Shown here: positions 1-64,000 of the stretch, in pieces
Layout: every line of letters begins with the position of its first letter
How positions within the stretch are numbered: the stretch's first letter is position 1
NCBI RefSeq assembly: GCF_001864935.2
Contig: NZ_CP126267.1
Location: forward strand, 2,604,001 to 2,668,000
DNA length: 64,000 bases
Source of the DNA: Curtobacterium sp. MCBA15_012
GTDB lineage: Bacteria > Actinomycetota > Actinomycetes > Actinomycetales > Microbacteriaceae
Reading direction: 5' to 3'
Translations under genes and position numbers: made by a program
The notes under the pieces: generated by a model
What the model was told of the DNA's origin: nothing
What the model saw: the letters and a program-made list of their open reading frames with translations, nothing else
The model's database searches: none

Positions 1-394
1 TCCGTTCCGACCAGTGTGCCCCTCGGTGCTGGACGCGTCCGTCACGGCTCGGTACCGGGCGGGTGCGCCGCCCGGTCGCGCGCGCGTCGCCCTGCGCGTG
101 CCGGTCCGCGCGGCGACTCACGTCGGCCCGTGGTCGCCCACGGCCTGGAGGCTCGGCTCGGCTCCGCCTTCCCACTCACCCGGGTGGGTGGCCGGTGGAG
201 ACGCGTGGTCCGGTGTGCGACAACGTCGACGTCGGACGACAGCGGACGTGTCGCAGGGCAGCGGTGGACGGGGCGCGCACCACGCGGGACGCCGGGTGCG
301 ACCGGTTGTGCGACAACGTCGACGTCGGACGACAGCGGACGTGTCGCTCGGCAGCGGCCGACGACGGCGCGCAGTCGAGACCGCGCGTCCGACC
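1..394. other. Left-edge non-coding stretch with repeats
   Basis: I find no convincing gene here. Open frames cross it, but they read as Arg/Ala-rich low-complexity protein typical of spurious frames in GC-rich DNA. It contains the 41-bp direct repeat listed separately. It lies downstream of the minus-strand gene ending at 395, so part of it may be that gene's terminator region. Confidence 0.5.
214..347. repeat. Pair of 41-bp direct repeats, each able to fold
   Basis: An identical 41-bp block occurs at 214-254 and 307-347, a 93-bp period. Each copy begins with GCGACA and ends with TGTCGC a few tens of bases later, so each can form a hairpin. The GTCGACGTCG core is itself self-complementary. 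Confidence 0.8.
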
Positions 395-1021
395 TCAGGA
401 GGCGGGTTCGCGGATCGTCGTCTCGACGTCGACGACCTGGGGCGCGCGCGGCATCGACGCGAAGCCGAACGCCACGGACGGGTCGAGCGGGGCGATCGAG
501 CCGAGGGGCTCCCCCGCCCAGGTGCCCGACACCGCGGTGACCTCGTGGGCGCCGGTCACGCCGTAGTACTCGCGGCGGCCTCCGCCCGCGGTACCGGCGG
601 TCGCGGAGCCGGGCGAGACGATCCGCGCGACGGGGTCGATGAGCGCGAGCCAGCGGGGGTCACGGGCGATCGGCTTCGGCACGATGCGGAGCACCCGCCC
701 CAGCGGCGAGATCCGGCCGACGTCGATCGTCGCCTGCAGCGGTCCGGCGTCGAGCTCCAGGCCGCGGGCGGTCCGACGGGACCGGACGTCGACGACGGAG
801 ACGGTGTCGAACCGGTAGGTGCCGGAGACGTAGGCGGCGACGATCTCGTCCGGGGCGAGGAGCACGCTCGTGCCGTCGGGGTGTTCGAGGAACACGTCGG
901 TGAACGACCCGAAGGGCGAGTCGTCCCACATCCCGACGACGAAACGGATCCCCGACGTCGTCCCGACGCCGAGGATCCGACCGCGGAAGCGTCGTTCGGT
1001 GGTCCCGTCTGGTCGCAGCAT
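395..1021 (-). CDS. Conserved hypothetical protein, 208 aa
   Basis: I do not recognise a characterised family. The protein starts with ATG and has no signal peptide or clear membrane segment. It is rich in beta-strand-forming residues, with short blocks such as SGIRFVVGMWDDSPFGSFTDVF near residue 25-45 and repeated Val/Thr-rich strands after residue 60. This suggests an all-beta, possibly beta-barrel or DUF-type soluble protein. It is transcribed leftwards and stands alone, 97 bp from the next gene on the same strand. Codon use is normal for the window, with strong G/C in third positions. It is a real gene by codon bias, but its function cannot be assigned. Confidence 0.65.
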   Translation of the reverse strand: MLRPDGTTERRFRGRILGVGTTSGIRFVVGMWDDSPFGSFTDVFLEHPDGTSVLLAPDEIVAAYVSGTYRFDTVSVVDVRSRRTARGLELDAGPLQATIDVGRISPLGRVLRIVPKPIARDPRWLALIDPVARIVSPGSATAGTAGGGRREYYGVTGAHEVTAVSGTWAGEPLGSIAPLDPSVAFGFASMPRAPQVVDVETTIREPAS

Positions 1022-1118
1022 GGCGCCGACCGTACCCGCGGCAGCCGTGAGCGGCCGTGGCGGACGTGCCCCGGGCCTCCAGGCCGGCGCAGCCCGCGCG
1101 AGCGACCGGACCGCCGAC

Positions 1119-2228
1119 CTACGGGACCGGGACCGGCTCCGCGAGCAGCTCGCGCACCCGCGGGGCGACCCGCGTGCCGTAGAGCTCGATCGACCGCATC
1201 ATGTCCTCGTGCGGCAGGCGGCCCGTGGCGTAGCGCATGTCGAAGCGCGAGACGCCGAGGATCCGCATGTTCCGCGCGATCTTGCGCGCCACGGTCTCGG
1301 GCGATCCGACGTAGAGCGACCCGCCGGCCGACAGACCCGCCTGGTACTGCGCGAGGTCGAGGGGCGGCCAACCGCGCTCACGACCGAGCCGGTCGGTGAC
1401 GGCCTTGTGGTACGGCCAGTAGCGCTCGGCCGCTTCCTCGTCGGTCTCGGCGACGAAGCCGGGCGAGTGCATCGCGATGGGCTGCTGCGGGAGCTCGAGC
1501 TGCGCGAGTGCCTGGCGGTACAGGCGCGAGAACGGGGCGAACTGGGCGGGCTGACCGCCGATGATCGCGAGGAAGAGCGGCAGCCCGTAGGACGCCGCAC
1601 GGATGACCGACTGCGGGGAGCCGCCGACGCCGATCCAGGTCGGGATCGGGCCGTGCTCGAGCTTCGGGAAGACGTCCTGGTCGGTGAGCGAGGCCCGCTT
1701 CGTGCCGGACCAGGTGACCTTGTCGCCGCCGCGGAGGGCGTTCCAGAGCTGGAGCTTCTCCTCGAACAGGACCTCGTAGTCGCTCAGCTCGTAGCCGAAC
1801 AGCGGGAACGACTCGGTGAAGGACCCGCGCCCGAGGATGACCTCGGCGCGACCGTCGGAGATCGCGTCGACGGTGGCGAAGCGCTCGTACACGCGGACGG
1901 GGTCGTCGCTCGACAGCACCGTGACGGCACTGCCCATCCGGATCCGCTCGGTGCGGGCGGCGATCGCGGCGAGGACGACCTCGGGGGCGCTCACCGCGTA
2001 GTCCTCGCGGTGGTGCTCGCCGACGCCGATGAAGTCGATGCCGACCTGGTCGGCGAGGACGGCCTCGTCCACGAGCTCGCGGAGCGCCTGCGCCTGGCTG
2101 CGGAGTGACCCGTCGGCGCGCTCGGTGACGTCCCCGAAGGTGTCGAGGCCGAGCTGCACCGGGCCGATGCGCTCGGGTGCGGGTGGCGGGACGTCCGAGG
2201 GACGGTCGGAACCGAATGCGTTGCTCAT
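1119..2228 (-). CDS. LLM-class flavin-dependent oxidoreductase
   Basis: This is a 369-aa luciferase-like monooxygenase (TIM-barrel, FMN- or F420-dependent). The start MSNAFGSD is chosen because AGGAGG lies about 6 bases upstream; the frame stays open further upstream but that part is Arg/Ala-rich noise. Family marks include the N-terminal strand VQLGLDTFGDV, the segment DQVGIDFIGVGEHHRED (about residue 60-75), VLSSDDPVRVYERFATVDAISDGRAEVILGRGS-type core blocks, and IGVGGSPQSVIRAA near residue 215. These resemble the alkane/LLM subfamily with unknown substrates. It is transcribed divergently from the SDR at 2404 across a 175-bp spacer with AT-rich bases near 2250-2266, probably the promoter. 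The substrate is unknown. Confidence 0.85.
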   Translation of the reverse strand: MSNAFGSDRPSDVPPPAPERIGPVQLGLDTFGDVTERADGSLRSQAQALRELVDEAVLADQVGIDFIGVGEHHREDYAVSAPEVVLAAIAARTERIRMGSAVTVLSSDDPVRVYERFATVDAISDGRAEVILGRGSFTESFPLFGYELSDYEVLFEEKLQLWNALRGGDKVTWSGTKRASLTDQDVFPKLEHGPIPTWIGVGGSPQSVIRAASYGLPLFLAIIGGQPAQFAPFSRLYRQALAQLELPQQPIAMHSPGFVAETDEEAAERYWPYHKAVTDRLGRERGWPPLDLAQYQAGLSAGGSLYVGSPETVARKIARNMRILGVSRFDMRYATGRLPHEDMMRSIELYGTRVAPRVRELLAEPVPVP

Positions 2229-2275
2229 GGCGCGCCTCCTGATCGATGCGTTTGCATAAACATAGCACGCCGCTC

Positions 2276-2338
2276 GGCGCACGGACAGCCCCGCGCCCGC
2301 ACGCCGCGCGGCGCACGGACAGCCCCGCGCCCGCACGC
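2276..2338. repeat. Tandem 29-bp direct repeat (34-bp period)
   Basis: The block GGCGCACGGACAGCCCCGCG... is present twice with no visible mismatch over 29 bp, at 2276-2304 and 2310-2338. It lies in the spacer between two divergent oxidoreductase genes. Confidence 0.8.
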
Positions 2339-2403
2339 AGCACCGCCTGCGAGCCGGTCCGCCGCGCGGCCTGCGACCAGCCCTCCCGGGTACGGTCACG
2401 CGC

Positions 2404-3342
2404 ATGCCGAAGATCCCCGACCAGACCGGCCGCCGCATCGTCGTGACCGGCGCGAACAGCGGCACCGGCAAGGAGGCCGCGAAGCGCCTCGCCGCCGCCG
2501 GCGCGAGCGTCGTGATGGGCGTGCGCACCCCGTCCAAGGGCGAGGACGCCGCCGCCGAGATCCGCCGTGAGCACCCGTCCGCCGACCTCGAGGTCCGCCG
2601 ACTCGACCTCGCCGACCTCGCGAGCGTGCACGCCTTCGCCGAGGGGCTGCTCGCCGACGACCGCCGGCCGGACGTGCTCGTCAACAACGCCGGGGTGATG
2701 GCGCCGCCCGAGCGCTTCACCACCGCGGACGGGTTCGAGCTGCAGTTCGGCACGAACTTCCTCGGCCCGTTCGCCCTGACCAACCTGCTGCTGCCCGCGC
2801 TGCTCGACAGTGCGGGGAACGCGCGGCCGCACCCGGGCGCGGCACTCCCCCGGGTCGTGACGATGTCGAGCCTCGCCGCCGTGGGTGGCCGCATCCGCTT
2901 CACCGACCTGCAGTGGGAGCACGGCTACAACCCGTGGCGTGCGTACGCCCAGTCGAAGCTCGCCGACCTGCTCCTCACGCTCCACCTGCACCGACTGACG
3001 GTCGAACGCGGCTGGGCACTGACGAGCACGGCCGCGCACCCCGGCTTCACCCGCACGAACCTGCAGACCGCGGGGCGCTCCCTCGGCCGGTCCCGGCCGG
3101 CCCGGTCGAGCGACCGCGCACTCCCCTTCACGCAGGCCGTCGAGCAGGGCACGGAGCCGCTGCTGTACGCGGCGGTCGGCCCCGCAGCGGTCGGCGGCGC
3201 CTACTACGGCCCCTCTGGACCGGCGGGCCTCACCGGCACGACGACGACCGCGTCGATCCCGCGGAGCGCGCGCAGCGCCGACCTCGCGCGCTCCCTCTGG
3301 GCGGTCGCGGAGGACCTCACCGGCACTCGCGCACCGGCCTGA
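2404..3342 (+). CDS. Short-chain dehydrogenase/reductase
   Basis: This is a 312-aa classical/extended SDR, an NAD(P)-dependent oxidoreductase with a Rossmann fold. The cofactor motif TGANSGTG is at residues 15-22, the structural NNAG motif follows near residue 95 ([10 protein letters not shown]), and the catalytic Tyr-x3-Lys is in [10 protein letters not shown] near residue 180, preceded by the Ser strand VVTMSSLAA. It resembles the retinol-dehydrogenase-like or WW-oxidoreductase-like SDRs common in actinobacteria. The substrate cannot be read from sequence. The gene is divergent from the flavin oxidoreductase at 1119-2228 and converges with the SGNH hydrolase. The C-terminal region after residue 220 is Arg/Ala-rich and less conserved. 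Confidence 0.88.
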
Positions 3343-3416
3343 CGACGCGCTGCGCGGCCGGGAGGCGCGGTGCAGGCCCGCCCCGCCGGCTCGGGGACGC
3401 GTGTGGTCGCGCGGGC

Positions 3417-4175
3417 TCAGAACCGCAGGTGGTCCCGCTTGAACGCGGCCTCGACGGACTCCTGGATCGCCTGCTGGCCGCGCACCGTGGGGTGCACGTC
3501 GTCGGACTGCATCCACGCCGGGTGCCCGCGGAGCGGCTCGCCGATGTCGACGTACGTGCCACCGTCCCGGCGCACCGCGCGGTGCATCGCGTGCGAGATG
3601 ACCGCGAGCTGCGCGGGCGGCTCCTGCTCGTTCCAGATCGCGCTGAGCCCGACGACCCGGGCGTCCGGCAGCAGACGGTGCACCTCGGCGACGAGCTGGT
3701 CGGTGCGGCTCGTGACCACGGCGTCGTCGACCCCGAGGTCGTTCGAGCTCGCCTGGACGAACACGACCTCGGGGCGCAGGTCGGCGGCCCGGCGGACGAG
3801 CGTCTGGTATGCGCTCGCGCACTGGTCCTCGTCCCCCTCCGTGACCACGCCGGCGCCGTCGCACGAGAAGTTCGTCAGCTGCCAGTGCTCCTTGCGGGCG
3901 AGGGTGGCCGGCCAGGCCTGCTCGGCGCTCAACCCGTGGCCGCCGCTGATCGAGTCGCCGATCACGACGATGCGCTCGCCGCGGGCCTCGTCCCACGGCC
4001 GGAGCACGGCGGACGAGTGGGTGGACGAGGCGGCGACGGAGCGGTCCTCGGCGCAGCCGACGAGCAGCCCGGTCACCGCGAGGGCCACGGCCCCGACGGC
4101 GAGCAGCCGACGTCGGGGGCGCGTCCGGGGACGCGGGGCGGGGTCGCCGGATCGGCGGGGTGTGGTGGGGGTCAC
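3417..4175 (-). CDS. SGNH/GDSL-family lipase-esterase, probable lipoprotein
   Basis: This is about 252 aa from a GTG start at 4175; an upstream ATG at 4271 would add 32 Arg/Pro-rich residues, and neither start has a strong ribosome site. An Arg-rich n-region is followed by a hydrophobic stretch and the lipobox LLVGC, so it is probably anchored outside the membrane as a lipoprotein. SGNH blocks are clear: IGDSISGG (block I, Ser nucleophile), a Gly-containing strand, SSNDLG (block III Asn) and DDVHPT (block V Asp-x-x-His). It probably hydrolyses an ester or acyl group on a carbohydrate or lipid in the cell envelope, but the substrate is unknown. It lies downstream of the NRDE gene on the same strand with a 102-bp gap. 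Confidence 0.85.
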   Translation of the reverse strand: MTPTTPRRSGDPAPRPRTRPRRRLLAVGAVALAVTGLLVGCAEDRSVAASSTHSSAVLRPWDEARGERIVVIGDSISGGHGLSAEQAWPATLARKEHWQLTNFSCDGAGVVTEGDEDQCASAYQTLVRRAADLRPEVVFVQASSNDLGVDDAVVTSRTDQLVAEVHRLLPDARVVGLSAIWNEQEPPAQLAVISHAMHRAVRRDGGTYVDIGEPLRGHPAWMQSDDVHPTVRGQQAIQESVEAAFKRDHLRF

Positions 4176-4277
4176 GAGGCGTGAAGGTACGCCGTGGCGG
4201 GCACCCCGGGACGGCTCGGCGGCTGCCGGTCCGCACAGGCACCGGCGTCCGGGTCGGGCCCGGGACACCACCCCGGG

Positions 4278-5066
4278 TCAGGCGTGGTGCAGTTCGACCG
4301 ATCCGTCGAGCCGGCCGGGGCGCTCGAGCCGCGCGTGCTGCAGCACCGTCCGGTCCCGTCCGACCGCCGCGGCGACGATCGACAGGGTCGCGACGTGCCC
4401 GTCGGGCTCCACGGCGTCGCGGAGGATCGCGTCCGGGTCGTCGGCGGGCAGCGCCGCGGACTCGGCGAGCAGCCCGAACCAGCCGCTCCACCCGTCACCG
4501 GCGTCGGCTCCGGCGTCGGCGGTGCGGAGCTCGTCGAACGGGCCGAGGACCGGCGGGCCGTCCGGGGCAGCTGCTTCGCGGAAGGCGCTGAGCCAACGCC
4601 CGATGCGCGGAGCCGCGGGGTCGTCGGCGGCGCCGTGCGTGACCATGTGCACGCCGGGTCCGAGGTCGGTCGTGGTCACGGTCGTGCCGTCCCAGGTGAC
4701 GACCTGGACGCCGTCGGCCGTGGCACGCACGAGGTTGAACGCGCGGGTCGTGGGCAGCACGCCGTCCGCACCGGGGAGGACCCCGTCGACGGCGTCGAGC
4801 GGCACGACCCCGCGGGTGGTCCAGGTCCCGTCCGCGCTCGGCACGGGCTCGGCGCGGTTCAGCACGACCGCGAGTCCTGCCTCGTCCGACGCGGCGAGCC
4901 ACGCCCCACCGGCGGAGCGGTCCCGCACGCCGCGGACGGACGGGTCGCGGTCGGGCCACCACGCGGCCGGCGGGTCCCACGGACGCTCGGGTGACTCGTC
5001 GCGCAGGGCGAGCACGGTGACGGGCCACTCGGCCGCGGGGTCGACGCGGACGACGACGGTGCACAT
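4278..5066 (-). CDS. NRDE (TANGO2-like) family protein
   Basis: This 262-aa protein begins MCTVVV, with the N-terminal Cys at position 2 typical of NRDE proteins (N-terminal-nucleophile-like fold). The name-giving segment appears as ALRDESPERPWDPP near residue 20-33, where the family has NRDE, so the Asn is replaced by Arg-Asp-Glu. GGAWLAASDEAGLAVVLNR (about residue 52-70) matches the conserved GGTWLGxNxxG-type block. Family members are tied to haem trafficking or membrane homeostasis in eukaryotes; the bacterial role is unsettled. It is divergent from coaBC with only about 32 bp between the starts. Confidence 0.82.
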   Translation of the reverse strand: MCTVVVRVDPAAEWPVTVLALRDESPERPWDPPAAWWPDRDPSVRGVRDRSAGGAWLAASDEAGLAVVLNRAEPVPSADGTWTTRGVVPLDAVDGVLPGADGVLPTTRAFNLVRATADGVQVVTWDGTTVTTTDLGPGVHMVTHGAADDPAAPRIGRWLSAFREAAAPDGPPVLGPFDELRTADAGADAGDGWSGWFGLLAESAALPADDPDAILRDAVEPDGHVATLSIVAAAVGRDRTVLQHARLERPGRLDGSVELHHA

Positions 5067-5098
5067 GGGTCCGATCCTCGCACGGGCGGCCGGGTAGC

Positions 5099-6523
5099 GT
5101 GACCGACGTGGAAGCCGCAGCTGCTCGCCGTCTGTCCGTCGTGGTGGGGATCACGGGCGGGATCGCCGCCTACAAGGCCGTCGGGGTCGTCCGTGACCTC
5201 GTGAAGCGCGGGCACGACGTGCACGTCGTCCCGACCGAGGGCGCACTGCGCTTCGTCGGGCTGCCGACACTCGAGGCCCTGAGCCGGAACCCGGTCACGA
5301 CGAGCGTCTGGGACGACGTGGCCGAGGTCCGGCACGTGGCGCTCGGTCGCCGTGCCGACCTCGTGGTGGTCGCCCCCGCGACCGCCGACGCCCTCGCCCG
5401 GATGGCGGCGGGCCTCGCGGGCGACCTGCTCGGCACGACGCTGCTCGCGACCGAGGCCCCGGTCGTCGTGGCGCCGGCGATGCACCCGCAGATGTGGGAG
5501 CACCCCGCCACCCGGGCGAACCTGCGGACGCTCCGCGAGCGGGGCGTGCACGTCGTCGGCCCGGTCGTCGGCGCGCTCACCGGGGACGACGCGGGGATCG
5601 GCCGCATGTCCGAGCCCGAGGACATCGTCGCGGCGGCGCTCACGGTGCTCGACCGTGCCCCGACCGGCCACGCGGCGGACGCGGGCGGGACCGACGGACG
5701 CGGGACGAGCCTCCCGGGCGACCAGCGGACCACCGCGGGCGGGACCGACGGAGGCGGGACGGGCCTCCCGGCCGACCAGCGGACCACCGCGGGCACCGCG
5801 ACCCGGGCGGCCACCGCACCACCCACCGGCACCACCGCCCGCGGCGAGCAGGGCGACCTCGCGGGCGTCCGGGTCGTCGTGAGCGCGGGCGGCACGCGCG
5901 AGCCCGTCGACCCCGTGCGCTTCGTGGGCAACCGCTCGAGCGGCCGGCAGGGCCTGGCGATCGCGGTTGACGCCGCCCGACGCGGCGCGACCGTGACCGT
6001 GGTCGCCGCGAACGTCGACGCGTCGCTGACCGCGGGACTCGACGCGACCGTCGTGCCGGTGGGCTCCGCCGTCGAGCTCGCCGAGGCCGTGCACGCAGCG
6101 GCGGCCGACGCCGACGTCGTCGTGATGACCGCCGCGGTCGCCGACTACCGGCCGACCGAGGTTCGCACCGAGAAACTCAAGAAGGACGAGCAGGGCGACA
6201 CCATGACCCTCGAGCTCGTCCGGAACCCCGACGTGCTCGCCGAGCTCGTCGCGGCCCGCCGGACCGGCCAGGTGATCGTGGGCTTCGCCGCCGAGACCGA
6301 GCCGGACCGCGACGCCCGGATCGAACTCGGCCGGGCGAAGATCGCGCGGAAGCCGGCCGACCTGCTCGTCGTGAACCACGTCAGCTGGTCGGCGGGCTTC
6401 GAGCGGGAGGAGAACGCGATCGAGGTGCTCGTCCCCGGCGGCGCCGTCGTGCAGGAGACCGCGGGCAGCAAGGCCGAGGTCGCGGCGGCCGTGCTGGACC
6501 TGGTGGCGACCGCGCTGGCCTGA
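5099..6523 (+). CDS. coaBC: Bifunctional CoaBC (PPC decarboxylase / PPC synthetase)
   Basis: This is 474 aa from GTG; a second GTG three codons in is an alternative start. The N-terminal CoaC flavoprotein domain carries VVGITGGIAAYKA (residue 14 on), VVVAPATADALA and VVAPAMHPQMWEHPAT; the PAMN motif reads PAMH, a form I associate with actinobacterial CoaC. The C-terminal CoaB domain has VVSAGGTREPVDPVRFVGNRSSG and VVVMTAAVADYRP, the phosphopantothenate-binding signatures. Together they make 4'-phosphopantetheine from phosphopantothenate and cysteine using CTP and FMN. The linker between domains (residues about 195-245) is unusually long and contains an 18-residue tandem repeat. It stands alone on the plus strand. 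Confidence 0.95.
   Translation: MTDVEAAAARRLSVVVGITGGIAAYKAVGVVRDLVKRGHDVHVVPTEGALRFVGLPTLEALSRNPVTTSVWDDVAEVRHVALGRRADLVVVAPATADALARMAAGLAGDLLGTTLLATEAPVVVAPAMHPQMWEHPATRANLRTLRERGVHVVGPVVGALTGDDAGIGRMSEPEDIVAAALTVLDRAPTGHAADAGGTDGRGTSLPGDQRTTAGGTDGGGTGLPADQRTTAGTATRAATAPPTGTTARGEQGDLAGVRVVVSAGGTREPVDPVRFVGNRSSGRQGLAIAVDAARRGATVTVVAANVDASLTAGLDATVVPVGSAVELAEAVHAAAADADVVVMTAAVADYRPTEVRTEKLKKDEQGDTMTLELVRNPDVLAELVAARRTGQVIVGFAAETEPDRDARIELGRAKIARKPADLLVVNHVSWSAGFEREENAIEVLVPGGAVVQETAGSKAEVAAAVLDLVATALA
5681..5788 (+). repeat. In-frame 54-bp tandem repeat in the CoaBC linker
   Basis: Two adjacent 54-bp units (5681-5734 and 5735-5788) encode AGGTDGRGTSLPGDQRTT and AGGTDGGGTGLPADQRTT. They differ at few bases and keep frame. 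They fall between the two catalytic domains, where length is likely tolerated. Confidence 0.9.
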
Positions 6524-6598
6524 CCGGCCGAGCCCGACCGACCGCGCGACGTGCCGCGAACCTGGACCGCGCCGCGCCGGTGCGGGCACGATGGACCC

Positions 6599-6997
6599 AT
6601 GCGACGACGTGAACGAACCCGACGCGCGGACCGCACCGCGGCGGCCCTCGCGGTCCTCCTCGGCGGTGCCGGCGTGACCCACTTCCTGCGCCCCCGCACC
6701 TACGACCGGATCGTCCCGGACGGCCTCCCGCCCCGGACGACCACGCTCGCCTCGGGCCTGGCCGAGCTCGTCGTGGCGGTGGGCCTCGCGGTCCCGGCGA
6801 CCCGTCGCGCCTCGGGCTGGGCGGCCGCGGCCCTGTTCCTCGCGGTCTTCCCGGCGAACGTGACGATGGCGCGCGACCTGCTCGACAGCCCGCGGTCGAC
6901 GCGCGCATCGCGGCTCGTGTCGGTGCTCCGCCTCCCGCTCCAGGCCCCGCTCGTCGCGTGGGCCGCCCGCGTCGGCCGGCACGCCTCGAAGCGGTGA
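6599..6997 (+). CDS. DoxX-like small membrane protein
   Basis: This 132-aa protein has a basic N-terminus (MRRRERTRRADRT) followed by about four hydrophobic helices: ALAVLLGGAGVTHF, LASGLAELVVAVGLAVP, WAAAALFLAVFPANVTMA and a C-terminal VLRLPLQAPLVAWAARV. Spacing and the GxxHF/NxxMA features fit the DoxX/MauE-type small integral membrane family, whose members associate with redox enzymes in other bacteria. The ATG at 6599 is preferred because upstream sequence is low complexity. Its stop overlaps the GTG of the next gene by 4 bp, so it is probably co-translated with the DUF2071 and DUF1810 genes. Confidence 0.75.
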   Translation: MRRRERTRRADRTAAALAVLLGGAGVTHFLRPRTYDRIVPDGLPPRTTTLASGLAELVVAVGLAVPATRRASGWAAAALFLAVFPANVTMARDLLDSPRSTRASRLVSVLRLPLQAPLVAWAARVGRHASKR

Positions 6998-7857
6998 CCG
7001 ACACCCGGGCGTCCGCACCGCTGCGCCACCGTCCGGTGACGGTGCACGCCTGGGAGGACGTCGTCTTCGCGCACTGGCGCCGCGAGCCCGCACAGCTCGC
7101 CCGGCTGCTGCCGCCGGGGACGCGTCCCGACGTGGTCGACGGCAGCGCCTGGGTCGGCCTGTCGGCGTACGTGTTCCGGGAGACGAGCGTCCCGCCGTTC
7201 CCGCCCTCGCGCCGACTCGGGTCGATGACGGAGGTCACGATCGAGGTGCTCACGGTGGACGACCGCGGCCGCCGCGGGGTGGTCCACCGGACCGTCGACA
7301 CGTCGAACGTCCCGGCGATCGTCGCCGCGCACGCGCTGCTCGGCGTGCCGTACACGTTCGCGCACACGCGCGCCCGACGTCGCGGGGACACCGTCGAGCA
7401 CCGGTCCGTCCGCCACCCGGCCCGCGCCGCGCACCCGCTGCGGTGGGCGGCCCGGACGCTCGGACCACGGCTGGCCGCTCCGGGTGCGTCCGGAGACGCC
7501 GGCTCCGGGGCCCGACCCGCCTGGTCCGGGCTGCGGGCCACGACCGGACGGTCGGGAGGCGCGCCCCGCCCCCGCCACGACGCCACCGTGCGCGTCGTGG
7601 CCGGTGCGGTCGTCGAGGACCCGCTGGCCGTCGAGCTCACCGACCGTGCCGGCATCCACGCCCGGCTGCTGTCGAGGACGCTGTTCTGGCAGCGGCAGCA
7701 CGCACCCCTGACCGTCCGCTCGGCCGTCCTGGAGCGGCTCGAGGGCGACCTCCCCGCAGCCGTCGGCCTGCCGGGCCTGTTCGACCGGGACCCGGACTCG
7801 CTGCTCGTCGTGGACGCGACCACCGTCCGGTACGCGTGGGGGGACGTGGTCCGGTGA
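6994..7857 (+). CDS. DUF2071 (YqjF-like) protein
   Basis: This is 287 aa from the GTG in the GTGA overlap. The segment VTVHAWEDVVFAHWRREPAQLARLLPPGTRPDVVDGSAWVGLSAYVFRET matches the opening of DUF2071, which has an acetoacetate-decarboxylase-like fold (W-x-x-P-x-x-L...LP preceding a strand with aromatic residues). The middle (residues about 150-200) is Ala/Pro/Arg-rich and poorly conserved. The function of the family is unknown. Its tail overlaps the DUF1810 start by 4 bp. Confidence 0.8.
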   Translation: MTDTRASAPLRHRPVTVHAWEDVVFAHWRREPAQLARLLPPGTRPDVVDGSAWVGLSAYVFRETSVPPFPPSRRLGSMTEVTIEVLTVDDRGRRGVVHRTVDTSNVPAIVAAHALLGVPYTFAHTRARRRGDTVEHRSVRHPARAAHPLRWAARTLGPRLAAPGASGDAGSGARPAWSGLRATTGRSGGAPRPRHDATVRVVAGAVVEDPLAVELTDRAGIHARLLSRTLFWQRQHAPLTVRSAVLERLEGDLPAAVGLPGLFDRDPDSLLVVDATTVRYAWGDVVR

Positions 7858-8324
7858 GCGCCGACGACGGTACGCCGGACCGCACGTCCGAGCACGCGAC
7901 CGACCGATCGCTCGACCGGTTCGTCCGCGCGCAGGAGGGCGTGCACGACCAGGCCCTGCAGGAGCTGCGCGCTGGCCGGAAGCGCTCGCACTGGATGTGG
8001 TTCGTGTTCCCGCAGCTCGCCGGCCTCGGACGGAGCGCCACCGCCCAGCACTACGCGGTCCGGGACCTGCGCGAGGCGCGTGCGTACCTCGCCCACCCGG
8101 TGCTCGGTCCGCGGCTGCGCGAGGCCGCCGCGGTGGCCGCCGCTGCGCCCGCACGCAGCGCCGACGACCTGTTCGGCGGCGTCGACGCGATGAAGGCCCG
8201 GTCCTCGATGACCCTGTTCGCCCGGGCCGCCGACGACCCGGCACCGTTCCGCGCCGTGCTCGACCGCTGGTACCGCGGCTCCGAGGACCCGGTCACGCTC
8301 CGCCTGCTCGACCCCTCCGACTGA
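7854..8324 (+). CDS. DUF1810 family protein
   Basis: This is 156 aa from GTG. After a variable 20-residue start, LDRFVRAQEGVHDQALQELRAGRKRSHWMWFVFPQLAGLG matches the hallmark start of DUF1810 (L-x-RF-x-x-AQ ... EL-x-x-G-K-x-x-HWMWFIFPQ-x-x-GLG). It is followed by LREARAYLAHPVLGPRL and DDLFGGVDAMKARSSMTLFA. These are short soluble proteins of unknown biochemical role. It is third in a translationally coupled run with the DoxX-like and DUF2071 genes. Confidence 0.88.
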   Translation: MSADDGTPDRTSEHATDRSLDRFVRAQEGVHDQALQELRAGRKRSHWMWFVFPQLAGLGRSATAQHYAVRDLREARAYLAHPVLGPRLREAAAVAAAAPARSADDLFGGVDAMKARSSMTLFARAADDPAPFRAVLDRWYRGSEDPVTLRLLDPSD

Positions 8325-8432
8325 CCCCCTGCGGGCAGCCGTCCGCCGGTGGTACATCAGGTACGGTGTCCCTGCACACCGCGCGCGGTCGCGGGGTGCA
8401 GCCCGACCGCTCCCGAGAACCGAGGACACCGC

Positions 8433-9083
8433 ATGCCGGTCCCCAGCAGCACCCCCACCGAGCACCAGCTCCTGCGCGACACCGTCCGCCTGAAGATCCA
8501 CGCCGCGATCATGGACGGCACGCTCGAGCCGGGCGAGCGCCTCAACGACGAGGAGCTCATCGCCTGGCTCGGCGTCTCCCGCACCCCGATCCGCGAGGCG
8601 CTCAGCCAGCTCGCCCGTGCCGGCCTCATCGAGATGGCGCCGAACCGGTACACCCGCGTCACGACCCCCAAGCCGGAGGAGGTCGTCGAGGCGATGCAGA
8701 CCCTCGGCGTGCTGTTCGGCGGGGTGGTCCGGCTCGCCGTGCCACGTCTGACCGCCGCCCAGCGCCGCAGGATCACGGCGAAGCTCGACCGCACGATCAC
8801 CGAGCTCGAGGCGCACGACGTCGTGGCGGTCAACCGCGACGCCCTCGACGTCTTCACGCTGTACGTCGACGCCTGCGGCAACGAGAACCTGCAGCGCGTG
8901 TGCCGCGACACGATGGACGGCCTGGCCTTCCGGCTGCGCCTGCCGAACCTCGACGAACTGGTCGACTGGGACGCCATGACCGAGGACTTCCGCCGCCTCC
9001 GGGCCGCGACCGAGGCGGGCGACAACATCGCCGCGGAGCTCGCGACCGAGGCGATCCACCTGCTCCCGGGCGAGAAACGCTGA
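8433..9083 (+). CDS. GntR-family transcriptional regulator (FCD-like)
   Basis: This 216-aa regulator has an N-terminal winged helix: LRDTVRLKIHAAIMDGTLEPGERLNDEELIAWLGVSRTPIREALSQLARAGLIEMAPNRYTRV is a textbook GntR DNA-binding domain (residues about 12-75). A C-terminal all-helical effector domain follows; it lacks an obvious full FCD metal-binding His set, so its ligand class is open. No metabolic gene is adjacent on the plus strand, so the target is not evident. A GGTACATCAGGTACGG element about 70 bp upstream could be its own operator. Confidence 0.88.
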   Translation: MPVPSSTPTEHQLLRDTVRLKIHAAIMDGTLEPGERLNDEELIAWLGVSRTPIREALSQLARAGLIEMAPNRYTRVTTPKPEEVVEAMQTLGVLFGGVVRLAVPRLTAAQRRRITAKLDRTITELEAHDVVAVNRDALDVFTLYVDACGNENLQRVCRDTMDGLAFRLRLPNLDELVDWDAMTEDFRRLRAATEAGDNIAAELATEAIHLLPGEKR

Positions 9084-9109
9084 ACATCCCTGAACACCCG
9101 CACAGGAAC

Positions 9110-9139
9110 GCGCCCGCCCCGACCCGTCGAGGTGGGCGC
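9110..9139. terminator. Candidate terminator hairpin after the GntR gene
   Basis: A 9-bp stem (GCGCCCGCC with GGTGGGCGC, one G-U pair) encloses a 12-base loop. No T-tract follows, as is common for actinobacterial terminators. Confidence 0.45.
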
Positions 9140-9258
9140 GTCCCGTCCGGAGGGCCACCAGCGGGGCGCTCGGTCACACGTTCCGGGCGACCGGTAGCAT
9201 CACCGGCGACGTGGTCGAGCAGTCCGACCGCCCGACCCCGAACGACCCGGAGCCCCGC

Positions 9259-9720
9259 ATGAGCCACCGCCAGCCGGACCGCACCGAGATCGCCGCGCGC
9301 CTGGCCGCCGCGGTCGGCCGGATCAACCGTCGTGCCCGCACCGACTCCGCTGCGCTCGGCTACGGCCTGGTGTCCGCGCTCGCGTCGATCCAGCGGCACG
9401 GACCCCTGCGCCCGGGCGACCTGTCGCGGATCGAGGTCGTCACGAAGCCCACCATGACGCGGATCCTCACCGAGCTCGAACAGCGGGGGTTCATCGAGCG
9501 CGAGGCCGACCCGAGCGACGGCCGCGCCTTCATGGTGAGCATCACCGCAGCGGGCGCCGCAGCCGTCGAGGAGGCCCGCTCGACCCGGACCGGGATCGTC
9601 GCCGACCTCATCGCCGAGCTCGCCCCGGAGGACGTCGCCGCGATCGCCGGCGCCCTCGATGCCCTCGAGCGCGTGGCGCAGGGCGAGCGCGTCCAGGAAG
9701 CTCCCACCTCGGACCGCTGA
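9259..9720 (+). CDS. MarR-family transcriptional regulator
   Basis: This is 153 aa from ATG 9259; a GTG at 9211 in the same frame would add 16 residues. The winged helix is visible: GYGLVSALASIQRHGPLRPGDLSRIEVVTKPTMTRILTELEQRGFIEREADPSDGRAFMVSITAAG, with the wing Asp-x-Arg (DPSDGRA) typical of MarR. Dimerisation helices flank it at both ends. The partner gene and ligand are unknown. It is followed by the long leader of the lytic transglycosylase gene. Confidence 0.88.
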   Translation: MSHRQPDRTEIAARLAAAVGRINRRARTDSAALGYGLVSALASIQRHGPLRPGDLSRIEVVTKPTMTRILTELEQRGFIEREADPSDGRAFMVSITAAGAAAVEEARSTRTGIVADLIAELAPEDVAAIAGALDALERVAQGERVQEAPTSDR

Positions 9721-9724
9721 TCGG

Positions 9725-9746
9725 ACCGTTACCGAACCGTTATCGA
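9725..9746 (+). promoter_or_regulatory. 11-bp direct repeat, possible OmpR-type (MtrA-like) site
   Basis: ACCGTTACCGA and ACCGTTATCGA sit back to back, an exact 11-bp period (one helical turn). Head-to-tail sites of this spacing are typical of OmpR-family response regulators such as MtrA, which controls cell-wall hydrolase genes in actinobacteria. The assignment is inferred from sequence and context only. Confidence 0.4.
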
Positions 9747-10002
9747 GGGGTGGACGGACGGTTCTGCCAGCCTCCCTGGACGACCTGCCCAGGCTGACGC
9801 GTCATCGTTCTGGCTTCGCCCGAGCGGGTGGCTCCCCCAGGCCGCCTGCGTGGCGGACGGACGGGCCCCACACCACCGTCCGGTCCTCCCCCGGCTCGCG
9901 GCTCCCCCACGACGCCGTCCTCGTGACGGCACCGGCGCGCTCCCCCCACCCCGCGCGCCGCACCGGGGGTCCGCACGAGCAGCCGGCCGACCACCGGATC
10001 CG
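9747..10002 (+). other. Long C-rich leader upstream of the lytic transglycosylase
   Basis: This stretch of about 256 bp has no gene. It contains several potential hairpins with C-rich loops, for example GGCGCG...CGCGCC around 9938-9961 with TCCCCCC in the loop, and blocks of CTCCCCC near 9832, 9893 and 9903. I cannot match it to a known riboswitch on the plus strand. Confidence 0.35.
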
Positions 10003-10896
10003 ATGACACGACGCACCACCCCCACCGACCCGAGCACGATCCCCGCCAGCAGCACGACCCCCGCGACCACGCGACGCCAGGCACTCGACACCCCGAGCCG
10101 GCGCCTCCGCCGCGCGATCCGCAGCCGTTCCACGCTCGTCGTGGGCGGTGCCGCGACGCTCGCGATCGTCGGCGGCGTCGCGACCCTCGGCACCCAGCCC
10201 GCCATCGGCGACGCGATCGGGCTGCCGAGCCCGTCCGCCTCGGCGAGCAGCGCGCCGGCCCTCCGCGGCGTCGCGCTCGACAAGGCACAGGCCGCAGCGA
10301 CGATCTCGACCGCCCAGACCGTGCTCGCCGACGCGAACGAGAAGACCGACACCGCCGCGCTGCAACGCCAGGTCGCGGCGCTGTCGGACTACCGGTCGAT
10401 GTCGAGCGGCGCGATCACGTCGCGCATCGCCTCGACGGTCGACGCCACGACCCAGGTCGCCGACGCGAGCGCCGTCCAGGACAAGGCCGACGCCGACCAG
10501 CAGGCAGCGGCAGCCGCGGCCGCACAGGCAGCCGCCGAGCAGGCGGCAGCCGAGGCCGAAGCCGCCCGTCAGCAGGCCGCCGCGAACACCGTCGCCGGTG
10601 CGAAGGCCACCGCCACGTCGCTGGCCGCGTCGAAGTACGGCTGGGGCTCCGCGCAGTTCCGCTGCCTCGACAACCTCTGGACCAAGGAGTCCGGGTGGAA
10701 CTACCGCGCGGTGAACCCGAACGGTGGCGCGACCGGGATCCCGCAGGCGCTCCCCGGCTCGAAGATGGCCACCGTCGCGGCCGACTGGCAGACGAACGCC
10801 ACGACGCAGATCACGTGGGGCCTGCAGTACATCAGCGCCGCGTACGGCACGCCGTGTGCCGCGTGGGCGCACTCGCAGGCGAACGACTTCTACTGA
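10003..10896 (+). CDS. Secreted/anchored lytic transglycosylase-domain protein
   Basis: This is 297 aa. A cytoplasmic Arg-rich tail is followed by one membrane segment (about residues 43-65, TLVVGGAATLAIVGGVATLG). Then come a Ser/Ala-rich region, a helical Ala/Gln/Glu-rich coiled-coil stretch (about residues 165-195) and a C-terminal catalytic-like domain: YGWGSAQFRCLDNLWTKESGW carries the probable catalytic Glu, followed by NPNGGATGIPQALPGSKM and WGLQYISAAYGTPCAAWAH, ending NDFY. This is the lysozyme-like fold used by actinobacterial peptidoglycan lytic transglycosylases and aggregation-promoting-factor proteins. It likely acts on the cell wall. Regulation through its long leader is suggested. 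Confidence 0.85.
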   Translation: MTRRTTPTDPSTIPASSTTPATTRRQALDTPSRRLRRAIRSRSTLVVGGAATLAIVGGVATLGTQPAIGDAIGLPSPSASASSAPALRGVALDKAQAAATISTAQTVLADANEKTDTAALQRQVAALSDYRSMSSGAITSRIASTVDATTQVADASAVQDKADADQQAAAAAAAQAAAEQAAAEAEAARQQAAANTVAGAKATATSLAASKYGWGSAQFRCLDNLWTKESGWNYRAVNPNGGATGIPQALPGSKMATVAADWQTNATTQITWGLQYISAAYGTPCAAWAHSQANDFY

Positions 10897-10902
10897 TCGG
10901 AC

Positions 10903-10950
10903 GCACACGACGACGGCCCCGGGCTCCGGCCCGGGGCCGTCGTCGTGTGC
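10903..10950. terminator. Strong bidirectional terminator hairpin
   Basis: A perfect 21-bp inverted repeat (10903-10923 with 10930-10950) encloses the 6-base loop CTCCGG. It starts 6 bp after the lytic transglycosylase stop, in the convergent spacer before the Asp23-like gene. Confidence 0.85.
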
Positions 10951-10961
10951 GGGGGCGGTGA

Positions 10962-11060
10962 CGGACGGGAGGCGCGGGCGGGCCCGGCGGCACTCCTCGC
11001 GCCCGCAGGGTGGTCGGCGACCGGAGGCGCGGGGCGGGCCGGTGACGCGCCTCCCGTCCG
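10962..11060. repeat. Dispersed palindrome arms CGGACGGGAGGCGCG
   Basis: The 15-bp arm is at 10962-10976 and its exact complement at 11046-11060. Between them are about 69 bp with further inverted GC-rich blocks. The same arm recurs at 38792, 48888 and 62542. Confidence 0.8.
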
Positions 11061-11086
11061 CCACGTCGTGTCGTAGGGCCGAGCGG

Positions 11087-11389
11087 TCAGCCGACGCGGG
11101 CGATGCGGACGTCCACGCGGCTGAGCGTGACGCCGCGCGCGGTCGCCACGTCGAGGGCCGCGCGGTGCGCGGCGCGCGCGGTGGCGGGCGCCGGTGCGGA
11201 CCCGTCGGTGCCGATCACGACGCGCAGGACGTCGTCGTCGAGGACGACGCGGGACACCGCGGTGCCCGTGGCGAGGTTGCGCGCCGAGGCGAGCGCACTG
11301 CCGACGGTCGGACGGGCGCGGTACAGGTCGGCCACGCCGGGGACCGCGAGGACGGCGTCCTCGATCGCGGCGGCGGTCTCGTCGTCCAT
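11087..11389 (-). CDS. Small Asp23/Gls24-like protein, 100 aa
   Basis: This is a 100-aa protein from ATG 11389. The segment IEDAVLAVPGVADLYRARPTVGSALASARNLATGTAVSRVVLDDDVLRVVIGTDGSAPAPATARAAHRAALDVATARGVTLSRVDVRIARVG has the alternating strand/helix pattern and the 'V..V.GV..L' opening of Asp23/Gls24 alkaline-shock proteins, in short form. It is the last gene of a three-gene run with a larger Asp23-like protein (2-bp gap) and an ECF sigma factor. By family analogy it works in cell-envelope stress, but no function is proven for this form. Confidence 0.7.
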   Translation of the reverse strand: MDDETAAAIEDAVLAVPGVADLYRARPTVGSALASARNLATGTAVSRVVLDDDVLRVVIGTDGSAPAPATARAAHRAALDVATARGVTLSRVDVRIARVG

Positions 11390-11391
11390 GC

Positions 11392-12150
11392 TCAGGCTCC
11401 GTCCTCGTCGTGGGTGGGCTCGTGGTAGGGGGTGGGCTCGTGGTCGTCGTCGGGCAGCGCCGGCAGGAGGTCGCGGACACGGACGTCGACGGCCTCCACC
11501 ACCAGGTCGGTCTGCTCGGCCAGCACCGCGGCGACGGCCGACCGGACCCGGTCTGCGGCGTCGTGGATGGGCGAACCCGCCCGGACCGCGAGCTCCACGG
11601 TCACGCGGACCGGGGCACCGAGGCGGACGACGTCGCCGTCCAAGGAGCACCGGGCGATGACGACCCCGGGGACGACGTCGCCCGCGGAGCGCACGAGGGA
11701 GCGGATCGCACCCTCGGTCATCACGGGGCGTTCGGTCGGCGACTCCGCGCGGAGCGGGACGTCGCGGCCGGCGCGGGCCTCGAGCGAGATGTTCGCCAGC
11801 ACGCCGCCGATCCACGACTCGTCGGCTGGGGGCTCCTGGGCGGCCGCGGCCTCGAGCGAGCCGAGCGACGACTGCCGGAGCCGGATGATCGCGGCGAGGG
11901 CGTTCTGGCACGCGGCGGAGTCGTCGATCGACGGGTCGGCCGGCTGCATACCCGCGTCGAGGTAGTCGGCGAGCTCGTCGATGGAGTGGCCGTCGAGGTC
12001 CTCGGGCTCGAGCGCGTCGAGGCGGAGGTCGTCGGGGTGCGTGTCCGCGGCGCTGGTGGTGCCGGGGCGCGGGTCGGCGGCGGACGCGTCGGCGGCACCC
12101 GTGCCGTCGGGGCGCAGGTCGGCGCCGAGCTCGTCGTCGTGCGGGGTCAT
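11392..12150 (-). CDS. Asp23/Gls24-like protein with anti-sigma-like N-terminus
   Basis: This is 252 aa. The start at 12150 is chosen because its ATGA overlaps the sigma-factor stop and GGAGG lies 7 bases upstream. Residues 1-75 are acidic and Ala/Asp/Pro-rich, with a short LDGHSIDELADYLDAG helix. Residues 75-120 (CQNALAAIIRLRQSSLGSLE... SWIGGVLANISLEARAG) look like the helical part of zinc-less anti-sigma proteins. Residues 130-235 are Asp23-like: ITEGAIRSLVR-type start, VVPGVVIARCSLDGD, VRVTVELAVRAG, ADRVRSAVAAVLAEQTDLVVEAVDVRVRDL. Translational coupling to the sigma factor suggests it may regulate it or be its main effector. Confidence 0.7.
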   Translation of the reverse strand: MTPHDDELGADLRPDGTGAADASAADPRPGTTSAADTHPDDLRLDALEPEDLDGHSIDELADYLDAGMQPADPSIDDSAACQNALAAIIRLRQSSLGSLEAAAAQEPPADESWIGGVLANISLEARAGRDVPLRAESPTERPVMTEGAIRSLVRSAGDVVPGVVIARCSLDGDVVRLGAPVRVTVELAVRAGSPIHDAADRVRSAVAAVLAEQTDLVVEAVDVRVRDLLPALPDDDHEPTPYHEPTHDEDGA

Positions 12151-12701
12151 CGCCATGCCTCCATGAGACGGATCATGTTCTTCCGGGCCCGCGAGAGCAG
12201 ACCGCGGACGGTCGACACCGGCAGGTCGAGCTCCTCGGCGATGTCCTCGTAGCGGTACTCGAGCACTTCCTTCATCAGCCAGCACCGCCGCTGCTGCTCG
12301 GGCAGTTCGGCGAGCGCCGTCTCCAGCGCCTCCTCGCGCGAGCGGGCCTCGGCGACACGGTCCGGGGCGTCGTCGCGGGGTGCGGCGACCTCGAGCTCGG
12401 TGACGTCGTCGTGGTCCCGGCGGGCACGGATGCGGTCGATGCACTTCCGGCTGAGGATGCGCATGAGCCACGACTTGACCTTCGCGCCGTCCTCGAGCGC
12501 GTCGAGACGCCCCCACGCGGTGATGAAGGTCTCCTGCACGACGTCGTCGAGCTCGTCGGTGGAGCCGAGCGTGCGTCGGGCGTAGGCGCGGAGCAGCGGG
12601 GTGTACCGCCGGATGAGTACCTCGAAGGCCCGCACGTCGCCGTCGGACGACCGACCGGCGAGGACGGCGTCGTCGAGGTCGACGAGGGACTGGTGGGGCA
12701 C
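12147..12701 (-). CDS. ECF-type sigma-70 family sigma factor
   Basis: This is 184 aa from GTG 12701 with AAGGA just upstream. Region 2 is clear (RAFEVLIRRYTPLLRAYARRTLGSTDELDDVVQETFITAWGRL, about residues 24-67, including the -10-binding helix), as is region 4 (LPEQQRRCWLMKEVLEYRYEDIAEELDLPVSTVRGLLSRARKNM, about residues 132-176, the -35-binding helix-turn-helix). No region 1.1 or 3 is present, so it is an ECF factor. It heads an operon with two Asp23/Gls24-like proteins, which suggests an envelope-stress regulon. No classical transmembrane anti-sigma factor is adjacent. Confidence 0.92.
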   Translation of the reverse strand: MPHQSLVDLDDAVLAGRSSDGDVRAFEVLIRRYTPLLRAYARRTLGSTDELDDVVQETFITAWGRLDALEDGAKVKSWLMRILSRKCIDRIRARRDHDDVTELEVAAPRDDAPDRVAEARSREEALETALAELPEQQRRCWLMKEVLEYRYEDIAEELDLPVSTVRGLLSRARKNMIRLMEAWR

Positions 12702-13087
12702 GGATTCCTTCTACTGGTCACTGGTGTGGGAACACTGGGTGGGTGGGGACGACCCGGAACGGACCCGCGGGCCGGGACGCGAGGGAGCGGACGCGGGCCT
12801 GGGCGAGGTGGTGCACGGTGCCGGTCCGGGGGCCGTGCGGGCGCTCGTGCGGCTGTCGGGTCGGGACGGTGTCGGTCATGGTCTGGCCTCCTCGCCGGGG
12901 TGTCGGTCGGGCGGTCCGTCGGGCCGGGGGCAGGTCCGTCGGACGGTCACGGGTGTGACGGACCGGGGCGGGCGGTCGTCACGCGGCTGCGCGGAACGGC
13001 CGCGTCGGTGCGCTGTCGGGCTCGACGGTGGTCGTCCGGGGCGCTGTCGGTCTCGACGGGGATCCGGCGGTGCGCCAGGATCGAGGG
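12702..13087. other. 386-bp spacer between divergent sigma factor and MOSC genes
   Basis: I see no gene. Open frames here are Arg/Gly-rich. It must hold both divergent promoters. A GCGCTGTCGG-CTCGACGG block is repeated at 13010-13028 and 13041-13059. No known operator is recognised. Confidence 0.5.
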
Positions 13088-13729
13088 GTGTCCTCCGTCA
13101 CCGCCGTCTGCCGCGTCCACCAGCTGCTCCGCGACTCGGGCACGATCGGGATCACCGCGATCGACAAACGGCCGGTCGACGGTGCCGTGCGGATCCGACC
13201 CCTCGGCCTGCACGCCGACGTCCAGGCCGACCGGAAGCACCACGGCGGCGAGGACCAGGCCGTGTACGCCTACGCCGACGAGGACGCTGCGTACTTCGCC
13301 GAGCTGCTCGGCCGGGAGGTCCCGCCCGGGCTGTTCGGCGAGAACCTGCGGACGAGCGGCGTCGACGTCACCGGCGCGGTCACGGGCGAACGCTGGCGGA
13401 TCGGGGAGACCCTCGAGCTCGAGGTCACCATCCCGCGCACCCCGTGCGGCACCTTCGCGCGGCGGATGCGCCTGGACGGGTGGGTGAAGCGGTTCGCGGC
13501 GGAGAACCGCCCCGGCGCGTACCTGCGGGTGGTCCGGTCCGGGTCCGTGCGCGCCGGCGACCCCGTGGTCGTGACGCACCGCCCCGCGCACGGCGTGACG
13601 ATCGGGCAGATCGGCGCCGGGCTGACCCCGGACCAGGCCCGGGCCGTGCTCGCGGAGGGTGACCGCCTGGCACCGAAGGTCGTGCGGGACGTGTCGAAGG
13701 TGCTCGCGCGCGGTCGCGTCGAGGCCTAG
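13088..13729 (+). CDS. MOSC-domain protein (YiiM-like)
   Basis: This is 213 aa from GTG 13088. HHGGEDQAVYAYADEDAAYFAELLGREVPPGLFGENLRTSG is the diagnostic MOSC opening (KHHGGxDKAVYAY ... GxFGENLT), and PCGTFARRM near residue 125 supplies the conserved Cys. MOSC proteins bind molybdenum cofactor sulfur carriers; YiiM-type proteins are linked to detoxifying N-hydroxylated compounds. The C-terminus adds a helical tail (TPDQARAVLAEGDRLAPKVVRDVSKVL). Its TAG stop lies in the palindrome CTAG, which also holds the stop of the opposing gene. Confidence 0.92.
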   Translation: MSSVTAVCRVHQLLRDSGTIGITAIDKRPVDGAVRIRPLGLHADVQADRKHHGGEDQAVYAYADEDAAYFAELLGREVPPGLFGENLRTSGVDVTGAVTGERWRIGETLELEVTIPRTPCGTFARRMRLDGWVKRFAAENRPGAYLRVVRSGSVRAGDPVVVTHRPAHGVTIGQIGAGLTPDQARAVLAEGDRLAPKVVRDVSKVLARGRVEA

Positions 13730-14136
13730 CGGGGTCCCCGGTCGTCCCCGGGCCCGGGGGCGTCCCCGCGCCGGGTCGGGTCGAGGGGTCGGCGGGCCCG
13801 CGGGAGTCCGGCGACGACGAGCTCCCACGAGTTCGCGACGAGGTCCTCGACCATCGTCTCGTGCATGCCGTCGCCGGGGGCGAGCGTGATCCAGTGCCGC
13901 TTCGACATGTGCCAGCCGGGGGTGACCTCGGCGTGGTCACGGACCAGTGCGGCTCCGTGGGCGGGCGCGCACTTGAGGTTCACGAACGGGGTGCCGCGCA
14001 CCTCGGTGACCATCGCGAACATCTTGCCGACGACCTTGTACACCAGGGCGTCCGGTCCGAACGGCTGCGTCTCCTCGACCGCGGGCAGTGCCGTCGCGGT
14101 CCGGATCGCCACTTCGTGCAGTGCCTCGCCGTCCAT
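13726..14136 (-). CDS. MmcQ/YjbR-family protein
   Basis: This 136-aa protein starts MDGEALHEVAIRTATALPAVEETQPFGPDALVYKVVGKMFAMVTE. It matches the MmcQ/YjbR fold (double-wing DNA-binding-like, CyaY-like), with the typical PFGxDxxVFKVxGKMFA block and later NLKCAP, GWHMSKRHWITL and DLVANSWELVVAGLP. Family members are small cytosolic proteins, function unproven. It converges on the MOSC gene with a 4-bp tail overlap, so the two transcripts run into each other. Confidence 0.92.
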   Translation of the reverse strand: MDGEALHEVAIRTATALPAVEETQPFGPDALVYKVVGKMFAMVTEVRGTPFVNLKCAPAHGAALVRDHAEVTPGWHMSKRHWITLAPGDGMHETMVEDLVANSWELVVAGLPRARRPLDPTRRGDAPGPGDDRGPR

Positions 14137-14190
14137 GCGCCCAAGCATGCCGCACGCCTCCGACGCGGTGCCCGCACCCGACGCGGTGTC

Positions 14191-14254
14191 CGCCCTGGCC
14201 GCGGGTCCTGCCCGCGCGAGCCGCCCCGCCCTGGCCGCGGGTCCTGCTCGCGCG
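14191..14254. repeat. 28-bp direct repeat in spacer
   Basis: CGCCCTGGCCGCGGGTCCTG plus eight more bases occurs at 14191-14218 and 14227-14254 with one mismatch. It fills the 143-bp spacer between the MmcQ/YjbR gene and cysE. Confidence 0.75.
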
Positions 14255-14279
14255 GACCACCGACACGGCGGAGCGGGCG

Positions 14280-14864
14280 TCAGAGCGGCGGGACGCCCTC
14301 GTGCCCGGAACGGGGGCGCGCGGTGCCGGCGACCCCGGTGACGACCGAGCCCGGCGGGACGTCCTTCGTGACGACGGTGTTCGCGCCGACGACGGAGTCG
14401 GCCCCGATCGTGATCGCGCCGATGAGGGACGACCCCGCGCCGAGCACCACGCGGTCCCCGACGACCGGGTGCCGACGGGCGCCCGGACCGTGGTCGCCGC
14501 CCCGGCCGCCCAGGGTCACCCCGTGGAACACGACGACGTCGTCGCCGACCACCGCGGTCTCGCCGATGACCACGCCCATGCCGTGGTCGATGAAGCACCG
14601 GCGACCGATCCGGGCGCCGGGGTGGATCTCGATGCCGGTCACCGACCGTGCCACCTGGCCGAGCACGCGCGCGGCGAACCGGGAGCCGGGCAGCCCGCGG
14701 GCGTTCCACAGCCGGTGCGTCAGCCGGTACGTCCACACGGCGTGCAGGCCGGAGTAGACCACCGCGTTCTCCAGGTCGCCCCGGGCGGCGGGGTCACCGC
14801 GGCGCGCTGCGGCCAGGTCCTCGCGGACCGTCCGCAGCACGCCGCGACGGACGGCTCGCGTCAC
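14280..14864 (-). CDS. cysE: Serine O-acetyltransferase
   Basis: This is 194 aa from GTG. It transfers acetyl from acetyl-CoA to serine, the first step of cysteine synthesis. The N-terminal helix [41 protein letters not shown] is the short-form (EpsC-like) SAT start. It is followed by left-handed beta-helix repeats: [41 protein letters not shown] with the active-site His-Gly-x-Gly, then [39 protein letters not shown]. Its GTG overlaps the cysK stop by 4 bp, so the two enzymes are translated together. Confidence 0.95.
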
Positions 14865-15799
14865 GCAGTGAGCCCCTCGAACAGCGGCGTCGACAGGTAG
14901 CGCTCGCCGGTGTCGCAGACGATCGCGACGACGCGCTTGCCGGCGTTCTCGGGCCGCGCGGCCACCGTGACGGCGGCGTGGATGATCGCACCCGACGAGA
15001 TCCCCGCGAGGATCCCCTCCTCGGTGCCGAGCGCACGGGCCACGCGGAGGGCGTCGTCGAGCTCGACGTCGAACACCTCGTCGATGACGTCGCGGTCGAG
15101 GACCTCGGGGACGAAGTTCGCGCCGATGCCCTGGATCTTGTGCGGCCCGGCCTTGCCCTCGGTCAGCAGCGGGGAGTCCTTCGGCTCGACGGCGACGATC
15201 TGCACGCCGGGCACGCGCTCCTTGAGGACCTGGCCGACACCCGTGATGGTGCCGCCGGTGCCGACGCCGGCGACGAACACGTCGACGTGCCCCTCGGTGT
15301 CGCGGAGGATCTCCTCGGCCGTGGTCCTCCGGTGGATCGCCGCGTTCGCAGGGGTCTCGAACTGGTGCGCGAGGATCGCCCCTGGGGTCTCCTCGACGAT
15401 CTGCTCGGCACGGGCGACCGCGCCCTTCATGCCCTCGGGGCCGGGGGTCAGGACGATCTCGGCGCCGAACGCGCGGATGAGCGCCCGACGCTCGACGCTC
15501 ATGGTCTCGGGCATCGTGATGACGACGCGGTAGCCGCGGGCCGCGCCGACGAGGGCGAGCGCGATGCCGGTGTTGCCCGAGGAGCCCTCGACGATCGTGC
15601 CGCCGGCCGTGAGGGCGCCGGACTCCTCGGCCGCGTCGATGATCGCGACGCCGAGGCGGTCCTTCACGCTCGACCCGGGGTTGTAGAACTCGAGCTTCGC
15701 GAGGACCTCGGCGCCGCCCTGCTGCGGGATGCGGTTCAGGCGCACCAGCGGGGTGTTCCCGAACGCCTGCGAGATGTCGTCGTAGATCGTGCCGCTCAT
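14861..15799 (-). CDS. cysK: Cysteine synthase A (O-acetylserine sulfhydrylase)
   Basis: This 312-aa PLP enzyme makes cysteine from O-acetylserine and sulfide. It has [12 protein letters not shown] near residue 12, the PLP lysine in [10 protein letters not shown] (about residue 43), the substrate loop [12 protein letters not shown] (about residue 70), the phosphate-binding [10 protein letters not shown] (about residue 175) and [16 protein letters not shown] lies about 9 bases upstream of the ATG. It heads the cysK-cysE operon on the minus strand. Confidence 0.97.
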
Positions 15800-15913
15800 C
15801 CGGTCCGTCCTCCTCGGGTCGTGTCGCGCCGCCGTCCTGGAGGCGCGGGTCGGGTGCGATCCTAGCGACGGCACCCGGCGTTCCCCTGTCGCGTGACGTC
15901 CGCTGACGCGGGC

Positions 15914-16011
15914 CGGTGCGCCGGGCGCGCGCCGCGCCTCCGGGCCGGTCCGCCGGTCCGCCGGACGCGACCCGGTCCGCCGGGCGCGCGCCGTGCCTCC
16001 AGGCCGGTCCG
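15914..16011. repeat. 39-bp direct repeat (59-bp period)
   Basis: Two near-identical 39-bp copies lie at 15914-15952 and 15973-16011, with three base differences. They contain CCGGGCGCGCGCCG. They sit between cysK and the M19 dipeptidase and reach to within 10 bp of the dipeptidase stop. Confidence 0.8.
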
Positions 16012-16018
16012 CGGCGCG

Positions 16019-17053
16019 TCAGCGCAGCGCGGTGCGGGCGAACCGGTCGTCGGTCGCCGCGACCACTCGGAGCACGTTGCCGCTCGCGAGCGCGCGGAGG
16101 TCGTCGTCGCCCCAGCCCCGACGTCGCAGTTCCTCGGCGAGGACCGGGTACCGGGACACGTCGCTGAGGTCCGGCGGCAGCACCGGGGTGCCGTCGTAGT
16201 CGCCGCCGATCCCGATCTGCTCGACGCCGGCGACCTGACGGGCGTGGTCGACGTGGTCCGCGACGTCGGCGACCGTCACCAGGGGCGGCTCGCCCTCGGA
16301 GCCGGCCTCCTCCCAGTCGGCCCACGCGCGCGAGACGAACTTGGGCACGAACGTGATCATCACGACACCGCCGTTGTCGGCGAGCCGGGCGAGGACGTCG
16401 TCGGGGACGTTGCGCGGGTGGTCGTCGACCGCGACCGTCGACGAGTGGCTGAACAGGACCGGACGCGTCGCGACGTCGAGGGTGTCCCGCATCGTGGCGG
16501 GCGCGGTGTGCGACAGGTCGACGAGCATGCCGATGCGCTCCATCTCGGCGACGACCTCGCGTCCGCGGTCGGTCAGGCCGCCGTGGGCGCGGACGCCCGT
16601 CGCCGAGTCGGCCCACGAGGTGTCGTCGTTGTGCGTCAGGGTCATGTACCGGACCCCGAGCCGCGCGAACGAGCGCAGCACGGCGAGGTCGTCGCCGATG
16701 GAATGCCCGCCCTCGGCGCCGAGGAACGACGCGATCCGGCCCGCGTCGACCGCCGCACGGGCCTCGGCCGCGGTGCGCACGAACGTGAGGTCGTCCGGGT
16801 ACCGCTCCACGATCCGGTGCGCGGTGTCGATCTGCTGCAGCGTGGTCCGGACCGGGTCCGGGTCGTCCGCGGGCACGAACACCGACCAGAACTGCCCGAC
16901 GACCCCGCCGGCGCGGAGCTTCGGCAGGTCGGTGTGCAGGGTGTCCTGCTCGGTGTCGATCCCCTCGACGCCGGAGTCGTGCGACTCGCGGCGCTCCCAC
17001 GGCAGGTCGTTGTGGCCGTCGATGACGGGGAAGTCGAGCGCGTCGAGGGTCAT
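16019..17053 (-). CDS. Peptidase M19 (membrane-type dipeptidase)
   Basis: This is 344 aa from the ATG at 17053; an in-frame ATG 7 codons upstream is possible. The zinc ligands of the renal-dipeptidase fold are visible: DGHNDLPW (His-x-Asp, residue about 13), GAEGGHSIG (bridging Glu, about 112), VDLSHTAP and VLFSHSS (two His), and IGGDYDGT near residue 285. It hydrolyses dipeptides, often with a C-terminal D- or dehydro-residue. There is no signal peptide, so it is probably cytosolic here. It is divergent from the GNAT gene at 17098. Confidence 0.93.
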   Translation of the reverse strand: MTLDALDFPVIDGHNDLPWERRESHDSGVEGIDTEQDTLHTDLPKLRAGGVVGQFWSVFVPADDPDPVRTTLQQIDTAHRIVERYPDDLTFVRTAAEARAAVDAGRIASFLGAEGGHSIGDDLAVLRSFARLGVRYMTLTHNDDTSWADSATGVRAHGGLTDRGREVVAEMERIGMLVDLSHTAPATMRDTLDVATRPVLFSHSSTVAVDDHPRNVPDDVLARLADNGGVVMITFVPKFVSRAWADWEEAGSEGEPPLVTVADVADHVDHARQVAGVEQIGIGGDYDGTPVLPPDLSDVSRYPVLAEELRRRGWGDDDLRALASGNVLRVVAATDDRFARTALR

Positions 17054-17097
17054 GCCGCCGACGCTACCGTGCACCCGTCGGTCAGTAGGCTCGCGGC

Positions 17098-17673
17098 GTG
17101 CAACCCCTGACGCTCCGGACCGACCGGCTGGTCCTCTCCGCCCCCACCGCGGCGGACACCGAGGACGTCATCGCCTACGCCAACGACCCCGACGTCATCG
17201 CGACGACCCCCGTCCCCGTGCCGTACGGGCACGCCGAGGCGAAGCGCTTCGTCGACGAGGTGGTCGCCGCCGGCTGGCGTGACGACACCCGCTACGAGTT
17301 CGGCATCCGCCGCGCCGAGGACCTCCGGCTGCTCGGCACCGTCGGGCTGTTCGGCATCGCCGACGGCGCGGCCGAGATCGGGTACGCGATGCACCCCGAC
17401 GGCCGGGGCCACGGCTACGTGACCGAGGCGGCCGACCGGCTGGTCCGGTGGGCCTTCGCGGACGCGCCGGACGGGCTCGGGCTGGTCCGGGTGCAGTGGC
17501 GGGCGCTCGCGACGAACACGGCCTCGGCCGCGGTGGCGCAGCGCCTCGGGATGACCTACGAGGGACGGCGACGCTCCGGGTCGCTGCACCGGGGGCGGCG
17601 GCACGACGAGCTCACGGCCGCGGTGCTGCGGTGGGACGACCGCGGGGTGGCGCGGGGGTGGCCCGCGGGGTGA
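17098..17673 (+). CDS. GNAT N-acetyltransferase (RimJ/RimL type)
   Basis: This 191-aa protein opens LTLRTDRLVLSAPTAADTEDVIAYANDPDV, the typical start of RimJ/RimL acetyltransferases. It continues with EIGYAMHPDGRGHGYVTEAADRLVRWAF, where R-G-x-G-Y/H binds acetyl-CoA (about residue 100-112), and ATNTASAAVAQRLGMTYEGRRR. The substrate is unknown: a protein N-terminus or a small amine. It starts at GTG, 44 bp from the divergent dipeptidase. Confidence 0.9.
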   Translation: MQPLTLRTDRLVLSAPTAADTEDVIAYANDPDVIATTPVPVPYGHAEAKRFVDEVVAAGWRDDTRYEFGIRRAEDLRLLGTVGLFGIADGAAEIGYAMHPDGRGHGYVTEAADRLVRWAFADAPDGLGLVRVQWRALATNTASAAVAQRLGMTYEGRRRSGSLHRGRRHDELTAAVLRWDDRGVARGWPAG

Positions 17674-17761
17674 GGCCCGTGGCGGTCGGCGGCGACCGGC
17701 CGTCCGCCCGTGCCGCTCCGCTGGCGTGACGGCCCCGTCCCTCCGGCCCTACGATCGACCC

Positions 17762-18181
17762 GTGTCCCGCAGCCACAAGCCCTTCGCGCAGTACTCCGGT
17801 GTCCTGCCGGACGGGCGGTCAGCCGTCGAGGCCACGATCTTCGACCCGTTCATCGTGCGGGTCGTGCTCGTGGCAGCGGACAAGCGGGAAGCGCTGCAGC
17901 GGATCCGGGCCCTCGGCGGGCGGGACGTGCACGTCTCGAAGTCCTTCCGTCCTGCGCACCGCGTGGTCGACCGACTCGTCGACGACGGACTCGACGGCGT
18001 GTTCGCGCCCGACCCGCAGGACGGCACGTGGCTGCCGCTGTCGGAGCTCCCCGCGTTCCTGGCGGGCACGAGTCGGTTCCTGGCGCGCTACGACACCAGC
18101 GCGTTCAACCGGTCCTTCGTGGGCATCCACGGCGATCCCGCCCAGGAGGGCGACGCCCCGCGCGGAGGCACCGGCGACTGA
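17762..18181 (+). CDS. Hypothetical protein, 139 aa
   Basis: I do not recognise a family. It starts at GTG, preceded by TACGAT that could serve as a -10 element for a near-leaderless transcript. It has no signal or membrane segment. The first 55 residues (VEATIFDPFIVRVVLVAADKREALQRIRALGG) alternate strands and helices. The rest is rich in Asp, Pro and aromatic residues. Codon bias supports a real gene. It is followed 68 bp later by another unknown gene on the same strand. Confidence 0.6.
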   Translation: MSRSHKPFAQYSGVLPDGRSAVEATIFDPFIVRVVLVAADKREALQRIRALGGRDVHVSKSFRPAHRVVDRLVDDGLDGVFAPDPQDGTWLPLSELPAFLAGTSRFLARYDTSAFNRSFVGIHGDPAQEGDAPRGGTGD

Positions 18182-18249
18182 CACCCCGCTCCAATGGTCT
18201 CGGTCCGCCGAACGGCGAGGGGACCGCGACGACGAGGTACGCTCCGAGC

Positions 18250-18732
18250 GTGTTGTTCCGGCCCGCCGAGGAGCCCGTGCCCCCGCTCCCCGTCGGCGTG
18301 GAGCCGGGCCTCTGGACGCTGCACCTCCCGGACCACCCGTGCGACCTCGCCGGCTACCTGTCCGTGCGCCCGGACCACGTCTTCGACGAGGAAGGGCCGT
18401 GGTGGAACCGGCGTCGCGTCCGCCCTCGGCTGGTCGGCGACTGGTACGTGGACTTCTGGGACTTCGACACCTACCGCGCGTGGCCGGACGGGTCCCTGAG
18501 CTACGGGATCAGTGACGGGTTCCCCTTCGACGAGAGCGGCTTCGAGGAGCTGGCGAGCGGGGTGTTCCTGCTGCACGGCGTGCTGTTCACGGTCCGCCGG
18601 GTGGACCCGACGGAGCAGCCGAACGAGTACGGCACCCACTTCAACTTCCTCGACCTGAAGCAGTGGAAGCGCATGAGGAGCGCTGGCCGGACGGACGGGG
18701 ACCCGACGGACGGGGCGACGCCGCTCCCCTGA
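18250..18732 (+). CDS. Hypothetical Trp/Asp-rich protein, 160 aa
   Basis: I recognise no family. It starts at GTG and is a soluble protein rich in Trp, Phe and Asp (EGPWWNRRRVRPRLVGDWYVDFWDFDTYRAW; DGFPFDESGFEEL). It ends in a polar low-complexity tail. It resembles in style the small single-domain immunity or DUF proteins of actinobacteria, but this is only an impression. It shares orientation with the preceding unknown gene. Confidence 0.6.
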   Translation: MLFRPAEEPVPPLPVGVEPGLWTLHLPDHPCDLAGYLSVRPDHVFDEEGPWWNRRRVRPRLVGDWYVDFWDFDTYRAWPDGSLSYGISDGFPFDESGFEELASGVFLLHGVLFTVRRVDPTEQPNEYGTHFNFLDLKQWKRMRSAGRTDGDPTDGATPLP

Positions 18733-18800
18733 CAGATGTCACGGCCGAGTCGTGACGACCGGCACCGGAGCCACCTGCTGCACGGCGGGATCGTGGAGCC

Positions 18801-19742
18801 ATGAACGAGACACCGGTCATCCAGCTCAGCGGGCTCCGCAAGCGCTTCGGCGCCGTCACCGCGGTCGACGGCGTCGACCTGACGATCCGCCCGGGCGAGG
18901 TCGTCGCCCTCCTCGGCCCGAACGGCGCCGGCAAGACAACGACGGTCGACCTGCTGCTCGGCCTGGCGACCCCGACCGACGGCGAGGCCCGGCTGTTCGG
19001 CACGGACCCGCGCACCGCGGTCGTCGACGGCCGCGTCGGGGCTATGCTCCAGGGCGGGGCGCTGCTCCCCGACGTCACGGTCCGCGAGGCGGTCGCCCTC
19101 GTCGCCGCCGCGCACCGCCACCCCATGCCCGTCGCCGAGGCCCTCCGCCGGGCGCGCTGCACCGACATCGCGACCCGTCGGGTGTCGAAGCTGTCCGGCG
19201 GCCAGCTCCAGCGCGCACGCTTCGCGGTCGCCGTCGTGTCCGACCCGGACCTGCTGGTGCTCGACGAGCCGACGGCCGCCATGGACGTCGAGGCCCGCCA
19301 CGTCTTCTGGTCGTCGATGCGCGAGTTCACGGACGCAGGCCGCACGGTCGTCTTCGCGACGCACTACCTCGACGAGGCGGACACCTTCGCCGACCGCATC
19401 GTCATCATCCGCGACGGTCGGGTCGTCGCCGACGGCACGCCCGCGGCGATCAAGGCGACCGCCGCGACGCGCACCGTCCGCTTCGCGGGCGTCGCCGCGG
19501 ATCGGCACGACGCGTTGCGCGGTCTACCGGGCGTCGTCGGCCTGGAGGCGCGGCACGACGCCGTCTCGCTGCGCACCGACCGCAGTGACGACACGCTCCG
19601 GGCCCTGCTCACCGCGTTCCCGGAGGCGCACGACCTGCAGGTGGTCGCCTCGACCATGGACGACGCCTTCCTCGCCATCACCGCCGACCCGGCCACCACC
19701 ACCACCACGAGCACCACCGAGACCGAAGGGGTCCTCGCATGA
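18801..19742 (+). CDS. ABC transporter ATP-binding protein
   Basis: This 313-aa ATPase has Walker A GPNGAGKTTT (about residue 39), signature LSGGQLQRARFA (about residue 132), Walker B LLVLDEPTAAMD (about residue 152) and the switch His in FATHYLDEAD. The Ala in place of Gly in the D-loop (AAMD) is minor. The C-terminal 80 residues form the DrrA-like extension, ending in a Thr-rich tail. It powers the permease encoded next with a 4-bp ATGA overlap, probably for export of a drug, lipid or peptide. It is the first gene of a four-gene operon with a two-component system. Confidence 0.93.
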   Translation: MNETPVIQLSGLRKRFGAVTAVDGVDLTIRPGEVVALLGPNGAGKTTTVDLLLGLATPTDGEARLFGTDPRTAVVDGRVGAMLQGGALLPDVTVREAVALVAAAHRHPMPVAEALRRARCTDIATRRVSKLSGGQLQRARFAVAVVSDPDLLVLDEPTAAMDVEARHVFWSSMREFTDAGRTVVFATHYLDEADTFADRIVIIRDGRVVADGTPAAIKATAATRTVRFAGVAADRHDALRGLPGVVGLEARHDAVSLRTDRSDDTLRALLTAFPEAHDLQVVASTMDDAFLAITADPATTTTTSTTETEGVLA

Positions 19743-20542
19743 CCGCCACCCCCGTCACCGCACCCGCCACGACCGCTCGCGGCTCCGCCGCCGGTCGGCT
19801 CCCCCTGCGCTACGTGCTCCTCGAGACGCGCCGGCAACTCCGGAACGTCAAGGCGATGGTCTTCACCTTCGCGATCCCGATCGTCATGCTCCTGGTGTTC
19901 GGTGCCGCGTACGGCGGGCAGACCGACCCCGGGACCCACCTGCCGTTCCTCGTCGTCACGACGCTGCAGATGACGGCGTACGGCGCGATGATGGCGGCGC
20001 TCAGCCAGGCCTTCGCGCTGGTCAACGAGCGGTCGCTCGGGTGGAACCGCCAGCTCCGCGTGACGCCGCTGTCCGGGTGGGCGTTCCTCGTCTCGAAGCT
20101 CGTCTCGGCGATGGCGTTCGCGGCGGTCTCGATCACGCTCACGTTCGCGGTCGCGATCCTCGGCATGCACGCGTCGCTCGGTGCCGGGCACTGGTTCGCG
20201 GCCGGGCTCGGCATCTGGGCCGGGGTGGTGCCGTTCGCGCTCATCGCCATCCTGATCGGGCAGTTCGCGAAGCCCGCGTACGCCCAACCGATGTTCATGG
20301 TCGTCTTCATGGGACTGTCGATCCTCGGCGGACTGTGGGTCCCGCTCTCGGTGATGCCCGCCTGGATGGGCTCGGTCGCGCACCTGCTGCCGTCCTACTG
20401 GCTCAACCGGATCGGTCAGACGGGCGCCGGTGCGACCGGGTCCGCCGGGATGACGGAACCGACCCTGGTGCTGCTCGGCTGGACGGTCGCCCTCGCCGCC
20501 GTGATCGTCTGGCGCTACCAGCGCGACGCGGCACGCCGGTGA
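19739..20542 (+). CDS. ABC-2 type transporter permease
   Basis: This 267-aa protein has six hydrophobic helices, for example VFTFAIPIVMLLVFGAAYGG, LVVTTLQMTAYGAMMAAL, MAFAAVSITLTFAVAILGM and MFMVVFMGLSILGGLWVPLSVMP; the last resembles the conserved ABC-2 GGxxxP region before the sixth helix. It pairs with the ATPase upstream. The operon layout ATPase-permease-histidine kinase-response regulator matches Bacillus YvfRSTU-like units, in which the kinase senses the compound moved or the membrane state. Confidence 0.9.
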   Translation: MTATPVTAPATTARGSAAGRLPLRYVLLETRRQLRNVKAMVFTFAIPIVMLLVFGAAYGGQTDPGTHLPFLVVTTLQMTAYGAMMAALSQAFALVNERSLGWNRQLRVTPLSGWAFLVSKLVSAMAFAAVSITLTFAVAILGMHASLGAGHWFAAGLGIWAGVVPFALIAILIGQFAKPAYAQPMFMVVFMGLSILGGLWVPLSVMPAWMGSVAHLLPSYWLNRIGQTGAGATGSAGMTEPTLVLLGWTVALAAVIVWRYQRDAARR

Positions 20543-21867
20543 CCGACCCGGACGGTCGTACGCTGGCCGACGTGACGGACAGCGCGGAGGTGGCGGAGGT
20601 GCCCGACGTGACGGACCCGACCACCACCGAGCCCGGCACCACCACGACCGAGGCGCGGGGCGCGGACGACGCGCACCGCGCCTCCCGGCCGTCCGCCCGC
20701 GCCTTCCCGTGGGCCGCCCCGCCGGACGCGGACGACGCCGAGGTGCGCGTCGCCCGCCGCCGCTGGTACGGCGGCGCCGCGTTCGGCCTGCTCTGGCAGG
20801 CGCTCCTGCTCGTCGCCGTGTGGACCGACGGCCGCTCCGTCGACGAGCACGTCTCCGCGACGCTCGCGCTCGCGGTGCTGTACGCCGGGTACCTGTTCGC
20901 GCCCGAGGCGATGTGGCGGCACGGGCTCCGACGGCGCGTGGTCGTGCTCGCCGTCCTCGCCGCGTACGCCGGGCTCCTGCTCGTACCGGTCGGCCCGGCC
21001 GCGGTGTGGTCCTGGCTGCTGGTCGTCGCCCTGTCCGGGTTCGTGGCGGTGCGGCTCTGGGTCGCCCTCGCGGTCCTCGGGGTCGTCGTCGCCGCCGAAC
21101 TCGTCGTCGCCGCGGTCGTCGGGTGGGACACCGCGTCGGGCACGGGCATCCTGTTCGCCCCGATCGTGGCGGTGTCGATCGGCGCCTCGATGGTGTTCTT
21201 CGGTCGCCAGCGCGAGGCCGAGGACCGGCTCGGGATCGCGCAGGACGAACTCACCCGGCTCGCGGTCGTCGAGGAACGTGCGCGGTTCTCCCGCGACCTG
21301 CACGACGTCCTCGGACACTCCCTGACCGTCGTCACGATGAAGTCCGAGCTCGCCGCGCGGCTGGTCGACGTCGACCCGGCCCGCGCGAAGGCCGAGATGC
21401 AGGACGTCCAGCGGCTGTCGCGCGAGGCGCTGCAAGGCCTCCGGCAGGCGGTCAGCGGGTACCGCCAGGCCGACCTGGACGCCGAGCTCGTCTCCGCACG
21501 GTCGGCCCTGGACGCGGCCGGGGTCGCAGCGGAGCTGCCCGCGACCGGGGACGCGGCGGCCGCCGACGTCCGGAGCCTGTTCGCGTGGGTGCTCCGCGAG
21601 GGCGTGACGAACGTCGTGCGGCACGCAGCGGCCAGTCGGGCGCGGGTGACCCTGACCCGCACGGCCCTGACCGTCGAGGACGACGGCACCGGCACGGGCG
21701 ACGGCACCGGCACGGTCGACGGCGCCGCTCCCGCCGACCCCCTCGGCGTCGGTGGCAACGGCCTGCGCGGACTGCGCGAGCGGGCCGACGCGGTCGGCGC
21801 CACCGTGACGACCGGCACGAGCGACCTCGGCGGCTTCCTGCTGCGGGTCGAGAGGAGACCACGGTGA
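20539..21867 (+). CDS. Sensor histidine kinase (HisKA_3 type)
   Basis: This is 442 aa from the GTG overlapping the permease stop. The first 60 residues are acidic and Thr/Ala-rich, so a later start cannot be ruled out. Five or so membrane helices lie between residues 75 and 215 (such as VVVLAVLAAYAGLLLVPVG). Then comes FSRDLHDVLGHSLTVVTMKSELA with the phospho-accepting His (about residue 255), and the ATPase domain with WVLREGVTNVVRHA (N box) and GNGLRGLRERADAVG (G box). It is DesK/LiaS-like and autophosphorylates to activate the response regulator encoded next. Confidence 0.92.
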   Translation: MTDPDGRTLADVTDSAEVAEVPDVTDPTTTEPGTTTTEARGADDAHRASRPSARAFPWAAPPDADDAEVRVARRRWYGGAAFGLLWQALLLVAVWTDGRSVDEHVSATLALAVLYAGYLFAPEAMWRHGLRRRVVVLAVLAAYAGLLLVPVGPAAVWSWLLVVALSGFVAVRLWVALAVLGVVVAAELVVAAVVGWDTASGTGILFAPIVAVSIGASMVFFGRQREAEDRLGIAQDELTRLAVVEERARFSRDLHDVLGHSLTVVTMKSELAARLVDVDPARAKAEMQDVQRLSREALQGLRQAVSGYRQADLDAELVSARSALDAAGVAAELPATGDAAAADVRSLFAWVLREGVTNVVRHAAASRARVTLTRTALTVEDDGTGTGDGTGTVDGAAPADPLGVGGNGLRGLRERADAVGATVTTGTSDLGGFLLRVERRPR

Positions 21868-22490
21868 CCGACCCGATCCGCGTCCTGCTCGCGGACGACC
21901 AGGCGCTCGTCCGCGGGGCCCTGGCGTCGCTGCTGTCGCTCGAACGGGACATCGACGTCGTCGCGCAGGTCGCCCGCGGCGACGAGGTGCTCGACGCCGC
22001 CCGGGCGTCGGGGGCCACGGTCGCACTCCTCGACGTCGAGATGCCCGGCACCGACGGCCTGACGGCCGCCGCGACCCTGGCCCGCGAACACCCCGGCTGC
22101 CGGTCCCTGATCGTGACGACGTTCGGCCGGCCCGGGTACCTGCGGCGGGCGCTCGAGGCCGGGGCCGCGGGCTTCGTGGTGAAGGACACCCCCGCCGAGC
22201 AGCTGGCCGACGCCGTCCGCCGGGTCGCCGGGGGCTTCCGCGTGGTCGACCCGGTGCTCGCCGCGGAGTCACTGGCCGCCGGCCCGTCCCCGCTCACCCC
22301 GCGGGAGACCGACGTGCTCGTCGCCTTCCGCACGGCATCGACCGTCGCGGGCGTCGCGGCGGCGCTGCACCTGTCCGAGGGGACGGTGCGGAACCACCTG
22401 TCCGCGGCGATCGGCAAGACTGCGGCCCGGAACGCGACCGAGGCACTGCGGGTCGCCGCGGACAACGGGTGGCTGATCGGGACGGCCTGA
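21864..22490 (+). CDS. NarL/FixJ-type response regulator
   Basis: This is 208 aa from GTG, overlapping the kinase stop by 4 bp. The receiver domain has LLADDQALVRGAL (acidic pocket), phospho-acceptor Asp in VALLDVEMPGTDG (about residue 54), Thr in LIVTTFGRPGYLRRAL and Lys in GFVVKDTP. The LuxR-type DNA-binding domain is LTPRETDVLVAFRTASTVAGVAAALHLSEGTVRNHLSAAIGKTAARNATEALRVA. It most likely controls its own operon and the ABC exporter. Confidence 0.94.
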   Translation: MTDPIRVLLADDQALVRGALASLLSLERDIDVVAQVARGDEVLDAARASGATVALLDVEMPGTDGLTAAATLAREHPGCRSLIVTTFGRPGYLRRALEAGAAGFVVKDTPAEQLADAVRRVAGGFRVVDPVLAAESLAAGPSPLTPRETDVLVAFRTASTVAGVAAALHLSEGTVRNHLSAAIGKTAARNATEALRVAADNGWLIGTA

Positions 22491-22527
22491 GGGAGGCCGC
22501 CGTCGAGGAGCGCGAGCGGGGATCTCC

Positions 22528-22717
22528 GGCTGCGCGGCCTGCCGTGCCGGTCAGGTCAGGGAACTGGCTGCGCGGCGTGCCGTGCCGGTCAGGTCAGGGA
22601 GCTGGCTGCGCGGCCTGCCGTGCCGGTCAGGTCAGGGAGCTGGCTGCGCGGCCTGCCGTGCCGGTCAGGTCAGGGAGCTGGCTGCGCGGCCTGCCGTGCA
22701 GGTCAGGTCAGGGAGCT
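22528..22717. repeat. Five tandem copies of a 38-bp unit overlapping a gene end
   Basis: Units start at 22528, 22566, 22604, 22642 and 22680 and differ at only a few bases; each contains GGTCAGGTCAGGGA. The last unit overlaps the 3' end of the minus-strand hydrolase gene (stop at 22703-22705), so each unit copies its final codons and stop. The array lies in a convergent spacer. Confidence 0.95.
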
Positions 22718-23242
22718 GCTCGTGGTCACGGTCCCGAAGCTGCCGTCGAGGGCTGCCATGAAGGCGGCGTGCACGGCCGCGCCGGGGACGGTCGTGTCCC
22801 CGAGCCGCAGGTCCGGTGCCGCACAGGCGTCCGCGACCACGGTGTTGCGGTACCCGAGCTCGTGCGCCGCTCGGGTGGTCGAGTCGATGCACATGCTGCT
22901 CATCATGCCCACGATGACCAGTTCGGTGACGTCGGCGTCGTCGAGGACGTCCCGGAGACCGGTGTCGATGAAGCTGTTCGGGCGGTGCTTCTCGAGCACG
23001 ACCTCTCCCTCGACCGGTGCGACCGTCGGGTGGAACGCCACCCCCGCCGTCGCGGGGCGGAAGAACGTCGCCTCGGTGTCCGTACTGACGTGGAACACGT
23101 GCACGACGAGCTCACCGGACGCCCGGAACGCGTCGAGGACCGTCCTGGCTGCGGTGGCCGCGGCCTCGGGGTCGACGAGGGGGAACGCTCCTCCGGGGAA
23201 GTAGTCACGCTGGATGTCGACGAGGACGAGGGCACGGGTCAC
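22703..23242 (-). CDS. Isochorismatase-family cysteine hydrolase
   Basis: This 179-aa enzyme begins TRALVLVDIQRDYFPGG (catalytic Asp at about residue 9). It has a Lys in VVLEKHRPNSFIDT (about residue 85) and the nucleophile in VGMMSSMCIDSTTRAAHELGY (Cys about residue 117), the Asp-Lys-Cys triad of this family. Such enzymes hydrolyse amides or carbamoyl groups (nicotinamide, ureidoacrylate, N-carbamoyl compounds). Next to the allantoin operon, a role on a ureido compound is possible but unproven. The C-terminal SSSLT and stop lie inside the 38-bp tandem array. Confidence 0.9.
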   Translation of the reverse strand: MTRALVLVDIQRDYFPGGAFPLVDPEAAATAARTVLDAFRASGELVVHVFHVSTDTEATFFRPATAGVAFHPTVAPVEGEVVLEKHRPNSFIDTGLRDVLDDADVTELVIVGMMSSMCIDSTTRAAHELGYRNTVVADACAAPDLRLGDTTVPGAAVHAAFMAALDGSFGTVTTSSSLT

Positions 23243-23358
23243 GTCACGAGTATCGCGGCCTGCCGGGTGTCGGTCCCACCGCCCCGCCGCGGCGGACCAC
23301 GTCCGTGCGTCCACGGGACCGCCGCGCTCCGCGGACGGTCGGTGTCCGGGCGGCACCG

Positions 23359-24192
23359 TCACGACGCGGCGAGCTCCCCGAGGGTGTCGTACGCCGCCGC
23401 GACCGCCTCGACACGGGCACGCCCCGCCGGACCCGCTGCCTCGTAGACGTCGTTCGCGATGGCCGCGACGACGGCGAACATCGCCGACATCGAGTCGAAC
23501 GCCGACGGCGAGTCGACGGGGCACAGCACCGCGGTGGCGGCGGGCGCGGCGATCACGGCGGCCGTCGGGTCGCCGAGCACCACGACGTCGGCACCGGTCG
23601 ACACGCAGTGCCGCACGAGCCCGGCCGCCCCGGCCGCGTGCCGCCGGACGGTGACCAGCACGACGAGGTCGCGGCGGTCGAGGTCGGCGACCTCCTCGCC
23701 GAGCCGCTGCCCGGGTGCCGGTCCGATCCGGACGTCGGGACGGACCTGCGCGAGCTGCGATCGGAGCTGCATCGCCACGGGGTGCGCCGCACGCTCCCCG
23801 AAGACGAGCACCCGGTGCGCCCGGACGATCCGTCGCGCCAACCGGACCCGGTCGGCACGGGCGAGCGAGGCGAACGCGGCGTCGAGGTTGCGGGCCTCGA
23901 CGGCGCGCTGGTCGACGTGCGCGGCGTCCTCCGCCGCCCACGGCAGCCCGTTGCCGCGTGCCGACATGAGCTCCTGGCGCGCCTCGGCGGCGTCCTGGAA
24001 GCCGAGGGACCGGACGAGCCGGGAGACGGTGGCCTTCGAGGTGCCCGACTCGGCCGCCAGCTCGGCCGACGTCCCGACGAGCAGGAGCTCCGGGTCGTGG
24101 CGGACCATGGCGGCGACGCGGCGCTCGGCCGGCGACAGGCGGTCCCAGACGGCGTCGACCCGGGCGCGGACGTCCTGCACGGCGGGGCTCAC
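23359..24192 (-). CDS. MurR/RpiR-family transcriptional regulator
   Basis: This is 277 aa from GTG. The N-terminal HTH_6 domain is RLSPAERRVAAMVRHDPELLLVGTSAELAAESGTSKATVSRLVRSLGFQDAAEARQELM. The C-terminal SIS sugar-phosphate-type domain includes RAHRVLVFGERAAHPVAMQLRSQL, RRDLVVLVTVRRHA and GADVVVLGDPTAAVIAAPA. Its start overlaps the allantoate amidohydrolase stop by 4 bp, so it is the last gene of the allantoin operon and probably regulates it. SIS domains usually bind phosphosugars, so its ligand in this pathway is open. Confidence 0.9.
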   Translation of the reverse strand: MSPAVQDVRARVDAVWDRLSPAERRVAAMVRHDPELLLVGTSAELAAESGTSKATVSRLVRSLGFQDAAEARQELMSARGNGLPWAAEDAAHVDQRAVEARNLDAAFASLARADRVRLARRIVRAHRVLVFGERAAHPVAMQLRSQLAQVRPDVRIGPAPGQRLGEEVADLDRRDLVVLVTVRRHAAGAAGLVRHCVSTGADVVVLGDPTAAVIAAPAATAVLCPVDSPSAFDSMSAMFAVVAAIANDVYEAAGPAGRARVEAVAAAYDTLGELAAS

Positions 24193-25523
24193 GAGGTGGC
24201 CCCGTGGTCGGCGGCGCGCTCGGCGCGGGCACCGGCACCGGCACCGGCACCGGCACCGCGGTCGTCCGCGATCCGCTCGACCGCCACCGCGAGCGCGTCG
24301 AGCCCGAGTGCGACGTCGTCCTCCGACACGAACTCGTCCGGGTGGTGGCTGATGCCGTCCGGGTTGCGGAGGAAGAGCATCGCCACGTCGGTGACCAACC
24401 CGAGCGACATGGCGTCGTGGCCGGCGCTGGAGAACAGCTCGGCGGGCGCGGACTCCCCCGTCGCGGTGATCCCGGCCCGCACGGCGTCGGTGAGCCGCTC
24501 GGCGCAGAACACGGCGGGCGCGCGGTGCACCTCGGTCGGGGTGACGGTGACGCCACGGCGTGCGGCGATCTCGTCGAAGGCGTCGGTGATCGCGTCCCAC
24601 ACGCGGTCCCGGCCCTCGTCGAACTCACCGCGAAGGTCGACCGCGAACCGGGCGAGGCCGGGTACGACGTTCACGGCGCCCGGTTCGACGGTCATCGTGC
24701 CGACGGTGCCGACGTGCTGTTCGGCACGACAGATCCGTTCGACGGCGAGCGCCGCCTCGGCAGCGGCGAGCAGCGCGTCGTGACGGCGCTCGTACGGGGT
24801 CCCGCCAGCGTGCCGGGCCTCGCCGACGACCTCGACCGAGAACCGTCGGGCGCTCGCGATGCTCGTGACGACGCCGAGCGCCTGCCCGGCCTGCTCGAGC
24901 CAGGGGCCCTGCTCGATGTGCGCCTCGAGGTACCCGACGAGCTGCTCGGGCCGGACGGCTGCCTCGCCGACGCGGGCGGGGTCGAGCCCGAAGTCGGTGA
25001 ACGCCTGGCGCAGCGTGACACCGTCGCCGTCCACGAGGTCCCACCACCCGTCGTCCCAGACCCCGGCGACCGCCGAGGACCCGAGGAGCGCCTTGCCGAA
25101 CCGGGTGCCCTCCTCGTCGGAGAACGCGATCACCTCGAGCGCGAACGGCAGCGGTCCGCCCTCGACGAGCCGGGCGACCGTGCGGATCGCCATGAGGACC
25201 CCGACGACACCGTCGTAGCGCCCGGCGTCGACCACGGTGTCGAGGTGCGAGCCGAGCAGCAGCACGGGTGCGTCCGGCGCGGCGCCCGCGACCCGGCCGT
25301 GCAGGTTGCCGGCGGCGTCCTGCCACGTCTCGAGTCCGGCGTCGCGCATCCACCCGGCGACGATCGCGTCGACCTGGGCGTGCTCGGGTGACAGGTACAC
25401 GCGGGTGATCCGGTCCGGGTCCTGGGACACGGCGGCGAGCGTGTCGCACCAGCGCACGACCGTCGCGGCGTCGGCGAGCGCACGGCGGCTCGCAACCGGC
25501 ACGGTGGCCGTCCGGGGGCTCAC
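24189..25523 (-). CDS. allC: Allantoate amidohydrolase (M20 family)
   Basis: This is 444 aa from GTG. It has the M20/M28 metal site of AllC and N-carbamoyl-amino-acid hydrolases: LLGSHLDTVVDAGRYDGVVGV (His, Asp; about residue 88), FSDEEGTRFGKALLGS (Glu-Glu; about residue 130), LEAHIEQGPWLE (about residue 207), and SSAGHDAMSLGLVTDVAMLFLRNPDGISHHPDEF (C-terminal His). It hydrolyses allantoate to ureidoglycine with release of ammonia and CO2. The C-terminal GAGAGAGAGA run comes from a hexanucleotide repeat. A ureido-amino-acid hydrolase role is the alternative, but operon context favours allantoate. Confidence 0.9.
   Translation of the reverse strand: MSPRTATVPVASRRALADAATVVRWCDTLAAVSQDPDRITRVYLSPEHAQVDAIVAGWMRDAGLETWQDAAGNLHGRVAGAAPDAPVLLLGSHLDTVVDAGRYDGVVGVLMAIRTVARLVEGGPLPFALEVIAFSDEEGTRFGKALLGSSAVAGVWDDGWWDLVDGDGVTLRQAFTDFGLDPARVGEAAVRPEQLVGYLEAHIEQGPWLEQAGQALGVVTSIASARRFSVEVVGEARHAGGTPYERRHDALLAAAEAALAVERICRAEQHVGTVGTMTVEPGAVNVVPGLARFAVDLRGEFDEGRDRVWDAITDAFDEIAARRGVTVTPTEVHRAPAVFCAERLTDAVRAGITATGESAPAELFSSAGHDAMSLGLVTDVAMLFLRNPDGISHHPDEFVSEDDVALGLDALAVAVERIADDRGAGAGAGAGARAERAADHGATS
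24229..24258. repeat. GCACCG hexanucleotide tract (5 copies) in the allC 3' end
   Basis: Five perfect copies of GCACCG encode alternating Gly-Ala near the C-terminus. Length changes by whole units would keep frame. Confidence 0.85.
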
Positions 25524-26836
25524 GCGGACACCGCCGGAGCGGCGACCGCCGCCTGCGCCGCCGAGGCGGGCGGGGCGACCGCACCGGTCGGCTCCGGACC
25601 GGTCGGCTCCGGGGCGGCGACGACACCCGCGTAGACGTCGAGCGCGGCGTCCACCCCGGCACCCTGCGGTACGGCGTGGCCGGCGCGGCGCAGCGTGTGC
25701 TCGAGCGCGGCGAGCGTCGTCACGACGGCGTCCTTCCGCGCGTTGAAGCCCATCGTGCCGATCCGCCACACCCGCCCGTGCAGGGGCCCGAACGAGGTGC
25801 CGATCTCGATCCCGTGGTCCTCGAGCATCGCGGTGCGGACGGCGTCGCCCACCACGCCGTCGGGGATCTCGACGGCGACGACGTTGTGCATCTTGTGCGC
25901 CTGGTCGCCGAACACCGTGAGGCCGAGCGCCTGGACGCCGGAGGTCATCGCCCGCCCGGCGGTCGCGTGCCGCAGCACCGCGGCGTCCTTGCCCTCCTCG
26001 AGCAGGATCCGGGCGCACTCGTTCGCCGCGTAGAGCATCGAGGCGGCCTCGGTGTGGTGGTTCAGCCGCCGCGGCCCCCAGTAGTCGAGGATCATCGCGA
26101 GGTCGAGGTAGTTCGACCGGATCGGGTCGTCGGACACGACGTCGTCGGCCTCGCGGATGCCGGCCTCGACGCTGCGACGGCCCTCGACGACGTCGACGGC
26201 CCGCGGCGACAGCGTGAGCGGCGCCGAGCCGGACGGCCCGCCGAGGCACTTCTGCAGGCCGGCGGTCGCGGCGTCGATCCCCCACGCGTCGACCTCGAGC
26301 GGGTTCCCGCCGACCGAGGCGGTGGCGTCGGTGTACAGCAGCGCGCCGTACCGCTCGCAGATCGCCCCGAGCTCGTCGAGCGGCTGGTTCATCGTGGTGG
26401 ACGTGTCGCCCTGCACGACCGCGAGCACCTTCGGCCGCACCCGGCGCACGGCGTCCTCGACGACGGACGGCGGGAACACCTGACCCCACTCGGTCTCGAT
26501 GGTGTGCACCTCGGCGCCGGCGCGCGTGGCGATCTCGACGAGGAGGTGCCCGAAGCGGCCGAACACCGGGACGAGCACGCGGTCCCCCGGTGCCAGCAGG
26601 GACACGAGCGCCGCCTCGATGCCGGCGCGGGACGTGCCGTCGACGAGCACCGTCGCCTCGTTCGCGGTCCCGAACACCTGCCGGTACAGCGCCTGCGTCG
26701 CGGTCATCGTGCCGGTCATCCACGGGTCGTACTGCCCGACGAGCGGCGTCGCCATCGCGCGGAGCACCCGCGGGTCGGCGTCGATCGGTCCCGGGCCCAT
26801 CAGGAGTCGGGCAGGCGGGTTCACTGGCTGCGTCAT
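25520..26836 (-). CDS. pucG: (S)-ureidoglycine--glyoxylate transaminase (PucG-like)
   Basis: This is a 438-aa fold-type I PLP enzyme of the alanine-glyoxylate aminotransferase family. MGPGPIDADPRVLRAMATPLVGQYDPWM opens it; VLVDGTSRAGIEAALVSLL and VVQGDTSTTMNQPLDELG precede YTDATASVGGNPLEVDAWGIDAATAGLQKCLGGPSG, where the PLP Lys lies in QKCLGGP (about residue 200). RIGTMGFNARKDAVV near residue 370 is the carboxylate-binding region. In Bacillus the PucG enzyme transfers the ureidoglycine amine to glyoxylate, giving glycine and oxalurate. The Ala/Pro-rich tail of about 40 residues is extra. It is coupled to allC and allB by 4-bp overlaps. Confidence 0.88.
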   Translation of the reverse strand: MTQPVNPPARLLMGPGPIDADPRVLRAMATPLVGQYDPWMTGTMTATQALYRQVFGTANEATVLVDGTSRAGIEAALVSLLAPGDRVLVPVFGRFGHLLVEIATRAGAEVHTIETEWGQVFPPSVVEDAVRRVRPKVLAVVQGDTSTTMNQPLDELGAICERYGALLYTDATASVGGNPLEVDAWGIDAATAGLQKCLGGPSGSAPLTLSPRAVDVVEGRRSVEAGIREADDVVSDDPIRSNYLDLAMILDYWGPRRLNHHTEAASMLYAANECARILLEEGKDAAVLRHATAGRAMTSGVQALGLTVFGDQAHKMHNVVAVEIPDGVVGDAVRTAMLEDHGIEIGTSFGPLHGRVWRIGTMGFNARKDAVVTTLAALEHTLRRAGHAVPQGAGVDAALDVYAGVVAAPEPTGPEPTGAVAPPASAAQAAVAAPAVSA

Positions 26837-28245
26837 GGTGCCTCCGTTCCGAGAACAACGCTACCGGAACGTTCGTTACGGACGTGTTGCGGGGTGGTGT
26901 CCGCGCCGGGTCGGTCGAGCAGCGCCCCGCGGACGGCGGTCACACCGGAGGCGGCGGTCGCGACGAGTTCGCCGCGCAGCCACGTCTCGGTCACCGATCC
27001 GAGCGTGCGGTGCCCGGCGAAGGCCGACACCGGGTTGCGGTGCTCGAGCGCCGTGACGTCGACGACGCCCGTGGCGGCGGGGTCGAACACCGCGAGGTGT
27101 GCGACGGCACCCTCCGCGATCCGCCCACGGTCGGACAGGCCGACGAGGTCGGCGGGACCGGTCGTGAACCACGGCACGACGGTCTCGAGCGGTATCCCCC
27201 GCCGCGACGCCTCGGTCCACACGGCGCGGAACCCGACCTGCAGGCCGGCGATCCCGCCCCAGGCGAGCCCCCAGTCGTCGGTCTTCAGGTCGGCCGTGGA
27301 CGGCGAGTGGTCGGTCACGACGCACGAGATCGTCCCGTCGAGGAGCCCCTGCCAGAGCGCGTCGCGGTTCGCGTCGTCGCGGATCGGCGGACAGCACTTG
27401 TACTCGGTCGCACCGTCCGGGATCGCGTCGGCGGCGAACGCCAGGTAGTGCGGACAGGTCTCGGCGGTGATCCGGACGCCCTCGTCCCTGGCGGCCCGGA
27501 TCATCGGCAGCGCGCCCGCGTCGGACAGGTGCAGGACGTGCACCCGCGCACCGGTCGCGCGGGCACCGTCGACCACCCGGCCGATCGCCGACCGCTCGGC
27601 AGCCGGCGGGCGGGTCGCCAGGAAGTCCTCGTAGCGGCCCCCGAGGGCGTCGTGCGGGACGAGGTGGTCCGGGTCCTCGGCGTGCACGATGAGCAGCGCG
27701 TCGATCGACGCGACCTCGGCGATCGCGGCCCGCAGCTGCTCCGGGTCGAGGTGCGGGAACTCGTCGACGCCCGACGGCGCCGTGAAGCACTTGAAGCCGA
27801 ACACCCCGGCGTCGTGCAGGTCGGCGAGCGCTCCGGCGTTCGCGGGCACCGCGCCGCCCCAGAACCCGACGTCGACCGCCACCCGGCCGTCTGCGCTCGC
27901 GCGCTTGACCGTGAGGGCGTCGACGTCGACCGTGGCGGGGATCGAGTTCAGCGGCATGTCGACGATGGTGGTGACCCCGCCGAGCGCGGCGGCGCGGGTC
28001 GCCGAGGCGAAGCCCTCCCACTCGGTGCGGCCGGGTTCGTTGACGTGCACGTGCGTGTCGACGAGCCCGGGCAGGAGCACCTGGACGTCCGGCACGGTGC
28101 GGTCGGTGACCGCCGCGACCTCGGCGTCGACGGGCAGGACCGCGTCGACGCGTCCGTCCCGGACGACGACCGCAGCCGGTCGGAACGCTCCGTCGACCCA
28201 CGCCCGGTGCGCGCGCAGCACCAGGTCGGCCGGGAGGCGCGTCAC
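26833..28245 (-). CDS. allB: Allantoinase
   Basis: This 470-aa cyclic amidohydrolase starts at GTG. LLPGLVDTHVHVNEPGRTEWEGFASATRAAALGGVTTIVDMPLNSIP holds the metal-binding His-x-His (about residue 58) and the allantoinase-type MPLNS. FGFKCFTAPSGVDEFP carries the usual carboxylated-Lys position (about residue 146). HAEDPDHL, VHVLHLSDAGALPMI, ETCPHYLAF and VVTDHSPST (Asp) complete the dinuclear site. It converts allantoin to allantoate. It overlaps the racemase upstream and PucG downstream by 4 bp, so it is in the same operon. Confidence 0.95.
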   Translation of the reverse strand: MTRLPADLVLRAHRAWVDGAFRPAAVVVRDGRVDAVLPVDAEVAAVTDRTVPDVQVLLPGLVDTHVHVNEPGRTEWEGFASATRAAALGGVTTIVDMPLNSIPATVDVDALTVKRASADGRVAVDVGFWGGAVPANAGALADLHDAGVFGFKCFTAPSGVDEFPHLDPEQLRAAIAEVASIDALLIVHAEDPDHLVPHDALGGRYEDFLATRPPAAERSAIGRVVDGARATGARVHVLHLSDAGALPMIRAARDEGVRITAETCPHYLAFAADAIPDGATEYKCCPPIRDDANRDALWQGLLDGTISCVVTDHSPSTADLKTDDWGLAWGGIAGLQVGFRAVWTEASRRGIPLETVVPWFTTGPADLVGLSDRGRIAEGAVAHLAVFDPAATGVVDVTALEHRNPVSAFAGHRTLGSVTETWLRGELVATAASGVTAVRGALLDRPGADTTPQHVRNERSGSVVLGTEAP

Positions 28246-29006
28246 GCCGCCGCCCCGACCGTCGCGCCCGTCGTCCCCGCGCGCTCGAACCCGGCGAGCA
28301 GTCCGGCCATCGGCTTGCGCGGCGGCTCGGCGTACTCGCCCCGCTTGCCGGTCCGCAGCCCGAGGCGCACCAGGGACTCGGCCAGCACGGTCGCCGCGGC
28401 GACGCCGTCGACGACCGGGGCACCGATCGCACGGGACACCTCGGCGCAGAACGACGCCATGCCCGCGCAGCCGAGGACGACGGCGTCGGCACCACCGGCG
28501 ACCACGGCCCGGCAGTGCTCGATGACGAGGTCCCGGGCGCCGGACGCCGGGTCGTCGAGCGCGAGGACCGGGACCTCGCACGCGCGCACCTCCGTCACGA
28601 GGGACGCGAAGCCGTACCGTCCGGCGAGCTCCCACGCGCGCCCGGTCGTGCGCTCCAGGGTCGTGACCACGCCGAAGCGCCGGCCGAGCATCGCCGCCGC
28701 GTGGTACCCGGCCTCGGCGATGCCGACCACCGGCCCGGACGCGAGCTCCCGCGCGGCGTCGAGTCCGGGGTCGCCGAAGCACGCGACGACGTACGCGTCG
28801 ACGCCCTCCTGCTCACCGCGGGCGACCTGTTCGAGCAGCCCGGGGACCGCGAGCGCCTCCTCGTAGTGGCTCTCGATCGAGGCCGGGCCCATCGTGGGGT
28901 GCACGGCCTCGACGACGGTGCCGGGGGCGGCGACCGCCGCCGCTGCGCGGCCGACGGCCGCGGTCATGGCGGCGGTGGTGTTGGGGTTGACGACGCGGAT
29001 GCGCAT
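28242..29006 (-). CDS. Asp/Glu/hydantoin racemase-family protein (allantoin racemase candidate)
   Basis: This 254-aa protein starts MRIRVVNPNTTAAMTA, the signature start of hydantoin/allantoin racemases. The two catalytic Cys are seen in AYVVACFGDPGLDAARE (about residue 77) and ADAVVLGCAGMASFC (about residue 178). In this operon it most likely interconverts R- and S-allantoin so that one allantoinase can use both. GGAAGGA precedes the ATG by about 5 bases. A 232-bp spacer separates it from the permease gene upstream. Confidence 0.88.
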   Translation of the reverse strand: MRIRVVNPNTTAAMTAAVGRAAAAVAAPGTVVEAVHPTMGPASIESHYEEALAVPGLLEQVARGEQEGVDAYVVACFGDPGLDAARELASGPVVGIAEAGYHAAAMLGRRFGVVTTLERTTGRAWELAGRYGFASLVTEVRACEVPVLALDDPASGARDLVIEHCRAVVAGGADAVVLGCAGMASFCAEVSRAIGAPVVDGVAAATVLAESLVRLGLRTGKRGEYAEPPRKPMAGLLAGFERAGTTGATVGAAA

Positions 29007-29238
29007 CGGGGTCCTTCCGGGGTGGAGCGGTGGAGCGGTGGAGGAGCAGTGGAGCGGGTGGACGGGATCGCGACCAGCGTGGCGGAGGCGACCCGCGCCT
29101 CCCGGACCGATCGCGGGTCCTGTGGACGGTGACTGGCGGCACACGGCCTGTGGAGGAACCATCGCGACCGCCGCGACCGTCGCGACCGCCCTGGCGACGA
29201 GGCGGGCGACGACCGTCCCGGGCGCCGCCCGCCCTGCG
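29007..29238. other. 232-bp spacer inside the allantoin locus
   Basis: No gene is visible. It has a short run of GGTGGAGC-like repeats at 29021-29060. Being between two minus-strand operon genes, it could hold an internal promoter or attenuator; nothing specific is recognised. Confidence 0.35.
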
Positions 29239-30801
29239 TCAGTCCCGCCCGGCGGCGGCCCCGTGGTCGACGGTCGGGTCGTCCTCGGCGAGCGCGGGCA
29301 TCTGCGGCGACCGGCGCTCGAGTGCCCAGAACAGGACGAACCCGAGCCCGCAGCCGACGAACCAGCTGTAGTTGCTCAGCCAGGGCAGCACGCCCGTCGC
29401 CGGCGGCAGCACCGCGCACGCGACCGACAGGGCCCCGGCGACGACGAGCGTCCAGACGGCGTTCGGGTTCCACCCGCCGCGGTACCAGTACCGGCCGGTG
29501 GTCGACCGCGTGTACATGTCGTCGACCGCGACGCGCTGCTTCGCGACCACGTAGTACCCGGCGATGAGGATGCCGAACAGCGGGCCGATCAGGGCCCCGA
29601 GGATGCCGAGCGTGTAGAGGATGGCCTGGTCGTTGCCGTACCAGTTCCACGGCGTCAGGAGCACCGACCCCACGGCCGCGATCATGCCGCCCGTCCGCCA
29701 GCTGATCCGGCGCGGGGACACGTTCGAGAAGTCGAACGCGGGGCTGATGAAGTTCGCGACGATGTTGATGCCGACCGTGGCGGTGACGAACGTCAGGCCG
29801 CCGAGCAGGATCGCGAACGGCGCGTCGATCGCCTGCACGGTCTGGATCGGGTCGGTGATGAGCTTGCCGAACACCGGGACGGTCGCGCTCGCGCACAGCA
29901 CCGTGAGCACCGAGAAGAACAGGAAGTTGACCGGGAGGCCCCAGAAGTTGCCGCGCTTCACGGCCCGGAACGAACGGCCGTACCGCGAGAAGTCGCCGAA
30001 GTTCAGCATCGGACCGGAGAAGTAGCTCACGACGATCGCGACCGCCGACAGCATCACCGGGATCGAGTCGCCGAACGACATCGGGGCGCCGGTGTGCAGC
30101 GTGAGCGAGATGTTGCCGATGCCGGCCCGGGCGACCAGGTACACGGCGAGCGCGATCATCACGACGTAGACGGCGGGGCCGGCCCAGTCGATGAAGCGCT
30201 TGATCGCCTCCATGCCCATCGAGAACAGCGCGGCCTGCGCGACCCAGAGGATCGCGTACGAGATCCAGCCGAGCGCGGAGAGCCCGAGGAACGACGGCTC
30301 GAGCAGCCCTGCCGCCCCGGGCACGAACTTCAGGAACACGATGTTCAGCGACTGCGCCGCGAGGAACGTCTGCACGCCGTACCAGGCCATCGCGATGAGC
30401 CCGCGGATGACGGCCGGCACGTTCGCCCCGAGGACCCCGAACACCGCGCGGTTGATCACCGGGTACGGCACACCGGTGCGCTGGGAGGGCTTCGCGACGA
30501 GGTTCGCGAACACCTGCACGACCAGGATGCCGACCACGAGGGCGACGAGGACCTGCCAGCTCGCGATCCCGAGGGCGAAGAGCGACCCGGCGGTGACGTA
30601 CCCGCCGACCGAGTGCACGTCGGACATCCAGAACGCGAAGATGTTGTAGCTCGTCCAGCGCTGTTCGCGCAGCGGGGCGAGGTCCTCGTTGGTGAGCGAC
30701 GGGTCGTACCCGGGCTTGACGACGCCGGCGCCCGCACGGGCGGTCGGCGTCGGGGTGGGGGCGTGGGGCGCGGCGACCGGGGTCGCGATCTCTGTGACCA
30801 A
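29239..30801 (-). CDS. NCS1-family nucleobase/allantoin:cation symporter
   Basis: This is 520 aa. I choose a TTG start at 30801 because GGAGG lies 5 bases upstream; no better ATG or GTG is near. After a polar N-terminus, NEDLAPLREQRWTSYNIFAFWMSDVHSVGGYVTAGSLFALG is the classic NCS1 TM1 region. It is followed by SQRTGVPYPVINRAVFGVLGANVPAVIRGLIAMAWYGVQTFLA (TM3) and about nine more helices. Members carry allantoin, hydantoin, uracil or cytosine. In this locus it is the likely allantoin importer (PucI-like). It lies at the 5' end of the allantoin operon. Confidence 0.88.
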   Translation of the reverse strand: MVTEIATPVAAPHAPTPTPTARAGAGVVKPGYDPSLTNEDLAPLREQRWTSYNIFAFWMSDVHSVGGYVTAGSLFALGIASWQVLVALVVGILVVQVFANLVAKPSQRTGVPYPVINRAVFGVLGANVPAVIRGLIAMAWYGVQTFLAAQSLNIVFLKFVPGAAGLLEPSFLGLSALGWISYAILWVAQAALFSMGMEAIKRFIDWAGPAVYVVMIALAVYLVARAGIGNISLTLHTGAPMSFGDSIPVMLSAVAIVVSYFSGPMLNFGDFSRYGRSFRAVKRGNFWGLPVNFLFFSVLTVLCASATVPVFGKLITDPIQTVQAIDAPFAILLGGLTFVTATVGINIVANFISPAFDFSNVSPRRISWRTGGMIAAVGSVLLTPWNWYGNDQAILYTLGILGALIGPLFGILIAGYYVVAKQRVAVDDMYTRSTTGRYWYRGGWNPNAVWTLVVAGALSVACAVLPPATGVLPWLSNYSWFVGCGLGFVLFWALERRSPQMPALAEDDPTVDHGAAAGRD

Positions 30802-31052
30802 GGCGTCCTCCGTGGGAGTGGCGGCGGGGGTGGGTCCCCGCTCGAGGACGAAGCTATTGAGGCTCCCGACACCGCCCGTTTCCCTCGTGTAACGGTCGTG
30901 TGTCGCGTCGTCCGGTCTGGAACGCCCGTTCCGACCGGTCCCCGGTCCGCCGCGCCTGAGCGGGGCCACAGCCTCTGCGGCTTGCCGCACCGATGGCGCA
31001 GCCGGGGTCCCGGGACGGTCCGGTCCCGCTCCCCGGTGGGGATCATCGGGGG

Positions 31053-31610
31053 ATGACCAGGGGCATCAGGATCGACCACGTCGGCGTCACCGTGCCCGAC
31101 GTCGACGCCGCGACCGCGTTCTTCGTGGCGGCCTTCGACGCCGTCGTCCTGTACGACGTCCGGTCGCGCTGGGAACCGGTCAACGGCACCCCGGAGGCGC
31201 ACCGCTACCTCGGCATCCCGTCGTCGATGGCGCAGGGGGCGATCCGGATGCTCGCGTTCCCGGAGGGTCCCGGCCTCGAGCTGTTCGAGTACGCCGGTCC
31301 CGAGCAGCGCGACGCCGCGGCCCCGTCCGACCTCGGCTGGCAGCACCTCGCCCTGTACGCCGACGACCTCGACGCCGCGCTCGCACGGGTCGAGGCCGCG
31401 GGCGGCGTCCGGAACGCCGACCCCCGACCGCTGCGCGGCGTGGAGGCCGGCGAGGGCAACCGCTTCGTGTACACCCGCACCCCGTGGGGGTCGACGCTCG
31501 AACTGGTCACCTACCCGACGCCGCAGCCGTACCTGCTGCACGCACCGCGCCCGAAGTGGGCGCCGTGGCCGGACGTCGACCAGGTCCGGTTGCTCAGCCC
31601 GGCCCCCTGA
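31053..31610 (+). CDS. VOC-family (glyoxalase-fold) protein
   Basis: This 185-aa protein has two beta-alpha-beta-beta-beta modules. GIRIDHVGVTVPDVDAATAFFVAAFDAVVLYD starts module 1 with a metal-type His, and LGWQHLALYADDLDAALARVEAAGG starts module 2. The Glu in TPWGSTLELVTYP is the usual last metal ligand. It could be a glyoxalase, dioxygenase or epimerase; the substrate is unknown. It starts 252 bp from the divergent permease and may be linked to allantoin use, but nothing proves it. Confidence 0.85.
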   Translation: MTRGIRIDHVGVTVPDVDAATAFFVAAFDAVVLYDVRSRWEPVNGTPEAHRYLGIPSSMAQGAIRMLAFPEGPGLELFEYAGPEQRDAAAPSDLGWQHLALYADDLDAALARVEAAGGVRNADPRPLRGVEAGEGNRFVYTRTPWGSTLELVTYPTPQPYLLHAPRPKWAPWPDVDQVRLLSPAP

Positions 31611-31700
31611 CACCTGCCCTGCCGTCGACGGCGACGGGCTCCGTCCGGCGGGACGCGGTCGGTCCACCCGAGACGCGCGCCGACTCGCGGGGCGGACAGA

Positions 31701-31760
31701 CGGACGGGAGGCCCGGATCACCGCAGCCCGTCCGCTGCGGTGGTCCGGGCCTCCCGTCCG
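31701..31760. terminator. Long bidirectional terminator hairpin (variant of palindrome family)
   Basis: Two 26-base arms (31701-31726 and 31735-31760) pair with a single wobble and an 8-base loop. The arm begins CGGACGGGAGGCCCG, one base different from the dispersed family. It lies between the convergent VOC and VIT1 genes. Confidence 0.85.
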
Positions 31761-31778
31761 ACCTCCGGGGTGCGCCCG

Positions 31779-32510
31779 TCAGAACGCGTGCGTCCCGAGC
31801 AGCGCGCCCGCCGCGTAGGTCGCGGCGAGCGCGAGCGCGCCGCCCACGAGCACCCGCGCGGCCGCACGACCGCGGCGTGCGCCGCCGAGCGTCGCGCCGG
31901 TCGTGCCGGTCACCGCGAGTGCGACGAGCACGGCGACGACCGTGACGGGGACGCGGAGGCCCTCGGGGGCGAGCAGCAGCGCGACGAACGGCAGCAGGGC
32001 GCCCACCGTGAAGGTCGCCGCGGAGACCCAGGCCGCACGCCACGGGCTGACGACCTCGTCCTCGGCGTCGCGCAGGGCGGCGGCGGCCCGACGTCGACGG
32101 ACCTCGGGCCGCGTCAGTTCGCGTGCCACCGCGTCGGCCACCGAGTCGTCGACGCCGAGCGACCGGTAGTGCGCGGCCAGGGTGGGTGCGTCCTCGGCGT
32201 CGGCCTCGAGCTGGGCCTGCTGCGCCGCCTGGCCGGTGCGCTGCGCGTCGCGCGCTCCGCTGACCGAGACGTACTCGCCGAGCGCCATCGACACGGCACC
32301 GCCCACGAGCGCTGCGGTGCCGGCGGCGACGACCGGACCGGTGCTCGCCCCGGCACCCGCGACCCCGACGAGGACGGCGGCGACCGAGACGATGCCGTCG
32401 TTGGCGCCGAGCAGCCCGGCGCGGAGCCAGTTGAGGCGGGCGGCGCTCGCGGCGTCGTCGTGCTCGGAGACGGGGAGCGAGAGGTCCGTTGCGGTCGACA
32501 TGTCGGCCAT
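31779..32510 (-). CDS. VIT1/CCC1-family iron/manganese transporter
   Basis: This 243-aa membrane protein starts MADMSTATD; an internal Met at codon 4 is an alternative. RLNWLRAGLLGANDGIVSVAAVLVGVAGAG is the hallmark of the family (AxxGANDGIVS, with TM1). GGAVSMALGEYVSVSGARDAQ is TM2. A cytoplasmic helical segment with Glu-rich ADAEDAPTLAAHYRS...VARELTRPEVRRRRA follows, then three C-terminal helices. It probably moves Fe2+ or Mn2+ out of the cytosol. No metal regulator is adjacent. Confidence 0.92.
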   Translation of the reverse strand: MADMSTATDLSLPVSEHDDAASAARLNWLRAGLLGANDGIVSVAAVLVGVAGAGASTGPVVAAGTAALVGGAVSMALGEYVSVSGARDAQRTGQAAQQAQLEADAEDAPTLAAHYRSLGVDDSVADAVARELTRPEVRRRRAAAALRDAEDEVVSPWRAAWVSAATFTVGALLPFVALLLAPEGLRVPVTVVAVLVALAVTGTTGATLGGARRGRAAARVLVGGALALAATYAAGALLGTHAF

Positions 32511-32583
32511 CGAACCACCGTCCGGTGGATCGCGCCAGCAAGGGAAGGCTGCCCTGACCGGGGGTTTCCTGGTGAGGTTCGCC

Positions 32584-33117
32584 TTACCTGACCGGCTCGG
32601 GTCCGGTCCGCCAGACCCGGGTCGGACGGCCGCTCAGGGGGTGCGGGAACGGCGGGCCGACGGGCGCGAACCCGGCGCTGCGGTAGAGCGCGACCGCGGG
32701 GGCGTTGTCGTCGAGGGCGTGCAGCTCGCAGCGGTCGTGGCCGGCCGCTGCGGCTGCCTCGACGGCGGCGGCGAGCAGGCGTCGGCCGAGGCCGTGCCCC
32801 TGCGCGTGCGGCGCGACGGCGAGCAGGCTGAGGTACGCGGCGTCGCTCGCCGGGCCGCCACCGGTACCGGGGGCCGACACGAGGGCGAAGCCAGCGACCG
32901 GCGCCGTGCCGTCACGGGTGCCGTCGGGGCGCGGGCCCGCGTCGGCGACGACCAGGGCGACGCGGTCCGCGGCGAACTTGTCGCGGGCACGCTCCCGCAC
33001 CGCGTCCGACGGCGGTTGCCCGTCCCGTGCTGCCACGGCGGCGACCCAGAGCTCGATGCAGGCCACCGCGGTCGTCTGGTCGTCCGCGGTCCGCACGACG
33101 AAGGACGACCCGATCAC
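32584..33117 (-). CDS. GNAT N-acetyltransferase
   Basis: This 177-aa protein has LLAVAPHAQGHGLGRRLLAAAVEAAAAAGHDRCELHALDDNAPAVALYRSAGFAPVG, which contains motif A with Q-G-x-G-x-G for acetyl-CoA (about residue 108) and motif B. It is a typical small-molecule or antibiotic-type GNAT with unknown substrate. It lies 36 bp downstream of the flavin monooxygenase stop on the same strand, so the two may be one transcript. Confidence 0.9.
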   Translation of the reverse strand: MIGSSFVVRTADDQTTAVACIELWVAAVAARDGQPPSDAVRERARDKFAADRVALVVADAGPRPDGTRDGTAPVAGFALVSAPGTGGGPASDAAYLSLLAVAPHAQGHGLGRRLLAAAVEAAAAAGHDRCELHALDDNAPAVALYRSAGFAPVGPPFPHPLSGRPTRVWRTGPEPVR

Positions 33118-33153
33118 CGTTCCACCCTACGCCGGGCCACCCCGCCGACCGGG

Positions 33154-34560
33154 TCAGGTGGTCGCGCGGGCGCCGACGCGGTACCCGGCACCCCGGTGCT
33201 CCTCGGGCAGCCGGTCCCCGCGGCCGTGCAGCTTGTGCCGGAGCGACCCCGGCGTGTAGCCCTCGGGGTAGGCGCCGCGTGCGCGGAGCTCCGGGACGAC
33301 GAACTCGATGACGTCCTCCCACGTGCCCGGGGTCACCGCGTAGGCCAGGTTGAACCCGTCGACGTCGGTCTGCGCCTGGATGTCGAGCAACTGCTCGGCG
33401 ATGGTCGCTCCCCCGCCGACGGCCACCGGACCGAGCCCACCGATCGCGGTGTGCCGGGCGAGGTCGCGGATCGTCCACGCGGTGCCGTCCTCGCCCGTGG
33501 CGGCGGAGATGTTCGCCGCCGCGGACTGGATCGCGTTCGACTCGACGTCGCCGAGCGGCTCGTCGAGGTCCCACTGCGACAGGTCGACGCCCATCCAGCC
33601 GGAGTTCAGCACGAGCGCGCCGAGCTCGGAGGCGTACGACAGGTAGTCCTCGTACTTCGCCTGGGCGGCCTCGTCGGTCGCGTCGGTGATCACGGTCAGG
33701 AGTGTGTAGATCTTCGCGGCGTACCGGTCGCGCCCGGCGGCCTCGAGCGCGTCCCGGATCCTGCGCACGGTCGCGGCGAGCTGCGGCAGCGTCGGCGCCC
33801 CGACGAAGATCGCCTCGGCGTGGTCGGCGGCGAACGCGATGCCGCGCGGCGATGCGCCCGCCTGGTAGATCACCGGGGTGCGCTGCACCGACGGCTCGGA
33901 CAGGTGGATGCCCGGGACGTCGAAGTGCCGGCCGTGGTGCTCGATCGGGTGCACCTTCGCCGGGTCGGTGAAGACGCCGGACGCGCGGTCCTCGACCACG
34001 GCGTCGTCCTCCCACGACCCCTCCCACAGCTTGTAGAGGACCTCGAGGTACTCGTCCGCGACGTCGTAGCGGTCGTCGTGGCCGAGCTGGTCCGTCTGCC
34101 CCATGTTCCGTGCGGCGCTCGGCAGGTAGCCCGTGACGACGTTCCAGCCGACGCGGCCCTTCGTCAGGTGGTCGAGCGTCGACACACGGCGCGCGAACGG
34201 GTAGGGGTGCTCGTAGGCGGTGCCCGCGGTGATGCCGAAGCCGAGGTGCTCGGTGACCGAGGCCATCGCGGACACCAGCAGGATCGGGTCGTTCACCGGC
34301 ACCTGGGACCCGGTCCGCAGCGCGGCCTCGTTCGAGCCGCCGTACACGTCGTAGGTCCCGAGCACGTCGGCGATGAAGATCCCGTCGAAGGCCCCGGCCT
34401 CGAGCGTGCGGGCCAGGTCCGTCCAGTACGACAGGTCCCGGTAGCTGCGGGAGCGGTCGCGGGGGTGGCGCCACAGCCCGGAGGACTGGTGCGCGACGCA
34501 GTTCATGTCGAACGCGTTGAAGCGGATCTGCCGGGGCGCGGGCTCGTTCGTCGGGGTCAC
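33154..34560 (-). CDS. NtaA/SnaA/DszA-family FMN-dependent monooxygenase
   Basis: This is 468 aa from GTG 34560; an in-frame ATG at 34638 would add 26 residues. The NtaA-type features are IRFNAFDMNCVAHQSSGLWRHP, YWTDLARTLEAGAFDGIFIADVLGTYDVYGG, GKGRVGWNVVT-like HLTKGRVGWNVVTGYLPSAARNMG, WEDDAVVEDRASG and PVIYQAGASPRGIAFAA (FMN and substrate loops). These enzymes oxidise chelators, sulfonates, thioethers or dibenzothiophene sulfone with a separate flavin reductase, which I do not see nearby. It is divergent from an SRPBCC gene across a palindrome at 34593-34615. Confidence 0.92.
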   Translation of the reverse strand: MTPTNEPAPRQIRFNAFDMNCVAHQSSGLWRHPRDRSRSYRDLSYWTDLARTLEAGAFDGIFIADVLGTYDVYGGSNEAALRTGSQVPVNDPILLVSAMASVTEHLGFGITAGTAYEHPYPFARRVSTLDHLTKGRVGWNVVTGYLPSAARNMGQTDQLGHDDRYDVADEYLEVLYKLWEGSWEDDAVVEDRASGVFTDPAKVHPIEHHGRHFDVPGIHLSEPSVQRTPVIYQAGASPRGIAFAADHAEAIFVGAPTLPQLAATVRRIRDALEAAGRDRYAAKIYTLLTVITDATDEAAQAKYEDYLSYASELGALVLNSGWMGVDLSQWDLDEPLGDVESNAIQSAAANISAATGEDGTAWTIRDLARHTAIGGLGPVAVGGGATIAEQLLDIQAQTDVDGFNLAYAVTPGTWEDVIEFVVPELRARGAYPEGYTPGSLRHKLHGRGDRLPEEHRGAGYRVGARATT

Positions 34561-34592
34561 GCCGCGACCGTACGACGCCCGGGACGGTCCGG

Positions 34593-34615
34593 TCACGGAC
34601 GGTGACGATCCGTGA
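34593..34615. promoter_or_regulatory. Inverted repeat TCACGGA-N9-TCCGTGA
   Basis: Perfect 7-bp arms, at 34593-34599 and 34609-34615, lie in the 113-bp spacer between the divergent flavin monooxygenase and SRPBCC genes. It is a plausible operator for a dimeric regulator. No regulator gene is adjacent. Confidence 0.5.
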
Positions 34616-34673
34616 CGCACCGCGACGCCGTGTGACACGACCGGCGGCGGACCCGACCTGGCACGATGGCGAC

Positions 34674-35150
34674 ATGCCCGTCGTCGAGTCGCGCGTCACC
34701 GTCCCCGTCCCGGTCGAGGTCGCGTTCGCGGTGTCGCAGACCCAGGGCGCGACCCGGAAGCGCTGGGACCCGTTCATCCGCCGCCAGCACCTGATCGACG
34801 CGACCGTGCCCGCGAAGGGCGTCCGGACGTACACGGTGCAGCGGTTCGGGCTCGCGATGGAGAGCGAGTACGTGTCGTACAACCCGCCGTCGAACGTCGG
34901 GATGAAGATGACGAAGGGCTCGTGGTTCTTCGAGAAGATGGGCGGCGGCTGGCGCTTCACCCCCGTCCCCGACCGGCCGGACCACACGCTCGCGGTCTGG
35001 CGCTACAACTTCACGTGCCGCCCGGCCTGGCTCGCGCCGATCGCCGAACGGATCGGCACGGTCGTGCTGCAGCGGGACATCGACCGCCGGATCCGGGGGT
35101 TCGCCGCGGGCTGCGTGGACCCCGTCGTGCTCGCCGCGATCGACGTCTGA
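34674..35150 (+). CDS. SRPBCC (START-like) family protein
   Basis: This 158-aa protein, VVESRVTVPVPVEVAFAVSQTQGATRKRWDPFI at its start, matches the polyketide cyclase/dehydrase SRPBCC fold. WFFEKMGGGWRFTPVPDRPDHTLAVWRYNFTCRP forms later strands, and a C-terminal helix LQRDIDRRIRGFAAGC closes the pocket. It binds a hydrophobic ligand of unknown identity. It is divergent from the flavin monooxygenase and convergent with sufU. Confidence 0.85.
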   Translation: MPVVESRVTVPVPVEVAFAVSQTQGATRKRWDPFIRRQHLIDATVPAKGVRTYTVQRFGLAMESEYVSYNPPSNVGMKMTKGSWFFEKMGGGWRFTPVPDRPDHTLAVWRYNFTCRPAWLAPIAERIGTVVLQRDIDRRIRGFAAGCVDPVVLAAIDV

Positions 35151-35163
35151 CCGCGGGCCGGCG

Positions 35164-35610
35164 TCAGCGGGCGAGCGCCTGCTGCGCCGCCGTCTCGGCC
35201 GCGACCCACGCGAGCATCCCGCACTTCACGCGCATCACGAACTTCGAGACGCCGTGGAACGCCACGAGGTCCTCGAGCACGTCCTCGTCGGGCTCCCCCG
35301 CGCCGCGCGACCGCATCATCTCGCGGAACGCCTCGGTGAGCGCGAGGAGCTCGGGAACCGTCCGGCCGACGGCCATGTCGGTCAGCACCGAGGCCGACGC
35401 CATCGAGATCGAGCACCCGTCGCCCTCCCACGCGAGCGCGGCGATCCGGTCCGTGCCCGGTTCGAGCCGCACCCGCACGGTGATCTCGTCGCCGCACGTG
35501 GGGTTCCGCTCGAAGTGCTCGGCATCGGCGTCGGTGAGCGGCCCGTGGCCGTGCCGCGCCCTCGCGTGGTCGAGGATGACCTGCTGGTAGAGCGCGTCGA
35601 GGGAGCTCAT
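35164..35610 (-). CDS. sufU: SufU, zinc-dependent sulfurtransferase for Fe-S assembly
   Basis: This 148-aa protein opens SSLDALYQQVILDHARARHGHGPL (typical SufU start). The three metal/sulfur Cys appear in NPTCGDEITVRV (about residue 39), GDGCSISMASASVLTDMAVG (about residue 66) and VKCGMLAWVA (about residue 130). SufU accepts persulfide from SufS by zinc-ligand swapping and supplies the SUF machinery. Its ATG overlaps the sufS stop. The rest of the suf operon is not in this window. Confidence 0.95.
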   Translation of the reverse strand: MSSLDALYQQVILDHARARHGHGPLTDADAEHFERNPTCGDEITVRVRLEPGTDRIAALAWEGDGCSISMASASVLTDMAVGRTVPELLALTEAFREMMRSRGAGEPDEDVLEDLVAFHGVSKFVMRVKCGMLAWVAAETAAQQALAR

Positions 35611-36962
35611 GCGCGGTCCTCCCCGGTGGTGCCGGCCGCGGGGAGTGCCGCGTCGTCCGCCCCGAAGTAGCCCCGCACCTCGGCCACGGCCCGGACGAAG
35701 CGGTCGACGTCCTCGTCGGTCGTGTACACGTACGTGCTCGCCCGGCTCGTCGCGGTCAGGCCGAGTCGGCGGTGCAGCGGCTGGGCGCAGTGGTGGCCCG
35801 ACCGCACCGCGATGCCCTGCGCGTCGAGGTACTGGGAGACGTCGTGCGCGTGCACGCCCGCGACGTCGAACGCGACGAGCCCGGACCGGGGCACCCCGAC
35901 GGGCGGCCCGACCACGCGGACACCGGGGACCGTCGCGAGCCCCTCGAGCATGCGCTGCGCCAGGGCCTCCTCGTGGTCGCGGACCCGGTCGGTGCCGATG
36001 CGCTCGAGGTAGCGGACCGCCTCGGCGAGCGCGACCGCCTGCGACACGGGCTGCGTGCCGGCCTCGAAGCGCTCGGGGGCGGGCAGGTAGTCCGACGACT
36101 CCATCGTGACGGTCGTGATCATCGAGCCGCCCGTGCGGAACGGCGGCAGGGCGTCGAGGAGCTCGCGCCGGCCCCACAGCACGCCGATGCCGTTCGGGCC
36201 GAGCATCTTGTGCCCGGAGAACGCGGCGAAGTCGAGGTCGAGCGCGCGGACGTCGAGCGGACGGTGCGGTGCGGACTGGCAGGCGTCGAGGACCACGAGG
36301 GCGCCGTGCTCGTGCGCGGCGGCGACGACCTCGGCGACCGGGGCGACCATGCCGGTCACGTTCGACACGTGCGCGAAGGCGACGACCCGGGTGCGCTCCC
36401 CGATCATCCCGACCATGTCGTCGGCGGTCCAGGTGCCGTCGTCGGCGACGGGCACCCAGCGCAGGGTCGCACCGGTGGTGGCGGCGAGCTCCTGCCACGG
36501 CACGAGGTTGGCGTGGTGCTCGGCCTCGGTGACGAGCAGCTCGTCGCCGGGTCCGATGCGGAAGCGCTCGGCGGCCGCTCCCCCGCGGCCGTGGCTGGCG
36601 TTGGCGATGCCGTACGCCACGAGGTTCAGCGCGTCGGTCGCGTTGGCGGTCCAGACGACCTCGGACGGGCTCGACGCCCCGACGAAGCGGGCGACGGTGG
36701 CACGGGCGTCCTCGTAGGCGTCGGTCGCCAGGGCCGCGAGCGTGTGGGCACCGCGGTGCACGGCGGCGTTGTCGCGCTCGAGGAACCGGCGCTCGGCGTC
36801 GAGGACCTGCACGGGCCGCTCGGCGGTGGCCCCGGAGTCGAGGTACGCGAGCGGGGCGCCGTTGACCTCCTGGTGCAGGATCGGGAAGTCCCGGCGGATC
36901 GCCTCGACCTCGGCGGCGGTCAGTGGCCGGGTCGGCACGTGCGGAGCGGGGGCGTCGGTCAC
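35607..36962 (-). CDS. sufS: SufS-type cysteine desulfurase
   Basis: This is 451 aa from GTG 36962; the adjacent GTG at 36965 and an ATG at 37016 are alternatives. PLP Lys is in FAAFSGHKMLGPNGIGVLWG (about residue 240), the PLP-pocket His in TEAEHHANLVPW, and the catalytic Cys in AVRSGHHCAQPL (about residue 385). It releases sulfur from cysteine as enzyme-bound persulfide for SufU, encoded next with an ATGA overlap. VHRGAHTLA and SRASTYVYTT are further family blocks. Confidence 0.95.
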   Translation of the reverse strand: MTDAPAPHVPTRPLTAAEVEAIRRDFPILHQEVNGAPLAYLDSGATAERPVQVLDAERRFLERDNAAVHRGAHTLAALATDAYEDARATVARFVGASSPSEVVWTANATDALNLVAYGIANASHGRGGAAAERFRIGPGDELLVTEAEHHANLVPWQELAATTGATLRWVPVADDGTWTADDMVGMIGERTRVVAFAHVSNVTGMVAPVAEVVAAAHEHGALVVLDACQSAPHRPLDVRALDLDFAAFSGHKMLGPNGIGVLWGRRELLDALPPFRTGGSMITTVTMESSDYLPAPERFEAGTQPVSQAVALAEAVRYLERIGTDRVRDHEEALAQRMLEGLATVPGVRVVGPPVGVPRSGLVAFDVAGVHAHDVSQYLDAQGIAVRSGHHCAQPLHRRLGLTATSRASTYVYTTDEDVDRFVRAVAEVRGYFGADDAALPAAGTTGEDRA

Positions 36963-37047
36963 CACACAATCGTGGTCCCCGACGGCCCCCCGCGTCCAAT
37001 CGCCCAGAGCGGACACCGACCGCGCGACCGGTCCCCGCGCGGACGGC

Positions 37048-37260
37048 CTACTGGTTGCCGATGTGCTCGTCCGCGGTGTCGCGGGCGCCGTCGATCTTGT
37101 CGTCGTACTTGCCCCCGGTGGCCTTCTTGACCGCGTCGGCGACCCCGTCGAGTACCTTGTCGCTGATGCCCTCGGCCTTCTCGCTCTTCAGGGCGTCCTG
37201 CACCTTGCCGTCCTGCAGGAACTGCTGTGCCTTCTTGGTGATGTCGTCGAACCCGGCCAT
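37048..37260 (-). CDS. Rv0909/MT0933-like small antitoxin-type protein
   Basis: This 70-aa protein, MAGFDDITKKAQQFLQDG at its start, continues with KSEKAEGISDKVLDGVADAVKKATGGKYDDKIDGARDTADEHIGNQ, which matches the MT0933_antitox family (Lys/Asp-rich amphipathic helices ending in a GGKYDDKID segment). In Mycobacterium the family is called an antitoxin, but homologues are common without toxin partners. Here no toxin gene is adjacent. It is highly charged and helical, and CsbD-like stress proteins are the main alternative. GGAGG precedes the ATG. Confidence 0.8.
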   Translation of the reverse strand: MAGFDDITKKAQQFLQDGKVQDALKSEKAEGISDKVLDGVADAVKKATGGKYDDKIDGARDTADEHIGNQ

Positions 37261-37320
37261 CGTGCCCTCCTCGTCGTGCGGCGGAGCGGTGCACCCCGCG
37301 CTGTCGCCGATGCTAGGCCG

Positions 37321-37435
37321 ACCGCCCCCGCGACGTCCGCGTCGGACAGAGCGGCCCCACGACGACCGCGTCGGGCCGACCGACCCACGACGCCCGCGTC
37401 GGGCCGACCGCCCCCGCGACGTCCGGCGGTCCCGC
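37321..37435. repeat. Degenerate ~28-35-bp repeats
   Basis: The phrase CGACG-CCGCGTCGG with flanking GGCCGACCGCCCC recurs about four times between the small antitoxin-like gene and the CLC gene. Copies differ in spacing, so this is an imperfect array. Confidence 0.6.
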
Positions 37436-37446
37436 ACCACGGAGCG

Positions 37447-38742
37447 TCAAGTCATCTGCGCGCTGCGCCGCCGGGCGAGCAGGTACCCGACCGCGACCGA
37501 GCCGGCGACCGCGAGCATGGACGGCACGAGGACGTCCGTGCCCTCCTGGGTGAACTCCACGACGAGCACGAGCGCGGTGAACGGTGCCCGCATCGTCGTG
37601 GCGAGGAACGCCGCCGCCCCGACGAACGCGAAGGACACGAGCGTCGAGCCGTCCGCGGGCCAGAGCAGCACCCACGCACCGCCGAGGGCCGCACCGACCG
37701 CCGAGCCGATCGCGATCGACGGGGTGAGCGTCCCGCCCACGGCACCGGCGCCGATGGTCGCCGAGGTCGTGATGGTGCGGAGCACGGCGAGGAGGAGCAG
37801 GAACACGATCGGGCCGACCCCGGCGAAGTCGGGCGCACTCGTCGTCGCGTTCATCGCGACGAGCCCGAGCGCGCGTCCGTTGCCGAGGATGTCGGGGAAC
37901 GGCACGGCGATGAGGCCGACCATCGCGAAGACGACCGGCAGCACGACGAGCAGGTGCCACCCCTTCGGCGCGGTCGCCTGCAACCGGTTCGTGAGCTTCA
38001 CGAACCCGACCCCGGCGAAGCCCAGGAGCGGGCCGACGACCACCGCCCACACGAGCAGCGACGGCGACAGGTGCGTGGCCGGCACGTGGTAGAGCACCTC
38101 GTCGGGGATCACGAGCCGGGCGGTCACCGCGGCGATCGCGCTCGTGGCGAAGGCGGGCAGCGCGGTGGCGAAGGTGAGCTCGCCGAGCAGCACCTCGACC
38201 GCGAAGAGCGCGCCGCCGAGCGGGACGTCGTAGACGGCGGCGAGACCGGCCGCGGCACCGCACGCGACGAGGATCTTCCGCTCGCGGTCGGTCAGCCCGG
38301 CCTTGACGGTGACGACCTGGGCGAGCCACGCCCCGACCTCGCGCGGGGCGACCTCCTTGCCGATCGAGGCGCCGAGCCCGACCGCGAGGATCTGCACGCC
38401 CGCGTTCGCGAGGGTCGCCAGCGCCGGCATCCGCTTCCCGCCCACGGCGGCGGGCACGGAGACGACCGGTCGCCCCCAGCGCCGGAGCGCCCACCAGGCC
38501 ACGCCTGTGAGGACACCGGCGGCGGCGAGCGCGAGGAACCGGTTCCACCCGGACGGCGCATCGGCCGCCTCGAGGTGTCCGCCGAACGGGTACCCGAACG
38601 CGACGAACTGGATGAGCTGCAGCGCCAGCCAGACCGTGATGCCGGCGACGCCGCCCGCCAGGCCGACGAGGGCGGTCACCACCGCGAGCTTGACGGCCCA
38701 GACCGGCGTGGACGTGCGTGTCGCGGTTCCGGTCTGCGGCAT
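37447..38742 (-). CDS. CLC-family chloride channel/antiporter
   Basis: This 431-aa membrane protein has about 10-12 helices. GLGASIGKEVAPREVGAW (about residue 128-145) corresponds to the CLC G(K/R)EGP motif and keeps the gating Glu, though Gly-Pro is replaced by Val-Ala-Pro. ACGAAAGLAAVYDVPLGGALFAVEVLLGEL matches the CLC segment after it. GAGAVGGTLTPSIAIGSAVGAALGG is the GGxFxPS region. The first selectivity motif GSGIP is not recognisable. It is a divergent actinobacterial CLC; channel or H+/Cl- antiporter cannot be decided. Confidence 0.88.
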   Translation of the reverse strand: MPQTGTATRTSTPVWAVKLAVVTALVGLAGGVAGITVWLALQLIQFVAFGYPFGGHLEAADAPSGWNRFLALAAAGVLTGVAWWALRRWGRPVVSVPAAVGGKRMPALATLANAGVQILAVGLGASIGKEVAPREVGAWLAQVVTVKAGLTDRERKILVACGAAAGLAAVYDVPLGGALFAVEVLLGELTFATALPAFATSAIAAVTARLVIPDEVLYHVPATHLSPSLLVWAVVVGPLLGFAGVGFVKLTNRLQATAPKGWHLLVVLPVVFAMVGLIAVPFPDILGNGRALGLVAMNATTSAPDFAGVGPIVFLLLLAVLRTITTSATIGAGAVGGTLTPSIAIGSAVGAALGGAWVLLWPADGSTLVSFAFVGAAAFLATTMRAPFTALVLVVEFTQEGTDVLVPSMLAVAGSVAVGYLLARRRSAQMT

Positions 38743-38791
38743 GCCGGGAAGCCTACCGGCCCGCCGGGGGTCGCCGGGGGCGACCGCGTCA

Positions 38792-38940
38792 CGGACGGGA
38801 GGCGCGGCGCGGGCCCGCCACGCGCCTCCCGTCCGCCCCACGGGGACGACGGGAGGGACGGGGCGGGCCCGGCACGCGCCTCCCGTCCGCCCCGCGGGGA
38901 CGACGGGAGGGACGGGGTGGGCCCGGCACGCGCCTCCCGT
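38792..38940. repeat. Three tandem 54-bp units with terminator-like palindromes
   Basis: CGCGCCTCCCGTC recurs at 38821, 38875 and 38929, an exact 54-bp period. The first unit contains the perfect 15-bp arms CGGACGGGAGGCGCG (38792-38806 and 38821-38835); units two and three keep 9-bp arms. Located 3' of agaL, it is probably its terminator. Confidence 0.9.
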
Positions 38941-38954
38941 CCGCCCCGTCGCGG

Positions 38955-41090
38955 TCAGACGGCCGTGACGTGGAACGGCACCACGCAGTCGGCCGGCAGC
39001 AGCGGCACCTGCAGTCCGACGGTCTGCAGCACGCGTCCGGTGGCCGTGCGGTCGCCGCTCCACCACGCCGGCGGCGTGACCAGGTGGGCGTCGCCGAGGA
39101 CGACCGGGTCGACGCGGTACCGCGTGTCCGGGTCGAGGTCGCGGAACAGCATCGGGCCGGTGCCCGACACCTCGGACCGGCCGACGCTCGCGAGGAAGAA
39201 CACGGCCTCCCGCCGGTCGGGTGCGACGACGCCGTACACGCGGCGGGTCGGGTCGACCTCGTCGACACGGACGAGGTCCCCGCCGTGCAGCAGGGCGCGC
39301 CACCGCTGGTGCAGGGCGATCCACTCGGCGAGCACGGCTTCCTCGTCCGGGGTCGCGAGGGTCAGGTCCCACTCGATGCCGAAGTGCCCGACGAGCGCGG
39401 TCCCGGCGCGGAACGACACGTCGTGGACGCGTCCGGTCGTGTGGTTCCGGCCGCTCGCGACGTGGGCGCCGAGGAGCTCGGGCGGGAGCAGCTGCTGCGT
39501 CCAGCGGTGCATCTCCTGACGCTCGGCCGGGTCGATGTCGTCGGACACCCAGACCCGGTCGGTGTGCTCGAGCACGCCGAGGTCGACGCGCGAGCCGCCC
39601 GACGAGCACGACTCGATCTCGAGCGCCGGGAACCGCTCCTTGAGCGTCGCCATCAACCGGTACGTCGCCAGGGTCTGCTCGTGCACGGCGGCACCGCCCC
39701 CGGGGTGGCCGGCCTCGACGAGGTCGCGGTTGTGGTCCCACTTGACGTAGTCGACGCCGTACTCCCCGATCACGGCCGTCATCCGCTCGAGCACGTACGC
39801 GAAGGCCTCGGGGATCGCGAGGTTGAGCACCTGCTGGTCGCGGGAGCGCACCGGCAGGCGACCGTCGGCCTGCATGATCCACTCGGGGTGCGCGCGGGCG
39901 AGGTCGCTGTCCTCGTTCACCATCTCCGGCTCGAACCACAGCCCGAACTGCATGCCGAGCGCACGGACGCGGTCGACGATCGGCCCGAGGCCGTCGGGCC
40001 AGACGTCCTCGTCGACGTACCAGTCACCGAGCCCGGCGTGGTCGTCGCGGCGGTGCCGGAACCAGCCGTCGTCGAGCACGTACCGCTCGACCCCGAGTCG
40101 TGCGGCGCGCTCGGCGAGGTCGGTCAGCCGGGCCAGGTCGTGGTCGAAGTACACGGCCTCCCAGACGTTGATCGTGACCGGGCGCGGCGAGGTCGGGTGC
40201 TGCGGGCGGCTCCGGAGCCAGCGGTGGAACCGGCGCGCCTGGTCGTCGAGGCCGTCGCCGTAGGCGCCGTACACCCAGGGGCCCTCGTAGGTCCCGCCCG
40301 GTGCGAGCCGCACCTCGCCGGGCAGGAGCAGTTCGCCGCCGCCGACGACCTGGCGCCCGGTCGCGAGGCGCTCCGCGAGGTGGCGGTGGTTGCCGCTCCA
40401 CGCGGTGTGCACGCCCCAGACCTCGCCGCGGGCGAAGCCGAAGCCGGGCTCGCCGACGCTCAGGACGGTCGCGGCGTCGGAGCCCGTGCGGCCCTTGCGG
40501 TTGTCGCGCTCGTGCGTCCCGACGACCAGGGCCCGGCGCTGCGGCGTGCGCTCCTTGCCCCAGCGGCCGGCGAAGTCGAGGACCTCGCGGGCGCGGGGCG
40601 GGACGGGCAGCGCGACCGTGAGGTCCTCGACCGTGTAGACACCCTCGCCCGTGTTCGTCACGGCTGCACGCGCGCGGACGAGTCCGGAGACGAGCACCTC
40701 GACCGTGACCCGCACGGCGAGCCCGGCGGTCCGGTCCTCGGCGTCGGCGACGACCGCGGTGTCCGTGACCTCGAGCGCCGTGACCGTGAACGCGGGCGAC
40801 CAGTCCCGACCGTCCCGGTGCCCGGAGAGTCCGGGGCGTCCGGTCCAGCCGCGGTGCGGCTCCGGCAGCACGGCGAGGCGCACCGGCACGTCCATCTCGT
40901 TCGGGGCGACCGGCATCACGTCGGCCGCGGCCATCGCTGCGAGCGCGGTGTCGTCGAGGTCACCGAGTGCCGCACCCCAGTGCAGGACGGCGGGCAGGGC
41001 GGCGTCGCGGCAGTCGAGCACGAGGGACACGCCCCCTGCGGTCAGGTGGACGATCCCCGAGGTCGGCGCGGGGGTGGTGTCGGTGGGCAT
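38955..41090 (-). CDS. Alpha-galactosidase, GH36
   Basis: This is 711 aa, the usual bacterial GH36 length. The N-terminal beta-supersandwich is followed by a (beta/alpha)8 barrel: PVTINVWEAVYFDHDLARL, YVLDDGWFRHRRDD, FGLWFEPEMVNEDSDL, YVKWDHNRDL with the nucleophile Asp452, and WVSDDIDPAERQ with the acid/base Asp517. It cleaves alpha-1,6-galactosides such as melibiose and raffinose. It has no signal peptide, so it acts on imported sugar. A LacI-type operator lies 45 bp upstream of the start. No sugar transporter or LacI gene is adjacent in this window. Confidence 0.95.
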   Translation of the reverse strand: MPTDTTPAPTSGIVHLTAGGVSLVLDCRDAALPAVLHWGAALGDLDDTALAAMAAADVMPVAPNEMDVPVRLAVLPEPHRGWTGRPGLSGHRDGRDWSPAFTVTALEVTDTAVVADAEDRTAGLAVRVTVEVLVSGLVRARAAVTNTGEGVYTVEDLTVALPVPPRAREVLDFAGRWGKERTPQRRALVVGTHERDNRKGRTGSDAATVLSVGEPGFGFARGEVWGVHTAWSGNHRHLAERLATGRQVVGGGELLLPGEVRLAPGGTYEGPWVYGAYGDGLDDQARRFHRWLRSRPQHPTSPRPVTINVWEAVYFDHDLARLTDLAERAARLGVERYVLDDGWFRHRRDDHAGLGDWYVDEDVWPDGLGPIVDRVRALGMQFGLWFEPEMVNEDSDLARAHPEWIMQADGRLPVRSRDQQVLNLAIPEAFAYVLERMTAVIGEYGVDYVKWDHNRDLVEAGHPGGGAAVHEQTLATYRLMATLKERFPALEIESCSSGGSRVDLGVLEHTDRVWVSDDIDPAERQEMHRWTQQLLPPELLGAHVASGRNHTTGRVHDVSFRAGTALVGHFGIEWDLTLATPDEEAVLAEWIALHQRWRALLHGGDLVRVDEVDPTRRVYGVVAPDRREAVFFLASVGRSEVSGTGPMLFRDLDPDTRYRVDPVVLGDAHLVTPPAWWSGDRTATGRVLQTVGLQVPLLPADCVVPFHVTAV

Positions 41091-41134
41091 CGTTGCTCCT
41101 GTCGGCGGCGGTGACAGGACGAGCCTCGCCGGTC

Positions 41135-41148
41135 TGGGAGCGCTCCCG
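41135..41148. promoter_or_regulatory. LacI-family operator-like palindrome upstream of agaL
   Basis: TGGGAGCGCTCCCG contains the perfect 12-bp palindrome GGGAGCGCTCCC at 41136-41147. It matches the central-CG palindromes bound by actinobacterial LacI-family sugar repressors. It is 45 bp upstream of the alpha-galactosidase ATG. Confidence 0.75.
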
Positions 41149-41223
41149 CAACCCGACGCGCCAACGCGACGGGAACCGCGGCGCCCGCACGGGAACCGTG
41201 GCGCCCGGTCAGGGATGGCGGTG

Positions 41224-41247
41224 CCCGGACGGCGGGCGCGCCGCCGG
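41224..41247. terminator. Candidate corA terminator
   Basis: GGCGG-GCGCG-CCGCC with flanking CCCGG/CCGGG forms a compact GC hairpin about 6 bp past the corA stop on the minus strand. Confidence 0.5.
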
Positions 41248-41252
41248 GTGGG

Positions 41253-42236
41253 TCAGAACCAGCGTTTCACCTTGAACACGACGTACAGGACGACCGCGAA
41301 GAGCACCATCGCGACGATCGACAGCGGGTAGCCCCACGTCCAGCTGAGCTCGGGCATGTGCGTGAAGTTCATGCCGTAGATCGCCGCGATGAGCGTCGGC
41401 GCGAACAGGATCGCCGCCCAGCCCGAGATCCGCTTCGTGTCGTCGTTCTGCTTCTGCGCCGCCAGGGTCGCGTCGACCGTCAGGGCATTCTGCAGGAGCT
41501 GCCGGAACGTGTCGAGCCGCTCGACCGTGCGGATGGCGTGGTCGAGCACGTCGCGGAAGCGCCGCTGCATCTCGACCGGCAGGTGGTACTTCTCGGCGCC
41601 GCGGTGCAGGTTCTCGATCATGCCGATCAGGGGTCGTGCGGCCCGCTGGAAGTCGACGACCTCGCCGAACAGCTCGTAGATGCGCTTCGAGACGCCGGGG
41701 ACGCCCGCGAAGAGCTGGTCCTCGATCTGGTCGATGTCCTCCTCGAGCCCGTCGATCACCGGGGCGTACCCGTCCACGATCGAGTCCATGAGCGCCCAGA
41801 GCTGCGCCTGCGGGCCGACCGTCACGAGGCCCGGCTTGCCGCTCATCCGCTGCAGGGCCCGGGGCACCGCCTGCGGACCGCGCGGGTCGGCGGGCACGAC
41901 CGCCAGGAAGAAGTCGCTGCCGACGAACGCGTGCACCTCACCGAACTCGACCTCCTCGCGGTCGTCGTGGTACACCGCGGGCTTGAGGACCGCGAACAGC
42001 GTCGAGCCGTACCGTTCGAGCTTCGGGCGCTGGTGCCCCTCGGCCGAGTCCTCGACCGCGAGCTCGTGCAGGCCGAGCGCGACCGCGACGTCGCCGAGCT
42101 CCTGCGCGTCGGGTCGGTGCAGCACGATGCACGCGGTCGCGCCCTCCTCCCCCACCATGCGGAAGGTGGTCTCCAGCGAGGGGCAGACGATCGGCGCGAT
42201 CCGGTCGACGTAGACGGTGTTGAGCTCGACGGTCAC
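41253..42236 (-). CDS. corA: CorA-family magnesium/cobalt transporter
   Basis: This is 327 aa from GTG. The large cytoplasmic N-terminal domain (to about residue 265) precedes two C-terminal membrane helices. The pore signature YGMNFTHMPEL (GMN) sits between them (about residue 290), and the protein ends KVKRWF with the basic sphincter. It forms a pentameric Mg2+ channel. It is divergent from the TspO-like gene. Confidence 0.95.
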   Translation of the reverse strand: MTVELNTVYVDRIAPIVCPSLETTFRMVGEEGATACIVLHRPDAQELGDVAVALGLHELAVEDSAEGHQRPKLERYGSTLFAVLKPAVYHDDREEVEFGEVHAFVGSDFFLAVVPADPRGPQAVPRALQRMSGKPGLVTVGPQAQLWALMDSIVDGYAPVIDGLEEDIDQIEDQLFAGVPGVSKRIYELFGEVVDFQRAARPLIGMIENLHRGAEKYHLPVEMQRRFRDVLDHAIRTVERLDTFRQLLQNALTVDATLAAQKQNDDTKRISGWAAILFAPTLIAAIYGMNFTHMPELSWTWGYPLSIVAMVLFAVVLYVVFKVKRWF

Positions 42237-42471
42237 GCTGGCCACCGTACGCACGGCCGACCATGCGCGGACGGGACGCGCCCGCGGGGGTGGGTCGCGC
42301 CTCCCGTCCCGCCCGTCGTTTCCGGGGAGCCCGGTCCCTGCCGGGGCGCGTCCGGACGCCGACACCGGGTCCGGCCCCGGTCGTCCCCCGCAGGCTGGGC
42401 GCGCGCTGCGCGCGCGGTCGGGCGGACGGCCTACGGTCCAGGTCATCAGCATGCTGACGATGGGAGTGGAC

Positions 42472-43296
42472 ATGGACAAGGCCTGGAGGATCGTGGTCGC
42501 GGCGAGCGCGGTCGTCGCGGTGGTCGGCGGCTTCCTCGGATCCGGCGCGGTGGTCGGGACGCCGATCGCGCAGGCGTCCGGCGGGGCACTCTCGGCGTCG
42601 TCGACGGCCATCGCGCCCGACGGACCGGCGTTCTCGATCTGGAGCGTCATCTACCTCGGGTTGGTCGCCTACGCGGTGCGGCAGTGCTTCCGCACCGCCG
42701 ACGACGCCCGGCACCGTGCGATCGCCCTGCCGGCGACGCTGTCCCTGCTGCTCAACGCCGCGTGGATCCTGTCCGTGCAGTTCGGCGCGCTGTGGCTGAG
42801 CGAACCGGTCATCGTCGCGCTGCTCGTGGTGCTCGTCTGGACGTTCGTGGTGCTGCGGCGGAACCCGGCCGCGGGGACGGCCTCCGGGTCGGGCCTCGTC
42901 GAACGGGTGCTCACCGACGGGACCTTCGGGCTCTACCTCGGGTGGCTGTGCGTCGCGACCGCGGCGAACACCGCCGCGGTGCTGTCGGCCGCGGGCTTCC
43001 GGGGCTTCGGGCTCGGGGAGGACCTCTGGGGTGTGGCGGTCGCGCTCGTCGCCGGGCTCGTCGGCGTGCTGCTCGCGGTGTGGGACGGCGGTCGGATCGC
43101 GCCGACGCTGTCGATCGCGTGGGGGCTCGCGTGGGTCGCGGTCGGTCGGCTCGACGGGCCGCTCGTGTCCGTGCCGACGGCGGTGGCCGCGGTGGTCGCG
43201 GTCGCCGCGGTCGTCGTCACGACGCTCGTGGTGCGCACGCGCGTCGGCTGGGTCGGCGGCCGTTCGGCCGCCCGCCCCCGGGCACGGGTGGCGTAG
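42472..43296 (+). CDS. TspO/MBR-like tryptophan-rich membrane protein
   Basis: This is 274 aa. The ATG at 42472 is chosen because GGGAG lies 6 bases upstream; earlier in-frame ATGs exist. Seven or so helices are visible. GGFLGSGAVVGTPIAQASGGALSASSTAIAPDGPAFSIWSVIYLGLVAYAVRQ resembles the PxxxFxxxW start of TspO proteins. LNAAWILSVQFGALWLS and YLGWLCVATAANTAAVLSAAGF follow. TspO proteins bind porphyrins or lipids. This one belongs to the longer actinobacterial type, whose function is less certain. Confidence 0.75.
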   Translation: MDKAWRIVVAASAVVAVVGGFLGSGAVVGTPIAQASGGALSASSTAIAPDGPAFSIWSVIYLGLVAYAVRQCFRTADDARHRAIALPATLSLLLNAAWILSVQFGALWLSEPVIVALLVVLVWTFVVLRRNPAAGTASGSGLVERVLTDGTFGLYLGWLCVATAANTAAVLSAAGFRGFGLGEDLWGVAVALVAGLVGVLLAVWDGGRIAPTLSIAWGLAWVAVGRLDGPLVSVPTAVAAVVAVAAVVVTTLVVRTRVGWVGGRSAARPRARVA

Positions 43297-43587
43297 GCGG
43301 GCGGCTGCCGCCGGCGGCCGGCGGCCGGCTGGTCACGCGAGGGCCGCGGCTGGTCACGGGCCCGACGGTCGGCTTCGCGAGGGCGACAGCCGGTGACGCG
43401 AGGGCCGCGGCCGACCACGCGAAAGCGACAGTTCCCCGCCGATGGTCGGCGGGGAACTGTCGCTTTCGCGTGCATGACGAGCGTCCGGGGCCGCGATGTG
43501 TCGCTTTCGCGGGGTGGTCGGTGCGGAAGCGGGCGGGCGCGAAGTGTCGCTCCCGCGAGGTGGTCGGCCGGCGGTGGCCGACCCGGG
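43297..43587. other. 291-bp convergent spacer filled with palindromic repeats
   Basis: No gene is seen. It has repeated phrases CGGCTGGTCACG (twice, about 43324 and 43348), the perfect 27-bp palindrome listed separately, and then degenerate echoes of GTGTCGCTTTCGCGGGGTGGTCGG at about 43495-43520 and 43545-43570. It lies between the convergent TspO-like and ald genes. Confidence 0.7.
43416..43472. repeat. Perfect 27-bp inverted repeat with 3-base loop
   Basis: Arms 43416-43442 and 43446-43472 are exact complements (CACGCGAAAGCGACAGTTCC... ) with loop TGG. In RNA this is a very stable hairpin and could terminate both converging transcripts. Its GCGACA/TGTCGC element also occurs in the repeat at 214-347. 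Confidence 0.95.
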
Positions 43588-44688
43588 TCAGCGCGCGGCC
43601 GGCGTCAGGCCGTGGGCAGCGGCGACCGCCTCGTTGACGACCTCGCCCGCGTGCACGTTCACGCCCTTCGCGAGCGCCGGGTCCGCCGCGGTCGCGCGCT
43701 CCCAGCCCTGGTCGGCGATCGCGAGCGCGTACGGCAGCGTGGCGTTCGTCAGCGCGATCGTGCTCGTGCGCGGCACCGAGCCCGGCATGTTCGCGACGCA
43801 GTAGTACACCGCGTCGTGCACCCGGAAGGTGGGGTCGTCGTGCGTGGTCGGCCGCGAGCCCTCGAAGCAGCCGCCCTGGTCGATCGCGATGTCGACGAGC
43901 ACCGAACCCGGGCGCATGTCGGCGACCATCGCATCGGTCACGAGCTTCGGCGCGGACGCCCCCGGGATGAGCACCGAGCCGACGACGAGGTCGGCGTGCT
44001 GCAGCGCCTCGGCGATCGCGTGCGAGGACGACCGCAGGGTCGTGACCCGACCGTCGAAGCGGGCGTCGAGCGCGCGGAGCCGCGGCAGGCTGATGTCGAA
44101 GACGGTGACCTCGGCGCCGAGGCCGAGCGCCATCGTGACCGCGTGCTCCCCCGCGACGCCGCCGCCGATCACGACGACGCGGCCGCGCGGCGTCCCGGGA
44201 ACCCCGCCGAGCAGCAGCCCGCGGCCGCCGTTCGTGCGCATCAGGTGGTACGCGCCGACCTGCACGGACAGGCGCCCGGCGATCTCGGACATGGGCGACA
44301 GCAGCGGCAGCGAGCGGTCGGGCAGCTGCACGGTCTCGTACGCGATCGCGGTGGCGCCGGACTCGACGAGCGCGGTCGTCAACGGGCGGTCGGCGGCGAG
44401 GTGCAGGTACGTGAAGAGCACCTGTCCGGGCCGGATCGACGCGTACTCCGCGGCGACCGGTTCCTTCACCTTGAGGACCAGCTCGGCGCGCGCCCAGACC
44501 TCGGCGGCGGTGTCGACGACGGTCGCGCCGGCAGCGCGGTACTCGTCGTCGGTGAAGGACGAGCCCTCGCCCGCCCCGGCCTGCACGAGGACCTCGTGGC
44601 CGTGCAGGGACAGCTCGCCGACGCCCGCCGGGGTCGCCGCGACGCGGTACTCGTTGTTCTTGACTTCGGTGGGGACGCCGATCAGCAT
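43588..44688 (-). CDS. ald: Alanine dehydrogenase
   Basis: This is 366 aa. It opens [23 protein letters not shown], the exact family start, with AAGGAG 7 bases upstream. The substrate Lys lies in LVLKVKEP (about residue 74) and the His in YLHLAAD (about residue 95). The NAD Rossmann motif is [14 protein letters not shown] (about residue 172). [18 protein letters not shown] carries the conserved Asp. It converts alanine to pyruvate plus ammonia with NAD+. An AraC-family regulator is encoded upstream on the same strand, possibly its activator. Confidence 0.96.
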
Positions 44689-44824
44689 CACGGACTCCTT
44701 CGTGGGCGGTGCAGGTGAGCCCACGATGCGACGCCGTTCGACCCGGCAATGCCGGATCCGAACATCTGCTCACCCGGAGGCCGTTCGGTGCGACGGAGTT
44801 CGGCGAGCGGGTGCCCGGAGCCGG

Positions 44825-45889
44825 CTAGCGCGTCCGGAGCGACTCGCTCGGCAGCTCGCCGAACCGTGCGCGGTACGTCGCCGAGAACCGGCCGAGGTGC
44901 CCGAAGCCCCACGCACGCGCGACGTCCGCGACGCTCGTGCCGTCCCGGTCACCGCGGAGCAGGTCGCCCCGGGCACCGTCGAGTCGGACACCGCGCAGCA
45001 GGTCGCCCGGGGTCTGGTCGAGGTGTCGGCGCAGCGACTGCTGGAGCCCACGCGGACTCAGGCCGGCCGCCGCGGCGATCTCGGGCGTGCCGATCGGGTC
45101 GCGCGCGTGGGCGTGCACGTAGTCGAGCGCCCGACGGAGGCGGTCGTGCTCCGGACCGTTCCCGGACACCGCCGAACGCCAGCGGTCCCGGTGCGGGAAC
45201 GCCTCGACCGCGGCGGTCACGAAGGACTCGGCGATCGCGCGCTGGGCGGCCGGGGTCAGGTCGTGCGTCCGGTCGAGCCAGGTGGCCGAGTGCGCCCGGA
45301 CGACCGACTGCCACGCGCGGATGCCCTCGCTGGTGGGCCGTCGCATCGGGTCGAACGCGAAGTCCTCGTCCCCGACGACGCTCCGGACGAAGTCGCGGTC
45401 GAGCTGCACGAGGTTGAGGCCGATGTCGCGGTGGTGCAGCTCGTACGTGTCGGCGAACGGCAGGACCACCGGCACGCCGGGCTCGAGCTCGAACGCCTGC
45501 CCGCGGTAGGTGATCGTGCTCGAGCCGCTGCGCATCCACGCGATGACGAACTCGTCGTCGACGCGGCTCTCGGTGCGCAGGTCGACCAGGAACCGCGACG
45601 ACCGGAGCGACATGCGGTCGTCGCCGACGCCCGCGAAGTCCCACTGGGGCTGCGGACGGGTGCGGCGGACGCGCGGTGCGGTGAAGTCGTAGTCGCCGGT
45701 GAAGAAGGCGAGCGCCTCGTCGACGTCGGTGCCGACGAGTCGGCGGAAGTAGCGGGGTGAGCCGTCGGTGGACGGGTCCGTGCCCGCGGTCGCGGACTCC
45801 GCGGCACCGGCCGACGCCGGGCCCGGGGCGGGTGACGCAGGGCGCGCAGCAGCCGTCGCCGGCTGACGGGTCTCGCGGGAAGGCACCAT
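44825..45889 (-). CDS. AraC-family transcriptional regulator
   Basis: This is 354 aa from ATG 45889. An Ala/Pro-rich N-terminus (first 45 residues) is followed by an AraC-binding-domain-like region (FAGVGDDRMSLRSSRFLVDLRTESRVDDEFVIAWMRSGSSTITYRG...). The C-terminal double HTH is RALDYVHAHARDPIGTPEIAAAAGLSPRGLQQSLRRHLDQTPGDLLRGVRLDGARGDLLRG and SVADVARAWGFGHLGRFSATYRARFGELPSESLR. The ligand is unknown. Position 136 bp upstream of ald in the same direction suggests it may control alanine use. Confidence 0.9.
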   Translation of the reverse strand: MVPSRETRQPATAAARPASPAPGPASAGAAESATAGTDPSTDGSPRYFRRLVGTDVDEALAFFTGDYDFTAPRVRRTRPQPQWDFAGVGDDRMSLRSSRFLVDLRTESRVDDEFVIAWMRSGSSTITYRGQAFELEPGVPVVLPFADTYELHHRDIGLNLVQLDRDFVRSVVGDEDFAFDPMRRPTSEGIRAWQSVVRAHSATWLDRTHDLTPAAQRAIAESFVTAAVEAFPHRDRWRSAVSGNGPEHDRLRRALDYVHAHARDPIGTPEIAAAAGLSPRGLQQSLRRHLDQTPGDLLRGVRLDGARGDLLRGDRDGTSVADVARAWGFGHLGRFSATYRARFGELPSESLRTR

Positions 45890-45973
45890 GCACCGGAGCC
45901 TAGGAGGAGCCACCGACAAAGTCGGTCAGCCCCTGACGCAGGTGGGGTGCCCGGACCCGCCGGGACACGCCGG

Positions 45974-46936
45974 TCACGGCTGCAGGATCGCCTGCCCGAC
46001 GCTCTCGTCCAGGATCAGGTCGGTCACCAGTCCGGCCGCCAGCGCCCCCTTCAACGAGGCCGCCTTCGACCGGCCCGCGACGACGCAGACCCGGCGCGGG
46101 GCGCGCTTGATCGTGTCGAGGTCGGGAGCGCCCGCGCGGGCGTTCACCCCGATGTCCTTCCAGGAGCCGTCGGCCCGGTAGAACACCGTCGAGACGTCCC
46201 CGACCACGCCGGCCTCGGCGAGCTCGTCGCGGTCCTCGGGGTCGAGGTACCCGCCCGAGTACACGTGCGACGGCACCGGCGCCTGCGGGGCACCGACGCC
46301 GAACACGACGAGGTCCATCCGCTCGTGCAGGTCGAGGACCCGTCGGATCGAGCGTTCGCGGAACAGCGCCTCCTTGGTGGCCGGGTCGTCGAAGAACGCC
46401 GGGACGGGGAACTGCTGCACGAACGCGCCGTACGCCTCGCCGAACCGCCGCAGGATCTCGGAGGCGTAGACGATGCCGGTCGTGCGGGTGTTCGCGGCGC
46501 CGTTGATCTGCACGACGGTCGACCCGTGCGTGGTCTTCGGCACGAGGTACCGGCTCACCGCGCTCACGGTCGACCCCCACGAGATGCCGACGACCATGTT
46601 CGACTCGACGTACTGCGTGAGGATCCGCGCGGCGGACAGGGCCACCCGCTCCAGCCGGTCGACGTCGCTCGTGTGGTCGGGCACCGGGACGACGTGCGCG
46701 TGCACCCCGTACCGCGCCCGGATGTTCCGGCTCAGCGCCGCGGCCTGGTCGAGGGGCGACCGGATCTGGATGTCGACGAGCCCGGTGTCCCTGGCGTACT
46801 TCAGCAGACGCGACACCGACGATCGCGAGGTCGCGAGCTCGTCGGCGATGGCGTCCATCGTCAGGTCCTGCAGGTAGTAGAGGTGTGCGGCGCGCAGCGC
46901 CTGCTGGGTCCGCATCGGCTGCGCAGCGTCGCTCAT
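45974..46936 (-). CDS. SorC/DeoR-type sugar-binding transcriptional regulator
   Basis: This is 320 aa. The HTH is ALRAAHLYYLQDLTMDAIADELATSRSSVSRLLKYARDTGLVDIQI (residues about 13-58). The SorC sugar-binding domain has VGISWGSTVSAVSRYL, TVVQINGAANTRTTG, DLVVFGVGAPQAP and VNARAGAPDLDTIKRAPRRVCVVAGRSKAASLKGALAAGLVTDLILDE. It is divergent from glpD, with two matching palindromes between the starts, so it most likely represses glpD and itself in response to a phosphorylated polyol such as glycerol 3-phosphate. Confidence 0.92.
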   Translation of the reverse strand: MSDAAQPMRTQQALRAAHLYYLQDLTMDAIADELATSRSSVSRLLKYARDTGLVDIQIRSPLDQAAALSRNIRARYGVHAHVVPVPDHTSDVDRLERVALSAARILTQYVESNMVVGISWGSTVSAVSRYLVPKTTHGSTVVQINGAANTRTTGIVYASEILRRFGEAYGAFVQQFPVPAFFDDPATKEALFRERSIRRVLDLHERMDLVVFGVGAPQAPVPSHVYSGGYLDPEDRDELAEAGVVGDVSTVFYRADGSWKDIGVNARAGAPDLDTIKRAPRRVCVVAGRSKAASLKGALAAGLVTDLILDESVGQAILQP

Positions 46937-46948
46937 GGGAACCGAGCA

Positions 46949-46962
46949 TGCACGGACGTGCA
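46949..46962. promoter_or_regulatory. Operator 1, TGCACG-GA-CGTGCA
   Basis: Perfect 6-bp arms with a 2-bp centre lie 12 bp upstream of the SorC-regulator start. The same arms recur at 47035-47048. Confidence 0.7.
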
Positions 46963-47034
46963 CGGCCTCTGCAACCCCTGTCGCGCCTCCAGACCGCTCT
47001 CCCGGCCACCTGCCGGGCCGGACGACACCTGTCC

Positions 47035-47048
47035 TGCACGTTCGTGCA
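47035..47048. promoter_or_regulatory. Operator 2, TGCACG-TT-CGTGCA
   Basis: The arms are identical to those of the site at 46949. It lies 77 bp upstream of the glpD start; the two centres are 86 bp apart (about eight helical turns), which suits looping by a tetrameric SorC protein. Confidence 0.7.
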
Positions 47049-47125
47049 CGCGTGTTGCCCGCTCTCCCGAGCAGGCGCACCATCGAAGTCGACCCACGGA
47101 ACCGACCCAAGGAAGCGACGCACCA

Positions 47126-48868
47126 ATGTCGAAGAAGACGCAGCCCCGGAACACCGTGACGGCGCTCACCGAGCGACCGACCGCACAGGTCCTCGTCGTC
47201 GGTGGCGGCATCAACGGCATCGCCACCTTCCGCGACCTCGCCCTGCAGGGCGTCGACGTCGTGCTCGTCGAGCGCGGCGACTACGCCGGCGGCGCCTCGG
47301 CCGCGTCGAGCCACATGATCCACGGCGGCATCCGCTACCTCGAGAACGGCGAGTTCCGCCTGGTGCGCGAGAGCGTGCAGGAGCGCAACGGCCTCATCCG
47401 CATCGCCCCGCACTACGTCAAGCCGCTCCAGACGACGATGCCGATCTTCTCGACGTTCTCCGGCATCATGAACGCCCCGCTGCGCATGCTCACGCACAAG
47501 CAGCGCTCCACCAAGGAGCGCGGCGCGATGCTCATCAAGATCGGCATGACGATCTACGACTCCTTCTCGCGCGACGGCGGCTCGGTCCCGAAGCACGTCT
47601 TCCGCACCAAGAAGGCTGCGCTCGAGGACATGCCGGCGCTCAACAAGGACCTGAAGTACACGGGCACCTACTACGACGCGTCCGTCCACGAGCCGGAGCG
47701 CCTGGCGCTCGACGTGCTCAAGGACGGCCTCGCCGCCGGCACCGGGACCGGCTCGGCGAGCACCGCGCGAGCGACGAACTACGTCGAGGCCGCGGGCACC
47801 CGCGACGGCGGCGTCCTGCTGCGCGACCGCGAGACCGGCGAGGAGTTCGCGTTCCACGCCGACGTCGTCATCAACGCCTCCGGGCCGTGGACCGACCTCA
47901 CGAACCAGGCGTTCGGCGGCGAGACGAAGTTCATGGGCGGCACCAAGGGCTCCCACATCGTCGTGCACAACGACGAGCTCCTCGAGGCCACCAAGGGCCG
48001 CGAGCTGTTCTTCGAGAACGACGACGGACGCATCGTGCTCATCTACCCGCTCAAGGGCCGGGTGCTCATCGGCACGACCGACATCGACGCCGACCCGTCG
48101 AAGCCGGTCACCACGACCGAGGAGGAGATCGACTACTTCTTCGGCCTGGTCAAGCACGTGTTCCCGCAGATCGAGGTCACGCGCGACCACATCGTCTACA
48201 GCTACTCGGGCATCCGGCCGCTCCCCCGCCACGAGGACACCGCCCCCGGCTTCGTGTCCCGCGACTACCGGATCGTCGACACCCCGATCGCCGGCCTGCC
48301 GGACAGCACCGTGCTGTCGCTCGTCGGCGGCAAGTGGACCACGTTCCGCGCCCTCGCCGCGCACCTGTCGACCGAGGCCACCACGAAGCTCGGCGTCGCC
48401 CGCACGGTCGACACCACCGGCATGCCGATCGGTGGCGGGAAGGACTTCCCGACCACGGACGCGCAGCGCGACCTGTGGATCACCTCGCACCGCGACGGGC
48501 TCGACCCGCAGCTCGTCGAGGGGCTGCTCGAGCGCTACGGCACCCGTGCCGCCGAGGTCGTGGACGTCCTGGTCGACGGCCCGGTCGAGCCGCTCGAGTC
48601 CGAGCCGTCGCTCACCCGCGCCGAGGTGGCGTACTTCGCCGAGCACGAGCAGGCCGTCCACCTGGTGGACGTCGTGCTGCGTCGCACGAACCTCGCGTTC
48701 GTCGGCGGGGTCACGATCGACCTGCTCGACGAGCTGGCGGACGTGCTCGCCGGGTCGCTCGGTTGGACGACCGAGGAGCGCGCGGACGAGGTCCAGCGCA
48801 CGCTCGACGTGCTGCGCGAGTCGCACGGCGTGATCGTGCCGCTGCACACGACGGCGCAGCCCGCGTAG
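47126..48868 (+). CDS. glpD: Glycerol-3-phosphate dehydrogenase, FAD-dependent
   Basis: This 580-aa flavoenzyme oxidises sn-glycerol 3-phosphate to dihydroxyacetone phosphate and passes electrons to quinone at the membrane. The FAD motif is VLVVGGGINGIATFRDLALQG (about residue 22). SSHMIHGGIRYLENGEFRLVRES is the second signature. VINASGPWTDL, GTKGSHIVVH, PLKGRVLIGTTD and YSGIRPLPR follow, then the C-terminal DAO_C helical domain. AAGGA precedes the ATG. Most likely repressed by the divergent SorC-type regulator. No glpF or glpK is in the window. Confidence 0.96.
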   Translation: MSKKTQPRNTVTALTERPTAQVLVVGGGINGIATFRDLALQGVDVVLVERGDYAGGASAASSHMIHGGIRYLENGEFRLVRESVQERNGLIRIAPHYVKPLQTTMPIFSTFSGIMNAPLRMLTHKQRSTKERGAMLIKIGMTIYDSFSRDGGSVPKHVFRTKKAALEDMPALNKDLKYTGTYYDASVHEPERLALDVLKDGLAAGTGTGSASTARATNYVEAAGTRDGGVLLRDRETGEEFAFHADVVINASGPWTDLTNQAFGGETKFMGGTKGSHIVVHNDELLEATKGRELFFENDDGRIVLIYPLKGRVLIGTTDIDADPSKPVTTTEEEIDYFFGLVKHVFPQIEVTRDHIVYSYSGIRPLPRHEDTAPGFVSRDYRIVDTPIAGLPDSTVLSLVGGKWTTFRALAAHLSTEATTKLGVARTVDTTGMPIGGGKDFPTTDAQRDLWITSHRDGLDPQLVEGLLERYGTRAAEVVDVLVDGPVEPLESEPSLTRAEVAYFAEHEQAVHLVDVVLRRTNLAFVGGVTIDLLDELADVLAGSLGWTTEERADEVQRTLDVLRESHGVIVPLHTTAQPA

Positions 48869-48883
48869 TCGGGTCGCGTCCAC

Positions 48884-48935
48884 ACGACGGACGGGAGGCG
48901 CGGTGCCGGCTGGCACCGCGCCTCCCGTCCGTCGT
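48884..48935. terminator. 24-bp perfect hairpin of the CGGACGGGAGGCGCG family
   Basis: Arms 48884-48907 and 48912-48935 pair perfectly around loop GGCT. It begins 16 bp after the glpD stop in a convergent spacer. It contains the dispersed 15-bp arm at 48888-48902. Confidence 0.9.
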
Positions 48936-48959
48936 CCGGTTGCGTCCGGCGGGCGGGCG

Positions 48960-49038
48960 CGGTCGCGCCGTCCAGGCGGGCGCGCCGTCCACGCGGTCGC
49001 GCAGCCCGCGCGGTCGCGCAGCCCGCGCGGTCGTGCGA
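48960..49038. repeat. Tandem ~17-bp repeats GCGGTCGCGCAGCCCGC
   Basis: Two perfect copies at about 49001-49034 follow looser copies with CGCCGTCCA. They run up to the stop codon of the minus-strand phosphatase gene. Confidence 0.7.
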
Positions 49039-49041
49039 TCG

Positions 49042-49698
49042 CTAGAAGCGCTCGCCCGTCGGGTCCTGCGCGGTCCGGTCGACGAGGTCCTCGCCGCCGT
49101 CCGGCTCGCCCTCCCAGTCCACCAGGCGCCACCCGTCGGCGGTCGACCCCTCGAGCTCCACGATCCCGGTGTTCTCGAGGTGCCGCTTCGTGCCGAAGTC
49201 GTCGGGGGTGTTCTGCGCGACCGCGCACGCCCAGGTCCGGATGGCCGCGCCGTGGCTGACCACCGCCGCGACGGCCGCCCCGGACGCCTCGACCCGGGCG
49301 ATCGCGTCGTCGTAGCGGGCGAAGAACTCCTCGCCGCTCTCCGCACCGGGCATGCGGCTCGCGCGGTCGCCGGCCGACCAGCCGTGCACGGTCGAGATGT
49401 ACATCTGGACCGACACCCGGTCCGACTTGCCCTGCGTGTCGCCGGCCTCGATCTCGCGGAGGCCGTCGAGCACGACCGGCTCGATCCCGAGCGCGGCGGC
49501 GAGCGGCGCGGCCGTGTGCTGCGTCCGCACCATCGACGAGACGAACAGGCGCTCGATGCCCCGGTCGGCCAGCGCCACCGGCAGCGCGGCGGCCTGCCGC
49601 TGCCCGAGCTCGGTCAGGCCGGGGCCGGGGACCTCGGCGTCGAGGATGCCGTGCACGTTCGCGGGGGTCTGGCCGTGGCGGATGAGCAGGAGTCGCAT
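49042..49698 (-). CDS. Histidine phosphatase (phosphoglycerate-mutase-like)
   Basis: This 218-aa protein starts MRLLLIRHGQTPANVHGILD, with the RHG catalytic motif (His 8). VSSMVRTQHTAAPLA gives the second Arg, GLREIEAGDTQGKS the Glu, and AVVSHGAAIRTW the second catalytic His (about residue 148). It removes phosphate from a small metabolite or phosphoprotein; the substrate is undefined. It converges with glpD across a strong hairpin. Confidence 0.93.
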   Translation of the reverse strand: MRLLLIRHGQTPANVHGILDAEVPGPGLTELGQRQAAALPVALADRGIERLFVSSMVRTQHTAAPLAAALGIEPVVLDGLREIEAGDTQGKSDRVSVQMYISTVHGWSAGDRASRMPGAESGEEFFARYDDAIARVEASGAAVAAVVSHGAAIRTWACAVAQNTPDDFGTKRHLENTGIVELEGSTADGWRLVDWEGEPDGGEDLVDRTAQDPTGERF

Positions 49699-49726
49699 GC
49701 GGCCACCCTACGGACCGCCGGTGACG

Positions 49727-49849
49727 TCAGCCCTGCCGCGCCTTCCACCGGGGATCACGCTTGTTGATGACGTACACGCGTCCGCGGCGACGGACGACCT
49801 GCGAGCCGGGGACCTGCTTGAGTGCCTTGAGCGAGTTGCGGACCTTCAC
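49727..49849 (-). CDS. rpmJ: Ribosomal protein bL36, cysteine-free (type B) form
   Basis: This 40-aa protein, [20 protein letters not shown] at its start, ends in [18 protein letters not shown]. It carries no Cys, so it lacks the zinc ribbon of ordinary L36; it is the zinc-independent paralogue usually made in zinc starvation so that the zinc-binding copy can be replaced. The start is GTG with AGGAGG 6 bases upstream. A Zur-box-like palindrome lies 29 bp upstream, shared with the divergent CobW-C-domain gene. Confidence 0.95.
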
Positions 49850-49877
49850 GGGTTCCTCCTGGTCGATGCCCTCTTGT

Positions 49878-49892
49878 TGAGAACGGTTGTCA
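49878..49892. promoter_or_regulatory. Zur-box-like palindrome
   Basis: TGAGAACGGTTGTCA is a 7-1-7 inverted repeat with six of seven pairs matching, the layout of Fur/Zur-family boxes. It sits between the divergent starts of rpmJ and the CobW-C-domain gene and overlaps the likely promoter (TTGTTG at 49874, TAGGGT at 49895). Confidence 0.7.
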
Positions 49893-49907
49893 TGTAGGGT
49901 ACCGGAC

Positions 49908-50936
49908 ATGCGTCCCGCCGCCATCACCCTCGTCTCCGCGCTGCACGACGTCGACGCCGACCAGGTCGCGTCCCGGATCGCCCTCGGACACCGCATGCAC
50001 GTGTCGGGCACCGCGTTCGCCGCGGCGCGCGCGATCGCCGCCCGCGCCGACCAGCTCGACCGGGTGTGCGGGCCCGACGCCGACCACGGGCTCGTCGTCA
50101 GCACGAGCCCAGGAACCGACGTCCGCGCGGTCGGCATGCTCCTGGCGAACGCCGCCCGCTCCGAGACCGGTGACGACCGCGTGCTGCGGCACGTCGTCGC
50201 GGTCCTGCGGGCCGACGAGGTCGCGCACCTGCTGTGGTCCGACGTCGACGACGCCTTCGTCGCCGCCGACCGGGTCACCACGGTGGTCGAGTACGCCACG
50301 GTCGTCGTGCTGGACCGCATGGAGCCGCTCTCGGGTCGGCGCCGACGGGCACTCGTCGCACTCCTGCACCGCCTCGCACCGCACGCGGCGATCGTCGCCC
50401 GGCACACCGTCCGGTCGGCCGCCGACCTCCCCGCATCGAACGGCGGAGCGGCGCGGCTGCTGGCCTCCGGCGCCGGGTGGATGCGCGCGCTGTCGACCGA
50501 CGCCGGGCGGACCGACAGCGGGCGTGCGCCGTGCGACGACCTGGTGACGCTCCGCTACCGGGAACCGCTGCCCTTCCACCCCGGACGACTCGCGACGGTC
50601 ATCGCCGAGGACCTCGCCGCCGGGGTGAACGGACGGGTGCTGCGGTCGCGGGGGTTCTTCCGTCTGGCGTCCCGACCGGACCACGTCGGGTCGTGGTCGA
50701 GCTTCGGGGCGATGCTCGCCCTCGACCCGACCGCGAACCCGTCGTGGGACGCGGACGCCCCGATCGGGCAGGCGATCTGGTTCGTCGGCGAACGGCTCGA
50801 CGTGCACGGCATCGAGCGCGCGCTCGACACCGCGCTGCTGACCCCGGCCGAACTGCTCGCCGGCCCGGCGCTGTGGCGCTCGTGGGCGGACCCGTTCCCG
50901 GCCTGGCCGGCCGTGGACGCGCAGCAGCCGGAGTGA
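49908..50936 (+). CDS. CobW C-terminal-domain protein with degenerate GTPase domain
   Basis: This is 342 aa. The C-terminal region [45 protein letters not shown] (about residues 235-285) is a CobW_C domain, as in COG0523 zinc chaperone GTPases. The N-terminal 160 residues keep the strand/helix order (ITLVSALHD...; [20 protein letters not shown]), but the GxxGxGKT P-loop after the first strand is replaced by ALHDVDADQ, the NKxD motif reads LDRMEP, and no CxCC zinc motif is seen. It therefore probably does not bind GTP in the usual way. It is divergent from rpmJ over a Zur-type box, so it is probably zinc-repressed. Confidence 0.85.
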
Positions 50937-50952
50937 CCGGTCGCGTGCTGCA

Positions 50953-51104
50953 CGTGTCGAGCAGCGCGCGGCATGCCCGGCCGGACCCGCGTGTCGAGCA
51001 GGGCGTGTGGCCGGTCCCGACCGGGTCCGCGTGTCGACCAGGACGCGCGGCCGGTCCGGGCGGGCCCGCGCGTCAGGTGAGCGTGTCGAGCAGGGCGCGC
51101 GCGG
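50953..51104. repeat. Repeats of CGTGTCGAGCAGGGCG copying a gene 3' end
   Basis: Copies begin at 50953, 50990 and 51030 with 37-40-bp period; a fourth starts at 51082 inside the last codons of the minus-strand SorC-type gene. The units continue with CCGGNCCNGNCCGGNCCCG. Confidence 0.8.
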
Positions 51105-52038
51105 TGACCGCGTCGGTGACGAGTTCGTTGACGAGACCGGCACGCACCGCCCCGATGATGCTCGGCACCTTGGCCGTGCCCACCGCGACCCCGACGGCGT
51201 GCGGCACACCGGCCAGGATCTCCCGCGAGGTACGGACCATGCGCTCGCTCCCCGGGAACTCGATCGCCGAGCCGTCGGCGGCGTAGAAGTTCAGGCAGAC
51301 GTCGCCGGCGGCCTGGTCGAACACGGCGTCCTCGACCGGGATGCCCCGGGCGAGGGCGTCCCGCGTCGGGGTCGGCGCGCCGATGCCGAGGATCGCGCCC
51401 TTCGCCCGGCTCCAGAGGCCCACGACGTGCTGGAACGCCGGGTCCTCGTCGAGGGAGGCCCGCATCGCCTCGCTCGGGAGCGCCTGCGCGAACAGGAAGG
51501 CCGGGATCGCGCCCGAGTGCTCGGCAGCGGTACGGGTGATCTCGTTCGTCTGGAACCAGGGCATCGGGTCGGCCTGGCCGCCCACGGTCGGGACGAGCTG
51601 CACACCCGCGAGGGGCGGCATCCCGGCGTGCGCGACGTCGTACACGGTCCGCCCCGAGCTCATCAGGACCGCGTCGCCCGGGACGAGCCCCATGCCGTCG
51701 ACCGCGGCGGCGATGGGTGCCGCGAGGTCGGCGCCGAGCGTCGCCCCGTGCGTCACGGCCGCGAGGTGCACGGCCCGCAGCCCGAGCACGACCGTCAGGC
51801 GTTCGGCGAGCGCGACGGTCTCGTCCTGGAACGGGTCGACGACCTCGATGCGCACGAGTCCGGCGCGGCGGGCCTCGGCGACGAGCCGGCTGACCGTGGG
51901 CCGGGAGACCCCGAGGCGCGAGGCGATCTCGACCTGGGTGGCGTCCTCGAGGTAGTACATCCGCGCGGCCTGGTACACGGTGTCGAGCGGGAAGCGGGGC
52001 CGGGTGCCCTCCGCTCCGGTCGTGCTCTCGGAGGACAT
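51073..52038 (-). CDS. SorC-type sugar-binding regulator of the tetritol cluster
   Basis: This is 321 aa. The HTH is DTVYQAARMYYLEDATQVEIASRLGVSRPTVSRLVAEARRAGLVRIEV. The effector domain has VLMSSGRTVYDVAHAG, QLVPTVGGQADPMPWFQTNEITRTAAEHSG, AILGIGAPTPTRDAL, VCLNFYAADGSAI and VGVAVGTAKVPSIIGAVRAGLVNELVTD. It is next to the SDR on the same strand (52-bp gap) and close to the divergent catabolic operon, so it is the likely local regulator. The ligand is probably a phosphorylated four-carbon ketose or polyol. Confidence 0.92.
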   Translation of the reverse strand: MSSESTTGAEGTRPRFPLDTVYQAARMYYLEDATQVEIASRLGVSRPTVSRLVAEARRAGLVRIEVVDPFQDETVALAERLTVVLGLRAVHLAAVTHGATLGADLAAPIAAAVDGMGLVPGDAVLMSSGRTVYDVAHAGMPPLAGVQLVPTVGGQADPMPWFQTNEITRTAAEHSGAIPAFLFAQALPSEAMRASLDEDPAFQHVVGLWSRAKGAILGIGAPTPTRDALARGIPVEDAVFDQAAGDVCLNFYAADGSAIEFPGSERMVRTSREILAGVPHAVGVAVGTAKVPSIIGAVRAGLVNELVTDAVTARALLDTLT

Positions 52039-52090
52039 GCTGCGGGACCCTTCGATCGATCGGACACCGCGATGCTAGTCCGGCCGTCGC

Positions 52091-52897
52091 TCAGCGGATC
52101 GTGAACCCGCCGTCGACGCGGAGGTCCGCGCCGTTCACCATGCCCGCCGCCTCGCTCGCCAGGAACAGCACGGCCGCGGCGACCTCGTCCGGGGTGGCGA
52201 AGCGGCCGGTCGGGATCTCGTCCTGGTGCCGCAGGCCGGCCTCGTTCGCCCAGGCCGCGCGGCCCAGGTCGGTGAGCACGACGGTCGGGGACACCGTGTT
52301 CACCGTGACGCCGCGCCCGCCCCACTCGAGCGCGAGCACCTTCGTCAGCCCGAGCACGCCGGCCTTCGACGCACAGTAGGCCGCATGCCGGTCGAGACCG
52401 ACGTGCGCCGCCTGCGACGCGATGTTCACGATGCGGCCGTACCCGGCGGCGAGCATGTGCCGGCCGACGGCCTGCGCGACCCGGAACGTCCCGGTCAGGT
52501 TGACGTCGAGCGTCCGGCTCCACGCGGCGGCCGAGAGGTCCTCGGCGGCGTCGAGCGCGACGATGCCGGCGCAGTTCACGAGCACGTCGACCCGGCCCGT
52601 GGCGGCGACGACCGTGTCGACCGCGGCGGCCACCGAGGCGTCGTCGGTGACGTCGCACCCGACCCCGAGGTGCGCGCTCTCCCCGGCACCGGACAGTGCG
52701 TCGGCGGCCCGGCGTGCACCGTCCTCGTGCACGTCGACGATCGCGACCCGGGCTCCCCGCGCGGCGGCGGCCCGGGCGATCGCGAGACCGATCCCGGAGG
52801 CCCCACCGGTCACGACAGCGGTGCGTCCGGAGAGGTCGTTCGTCAGGTCGACGGAGTCGGGCCCGGGGCGGAGTGCGGCGTCGAGGTCGGTGGTCAT
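52091..52897 (-). CDS. SDR polyol dehydrogenase (D-threitol dehydrogenase candidate)
   Basis: This 268-aa classical SDR has cofactor motif AVVTGGASGIGLAIA (about residue 26), an Asp at the end of the second strand (AIVDVHEDG) that favours NAD+, VLVNCAGIVAL (about residue 103), the catalytic Ser in VNIASQAAH and YCASKAGVLGLTKVLALEW (Tyr-x3-Lys, about residue 175), ending NGADLRVDGGFTIR. It resembles the D-threitol and galactitol/sorbitol SDRs. Beside EltD, a DhaK-DhaL kinase and RpiB, oxidation of D-threitol to D-erythrulose is the best guess. It is divergent from the eltD operon. Confidence 0.88.
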   Translation of the reverse strand: MTTDLDAALRPGPDSVDLTNDLSGRTAVVTGGASGIGLAIARAAAARGARVAIVDVHEDGARRAADALSGAGESAHLGVGCDVTDDASVAAAVDTVVAATGRVDVLVNCAGIVALDAAEDLSAAAWSRTLDVNLTGTFRVAQAVGRHMLAAGYGRIVNIASQAAHVGLDRHAAYCASKAGVLGLTKVLALEWGGRGVTVNTVSPTVVLTDLGRAAWANEAGLRHQDEIPTGRFATPDEVAAAVLFLASEAAGMVNGADLRVDGGFTIR

Positions 52898-52928
52898 GCT
52901 GGTCGCTCCCTTGCGTCGGTGGTGGGCA

Positions 52929-52979
52929 GAACCGTAGCAGAAATTGTGTGCTGGACAACGGTTCCGTCGGGTGTACAGT
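52929..52979 (+). promoter_or_regulatory. Tetritol operon promoter and inverted-repeat operator
   Basis: Arms GAACCGT (52929-52935) and ACGGTTC (52958-52964) form a spaced palindrome. TGGACA (52952) and TACAGT (52974) separated by 16 bp make a good sigma-70-type promoter for the plus-strand operon, with the right arm lying between -35 and -10. Confidence 0.55.
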
Positions 52980-53034
52980 CGTCGCCGAACCATCGGAACG
53001 GGCCCAGCCCGGCTGACCAACGGAGGAACAGCGC

Positions 53035-54285
53035 ATGTCGACGACGACGACCGGTACCCCAGCGACACCGACCACGACGACCGCCCCCGCGGACACCGTC
53101 ACCGCCACGATCCCGACGACGATGCGCGCCGTGGTGGTGCACGGACCCGGCGACTACCGGCTCGAGGAGCGCCCGGTGCCGACGCCCGGTCCGGGCGAAC
53201 TGCTCCTCCGCACCGACGCCGTGGGCATCTGCGCGAGCGACCTGAAGTGCTGGCACGGCGCCGCGAAGTTCTGGGGCGACGAGCACCGCGCCGCGTGGGC
53301 CGAGACCGACCGCGTCCCCGGGCACGAGTTCGTCGGGACCGTCGTCGCCGCCGACGACGCGGCGCTCGCGAAGCGCGGTCTGGCGATCGGCGACCGGATC
53401 GCGTGCGAGCAGATCGTGCCGTGCTGGGAGTGCCGGTACTGCCTCGAGGGCTCCTACTGGATGTGCGCCGTGCACGACATGTTCGGCTTCAAGGGCTTCG
53501 ACGGCGCGATGGCCGAGTACGTGCTCGTCCCGACGCGGGCCCTGACCCACCCCGTCTCGCGTGCGCTGCCCGGCCAGGTCGCCGCCTTCGCCGAGCCGCT
53601 CTCCTGCGCCTTCCACGCCGTCGAGCGCGGCGAGATCCGGTTCGGCGACACCGTGGTGATCGCCGGCGCGGGCCCGATCGGTCTCTCCGCCATCGCGGGC
53701 GCCCGCCAGAAGAACCCGCTGCGGGTGGTCGCCCTCGACGTCGTCGACGCGAAGCTCGACCTGGCCCGCAAGGTCGGTGCCGACGTCACGATCAACATCG
53801 CCCGGGAGGACGCGGTGGCCCGCGTGAAGGAGCTCACCGACGGCTACGGCGCCGACGTGTACATCGAGGCCACCGGGCACCCGTCCGCGGTCCCCCAGGG
53901 CCTGGACCTCCTGCGGAAGCTCGGCACGTTCGTCGAGTACTCGGTCTTCAAGGACGCCGTCTCGGTCGACTGGTCGATCATCTCCGACGACAAGGAGCTC
54001 GACGTGCGCGGTGCCCACCTCGGACCGCACACCTGGCCCGCGGCGATCAAGCTGCTCGAGTCCGGGACGCTGCCGATGGACGAGATCTGCACGCACCAGT
54101 TCCCGCTCGAGGACTTCCAGCAGGCGCTCGACCTGGTCGGCGACTCGGCCGGCGCGAGCGTCAAGGTCTCGATCGTCCCGTCCCTCAGCGCGCCCACGAC
54201 CGCGGCGGCGTCCGGGTCGGCGGCGTCGTCGACCGCGTCGTCCACCGCCGAGTCCGTCCCCGCGGCCGCCGCCGCGCGGGCCTGA
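53035..54285 (+). CDS. eltD: Erythritol/L-threitol dehydrogenase, zinc MDR family
   Basis: This 416-aa enzyme is a medium-chain zinc dehydrogenase: VGICASDLKCWHGAAKFWGDE (catalytic zinc Cys, about residue 65), VPGHEFVGTV (His-Glu), CEQIVPCWECRYCLEGSYWMC (structural zinc cysteines, about residues 123-143) and VVIAGAGPIGLSAIAGA (NAD motif). The CASDLKC-HGAAKFWGDE block and VDWSIISDDKELDVRGAHLGP match Mycobacterium EltD as I recall it. EltD oxidises erythritol and L-threitol to erythrulose. Thr-rich N-terminal (29 aa) and Ala/Ser-rich C-terminal (about 33 aa) extensions are unusual. GGAGG precedes the ATG. Confidence 0.9.
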   Translation: MSTTTTGTPATPTTTTAPADTVTATIPTTMRAVVVHGPGDYRLEERPVPTPGPGELLLRTDAVGICASDLKCWHGAAKFWGDEHRAAWAETDRVPGHEFVGTVVAADDAALAKRGLAIGDRIACEQIVPCWECRYCLEGSYWMCAVHDMFGFKGFDGAMAEYVLVPTRALTHPVSRALPGQVAAFAEPLSCAFHAVERGEIRFGDTVVIAGAGPIGLSAIAGARQKNPLRVVALDVVDAKLDLARKVGADVTINIAREDAVARVKELTDGYGADVYIEATGHPSAVPQGLDLLRKLGTFVEYSVFKDAVSVDWSIISDDKELDVRGAHLGPHTWPAAIKLLESGTLPMDEICTHQFPLEDFQQALDLVGDSAGASVKVSIVPSLSAPTTAAASGSAASSTASSTAESVPAAAAARA

Positions 54286-54305
54286 GCGCACGAGGAGTCC
54301 GAGGC

Positions 54306-55637
54306 ATGTCGACGACGACCGCCCGCGCGACCACCGCGCCCACCGCCGCCCCGGCCCGCGCCGAGGGCCGACTCGACCGGATGGGGATCCCCCGTCCGCT
54401 CGCCCTCGGGTTCGTCGCCGTGCTGGTCTTCATGACCGGCAACGGCGTCGAGTCCAACTTCATCACGCCGCACATGGTCGCCGTCCTCGGCAGCCCCGAG
54501 GCCACGGTCGCGACCATCGTCACGTTCTACAGCCTCGCCGCACTGATCGGCAGCTACGTCTCGGGCGCCCTGTCCGACCTCGTCGGGCCGCGACGCGTGA
54601 TGATCCTCGGGTTCGCCGTCTGGGTCGTGTTCGAGGTGCTCTTCCTCGTCGCGCTCGGTCTCGGCAGCGTCCCGTTCGCCGCCGTGGCGTACGCGATCCG
54701 TGGCTTCGGCTACCCGCTGTTCGCGTTCGCCTTCCTCGTGTGGGTGAACATCACGACGCCGGTCGAGCGCAACGGCTCGGCGGTCGGCTGGTTCTACGTC
54801 GCGTTCACGGGCGGCCTGCCGACGCTCGGGTCGCTCTTCGCGATCGGCGCCATCCCGGTGTTCGGCGGCGGGACGACCGGTGAGACCGGTGCCATGGTCG
54901 CGTCGATCGCGCTCGTCGTCGCGGGCTTCCTGATCATGCTGTTCGGCGTCCGCCTGCCGAACGGGTTCTCCCGGATCGCCCCGGCGGGCGAGAGCGCGTG
55001 GCGCGTGCTGACGAGCGGCATCCGGCTCACCGCGACGCGGCCGAAGGTGCTCATGGGCTTCCTGGTCCGGCTGATCAACACGGCGCCGGAGTTCGGCATG
55101 TTCGTCGTCCTGCCCGCCGTCATCGCAGACCAGCGCGGGTGGGGCCAGGGCCGCTGGCTGCTCATGACCGTCTGCGTCTACGCCACGAACATCCTCGTCA
55201 ACGCCCTGTTCGGCTGGGTCGGGGACCGGATCGGCTGGCAGCGCACCGTCAAGTGGTTCGGCATCGTCGGCTCCGCCACGGGCCTCGTCGCCTGGTGGTA
55301 CGTCCCGCAGCTCGTGCCCGCCGGCTCGGACTGGGGCTACGTGCTCTCGGTCGTCGCGGGCTGCGTGTTCGGTTGCCTGCTCGCCGGGTTCGTGCCGATG
55401 GGCGCGATCATGCCGGCGCTCGCCCCCGAGCACAAGGGTGCGGCGATGGCGATGTACACGACCGCGGCGGGCGGTGCCGCGTTCCTCGGGACGGGCGTCG
55501 TCGCGGCGGTGTTCGCCCTCGGCGGCGGTGGCGAGGCCGTGACGTGGACCTTCGTCGGGCTCTACGCCTGCGCGTTCGTGATGATCCACTTCCTCGACGT
55601 CCCGCAGCGCCGGGCGACACCGCACCGGCAGCACTGA
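54306..55637 (+). CDS. RbtT/DalT/CsbX-type MFS polyol transporter
   Basis: This is a 443-aa, 12-helix major facilitator. ALGFVAVLVFMTGNGVESNFITPHMVAVLG (TM1) matches the family GDGxExxFLxPY start. YVSGALSDLVGPRRVMILGFAVWVVFEVLF carries the cytoplasmic loop Gly/Asp-Arg motif, and FGWVGDRIGWQRTVKWFGIVGS its repeat in the second half. Known members import ribitol and D-arabinitol. In this operon it should import the tetritol. It lies 20 bp after eltD with its own AGGAG. Confidence 0.88.
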   Translation: MSTTTARATTAPTAAPARAEGRLDRMGIPRPLALGFVAVLVFMTGNGVESNFITPHMVAVLGSPEATVATIVTFYSLAALIGSYVSGALSDLVGPRRVMILGFAVWVVFEVLFLVALGLGSVPFAAVAYAIRGFGYPLFAFAFLVWVNITTPVERNGSAVGWFYVAFTGGLPTLGSLFAIGAIPVFGGGTTGETGAMVASIALVVAGFLIMLFGVRLPNGFSRIAPAGESAWRVLTSGIRLTATRPKVLMGFLVRLINTAPEFGMFVVLPAVIADQRGWGQGRWLLMTVCVYATNILVNALFGWVGDRIGWQRTVKWFGIVGSATGLVAWWYVPQLVPAGSDWGYVLSVVAGCVFGCLLAGFVPMGAIMPALAPEHKGAAMAMYTTAAGGAAFLGTGVVAAVFALGGGGEAVTWTFVGLYACAFVMIHFLDVPQRRATPHRQH

Positions 55638-55811
55638 CCCCGCGGCACCGCCGACAGCGCCGGCCGGTGCCGCCGGCGGCGCCGAACGGTACCGCCGGCA
55701 CCGCCCCGCAGCACCGACGCCCCGACCCCGGGCGACGGCGGCCGTCCCGCCGTCGCCCGGCACCACCCGACCCACCACGGGTCGGCCGACACACACGAAG
55801 GAACGAACGAG

Positions 55812-57551
55812 ATGACCACGATCCACGACGACCCGGAGGAGTTCGCCGAGGACCAGCTGGCCGGCTGGCTGGCACTCCACGGTGACCGCGTCCGCGGCGT
55901 GCACGGGGGCGCCGTCGCCCTGCCGACCGAGGGTGCCCCGCCGCAGGTGGCGGTCGTGGTCGGCGGTGGCTCCGGCCACTACCCCGCCTTCTGCGGGCTC
56001 GTCGGCCCCGGGTTCGCCACCGGCGCGGTCGTCGGCAACGTCTTCACCTCGCCGTCCGCGGCGCAGGTCTACTCGGTCGCCAAGGCCGCCGACCAGGGCC
56101 GCGGCGTGGTCCTGTCGTTCGGCAACTACGCCGGCGACACGATGAACTTCGGGCTCGCCGCCGAGCGGCTGCGCGCCGAGGGCGTGGACACCCGCATCGT
56201 CGTCGTGACGGACGACGTCGCGAGCTCCGACGAGGTCGCGCAGCGTCGCGGCATCGCCGGCGACTTCTCGGTCTTCAAGGCGATGGGCGCGGCGGCCGCG
56301 GACGGCGCCGACCTGGACACCGTCGAGCGACTGGGGAACGCGGCGAACGCGGCCACCCGCACGATCGGCGTCGCCTTCTCGGGCTGCACCATGCCCGGGG
56401 CGACCGGCCCGCTCTTCAGCGTCCCGGACGGCCACCTCGGCCTCGGCCTCGGCATCCACGGCGAGCCCGGCATCCGCGACGTGCCCGTCCTGCCCGCGAC
56501 CGACCTCGCACAGCTGCTCGTCGAGCGGGTCCTCGCCGCCCGCCCCGACGGCGCCAGCACGCGGGTCGCGCCCGTCCTGAACGGCCTGGGCGACACGAAG
56601 TACGAGGAACTGTTCCTGCTCTGGGGCCGGGTGCTGCCGCTGCTCACCGCGGCCGGACTCGAGGTCGTCGAGCCCGAGGTCGGCGAACTCGTGACGAGCC
56701 TCGACATGGGCGGCTGCTCCCTGACCCTGCAGTGGCTCGACGACGACCTCGAACGGCTCTGGCGTGCCGACGCGTACACCCCGGCCTACCGCAAGCTGCG
56801 GGCGCCGGTCGCCGCGCTCGTGCCGGCCACCGCGGTGCAGGAGGCCGAGGCGGAGGCGACGGTCGTGCCGGAGGCGACCGACGCCTCCCGTCGGGCCGCC
56901 GACGCGGCGCGCGCCGCCGTCGCGGCGATGGACGAGCTGCTGCGTGAGCAGGAGGAGACCCTCGGGCGGATCGACGCGGTCGCCGGGGACGGCGACCACG
57001 GACGCGGCATGGTGAAGGGGATCGGTGCGGCCCGCAGGGCGGTCGAGCAGACCGGCCGGGAGGCGGGGGTCGCCTTCGTCCTCGGACGTGCCGGTGACGC
57101 GTGGGCCGCGTCGGCGGGCGGCACGTCCGGTGTCCTGTGGGGTGCGGCGCTCGAGGCCTTCGGGCGGGCGCTCGGTGACGACCGCGAGACGGTCGCGCCC
57201 GCCGACGTCGTCGACGCCGCCCAGGCCTTCGCCGACTCGATCGTGCAGCTCGGCCGCGCGTCGCGCGGCGACAAGACGCTGCTCGACGCGCTGCTGCCGT
57301 TCGTCGACGAACTGCGCGCAGCGGTCGAGCAGGGCGCGGCGCTGCCCGAGGCGTGGCAGGTCGCCGCCCGGACCGCGGTGGAGCAGGCGGCGGCGACCGC
57401 CGACCTCACGCCGCGGGTCGGACGGGCGCGACCGCTCGCCGAGAAGAGCAAGGGGACGCCCGACGCGGGCGCCACCTCGATGGGGATGGTCCTCACCCGC
57501 GTCGGCGAGGTCCTCGCCGCACGCGCACCGAAGGAAGGAGTGGTCGCGTGA
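55812..57551 (+). CDS. derK: DhaK-DhaL fused kinase (D-erythrulose kinase candidate)
   Basis: This is 579 aa. The DhaK domain (residues 1-330) has [34 protein letters not shown] and [16 protein letters not shown], whose His forms the covalent hemiaminal with the ketose. The ATP-binding DhaL domain (residues about 365-575) has [18 protein letters not shown] with Asp ligands for Mg-ATP and [19 protein letters not shown]. The fused, ATP-dependent form phosphorylates dihydroxyacetone or erythrulose. With RpiB overlapping by 4 bp and EltD upstream, D-erythrulose to D-erythrulose 4-phosphate is likeliest. Dihydroxyacetone kinase is the alternative. Confidence 0.9.
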
Positions 57552-58051
57552 CGTACCGGTTGGTGGTGGGCTCGGACGACGCCGGGTTCGACTACAAGGA
57601 GGTCATCAGGCGGGACCTCGAGGCCGACCCGCGGGTGGCGTCGGTGGTGGACGTCGGGGTCGACGCCGAGGGGCACACGGCGTACCCGCACGTCGCCGTG
57701 GACGCGGCACGGATGGTCGCCACGGGCGAGGCCGACCGGGCGGTCCTGGTGTGCGGCACCGGGCTCGGGGTGGCGATCAGCGCGAACAAGGTCCCGGGCA
57801 TCCGTGCGGTGACCGCGCACGACAGCTTCAGCGTGGAGCGGTCGGTGCTCAGCAACGACGCCCAGGTGCTGTGCCTCGGGCAGCGGGTCGTCGGGCTCGA
57901 GGTCGCGCGACGCATGGTGCGGGAGTGGCTCGGCTACGTCTTCGACCCGGGCAGCGCGAGTGCCGACAAGGTCGCCGCGATCTGCGGGTACGACGGCTCC
58001 GCCCCGGTCGGCGCGGACGCCCTCGAGACCGGCGGCGGCCCCCGGGACTGA
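57548..58051 (+). CDS. rpiB: RpiB/LacAB-family isomerase (erythrulose-4-phosphate isomerase candidate)
   Basis: This is 167 aa from the GTG that overlaps the kinase stop. The RpiB fold marks are [22 protein letters not shown] (phosphate-binding Asp), [72 protein letters not shown] with the catalytic Cys (about residue 70) and the His/Arg set. Ordinary RpiB interconverts ribose 5- and ribulose 5-phosphate; in tetritol clusters the homologue (DerI) converts D-erythrulose 4-phosphate to D-erythrose 4-phosphate. It is the last gene of the operon. Confidence 0.9.
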
Positions 58052-58062
58052 GGCAGCCCGTC

Positions 58063-58130
58063 GCGTCCCGGGTACCGGGCCGTGGGTCCCAGCCGGCTGT
58101 CGGTTGCCGGACGTACGGTACCCGGGACGC
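58063..58130. terminator. 15-bp inverted repeat after the tetritol operon
   Basis: GCGTCCCGGGTACCG (58063-58077) and its exact complement (58116-58130) are 38 bp apart. It lies 12 bp after the rpiB stop and 25 bp before the LolA-like gene, so it may be a terminator or an operator. Confidence 0.55.
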
Positions 58131-58154
58131 AACGCTCCACCGAGGGGAACACCG

Positions 58155-59231
58155 ATGCAGAAGTCAGCCTGGCTGCCCGCCGTCCTCGCGCCGCTCGTCG
58201 TCGCGGGGGCCGTCGCCGCCCCCGTGATCGCGAACGCCGCCGCCGACCCCGTCGCGGGGAAGGACCCGAGCGCCGCGGACGTGATCGCGAGCGTGGCGCA
58301 GTCCCGCGACGCACAGTACTCGGGCCGGCTCTCGCAGACGAGCGACCTCGGGCTGCCCGAGCTCCCCTCGGGTGCCGGCGGGTCCTCCGTGCAGGGCGAC
58401 GCGTCCGACGTGCTCGGGCTCCTCACCGCACCGCACACCGCGCGCGTCTACGTCGACGGACCCGACAAGCAGCGCGTGCAGCTCACCCAGCAGCTCGCCG
58501 AGCAGGACGTCGTCCGCAACGGCGACGACGTCTGGACGTGGGACTCGAAGCAGCGCACGGCCGTGCACGTCACGCTCCCCGCCCGCGGGGACGCGCCCGC
58601 CGCCGGCACCACGACCCCGGCCGACGTCGCCCGGCGCGCGATCGACGCGATCACGCCGAGCACGACCGTGTCGAAGCCGACGGCCGTCCGGGTGGCGGGC
58701 CACGACGCGTGGCAGGTCACGCTGACGCCGAAGTCGGACGACACCCTGGTGGGCTCCGTGCGGCTCGCGGTGGACCAGCAGACCGGCCTGCCGCTCCGCG
58801 CGACGGTCCTCGCCGCGGGCAGTGCCGACCCGGCGTTCCAGGTCGGGTTCACGAGCCTCGACTACGGCGCGCCGGCCGCCCGCCTGTTCGACTTCACCCC
58901 GCCGAGCGGCGCGGAGGTGACGACGAAGGACCTGTCCGACGCCGACCACGGTGGCCACGCGGCACACGGCGACGGCACGGCAGCCGACCGCGGCACGCCC
59001 ACCGTGACGGGTTCGGGCTGGGACACCGTGGTCGAGCTGCCCGCGGGCTCCGTCGACCGCTCGGCGCTGCAGGGCGACGCCGACGCCTCCGGCCTGCTCG
59101 ACCAGCTGACGAAGCCGGTCGACGGCGGGCGCGCGGTGCAGACGAAGCTCGTCTCCGTCTACCTGACCGACGACGGCCGCGTGTTCGCGGGTGCCGTGCC
59201 GGTGTCGACCCTGGTCGCCGCGGCGAAGTGA
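58155..59231 (+). CDS. Secreted LolA-like/DUF2092-type protein
   Basis: This 358-aa protein starts QKSAWLPAVLAPLVVAGAVAAPVIANAAA, a Sec signal peptide with cleavage near Ala-Asn-Ala-Ala (about residue 29). The mature part is beta-rich with DVIASVAQSRDAQYSGRLSQTSDLG, RVQLTQQLAEQDVVRNGDDVWTWDSKQRTAVHV, DAWQVTLTPKSDDTLVGSVRLAVDQQTGLPLRATV and FTSLDYGAPAARLFDFTPPSG, the pattern of LolA-fold lipoprotein-carrier-like proteins of actinobacteria. Its stop overlaps the start of an ABC ATPase, so it likely works with that transporter. Confidence 0.85.
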   Translation: MQKSAWLPAVLAPLVVAGAVAAPVIANAAADPVAGKDPSAADVIASVAQSRDAQYSGRLSQTSDLGLPELPSGAGGSSVQGDASDVLGLLTAPHTARVYVDGPDKQRVQLTQQLAEQDVVRNGDDVWTWDSKQRTAVHVTLPARGDAPAAGTTTPADVARRAIDAITPSTTVSKPTAVRVAGHDAWQVTLTPKSDDTLVGSVRLAVDQQTGLPLRATVLAAGSADPAFQVGFTSLDYGAPAARLFDFTPPSGAEVTTKDLSDADHGGHAAHGDGTAADRGTPTVTGSGWDTVVELPAGSVDRSALQGDADASGLLDQLTKPVDGGRAVQTKLVSVYLTDDGRVFAGAVPVSTLVAAAK

Positions 59232-60175
59232 CCGCGACCGCCGACCTCGCGATCCGGACGGAGGCGCTCGCCAAGGTCTTCCGCCGCCAGCGCGCCGTCG
59301 ACGGGATCGACCTCGCCGTGCCGCGCGGGTCGGTCTTCGGGTTCCTCGGTCCGAACGGCTCCGGCAAGACCACCACGATCCGGATGCTCCTCGGACTCTC
59401 GTCGGCGACGAGCGGCCGCATCGACCTGCTCGGCCAGCCGATGCCCGCCGCGCGCCACACCGTGCTCCCCCGGGTCGGGGCGCTCGTCGAGGGGCCGGCC
59501 TCCTACCCGTACCTGAGCGGTCGGGCCAACCTGCACCGCTTCGACGCCGCCGATCCCACGTCCGACCCGCGGTCCCGGAAGACCCGGGTCGACGCCGCCC
59601 TCGACCGGGTCGGCCTGACGCACGCGGCCGACAAGAAGGCGCACGCGTACTCGCTCGGCATGAAGCAGCGCCTGGGGCTCGCGAACGCGCTGCTCGCACC
59701 CCGGGACCTGCTCGTGCTCGACGAACCGACGAACGGCCTCGACCCGCAGGGCACCCGCGAGGTCCGGAACCTCATCCGGTCCCTCGCCGACGACGGGACG
59801 ACCGTGTTCGTGTCGAGCCACCTCCTCGCCGAGATCGAGCAGGTCTGCACCCACGCCGCGGTGATGCGCACCGGGCGCCTGGTCGCGCAGGGCGCGCTCG
59901 ACGACCTCCGCGCGCAAGGTGGCCGGACGATCACGGTCCGGACGCCCGACGTGGGGCACGCGGGCACGGTCCTGATCGGCCTCGGCCTGACGCCCCGACG
60001 GGACGCCGGTGCCGACACGCTCGTCGCGGACCTGCCCGCCGAGACGGAACCCGAGGCCGTGACCGCGGCGCTCGTGCACGCCGACGTCCGGGTCCGCGGG
60101 ATCACGGTCGGCGGCGGCACGCTCGAGGACCTGTTCGTCGCGCTCACCGGGGATGGGTTCGATGTCGCAGCCTGA
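59228..60175 (+). CDS. ABC transporter ATP-binding protein
   Basis: This is 315 aa from GTG. Walker A is FLGPNGSGKTTTIRM (about residue 40), signature YSLGMKQRLGLANALL (about residue 139), Walker B LLVLDEPTNGLDPQG (about residue 160) and switch His VSSHLLAE. It is of the BcrA/CcmA-like ABC-2 type. The 4-bp overlap with the LolA-like gene and the 23-bp overlap with the permease indicate one operon for export of, or a cell-envelope function on, a lipid or peptide. Confidence 0.94.
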   Translation: MTATADLAIRTEALAKVFRRQRAVDGIDLAVPRGSVFGFLGPNGSGKTTTIRMLLGLSSATSGRIDLLGQPMPAARHTVLPRVGALVEGPASYPYLSGRANLHRFDAADPTSDPRSRKTRVDAALDRVGLTHAADKKAHAYSLGMKQRLGLANALLAPRDLLVLDEPTNGLDPQGTREVRNLIRSLADDGTTVFVSSHLLAEIEQVCTHAAVMRTGRLVAQGALDDLRAQGGRTITVRTPDVGHAGTVLIGLGLTPRRDAGADTLVADLPAETEPEAVTAALVHADVRVRGITVGGGTLEDLFVALTGDGFDVAA

Positions 60176-61109
60176 GACCACCGCACCGCAGCCCGACGCG
60201 GGCGCCGGGGCCACGGCCACGGCCACGGCCACGGCCACGGCCACGGCCCACCGTGCGGACGCCACCGCGCCGCAGCCCCACGCCCCCACCGGCCGGGGTC
60301 GCACGTTCGCCCTGCTCGGGTCCGAGCTCGCCCTGGTCTTCCGTCGGCGCCGCACCTGGGCGATGCTCGGGGCGCTCGCCCTCGTCCCGGTCCTCATCGC
60401 GATCGCGGTCCGCCTGACCACCGACGGCGACGACGGCGGCCCGGCCTTCCTCGGGGACATCACGAACAACGGACTCTTCGTGGCGTTCACGGCACTGACG
60501 GTGTCGATCCCGCTGTTCCTGCCCCTCACGGTCGGGGTCGTCTCGGGCGACACGGTCGCGGGCGAGGCGTCGCACGGCACGATCCGGTACCTGCTCGTCG
60601 CGCCGACCGGGCGACTGCGGTTCATCCTCGTCAAGTACGTCGGTGCGGTGGCGTTCTGCCTCGCCGCGACCCTGCTCGTGGTGCTCGTCGGAGCCCTCGT
60701 CGGGGCGCTGCTGTTCCCGATCGGCCCGGTGACCCTGCTGTCCGGGACCCAGGTCGACGGGTGGTCGTACGCCGGGCGGGCGGTGCTCCTCGCGCTCTAC
60801 GTGACGCTGTCGATGCTCGGGCTCGCGGCGATCGGCCTGTTCGCCTCGACGCTGACGACGGTGCCGGTCGGGGCGATGGCGACCACCGTGGTGCTCGCCG
60901 GGGTCTCCCAGGTGCTCGACCAGCTGCCGCAGCTCGACTGGCTGCACCCGTTCCTGTTCTCGCACCTGTGGCTCGGGTTCGGCGACCTGCTGCGCGACCC
61001 GATCGCGTTCGACTCGTTCGGGTCGAACGCGCTGCTCCAGCTCGGGTACGTCGCGGTCTTCGGCGCGCTCGCGTACGGCCGCTTCGCGACGAAGGACGTC
61101 CTGAGCTGA
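60153..61109 (+). CDS. ABC-2 type permease
   Basis: This is 318 aa; ATG 60153 overlaps the ATPase gene, and ATG 60162 is equally possible. The first 45 residues are disordered, with an Ala-Thr run from a hexanucleotide repeat. Six helices follow: TWAMLGALALVPVLIAIAV, FVAFTALTVSIPLFLPLTVGVVSGDTVAGEASHGTIRYLLV, VAFCLAATLLVVLVGALVGALLF and others. The EASHGTIR loop is typical of NosY/ABC-2 permeases. Confidence 0.9.
   Translation: MGSMSQPETTAPQPDAGAGATATATATATATAHRADATAPQPHAPTGRGRTFALLGSELALVFRRRRTWAMLGALALVPVLIAIAVRLTTDGDDGGPAFLGDITNNGLFVAFTALTVSIPLFLPLTVGVVSGDTVAGEASHGTIRYLLVAPTGRLRFILVKYVGAVAFCLAATLLVVLVGALVGALLFPIGPVTLLSGTQVDGWSYAGRAVLLALYVTLSMLGLAAIGLFASTLTTVPVGAMATTVVLAGVSQVLDQLPQLDWLHPFLFSHLWLGFGDLLRDPIAFDSFGSNALLQLGYVAVFGALAYGRFATKDVLS
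60209..60244 (+). repeat. GGCCAC hexanucleotide tract, six copies
   Basis: Six perfect copies encode alternating Ala-Thr in the N-terminal tail of the ABC permease. Gain or loss of units keeps frame. Confidence 0.9.
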
Positions 61110-61148
61110 CGCGAGACGCGGCCGACCCGCGCCGACCCGCGCCGAACT

Positions 61149-61218
61149 GACGCGCGCGACCCACGCCGACCCGACGGGCGCGATCCGCGCCGACCCGACG
61201 CGCGCGACCCGCGCCGAC
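61149..61218. repeat. 24-bp tandem repeat, three copies
   Basis: Units starting GACGCGCGCGACCC, GACGGGCGCGATCC and GACGCGCGCGACCC lie at 61149, 61173 and 61197, just before the terminator. Confidence 0.8.
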
Positions 61219-61223
61219 GACGA

Positions 61224-61257
61224 ACGGGCCCGACGTCCACCAGGACGTCGGGCCCGT
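61224..61257. terminator. Bidirectional terminator hairpin
   Basis: Arms ACGGGCCCGACGTCC and its exact complement (61224-61238, 61243-61257) surround loop ACCA. It lies between the convergent ABC permease and MDR genes. Confidence 0.9.
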
Positions 61258-61274
61258 GTCACGAGCGCCGGGGC

Positions 61275-62336
61275 TCAGGAAGCGGGGCTGGCCGTCCCGC
61301 CCGCCATCGTCTCCGTGTCGGCCCCGCGCTGGTCGGCGTACCGGTCGCGCAGGTCCCGGGCCTTCTCGGAGCGGTACCAGTCGAGGCGTGCCCCGGTCTC
61401 GACGGTCTGCATGCCGATCACGACCTTGCCGCGGGACCGCATCTCGGCGAGGTCCTCGTACGCGTCGACGATGTACTCGAACGGGTAGAAGCCCGAGATG
61501 AGGACCTGCACCCGCCGGTCCTGCACGGCCTTCGCGAGCATGGTGAGCAGCTCGCGCGCCTCTTCGTCCTCAGCAGGCGCGCGGAGGAACCGGATCTCGA
61601 CGTCGCGCCGTTCCTCGGACGACACGAAGCGGTCCTCGCCGACGCCGAGTCGTGCCGCGAGGCCCTTCGCCGCGTCGTCGCCGTGGTTGTCGATGAACGC
61701 CGTGATCGGGCGGCCACCGGCGATCTCGCGGATGCGGTCCTCCTCGCCGTCTCCGTAGGCCACCGGGAGGGTGCCGATCTGCCGCAGGTAGTCGTGGTTG
61801 CGGGGGCTGCCGAGCGCGATCACGGTCGCGCCGGCGTCGTGCGCGAGCTGGCACTGGATGTGCCCGACCCCGCCCGCCGCGGCGCTGATGACGACGGTGT
61901 CGTCCGGTCCGAGGCGCAGGGCGCGGACGATCGACGCCGCGGTGCAACCGGCCAGGTACAGGCCACCCGCGACCTCCCAGCCGACGTGTTCGGGCTTCTT
62001 GATGACCGCGCCGCGGGGTGCGCGCACCCAGGTCGCGTGCGCGCCGCCGTCGGGCGCGTGGCCCATGACCTCGTCGCCGACCTTGAGGTCGCGGACTTCG
62101 GAGCCGCGTGCGCGGACGATGCCGGCGAAGTCGACGCCCTGGTGGGCGGGGAACGCGAGGTCGACGTGGTCGCGGAGCTTCCCTTCGCGGAGGAAGCGCT
62201 CCACGTGGTTGAGTCCGGCGGCGACCACCTCGACGACGACGTCGCCGGGGCCGGGTTCGGGACGTTCCTGCGGGACGAGCTCGACCACGTCGAACCCGCC
62301 GTACCGGTCGTACTGCACTGCACTACCGATGCGCAT
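61275..62336 (-). CDS. MDR-family NADPH:quinone-reductase-like oxidoreductase
   Basis: This is 353 aa from the ATG with AAGGAG upstream. GDVVVEVVAAGLNHVERFLREGKL and FPAHQGVDFAGIVRARGSEV mark the GroES-like domain. VVISAAAGGVGHIQCQLAHDAGATVIALGS is the NAD(P) motif (A-x-x-G-x-x-G). No zinc-binding Cys cluster is present, so it belongs to the zinc-free quinone reductase/enoyl reductase branch. The C-terminal 35 residues (DWYRSEKARDLRDRYADQRGAD) are an extra helical tail. The substrate is unknown. Confidence 0.9.
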   Translation of the reverse strand: MRIGSAVQYDRYGGFDVVELVPQERPEPGPGDVVVEVVAAGLNHVERFLREGKLRDHVDLAFPAHQGVDFAGIVRARGSEVRDLKVGDEVMGHAPDGGAHATWVRAPRGAVIKKPEHVGWEVAGGLYLAGCTAASIVRALRLGPDDTVVISAAAGGVGHIQCQLAHDAGATVIALGSPRNHDYLRQIGTLPVAYGDGEEDRIREIAGGRPITAFIDNHGDDAAKGLAARLGVGEDRFVSSEERRDVEIRFLRAPAEDEEARELLTMLAKAVQDRRVQVLISGFYPFEYIVDAYEDLAEMRSRGKVVIGMQTVETGARLDWYRSEKARDLRDRYADQRGADTETMAGGTASPAS

Positions 62337-62540
62337 GAGGGACTCCTTCCGTCTGCATGCCACCGGTGTACTCGCGCAGACGGGACGGTGTCCGTGAGCA
62401 CGGGGTACTCCGCGGGTCCCCCGCGACGCGCGGGAGCCACAGCCGGACCGGCCGACGGTCCGGTCGCCGGGCAGGCGGTCCGGCGGACCGATGCGCGTGG
62501 GCACGGGACAGGCGGACCGACGCGCACGGGCGCGGGACGG

Positions 62541-62586
62541 GCGGACGGGAGGCGCGGTGCGGGCCCGCCCCGCGCCTCCCGTCCGC
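62541..62586. terminator. 17-bp hairpin of the CGGACGGGAGGCGCG family
   Basis: Left arm 62541-62557 and right arm 62570-62586 pair perfectly; the loop has an internal GCGGGCCCGC palindrome. It is 28 bp past the stop of the minus-strand metallophosphoesterase. Confidence 0.85.
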
Positions 62587-62613
62587 CCCGCACCGCGTCG
62601 GTGACGCGACCGG

Positions 62614-63528
62614 TCAGCGCTTGCCGGCCGCCTCCGCGACGCGCGCCGCGGTCGCCGCGTCCAACCGGAACGCGCGGCGGTCGCCCTCGGGGCGGGGCAC
62701 GCGGACGGGCGTCGACCAGACGGACCCGTCGGCGGCGACGTCGACGACGAGCGCACCGGAGGAGACCCAGGCGGACTCCTCGTCGTACGGGCCGACGACG
62801 TCGGAGTCGTTCGCGACGCCCGGTGCGACCAGCACGGGCACGCCCGCGAGGGACCCGGCGGAGTGGTGGTGCAGGTGCCCGCCGAGGACGAGCCGCACGT
62901 CGGATCCGTCGAGCACCTCGGCGAGGTCCTCGGGGTTCTGCAGGCGGAGCGCCTCGTGCAGCGCGGTCGGCGCGGGCACCGGCGGGTGGTGCAGGACCAC
63001 GATGCTGCCGTGCTCGACCGGGTCGCCGGTCAGCGCCGCGCGCAGGTGCTCGAGGGCGGTGTCGCTCACCTCGCCGTAGCCCGCGCCCGGGACGCTCGTG
63101 TCGACGGTGACGATCCGGAAGCCCGCGACGAGGGACTGCCCCGATACGGGGACGCTCGGCGGCGTGTACTGCATCGTGTGCGCGAACGGACGCCCGCCCT
63201 CCCCCAGGACGTGCCCGTCGGCGAGGACCTGCCGGAAGCCCTCGCGCAGGTCGTGGTTGCCCGGCACGGCGACGAACGCGGCGCCGTGCCGCTCGGCCCA
63301 GGACCCGACCCGCTCGCGCACGGTGCGGTACGACTCCGGACTGCCGTCCTCGGAGACGTCGCCGGACACGACGACGAGCCCGACGCCGGGGACCGGGTCG
63401 ACGTGGGCGAGGACCGCGTCGAGGGCCGCGGTGGTGTCGACGGTCCCCTGGTGCAGGGCGCCGTCGCCGGTCAGGTGGGTGTCGGACAGGTGGAGGACAC
63501 GGAGGGTCCCCGGTGCGGGCGGCTGCAT
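62614..63528 (-). CDS. Calcineurin-like metallophosphoesterase (CpdA/GpdQ-like)
   Basis: This 304-aa protein has the five metal blocks: LHLSDTHL (about residue 12), VVSGDVSEDG (about residue 55), VPGNHDLREG (about residue 91), VVLHHPPVP and GGHLHHHSAG (about residues 180 and 220). This is the cyclic-nucleotide phosphodiesterase type of class III enzymes. It may hydrolyse cAMP or a glycerophosphodiester; the substrate is not proven. No signal peptide is present. Confidence 0.93.
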   Translation of the reverse strand: MQPPAPGTLRVLHLSDTHLTGDGALHQGTVDTTAALDAVLAHVDPVPGVGLVVVSGDVSEDGSPESYRTVRERVGSWAERHGAAFVAVPGNHDLREGFRQVLADGHVLGEGGRPFAHTMQYTPPSVPVSGQSLVAGFRIVTVDTSVPGAGYGEVSDTALEHLRAALTGDPVEHGSIVVLHHPPVPAPTALHEALRLQNPEDLAEVLDGSDVRLVLGGHLHHHSAGSLAGVPVLVAPGVANDSDVVGPYDEESAWVSSGALVVDVAADGSVWSTPVRVPRPEGDRRAFRLDAATAARVAEAAGKR

Positions 63529-63579
63529 GCGGACACGCTAGCGACGTCGGTGGTCCGGGGGCTGCACGGCGGGTGGACC

Positions 63580-63657
63580 GCGGGTGGCGCCGACGGACGC
63601 GGACGCGGGGGTGCGTGCGGCGGCCCCGCTGCGGGTGGCGCCGGCGGACGCGGACGC
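63580..63657. repeat. 27-bp direct repeat (51-bp period)
   Basis: GCGGGTGGCGCCG-CGGACGC blocks at 63580-63606 and 63631-63657 differ at one base. It lies in the divergent spacer between the phosphoesterase and the aldolase. Confidence 0.8.
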
Positions 63658-63694
63658 CGGGGCGCGCGGCGGCCCACCGCGCTACCGTTGCCGC

Positions 63695-64000
63695 GTGACC
63701 GACGCCCCGATCGACCTGCGCTCCGACACCGTCACCCGCCCGACCCCCGCGATGCGCCGGGCGATGGCCGAGGCCGAGGTCGGCGACGACGTGTTCGGCG
63801 AGGACCCGGAGACGAACGCCCTCGAACGCGAGGTCGCCGCGCTGCTCGGGTACGAGGCCGGGCTGTTCACCCCGACCGGCTCGATGGCGAACCAGCTCGG
63901 GCTCCGCCTGCACGTCGCCCCGGGCGAGGAGCTGCTGGCCGACGTCCGCGCACACGTCGTCCGTGCCGAGCTCGGTGCGGCCGCGGTGTTCTCGGGCATC
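63695..64000 (+). CDS. Low-specificity threonine aldolase, truncated by the window
   Basis: The first 102 codons are present from GTG; the gene runs off the right edge. [37 protein letters not shown] is the highly conserved start of L-threonine aldolases (RSDTVTxPTxxM ... VGDDVYGEDP), and [17 protein letters not shown] follows. It is a PLP enzyme that splits threonine/allo-threonine to glycine and acetaldehyde. The PLP Lys lies beyond the window. TACCGT 13 bases upstream suggests a near-leaderless transcript. Confidence 0.93.

Follow-up and report, generated by a model that had tools for sequence, protein, structure and literature searches.

A cysteine-free bL36 gene and a putative CobW_C pseudo-GTPase gene flank a candidate Zur operator in Curtobacterium and other Microbacteriaceae

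The window analyzed here is the whole 64,000-nucleotide stretch of Curtobacterium sp. MCBA15_012 DNA (contig NZ_CP126267.1, positions 2,604,001 to 2,668,000). In this window, rpmJ2, encoding a type-B ribosomal protein bL36, and a gene encoding a protein with a CobW_C domain are transcribed divergently from either side of a palindromic box (Table 1). The box is separated from the start codon of bL36 by 28 bases and from that of the CobW_C gene by 18. The CobW_C gene was taken to start at ATG 49911, in a reading frame open from TTG 49887, and contains no stop codon. A promoter scan of the intergenic spacer identified no sigma-70-type site. A histidine phosphatase gene (PF00300; window 49042-49698) sits just past the bL36 gene and has the same orientation; nothing was found to tie it to the bL36/CobW_C system.

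Table 1. Features of the bL36/CobW_C locus (window coordinates).
Feature	Position	Strand	Basis
rpmJ2, cysteine-free type-B bL36, 40 aa, GTG start at 49849	49727..49849	-	NF002021, 78.3 bits; PF00444
Zur-type operator (candidate), TGAGAACGGTTGTCA, between the two divergent start codons	49878..49892	none	pattern scans and conservation
CobW_C pseudo-GTPase (putative), 341 aa	49911..50936	+	PF07683, motif alignment, model, dN/dS
Residues 11-18, ALHDVDAD, at the position of the P-loop GxxGxGK[ST] of intact relatives	49941..49964	+	alignment
Residues 135-138, DRME, at the position of NKxD in intact relatives	50313..50324	+	alignment
CobW_C domain, residues 213-309	50547..50837	+	PF07683; conservation stronger than in the N-terminal part

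An earlier note on this DNA, made from the sequence, had described the bL36 as cysteine-free, and this was borne out: none of its 40 residues is a cysteine, and its NF002021 score exceeds the NCBIfam cut-off for type B L36 (70 bits). The Curtobacterium genome also encodes a zinc form of bL36 with three cysteines (C1:3365565-3365678), whereas S14, L31 and L33 gave one match each, all cysteine-free. Among the ribosomal proteins checked (S14, L31, L33 and bL36), bL36 thus appears to be the only zinc-switchable one, which would place the pair at the one switch found; from the single, cysteine-free copies of S14, L33 and L31, it seems that several zinc ribosomal proteins have been permanently abandoned in this genome.

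The two arms of TGAGAACGGTTGTCA agree at six of seven positions around a single central base, and the box is therefore a near-perfect palindrome. The exact pattern TGANAACNNTTNTCA, which was shaped on the window site itself, matched only positions 49878-49892 of the window and none of 100 shuffled sequences. With up to two mismatches, the same single site was recovered, but 23 of the 100 shuffles gave as many matches, and the loose pattern alone therefore proves nothing. The exact sequence TGANAACNRTTNTCA occurs in two places only in the complete 3.58-Mb genome: the bL36/CobW_C spacer and a site directly before znuA (PF01297, 175.7 bits), in a cluster also holding a Fur-family gene (PF01475). 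Two further sequences, read in an assumed frame, gave no match that would establish znuB or znuC. At up to two mismatches, there were 21 forward and 21 reverse matches genome-wide, versus five and three for the reversed control pattern, and the loose pattern picks up chance sites here too. We do not claim as Zur sites the three one-mismatch sites (L004, L005 and L006), which have no clear zinc gene attached, or a two-mismatch site (L017) before a general solute-binding protein. The box agrees with the Mycobacterium smegmatis Zur motif in the form printed in PMC7174638. Because the one further exact match genome-wide stands in front of znuA and clusters with a Fur-family gene, the box at 49878-49892 is a credible candidate Zur operator. 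Genes for L28 (one cysteine) and for L33 and S14 (no cysteine) lie about 1.3 kb downstream from the Fur-family gene of the znu cluster (C1:524110-524824).

The CobW_C domain was the sole Pfam domain over cut-off in the product of the divergent gene (44.4 bits, cut-off 22). The CobW_C assignment made in the earlier note was thus upheld by profile search, whereas no PF02492 match was listed for this protein in the Pfam search. No other CobW_C match was obtained in the genome, in which two weak PF02492 matches (28.5 and 21 bits) lie elsewhere. Alignment with intact relatives confirmed that the P-loop, NKxD and CxCC motifs are all absent, as had been noted from the sequence, and the protein contains no cysteines. 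In the predicted model (mean pLDDT 89.5), the strands and helices follow a G-domain-like order, and the predicted fold is YjiA-like, with the two-domain CobW_C architecture; a structural match to the COG0523 G domain, that of YjiA, was therefore found at the level of the model. A direct PDB sequence search yielded no relative (one hit, E 0.48) and a PHROGs search no match. The public names of these proteins, “GTP-binding protein” or “cobalamin biosynthesis protein CobW”, are not supported by their sequence.

Selection was assessed by the Nei-Gojobori method on 21 pairs of seven Curtobacterium genes. The median dN/dS was 0.24 overall (range 0.15-0.39), 0.29 for residues 4-198 and 0.17 for residues 208-327. 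The former P-loop (residues 9-25) was the least constrained part tested, with a value of 0.63 (range 0.25-1.46) resting on only 17 codons. These ratios indicate that the CobW_C gene is under purifying selection, strongest in the C-terminal domain, and, together with the predicted YjiA-like fold, they argue for a selected pseudo-GTPase. The proposal that a former COG0523 GTPase has become a pseudo-GTPase while keeping its G-domain fold is thus supported by sequence, model and dN/dS.

When 397 Microbacteriaceae genomes were searched with a profile, 109 gave matches, spanning 28 of 76 genera. From these matches, 122 loci from 105 genomes were taken, holding 123 CobW_C frames above 80 bits. A divergent L36 lay no more than 450 bases from the frame start in 101 of the 123 frames (101 genomes, 25 genera), and all 101 of these L36 proteins were cysteine-free; the architecture is therefore kept beside rpmJ across Microbacteriaceae. 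The box, sought within 150 bases of the L36 start, was present at all 101 paired loci, with no mismatch in 53, one in 42 and two in six, whereas control stretches inside genes had a best match with at least three mismatches in 118 of 123 cases. Four of the five exceptions (L124, L128, L131 and L132) picked up the genuine box, as the stop-to-stop frame starts upstream from it, and the fifth (L058) was a two-mismatch chance match. The palindrome and Zur-type control put forward in the earlier note are thus supported by the box shared with znuA and by its presence at every L36-adjacent locus. The 22 unpaired frames included 13 Clavibacter-type copies (L026-L038) with a box but no adjacent L36, indicating that adjacency is not obligatory; 12 of these 13 genomes carry a second copy paired with L36 (L087-L099). 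Another unpaired locus (L100) had the box only, one (L120) had L36 on the same strand, two (L143 and L146) were short frames, two (L145 and L147) were P-loop proteins of a different kind, one was the second frame of L070, and no L36 was found within the stretch read for L116 and L118. In Curtobacterium, all 10 genomes with the gene had the pair, and the six listed without the gene all lacked bL36B, holding only the zinc-type L36.

Motif expressions (G....GK[ST], C.CC and [NT]K.D) were applied to the 123 frames. Only six had a P-loop: L059, L066 and L074, from one genus, the first frame of L070, and L145 and L147, neither of which is beside L36. Thus, 97 of the 101 L36-adjacent frames lacked the P-loop, and CxCC was found in none of the 123. 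The pseudo-GTPase state had been presented as a feature of a single locus; the loss is real, but that scope was too narrow, as most of the Microbacteriaceae relatives fetched share it, and the state had already been reported by Haas et al. in 2009 (PMC2770081) for the mycobacterial homologue Rv0106, now Mrf. Four weaker matches included two (L262 and L263) with all three motifs, and canonical COG0523 members therefore exist in Microbacteriaceae; of the other two, L261 had a P-loop and TKxD, and L264 none of the motifs. Like L261, L145 and L147 combine a P-loop with a TKxD-type motif and no CxCC; both group with intact COG0523 proteins. The first frame of L070 has a P-loop, GLAGAGKT, within an otherwise P-loop-less window clade, and has lost NKxD; this locus also has another CobW_C frame, without a P-loop, about 1.2 kb downstream from the first and 2.3 kb away from the L36 gene.

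Named genomes, overlapping partly with the 397-genome set, were also scanned and gave 136 confirmed loci, of which the best 80 are considered here. Among these 80, all 14 Cryobacterium loci had the P-loop and NKxD without CxCC, beside a cysteine-free L36; all 25 Curtobacterium loci lacked the three motifs, also beside a cysteine-free L36; all 11 Streptomyces loci had the three motifs and no L36; and the remaining 30, from further Microbacteriaceae, had none of the motifs, with 23 of them beside L36. P0097, a protein with a Cryobacterium-like motif state, was 40% identical to the window protein over residues 119-332, and the ESSG stretch of intact proteins is replaced by EVHPS in P0097 and by EIHPS in the Cryobacterium protein P0099. 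With both nucleotide motifs retained in the Cryobacterium version of this locus, nucleotide may still be relevant to some members of the family.

We compared these proteins with Mrf by surveying the class with model NF047431 for Mrf (cut-off 375 bits). Thirty of 394 genomes passed, and the 30 loci kept, one per genome, all lacked the P-loop and CxCC and contained CxxC. The window protein scored 50.4 bits, far under the cut-off, and lies on a separate branch outside the Mrf-like clade; an assignment to Mrf proper is thereby ruled out. For phylogenetic analysis, 194 frames above 60 bits were reduced to 137 at a 78% identity limit; the first tree had 108 rows, after removal of 16 of the 24 Mrf rows, five frames that were short or broken and eight further rows, and the second, built without the three motif regions, had 63. 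The motif and pairing counts are independent of these reduced row sets. In the 63-row tree, 41 rows, consisting of the window clade, Cryobacterium and a second subfamily, were separated from the Mrf-like and intact proteins (support 99/97); all were from Microbacteriaceae except L230. The Microbacteriaceae proteins L145 and L147 lay on the other side, with the intact proteins. The second subfamily (most of L102-L141), deeply separate and P-loop-less, is mostly divergent from a cysteine-free L36; most of its rows come from Microbacteriaceae and the others from further families of the same order.

The P-loop state changes at least three times on the 63-row tree. In topology tests on clades chosen after sight of the first tree, the grouping of all P-loop-less rows was rejected (p-AU 1.2e-6), including with L070 added (p 0.0097). 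A single window clade from which L070, with its P-loop, is excluded was not rejected (p-AU 0.2), so repeated loss inside the window clade is not supported. In profile comparison, the window clade was nearer to the intact proteins (E 8.9e-47) than to Mrf (E 2.5e-28). On these trees, a single P-loop loss common to the window lineage and the Mrf-like proteins is rejected, and the P-loop would have been lost at least twice if the intact state is taken as ancestral, an assumption that goes beyond what the tree proves. Three Mrf-like, probably streptomycete proteins (L218-L220) lack the P-loop yet keep CACC, an intermediate motif state. The pseudo-GTPase idea itself is not new. New are the placement of most Microbacteriaceae proteins in a lineage of their own, linked to bL36, the rejection of one P-loop loss in common with Mrf-like proteins, and the absence of even the CxxC of Mrf. 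Among the titles and abstracts retrieved, no paper treated the Microbacteriaceae bL36/pseudo-GTPase pair.

The reading that we favor, to which we give about an even chance of being right, is that the CobW_C protein is a Zur-repressed, nucleotide-independent adaptor, most likely acting on ribosomes. Zinc-loaded Zur would bind 49878-49892 in vivo and repress both divergent genes; as zinc falls, the cysteine-free bL36 would replace the zinc-binding form and the CobW_C protein would be made alongside. The latter, descended from a COG0523 metal-chaperone GTPase, would have lost its nucleotide and CxCC metal sites, probably binds no nucleotide, and may use the conserved CobW_C domain at its C-terminus to act, most likely on ribosomes carrying the alternative bL36, in a way comparable to Mrf. 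We infer that it has a partner there: it could help a hibernation factor to load, or assist the assembly or protection of bL36B ribosomes. This adaptor reading draws on Mrf, a P-loop-less homologue reported to recruit the hibernation factor Mpy to C- ribosomes (2026 review, PMC13418864), on the box shared with znuA, on the pairing in 25 genera and the joint absence from six Curtobacterium genomes, on bL36 being the only zinc-switchable ribosomal protein among those checked, on the status of the protein as sole CobW_C match in a genome with one hibernation-factor gene (PF02482), and on the YjiA-like model with its low dN/dS, overall and in the C-terminal domain. Counting against it are the score below the Mrf cut-off, the lack of CxxC, the position outside the Mrf-like clade, and the lack of any match in 288 of the 397 Microbacteriaceae genomes, the system being far from universal; the Clavibacter-type copies without a neighboring bL36 and the P-loop and NKxD kept by Cryobacterium also weigh against it, and co-regulation is no proof of a ribosomal partner.

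The same control could serve a Zur-regulated protein whose task lies outside the ribosome and which does no more than share a divergent operator with bL36B. The Clavibacter-type copies, under a Zur-type box without an adjoining bL36, favor such a task, but the pairing is maintained in 25 genera, and gene and bL36B are jointly absent from all six Curtobacterium genomes tested without the gene; we consider it unlikely, although it deserves more weight than the other alternatives. The earlier note had offered a zinc carrier or a scaffold. COG0523 descent and Zur-type control would suit a nucleotide-free zinc carrier or store, in which zinc hand-over was kept via other ligands, such as a C-terminal histidine tail, and 52 of 86 close relatives do have HH or HxH within their last 14 residues. 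However, the window protein ends in AVDAQQPE, with no histidine tail, and neither the CxCC, absent from all 123 frames, nor the CxxC of Mrf is present; with the known ligands gone, the carrier option is not supported and we judge it improbable, whereas the scaffold option remains.

It could also be argued that “dead” is the wrong word and that nucleotide is still bound through a non-canonical loop, given the G-domain-like fold of the model and the Cryobacterium orthologues retaining P-loop and NKxD. The P-loop and the base-recognition motif are nevertheless gone from the window protein, and the 17 codons of the former P-loop are the least constrained part tested, which makes this very improbable. 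Decay of the gene might be suspected from the lost motifs, from its absence from six of the 16 Curtobacterium genomes listed, and from the one stop codon spanned by nine of the listed Microbacteriaceae matches. It is rejected on the dN/dS of the 21 pairs, and the CobW_C motifs are near-invariant, the operator is kept and the window gene is free of stop codons, leaving decay with scarcely any chance.

Returning to the adaptor, a broader proposal, advanced tentatively and with less confidence, is that Zur-controlled COG0523 proteins have lost the GTPase repeatedly: Mrf-like proteins and those of Microbacteriaceae would have done so independently, in both cases next to a zinc-free ribosomal paralogue, since their zinc-starvation role would be exerted on ribosomes via CobW_C without GTP or zinc. 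The Microbacteriaceae system would then be reduced to bL36 and one pseudo-GTPase, with Cryobacterium keeping a nucleotide-binding stage of the same orthologue. That the pair is kept behind one zinc-starvation switch in many genera suggests a ribosome-related job requiring neither GTP nor zinc, and the locus bears on the role of COG0523 proteins beside zinc-free ribosomal paralogues.

A close comparison is with the Cryobacterium orthologues, which resemble the window locus in having a divergent bL36B, a Zur-type box (one or two mismatches) and no CxCC, but differ from the window protein in keeping the P-loop and NKxD. One syntenic locus therefore exists with a nucleotide site, in Cryobacterium, and without one, in the other paired genera (except for the P-loop of L070); both forms have the same kind of operator and the same partner, separating nucleotide-dependent function from the rest. 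The COG0523 GTPases of the ZigA/YciC/YjiA type, among which Zur-regulated members have been described (PMC2770081), have the same two-domain fold with CobW_C, but the window protein lacks their P-loop, NKxD and CxCC. Mrf (MSMEG_6069/Rv0106; NF047431) is similar in its COG0523 descent, its lack of a P-loop and its adjoining zinc-free ribosomal paralogue, and is under Zur control in mycobacteria, the window pair having a Zur-type box recognized from its sequence. According to the review cited above (PMC13418864), zinc governs both the transcription and the stability of Mrf, which holds a CXXC motif. This CxxC, reported to tie the stability of Mrf to zinc, is missing from the window protein, and the ribosomal neighbor described for Mrf is L28, whereas that of the window protein is bL36.
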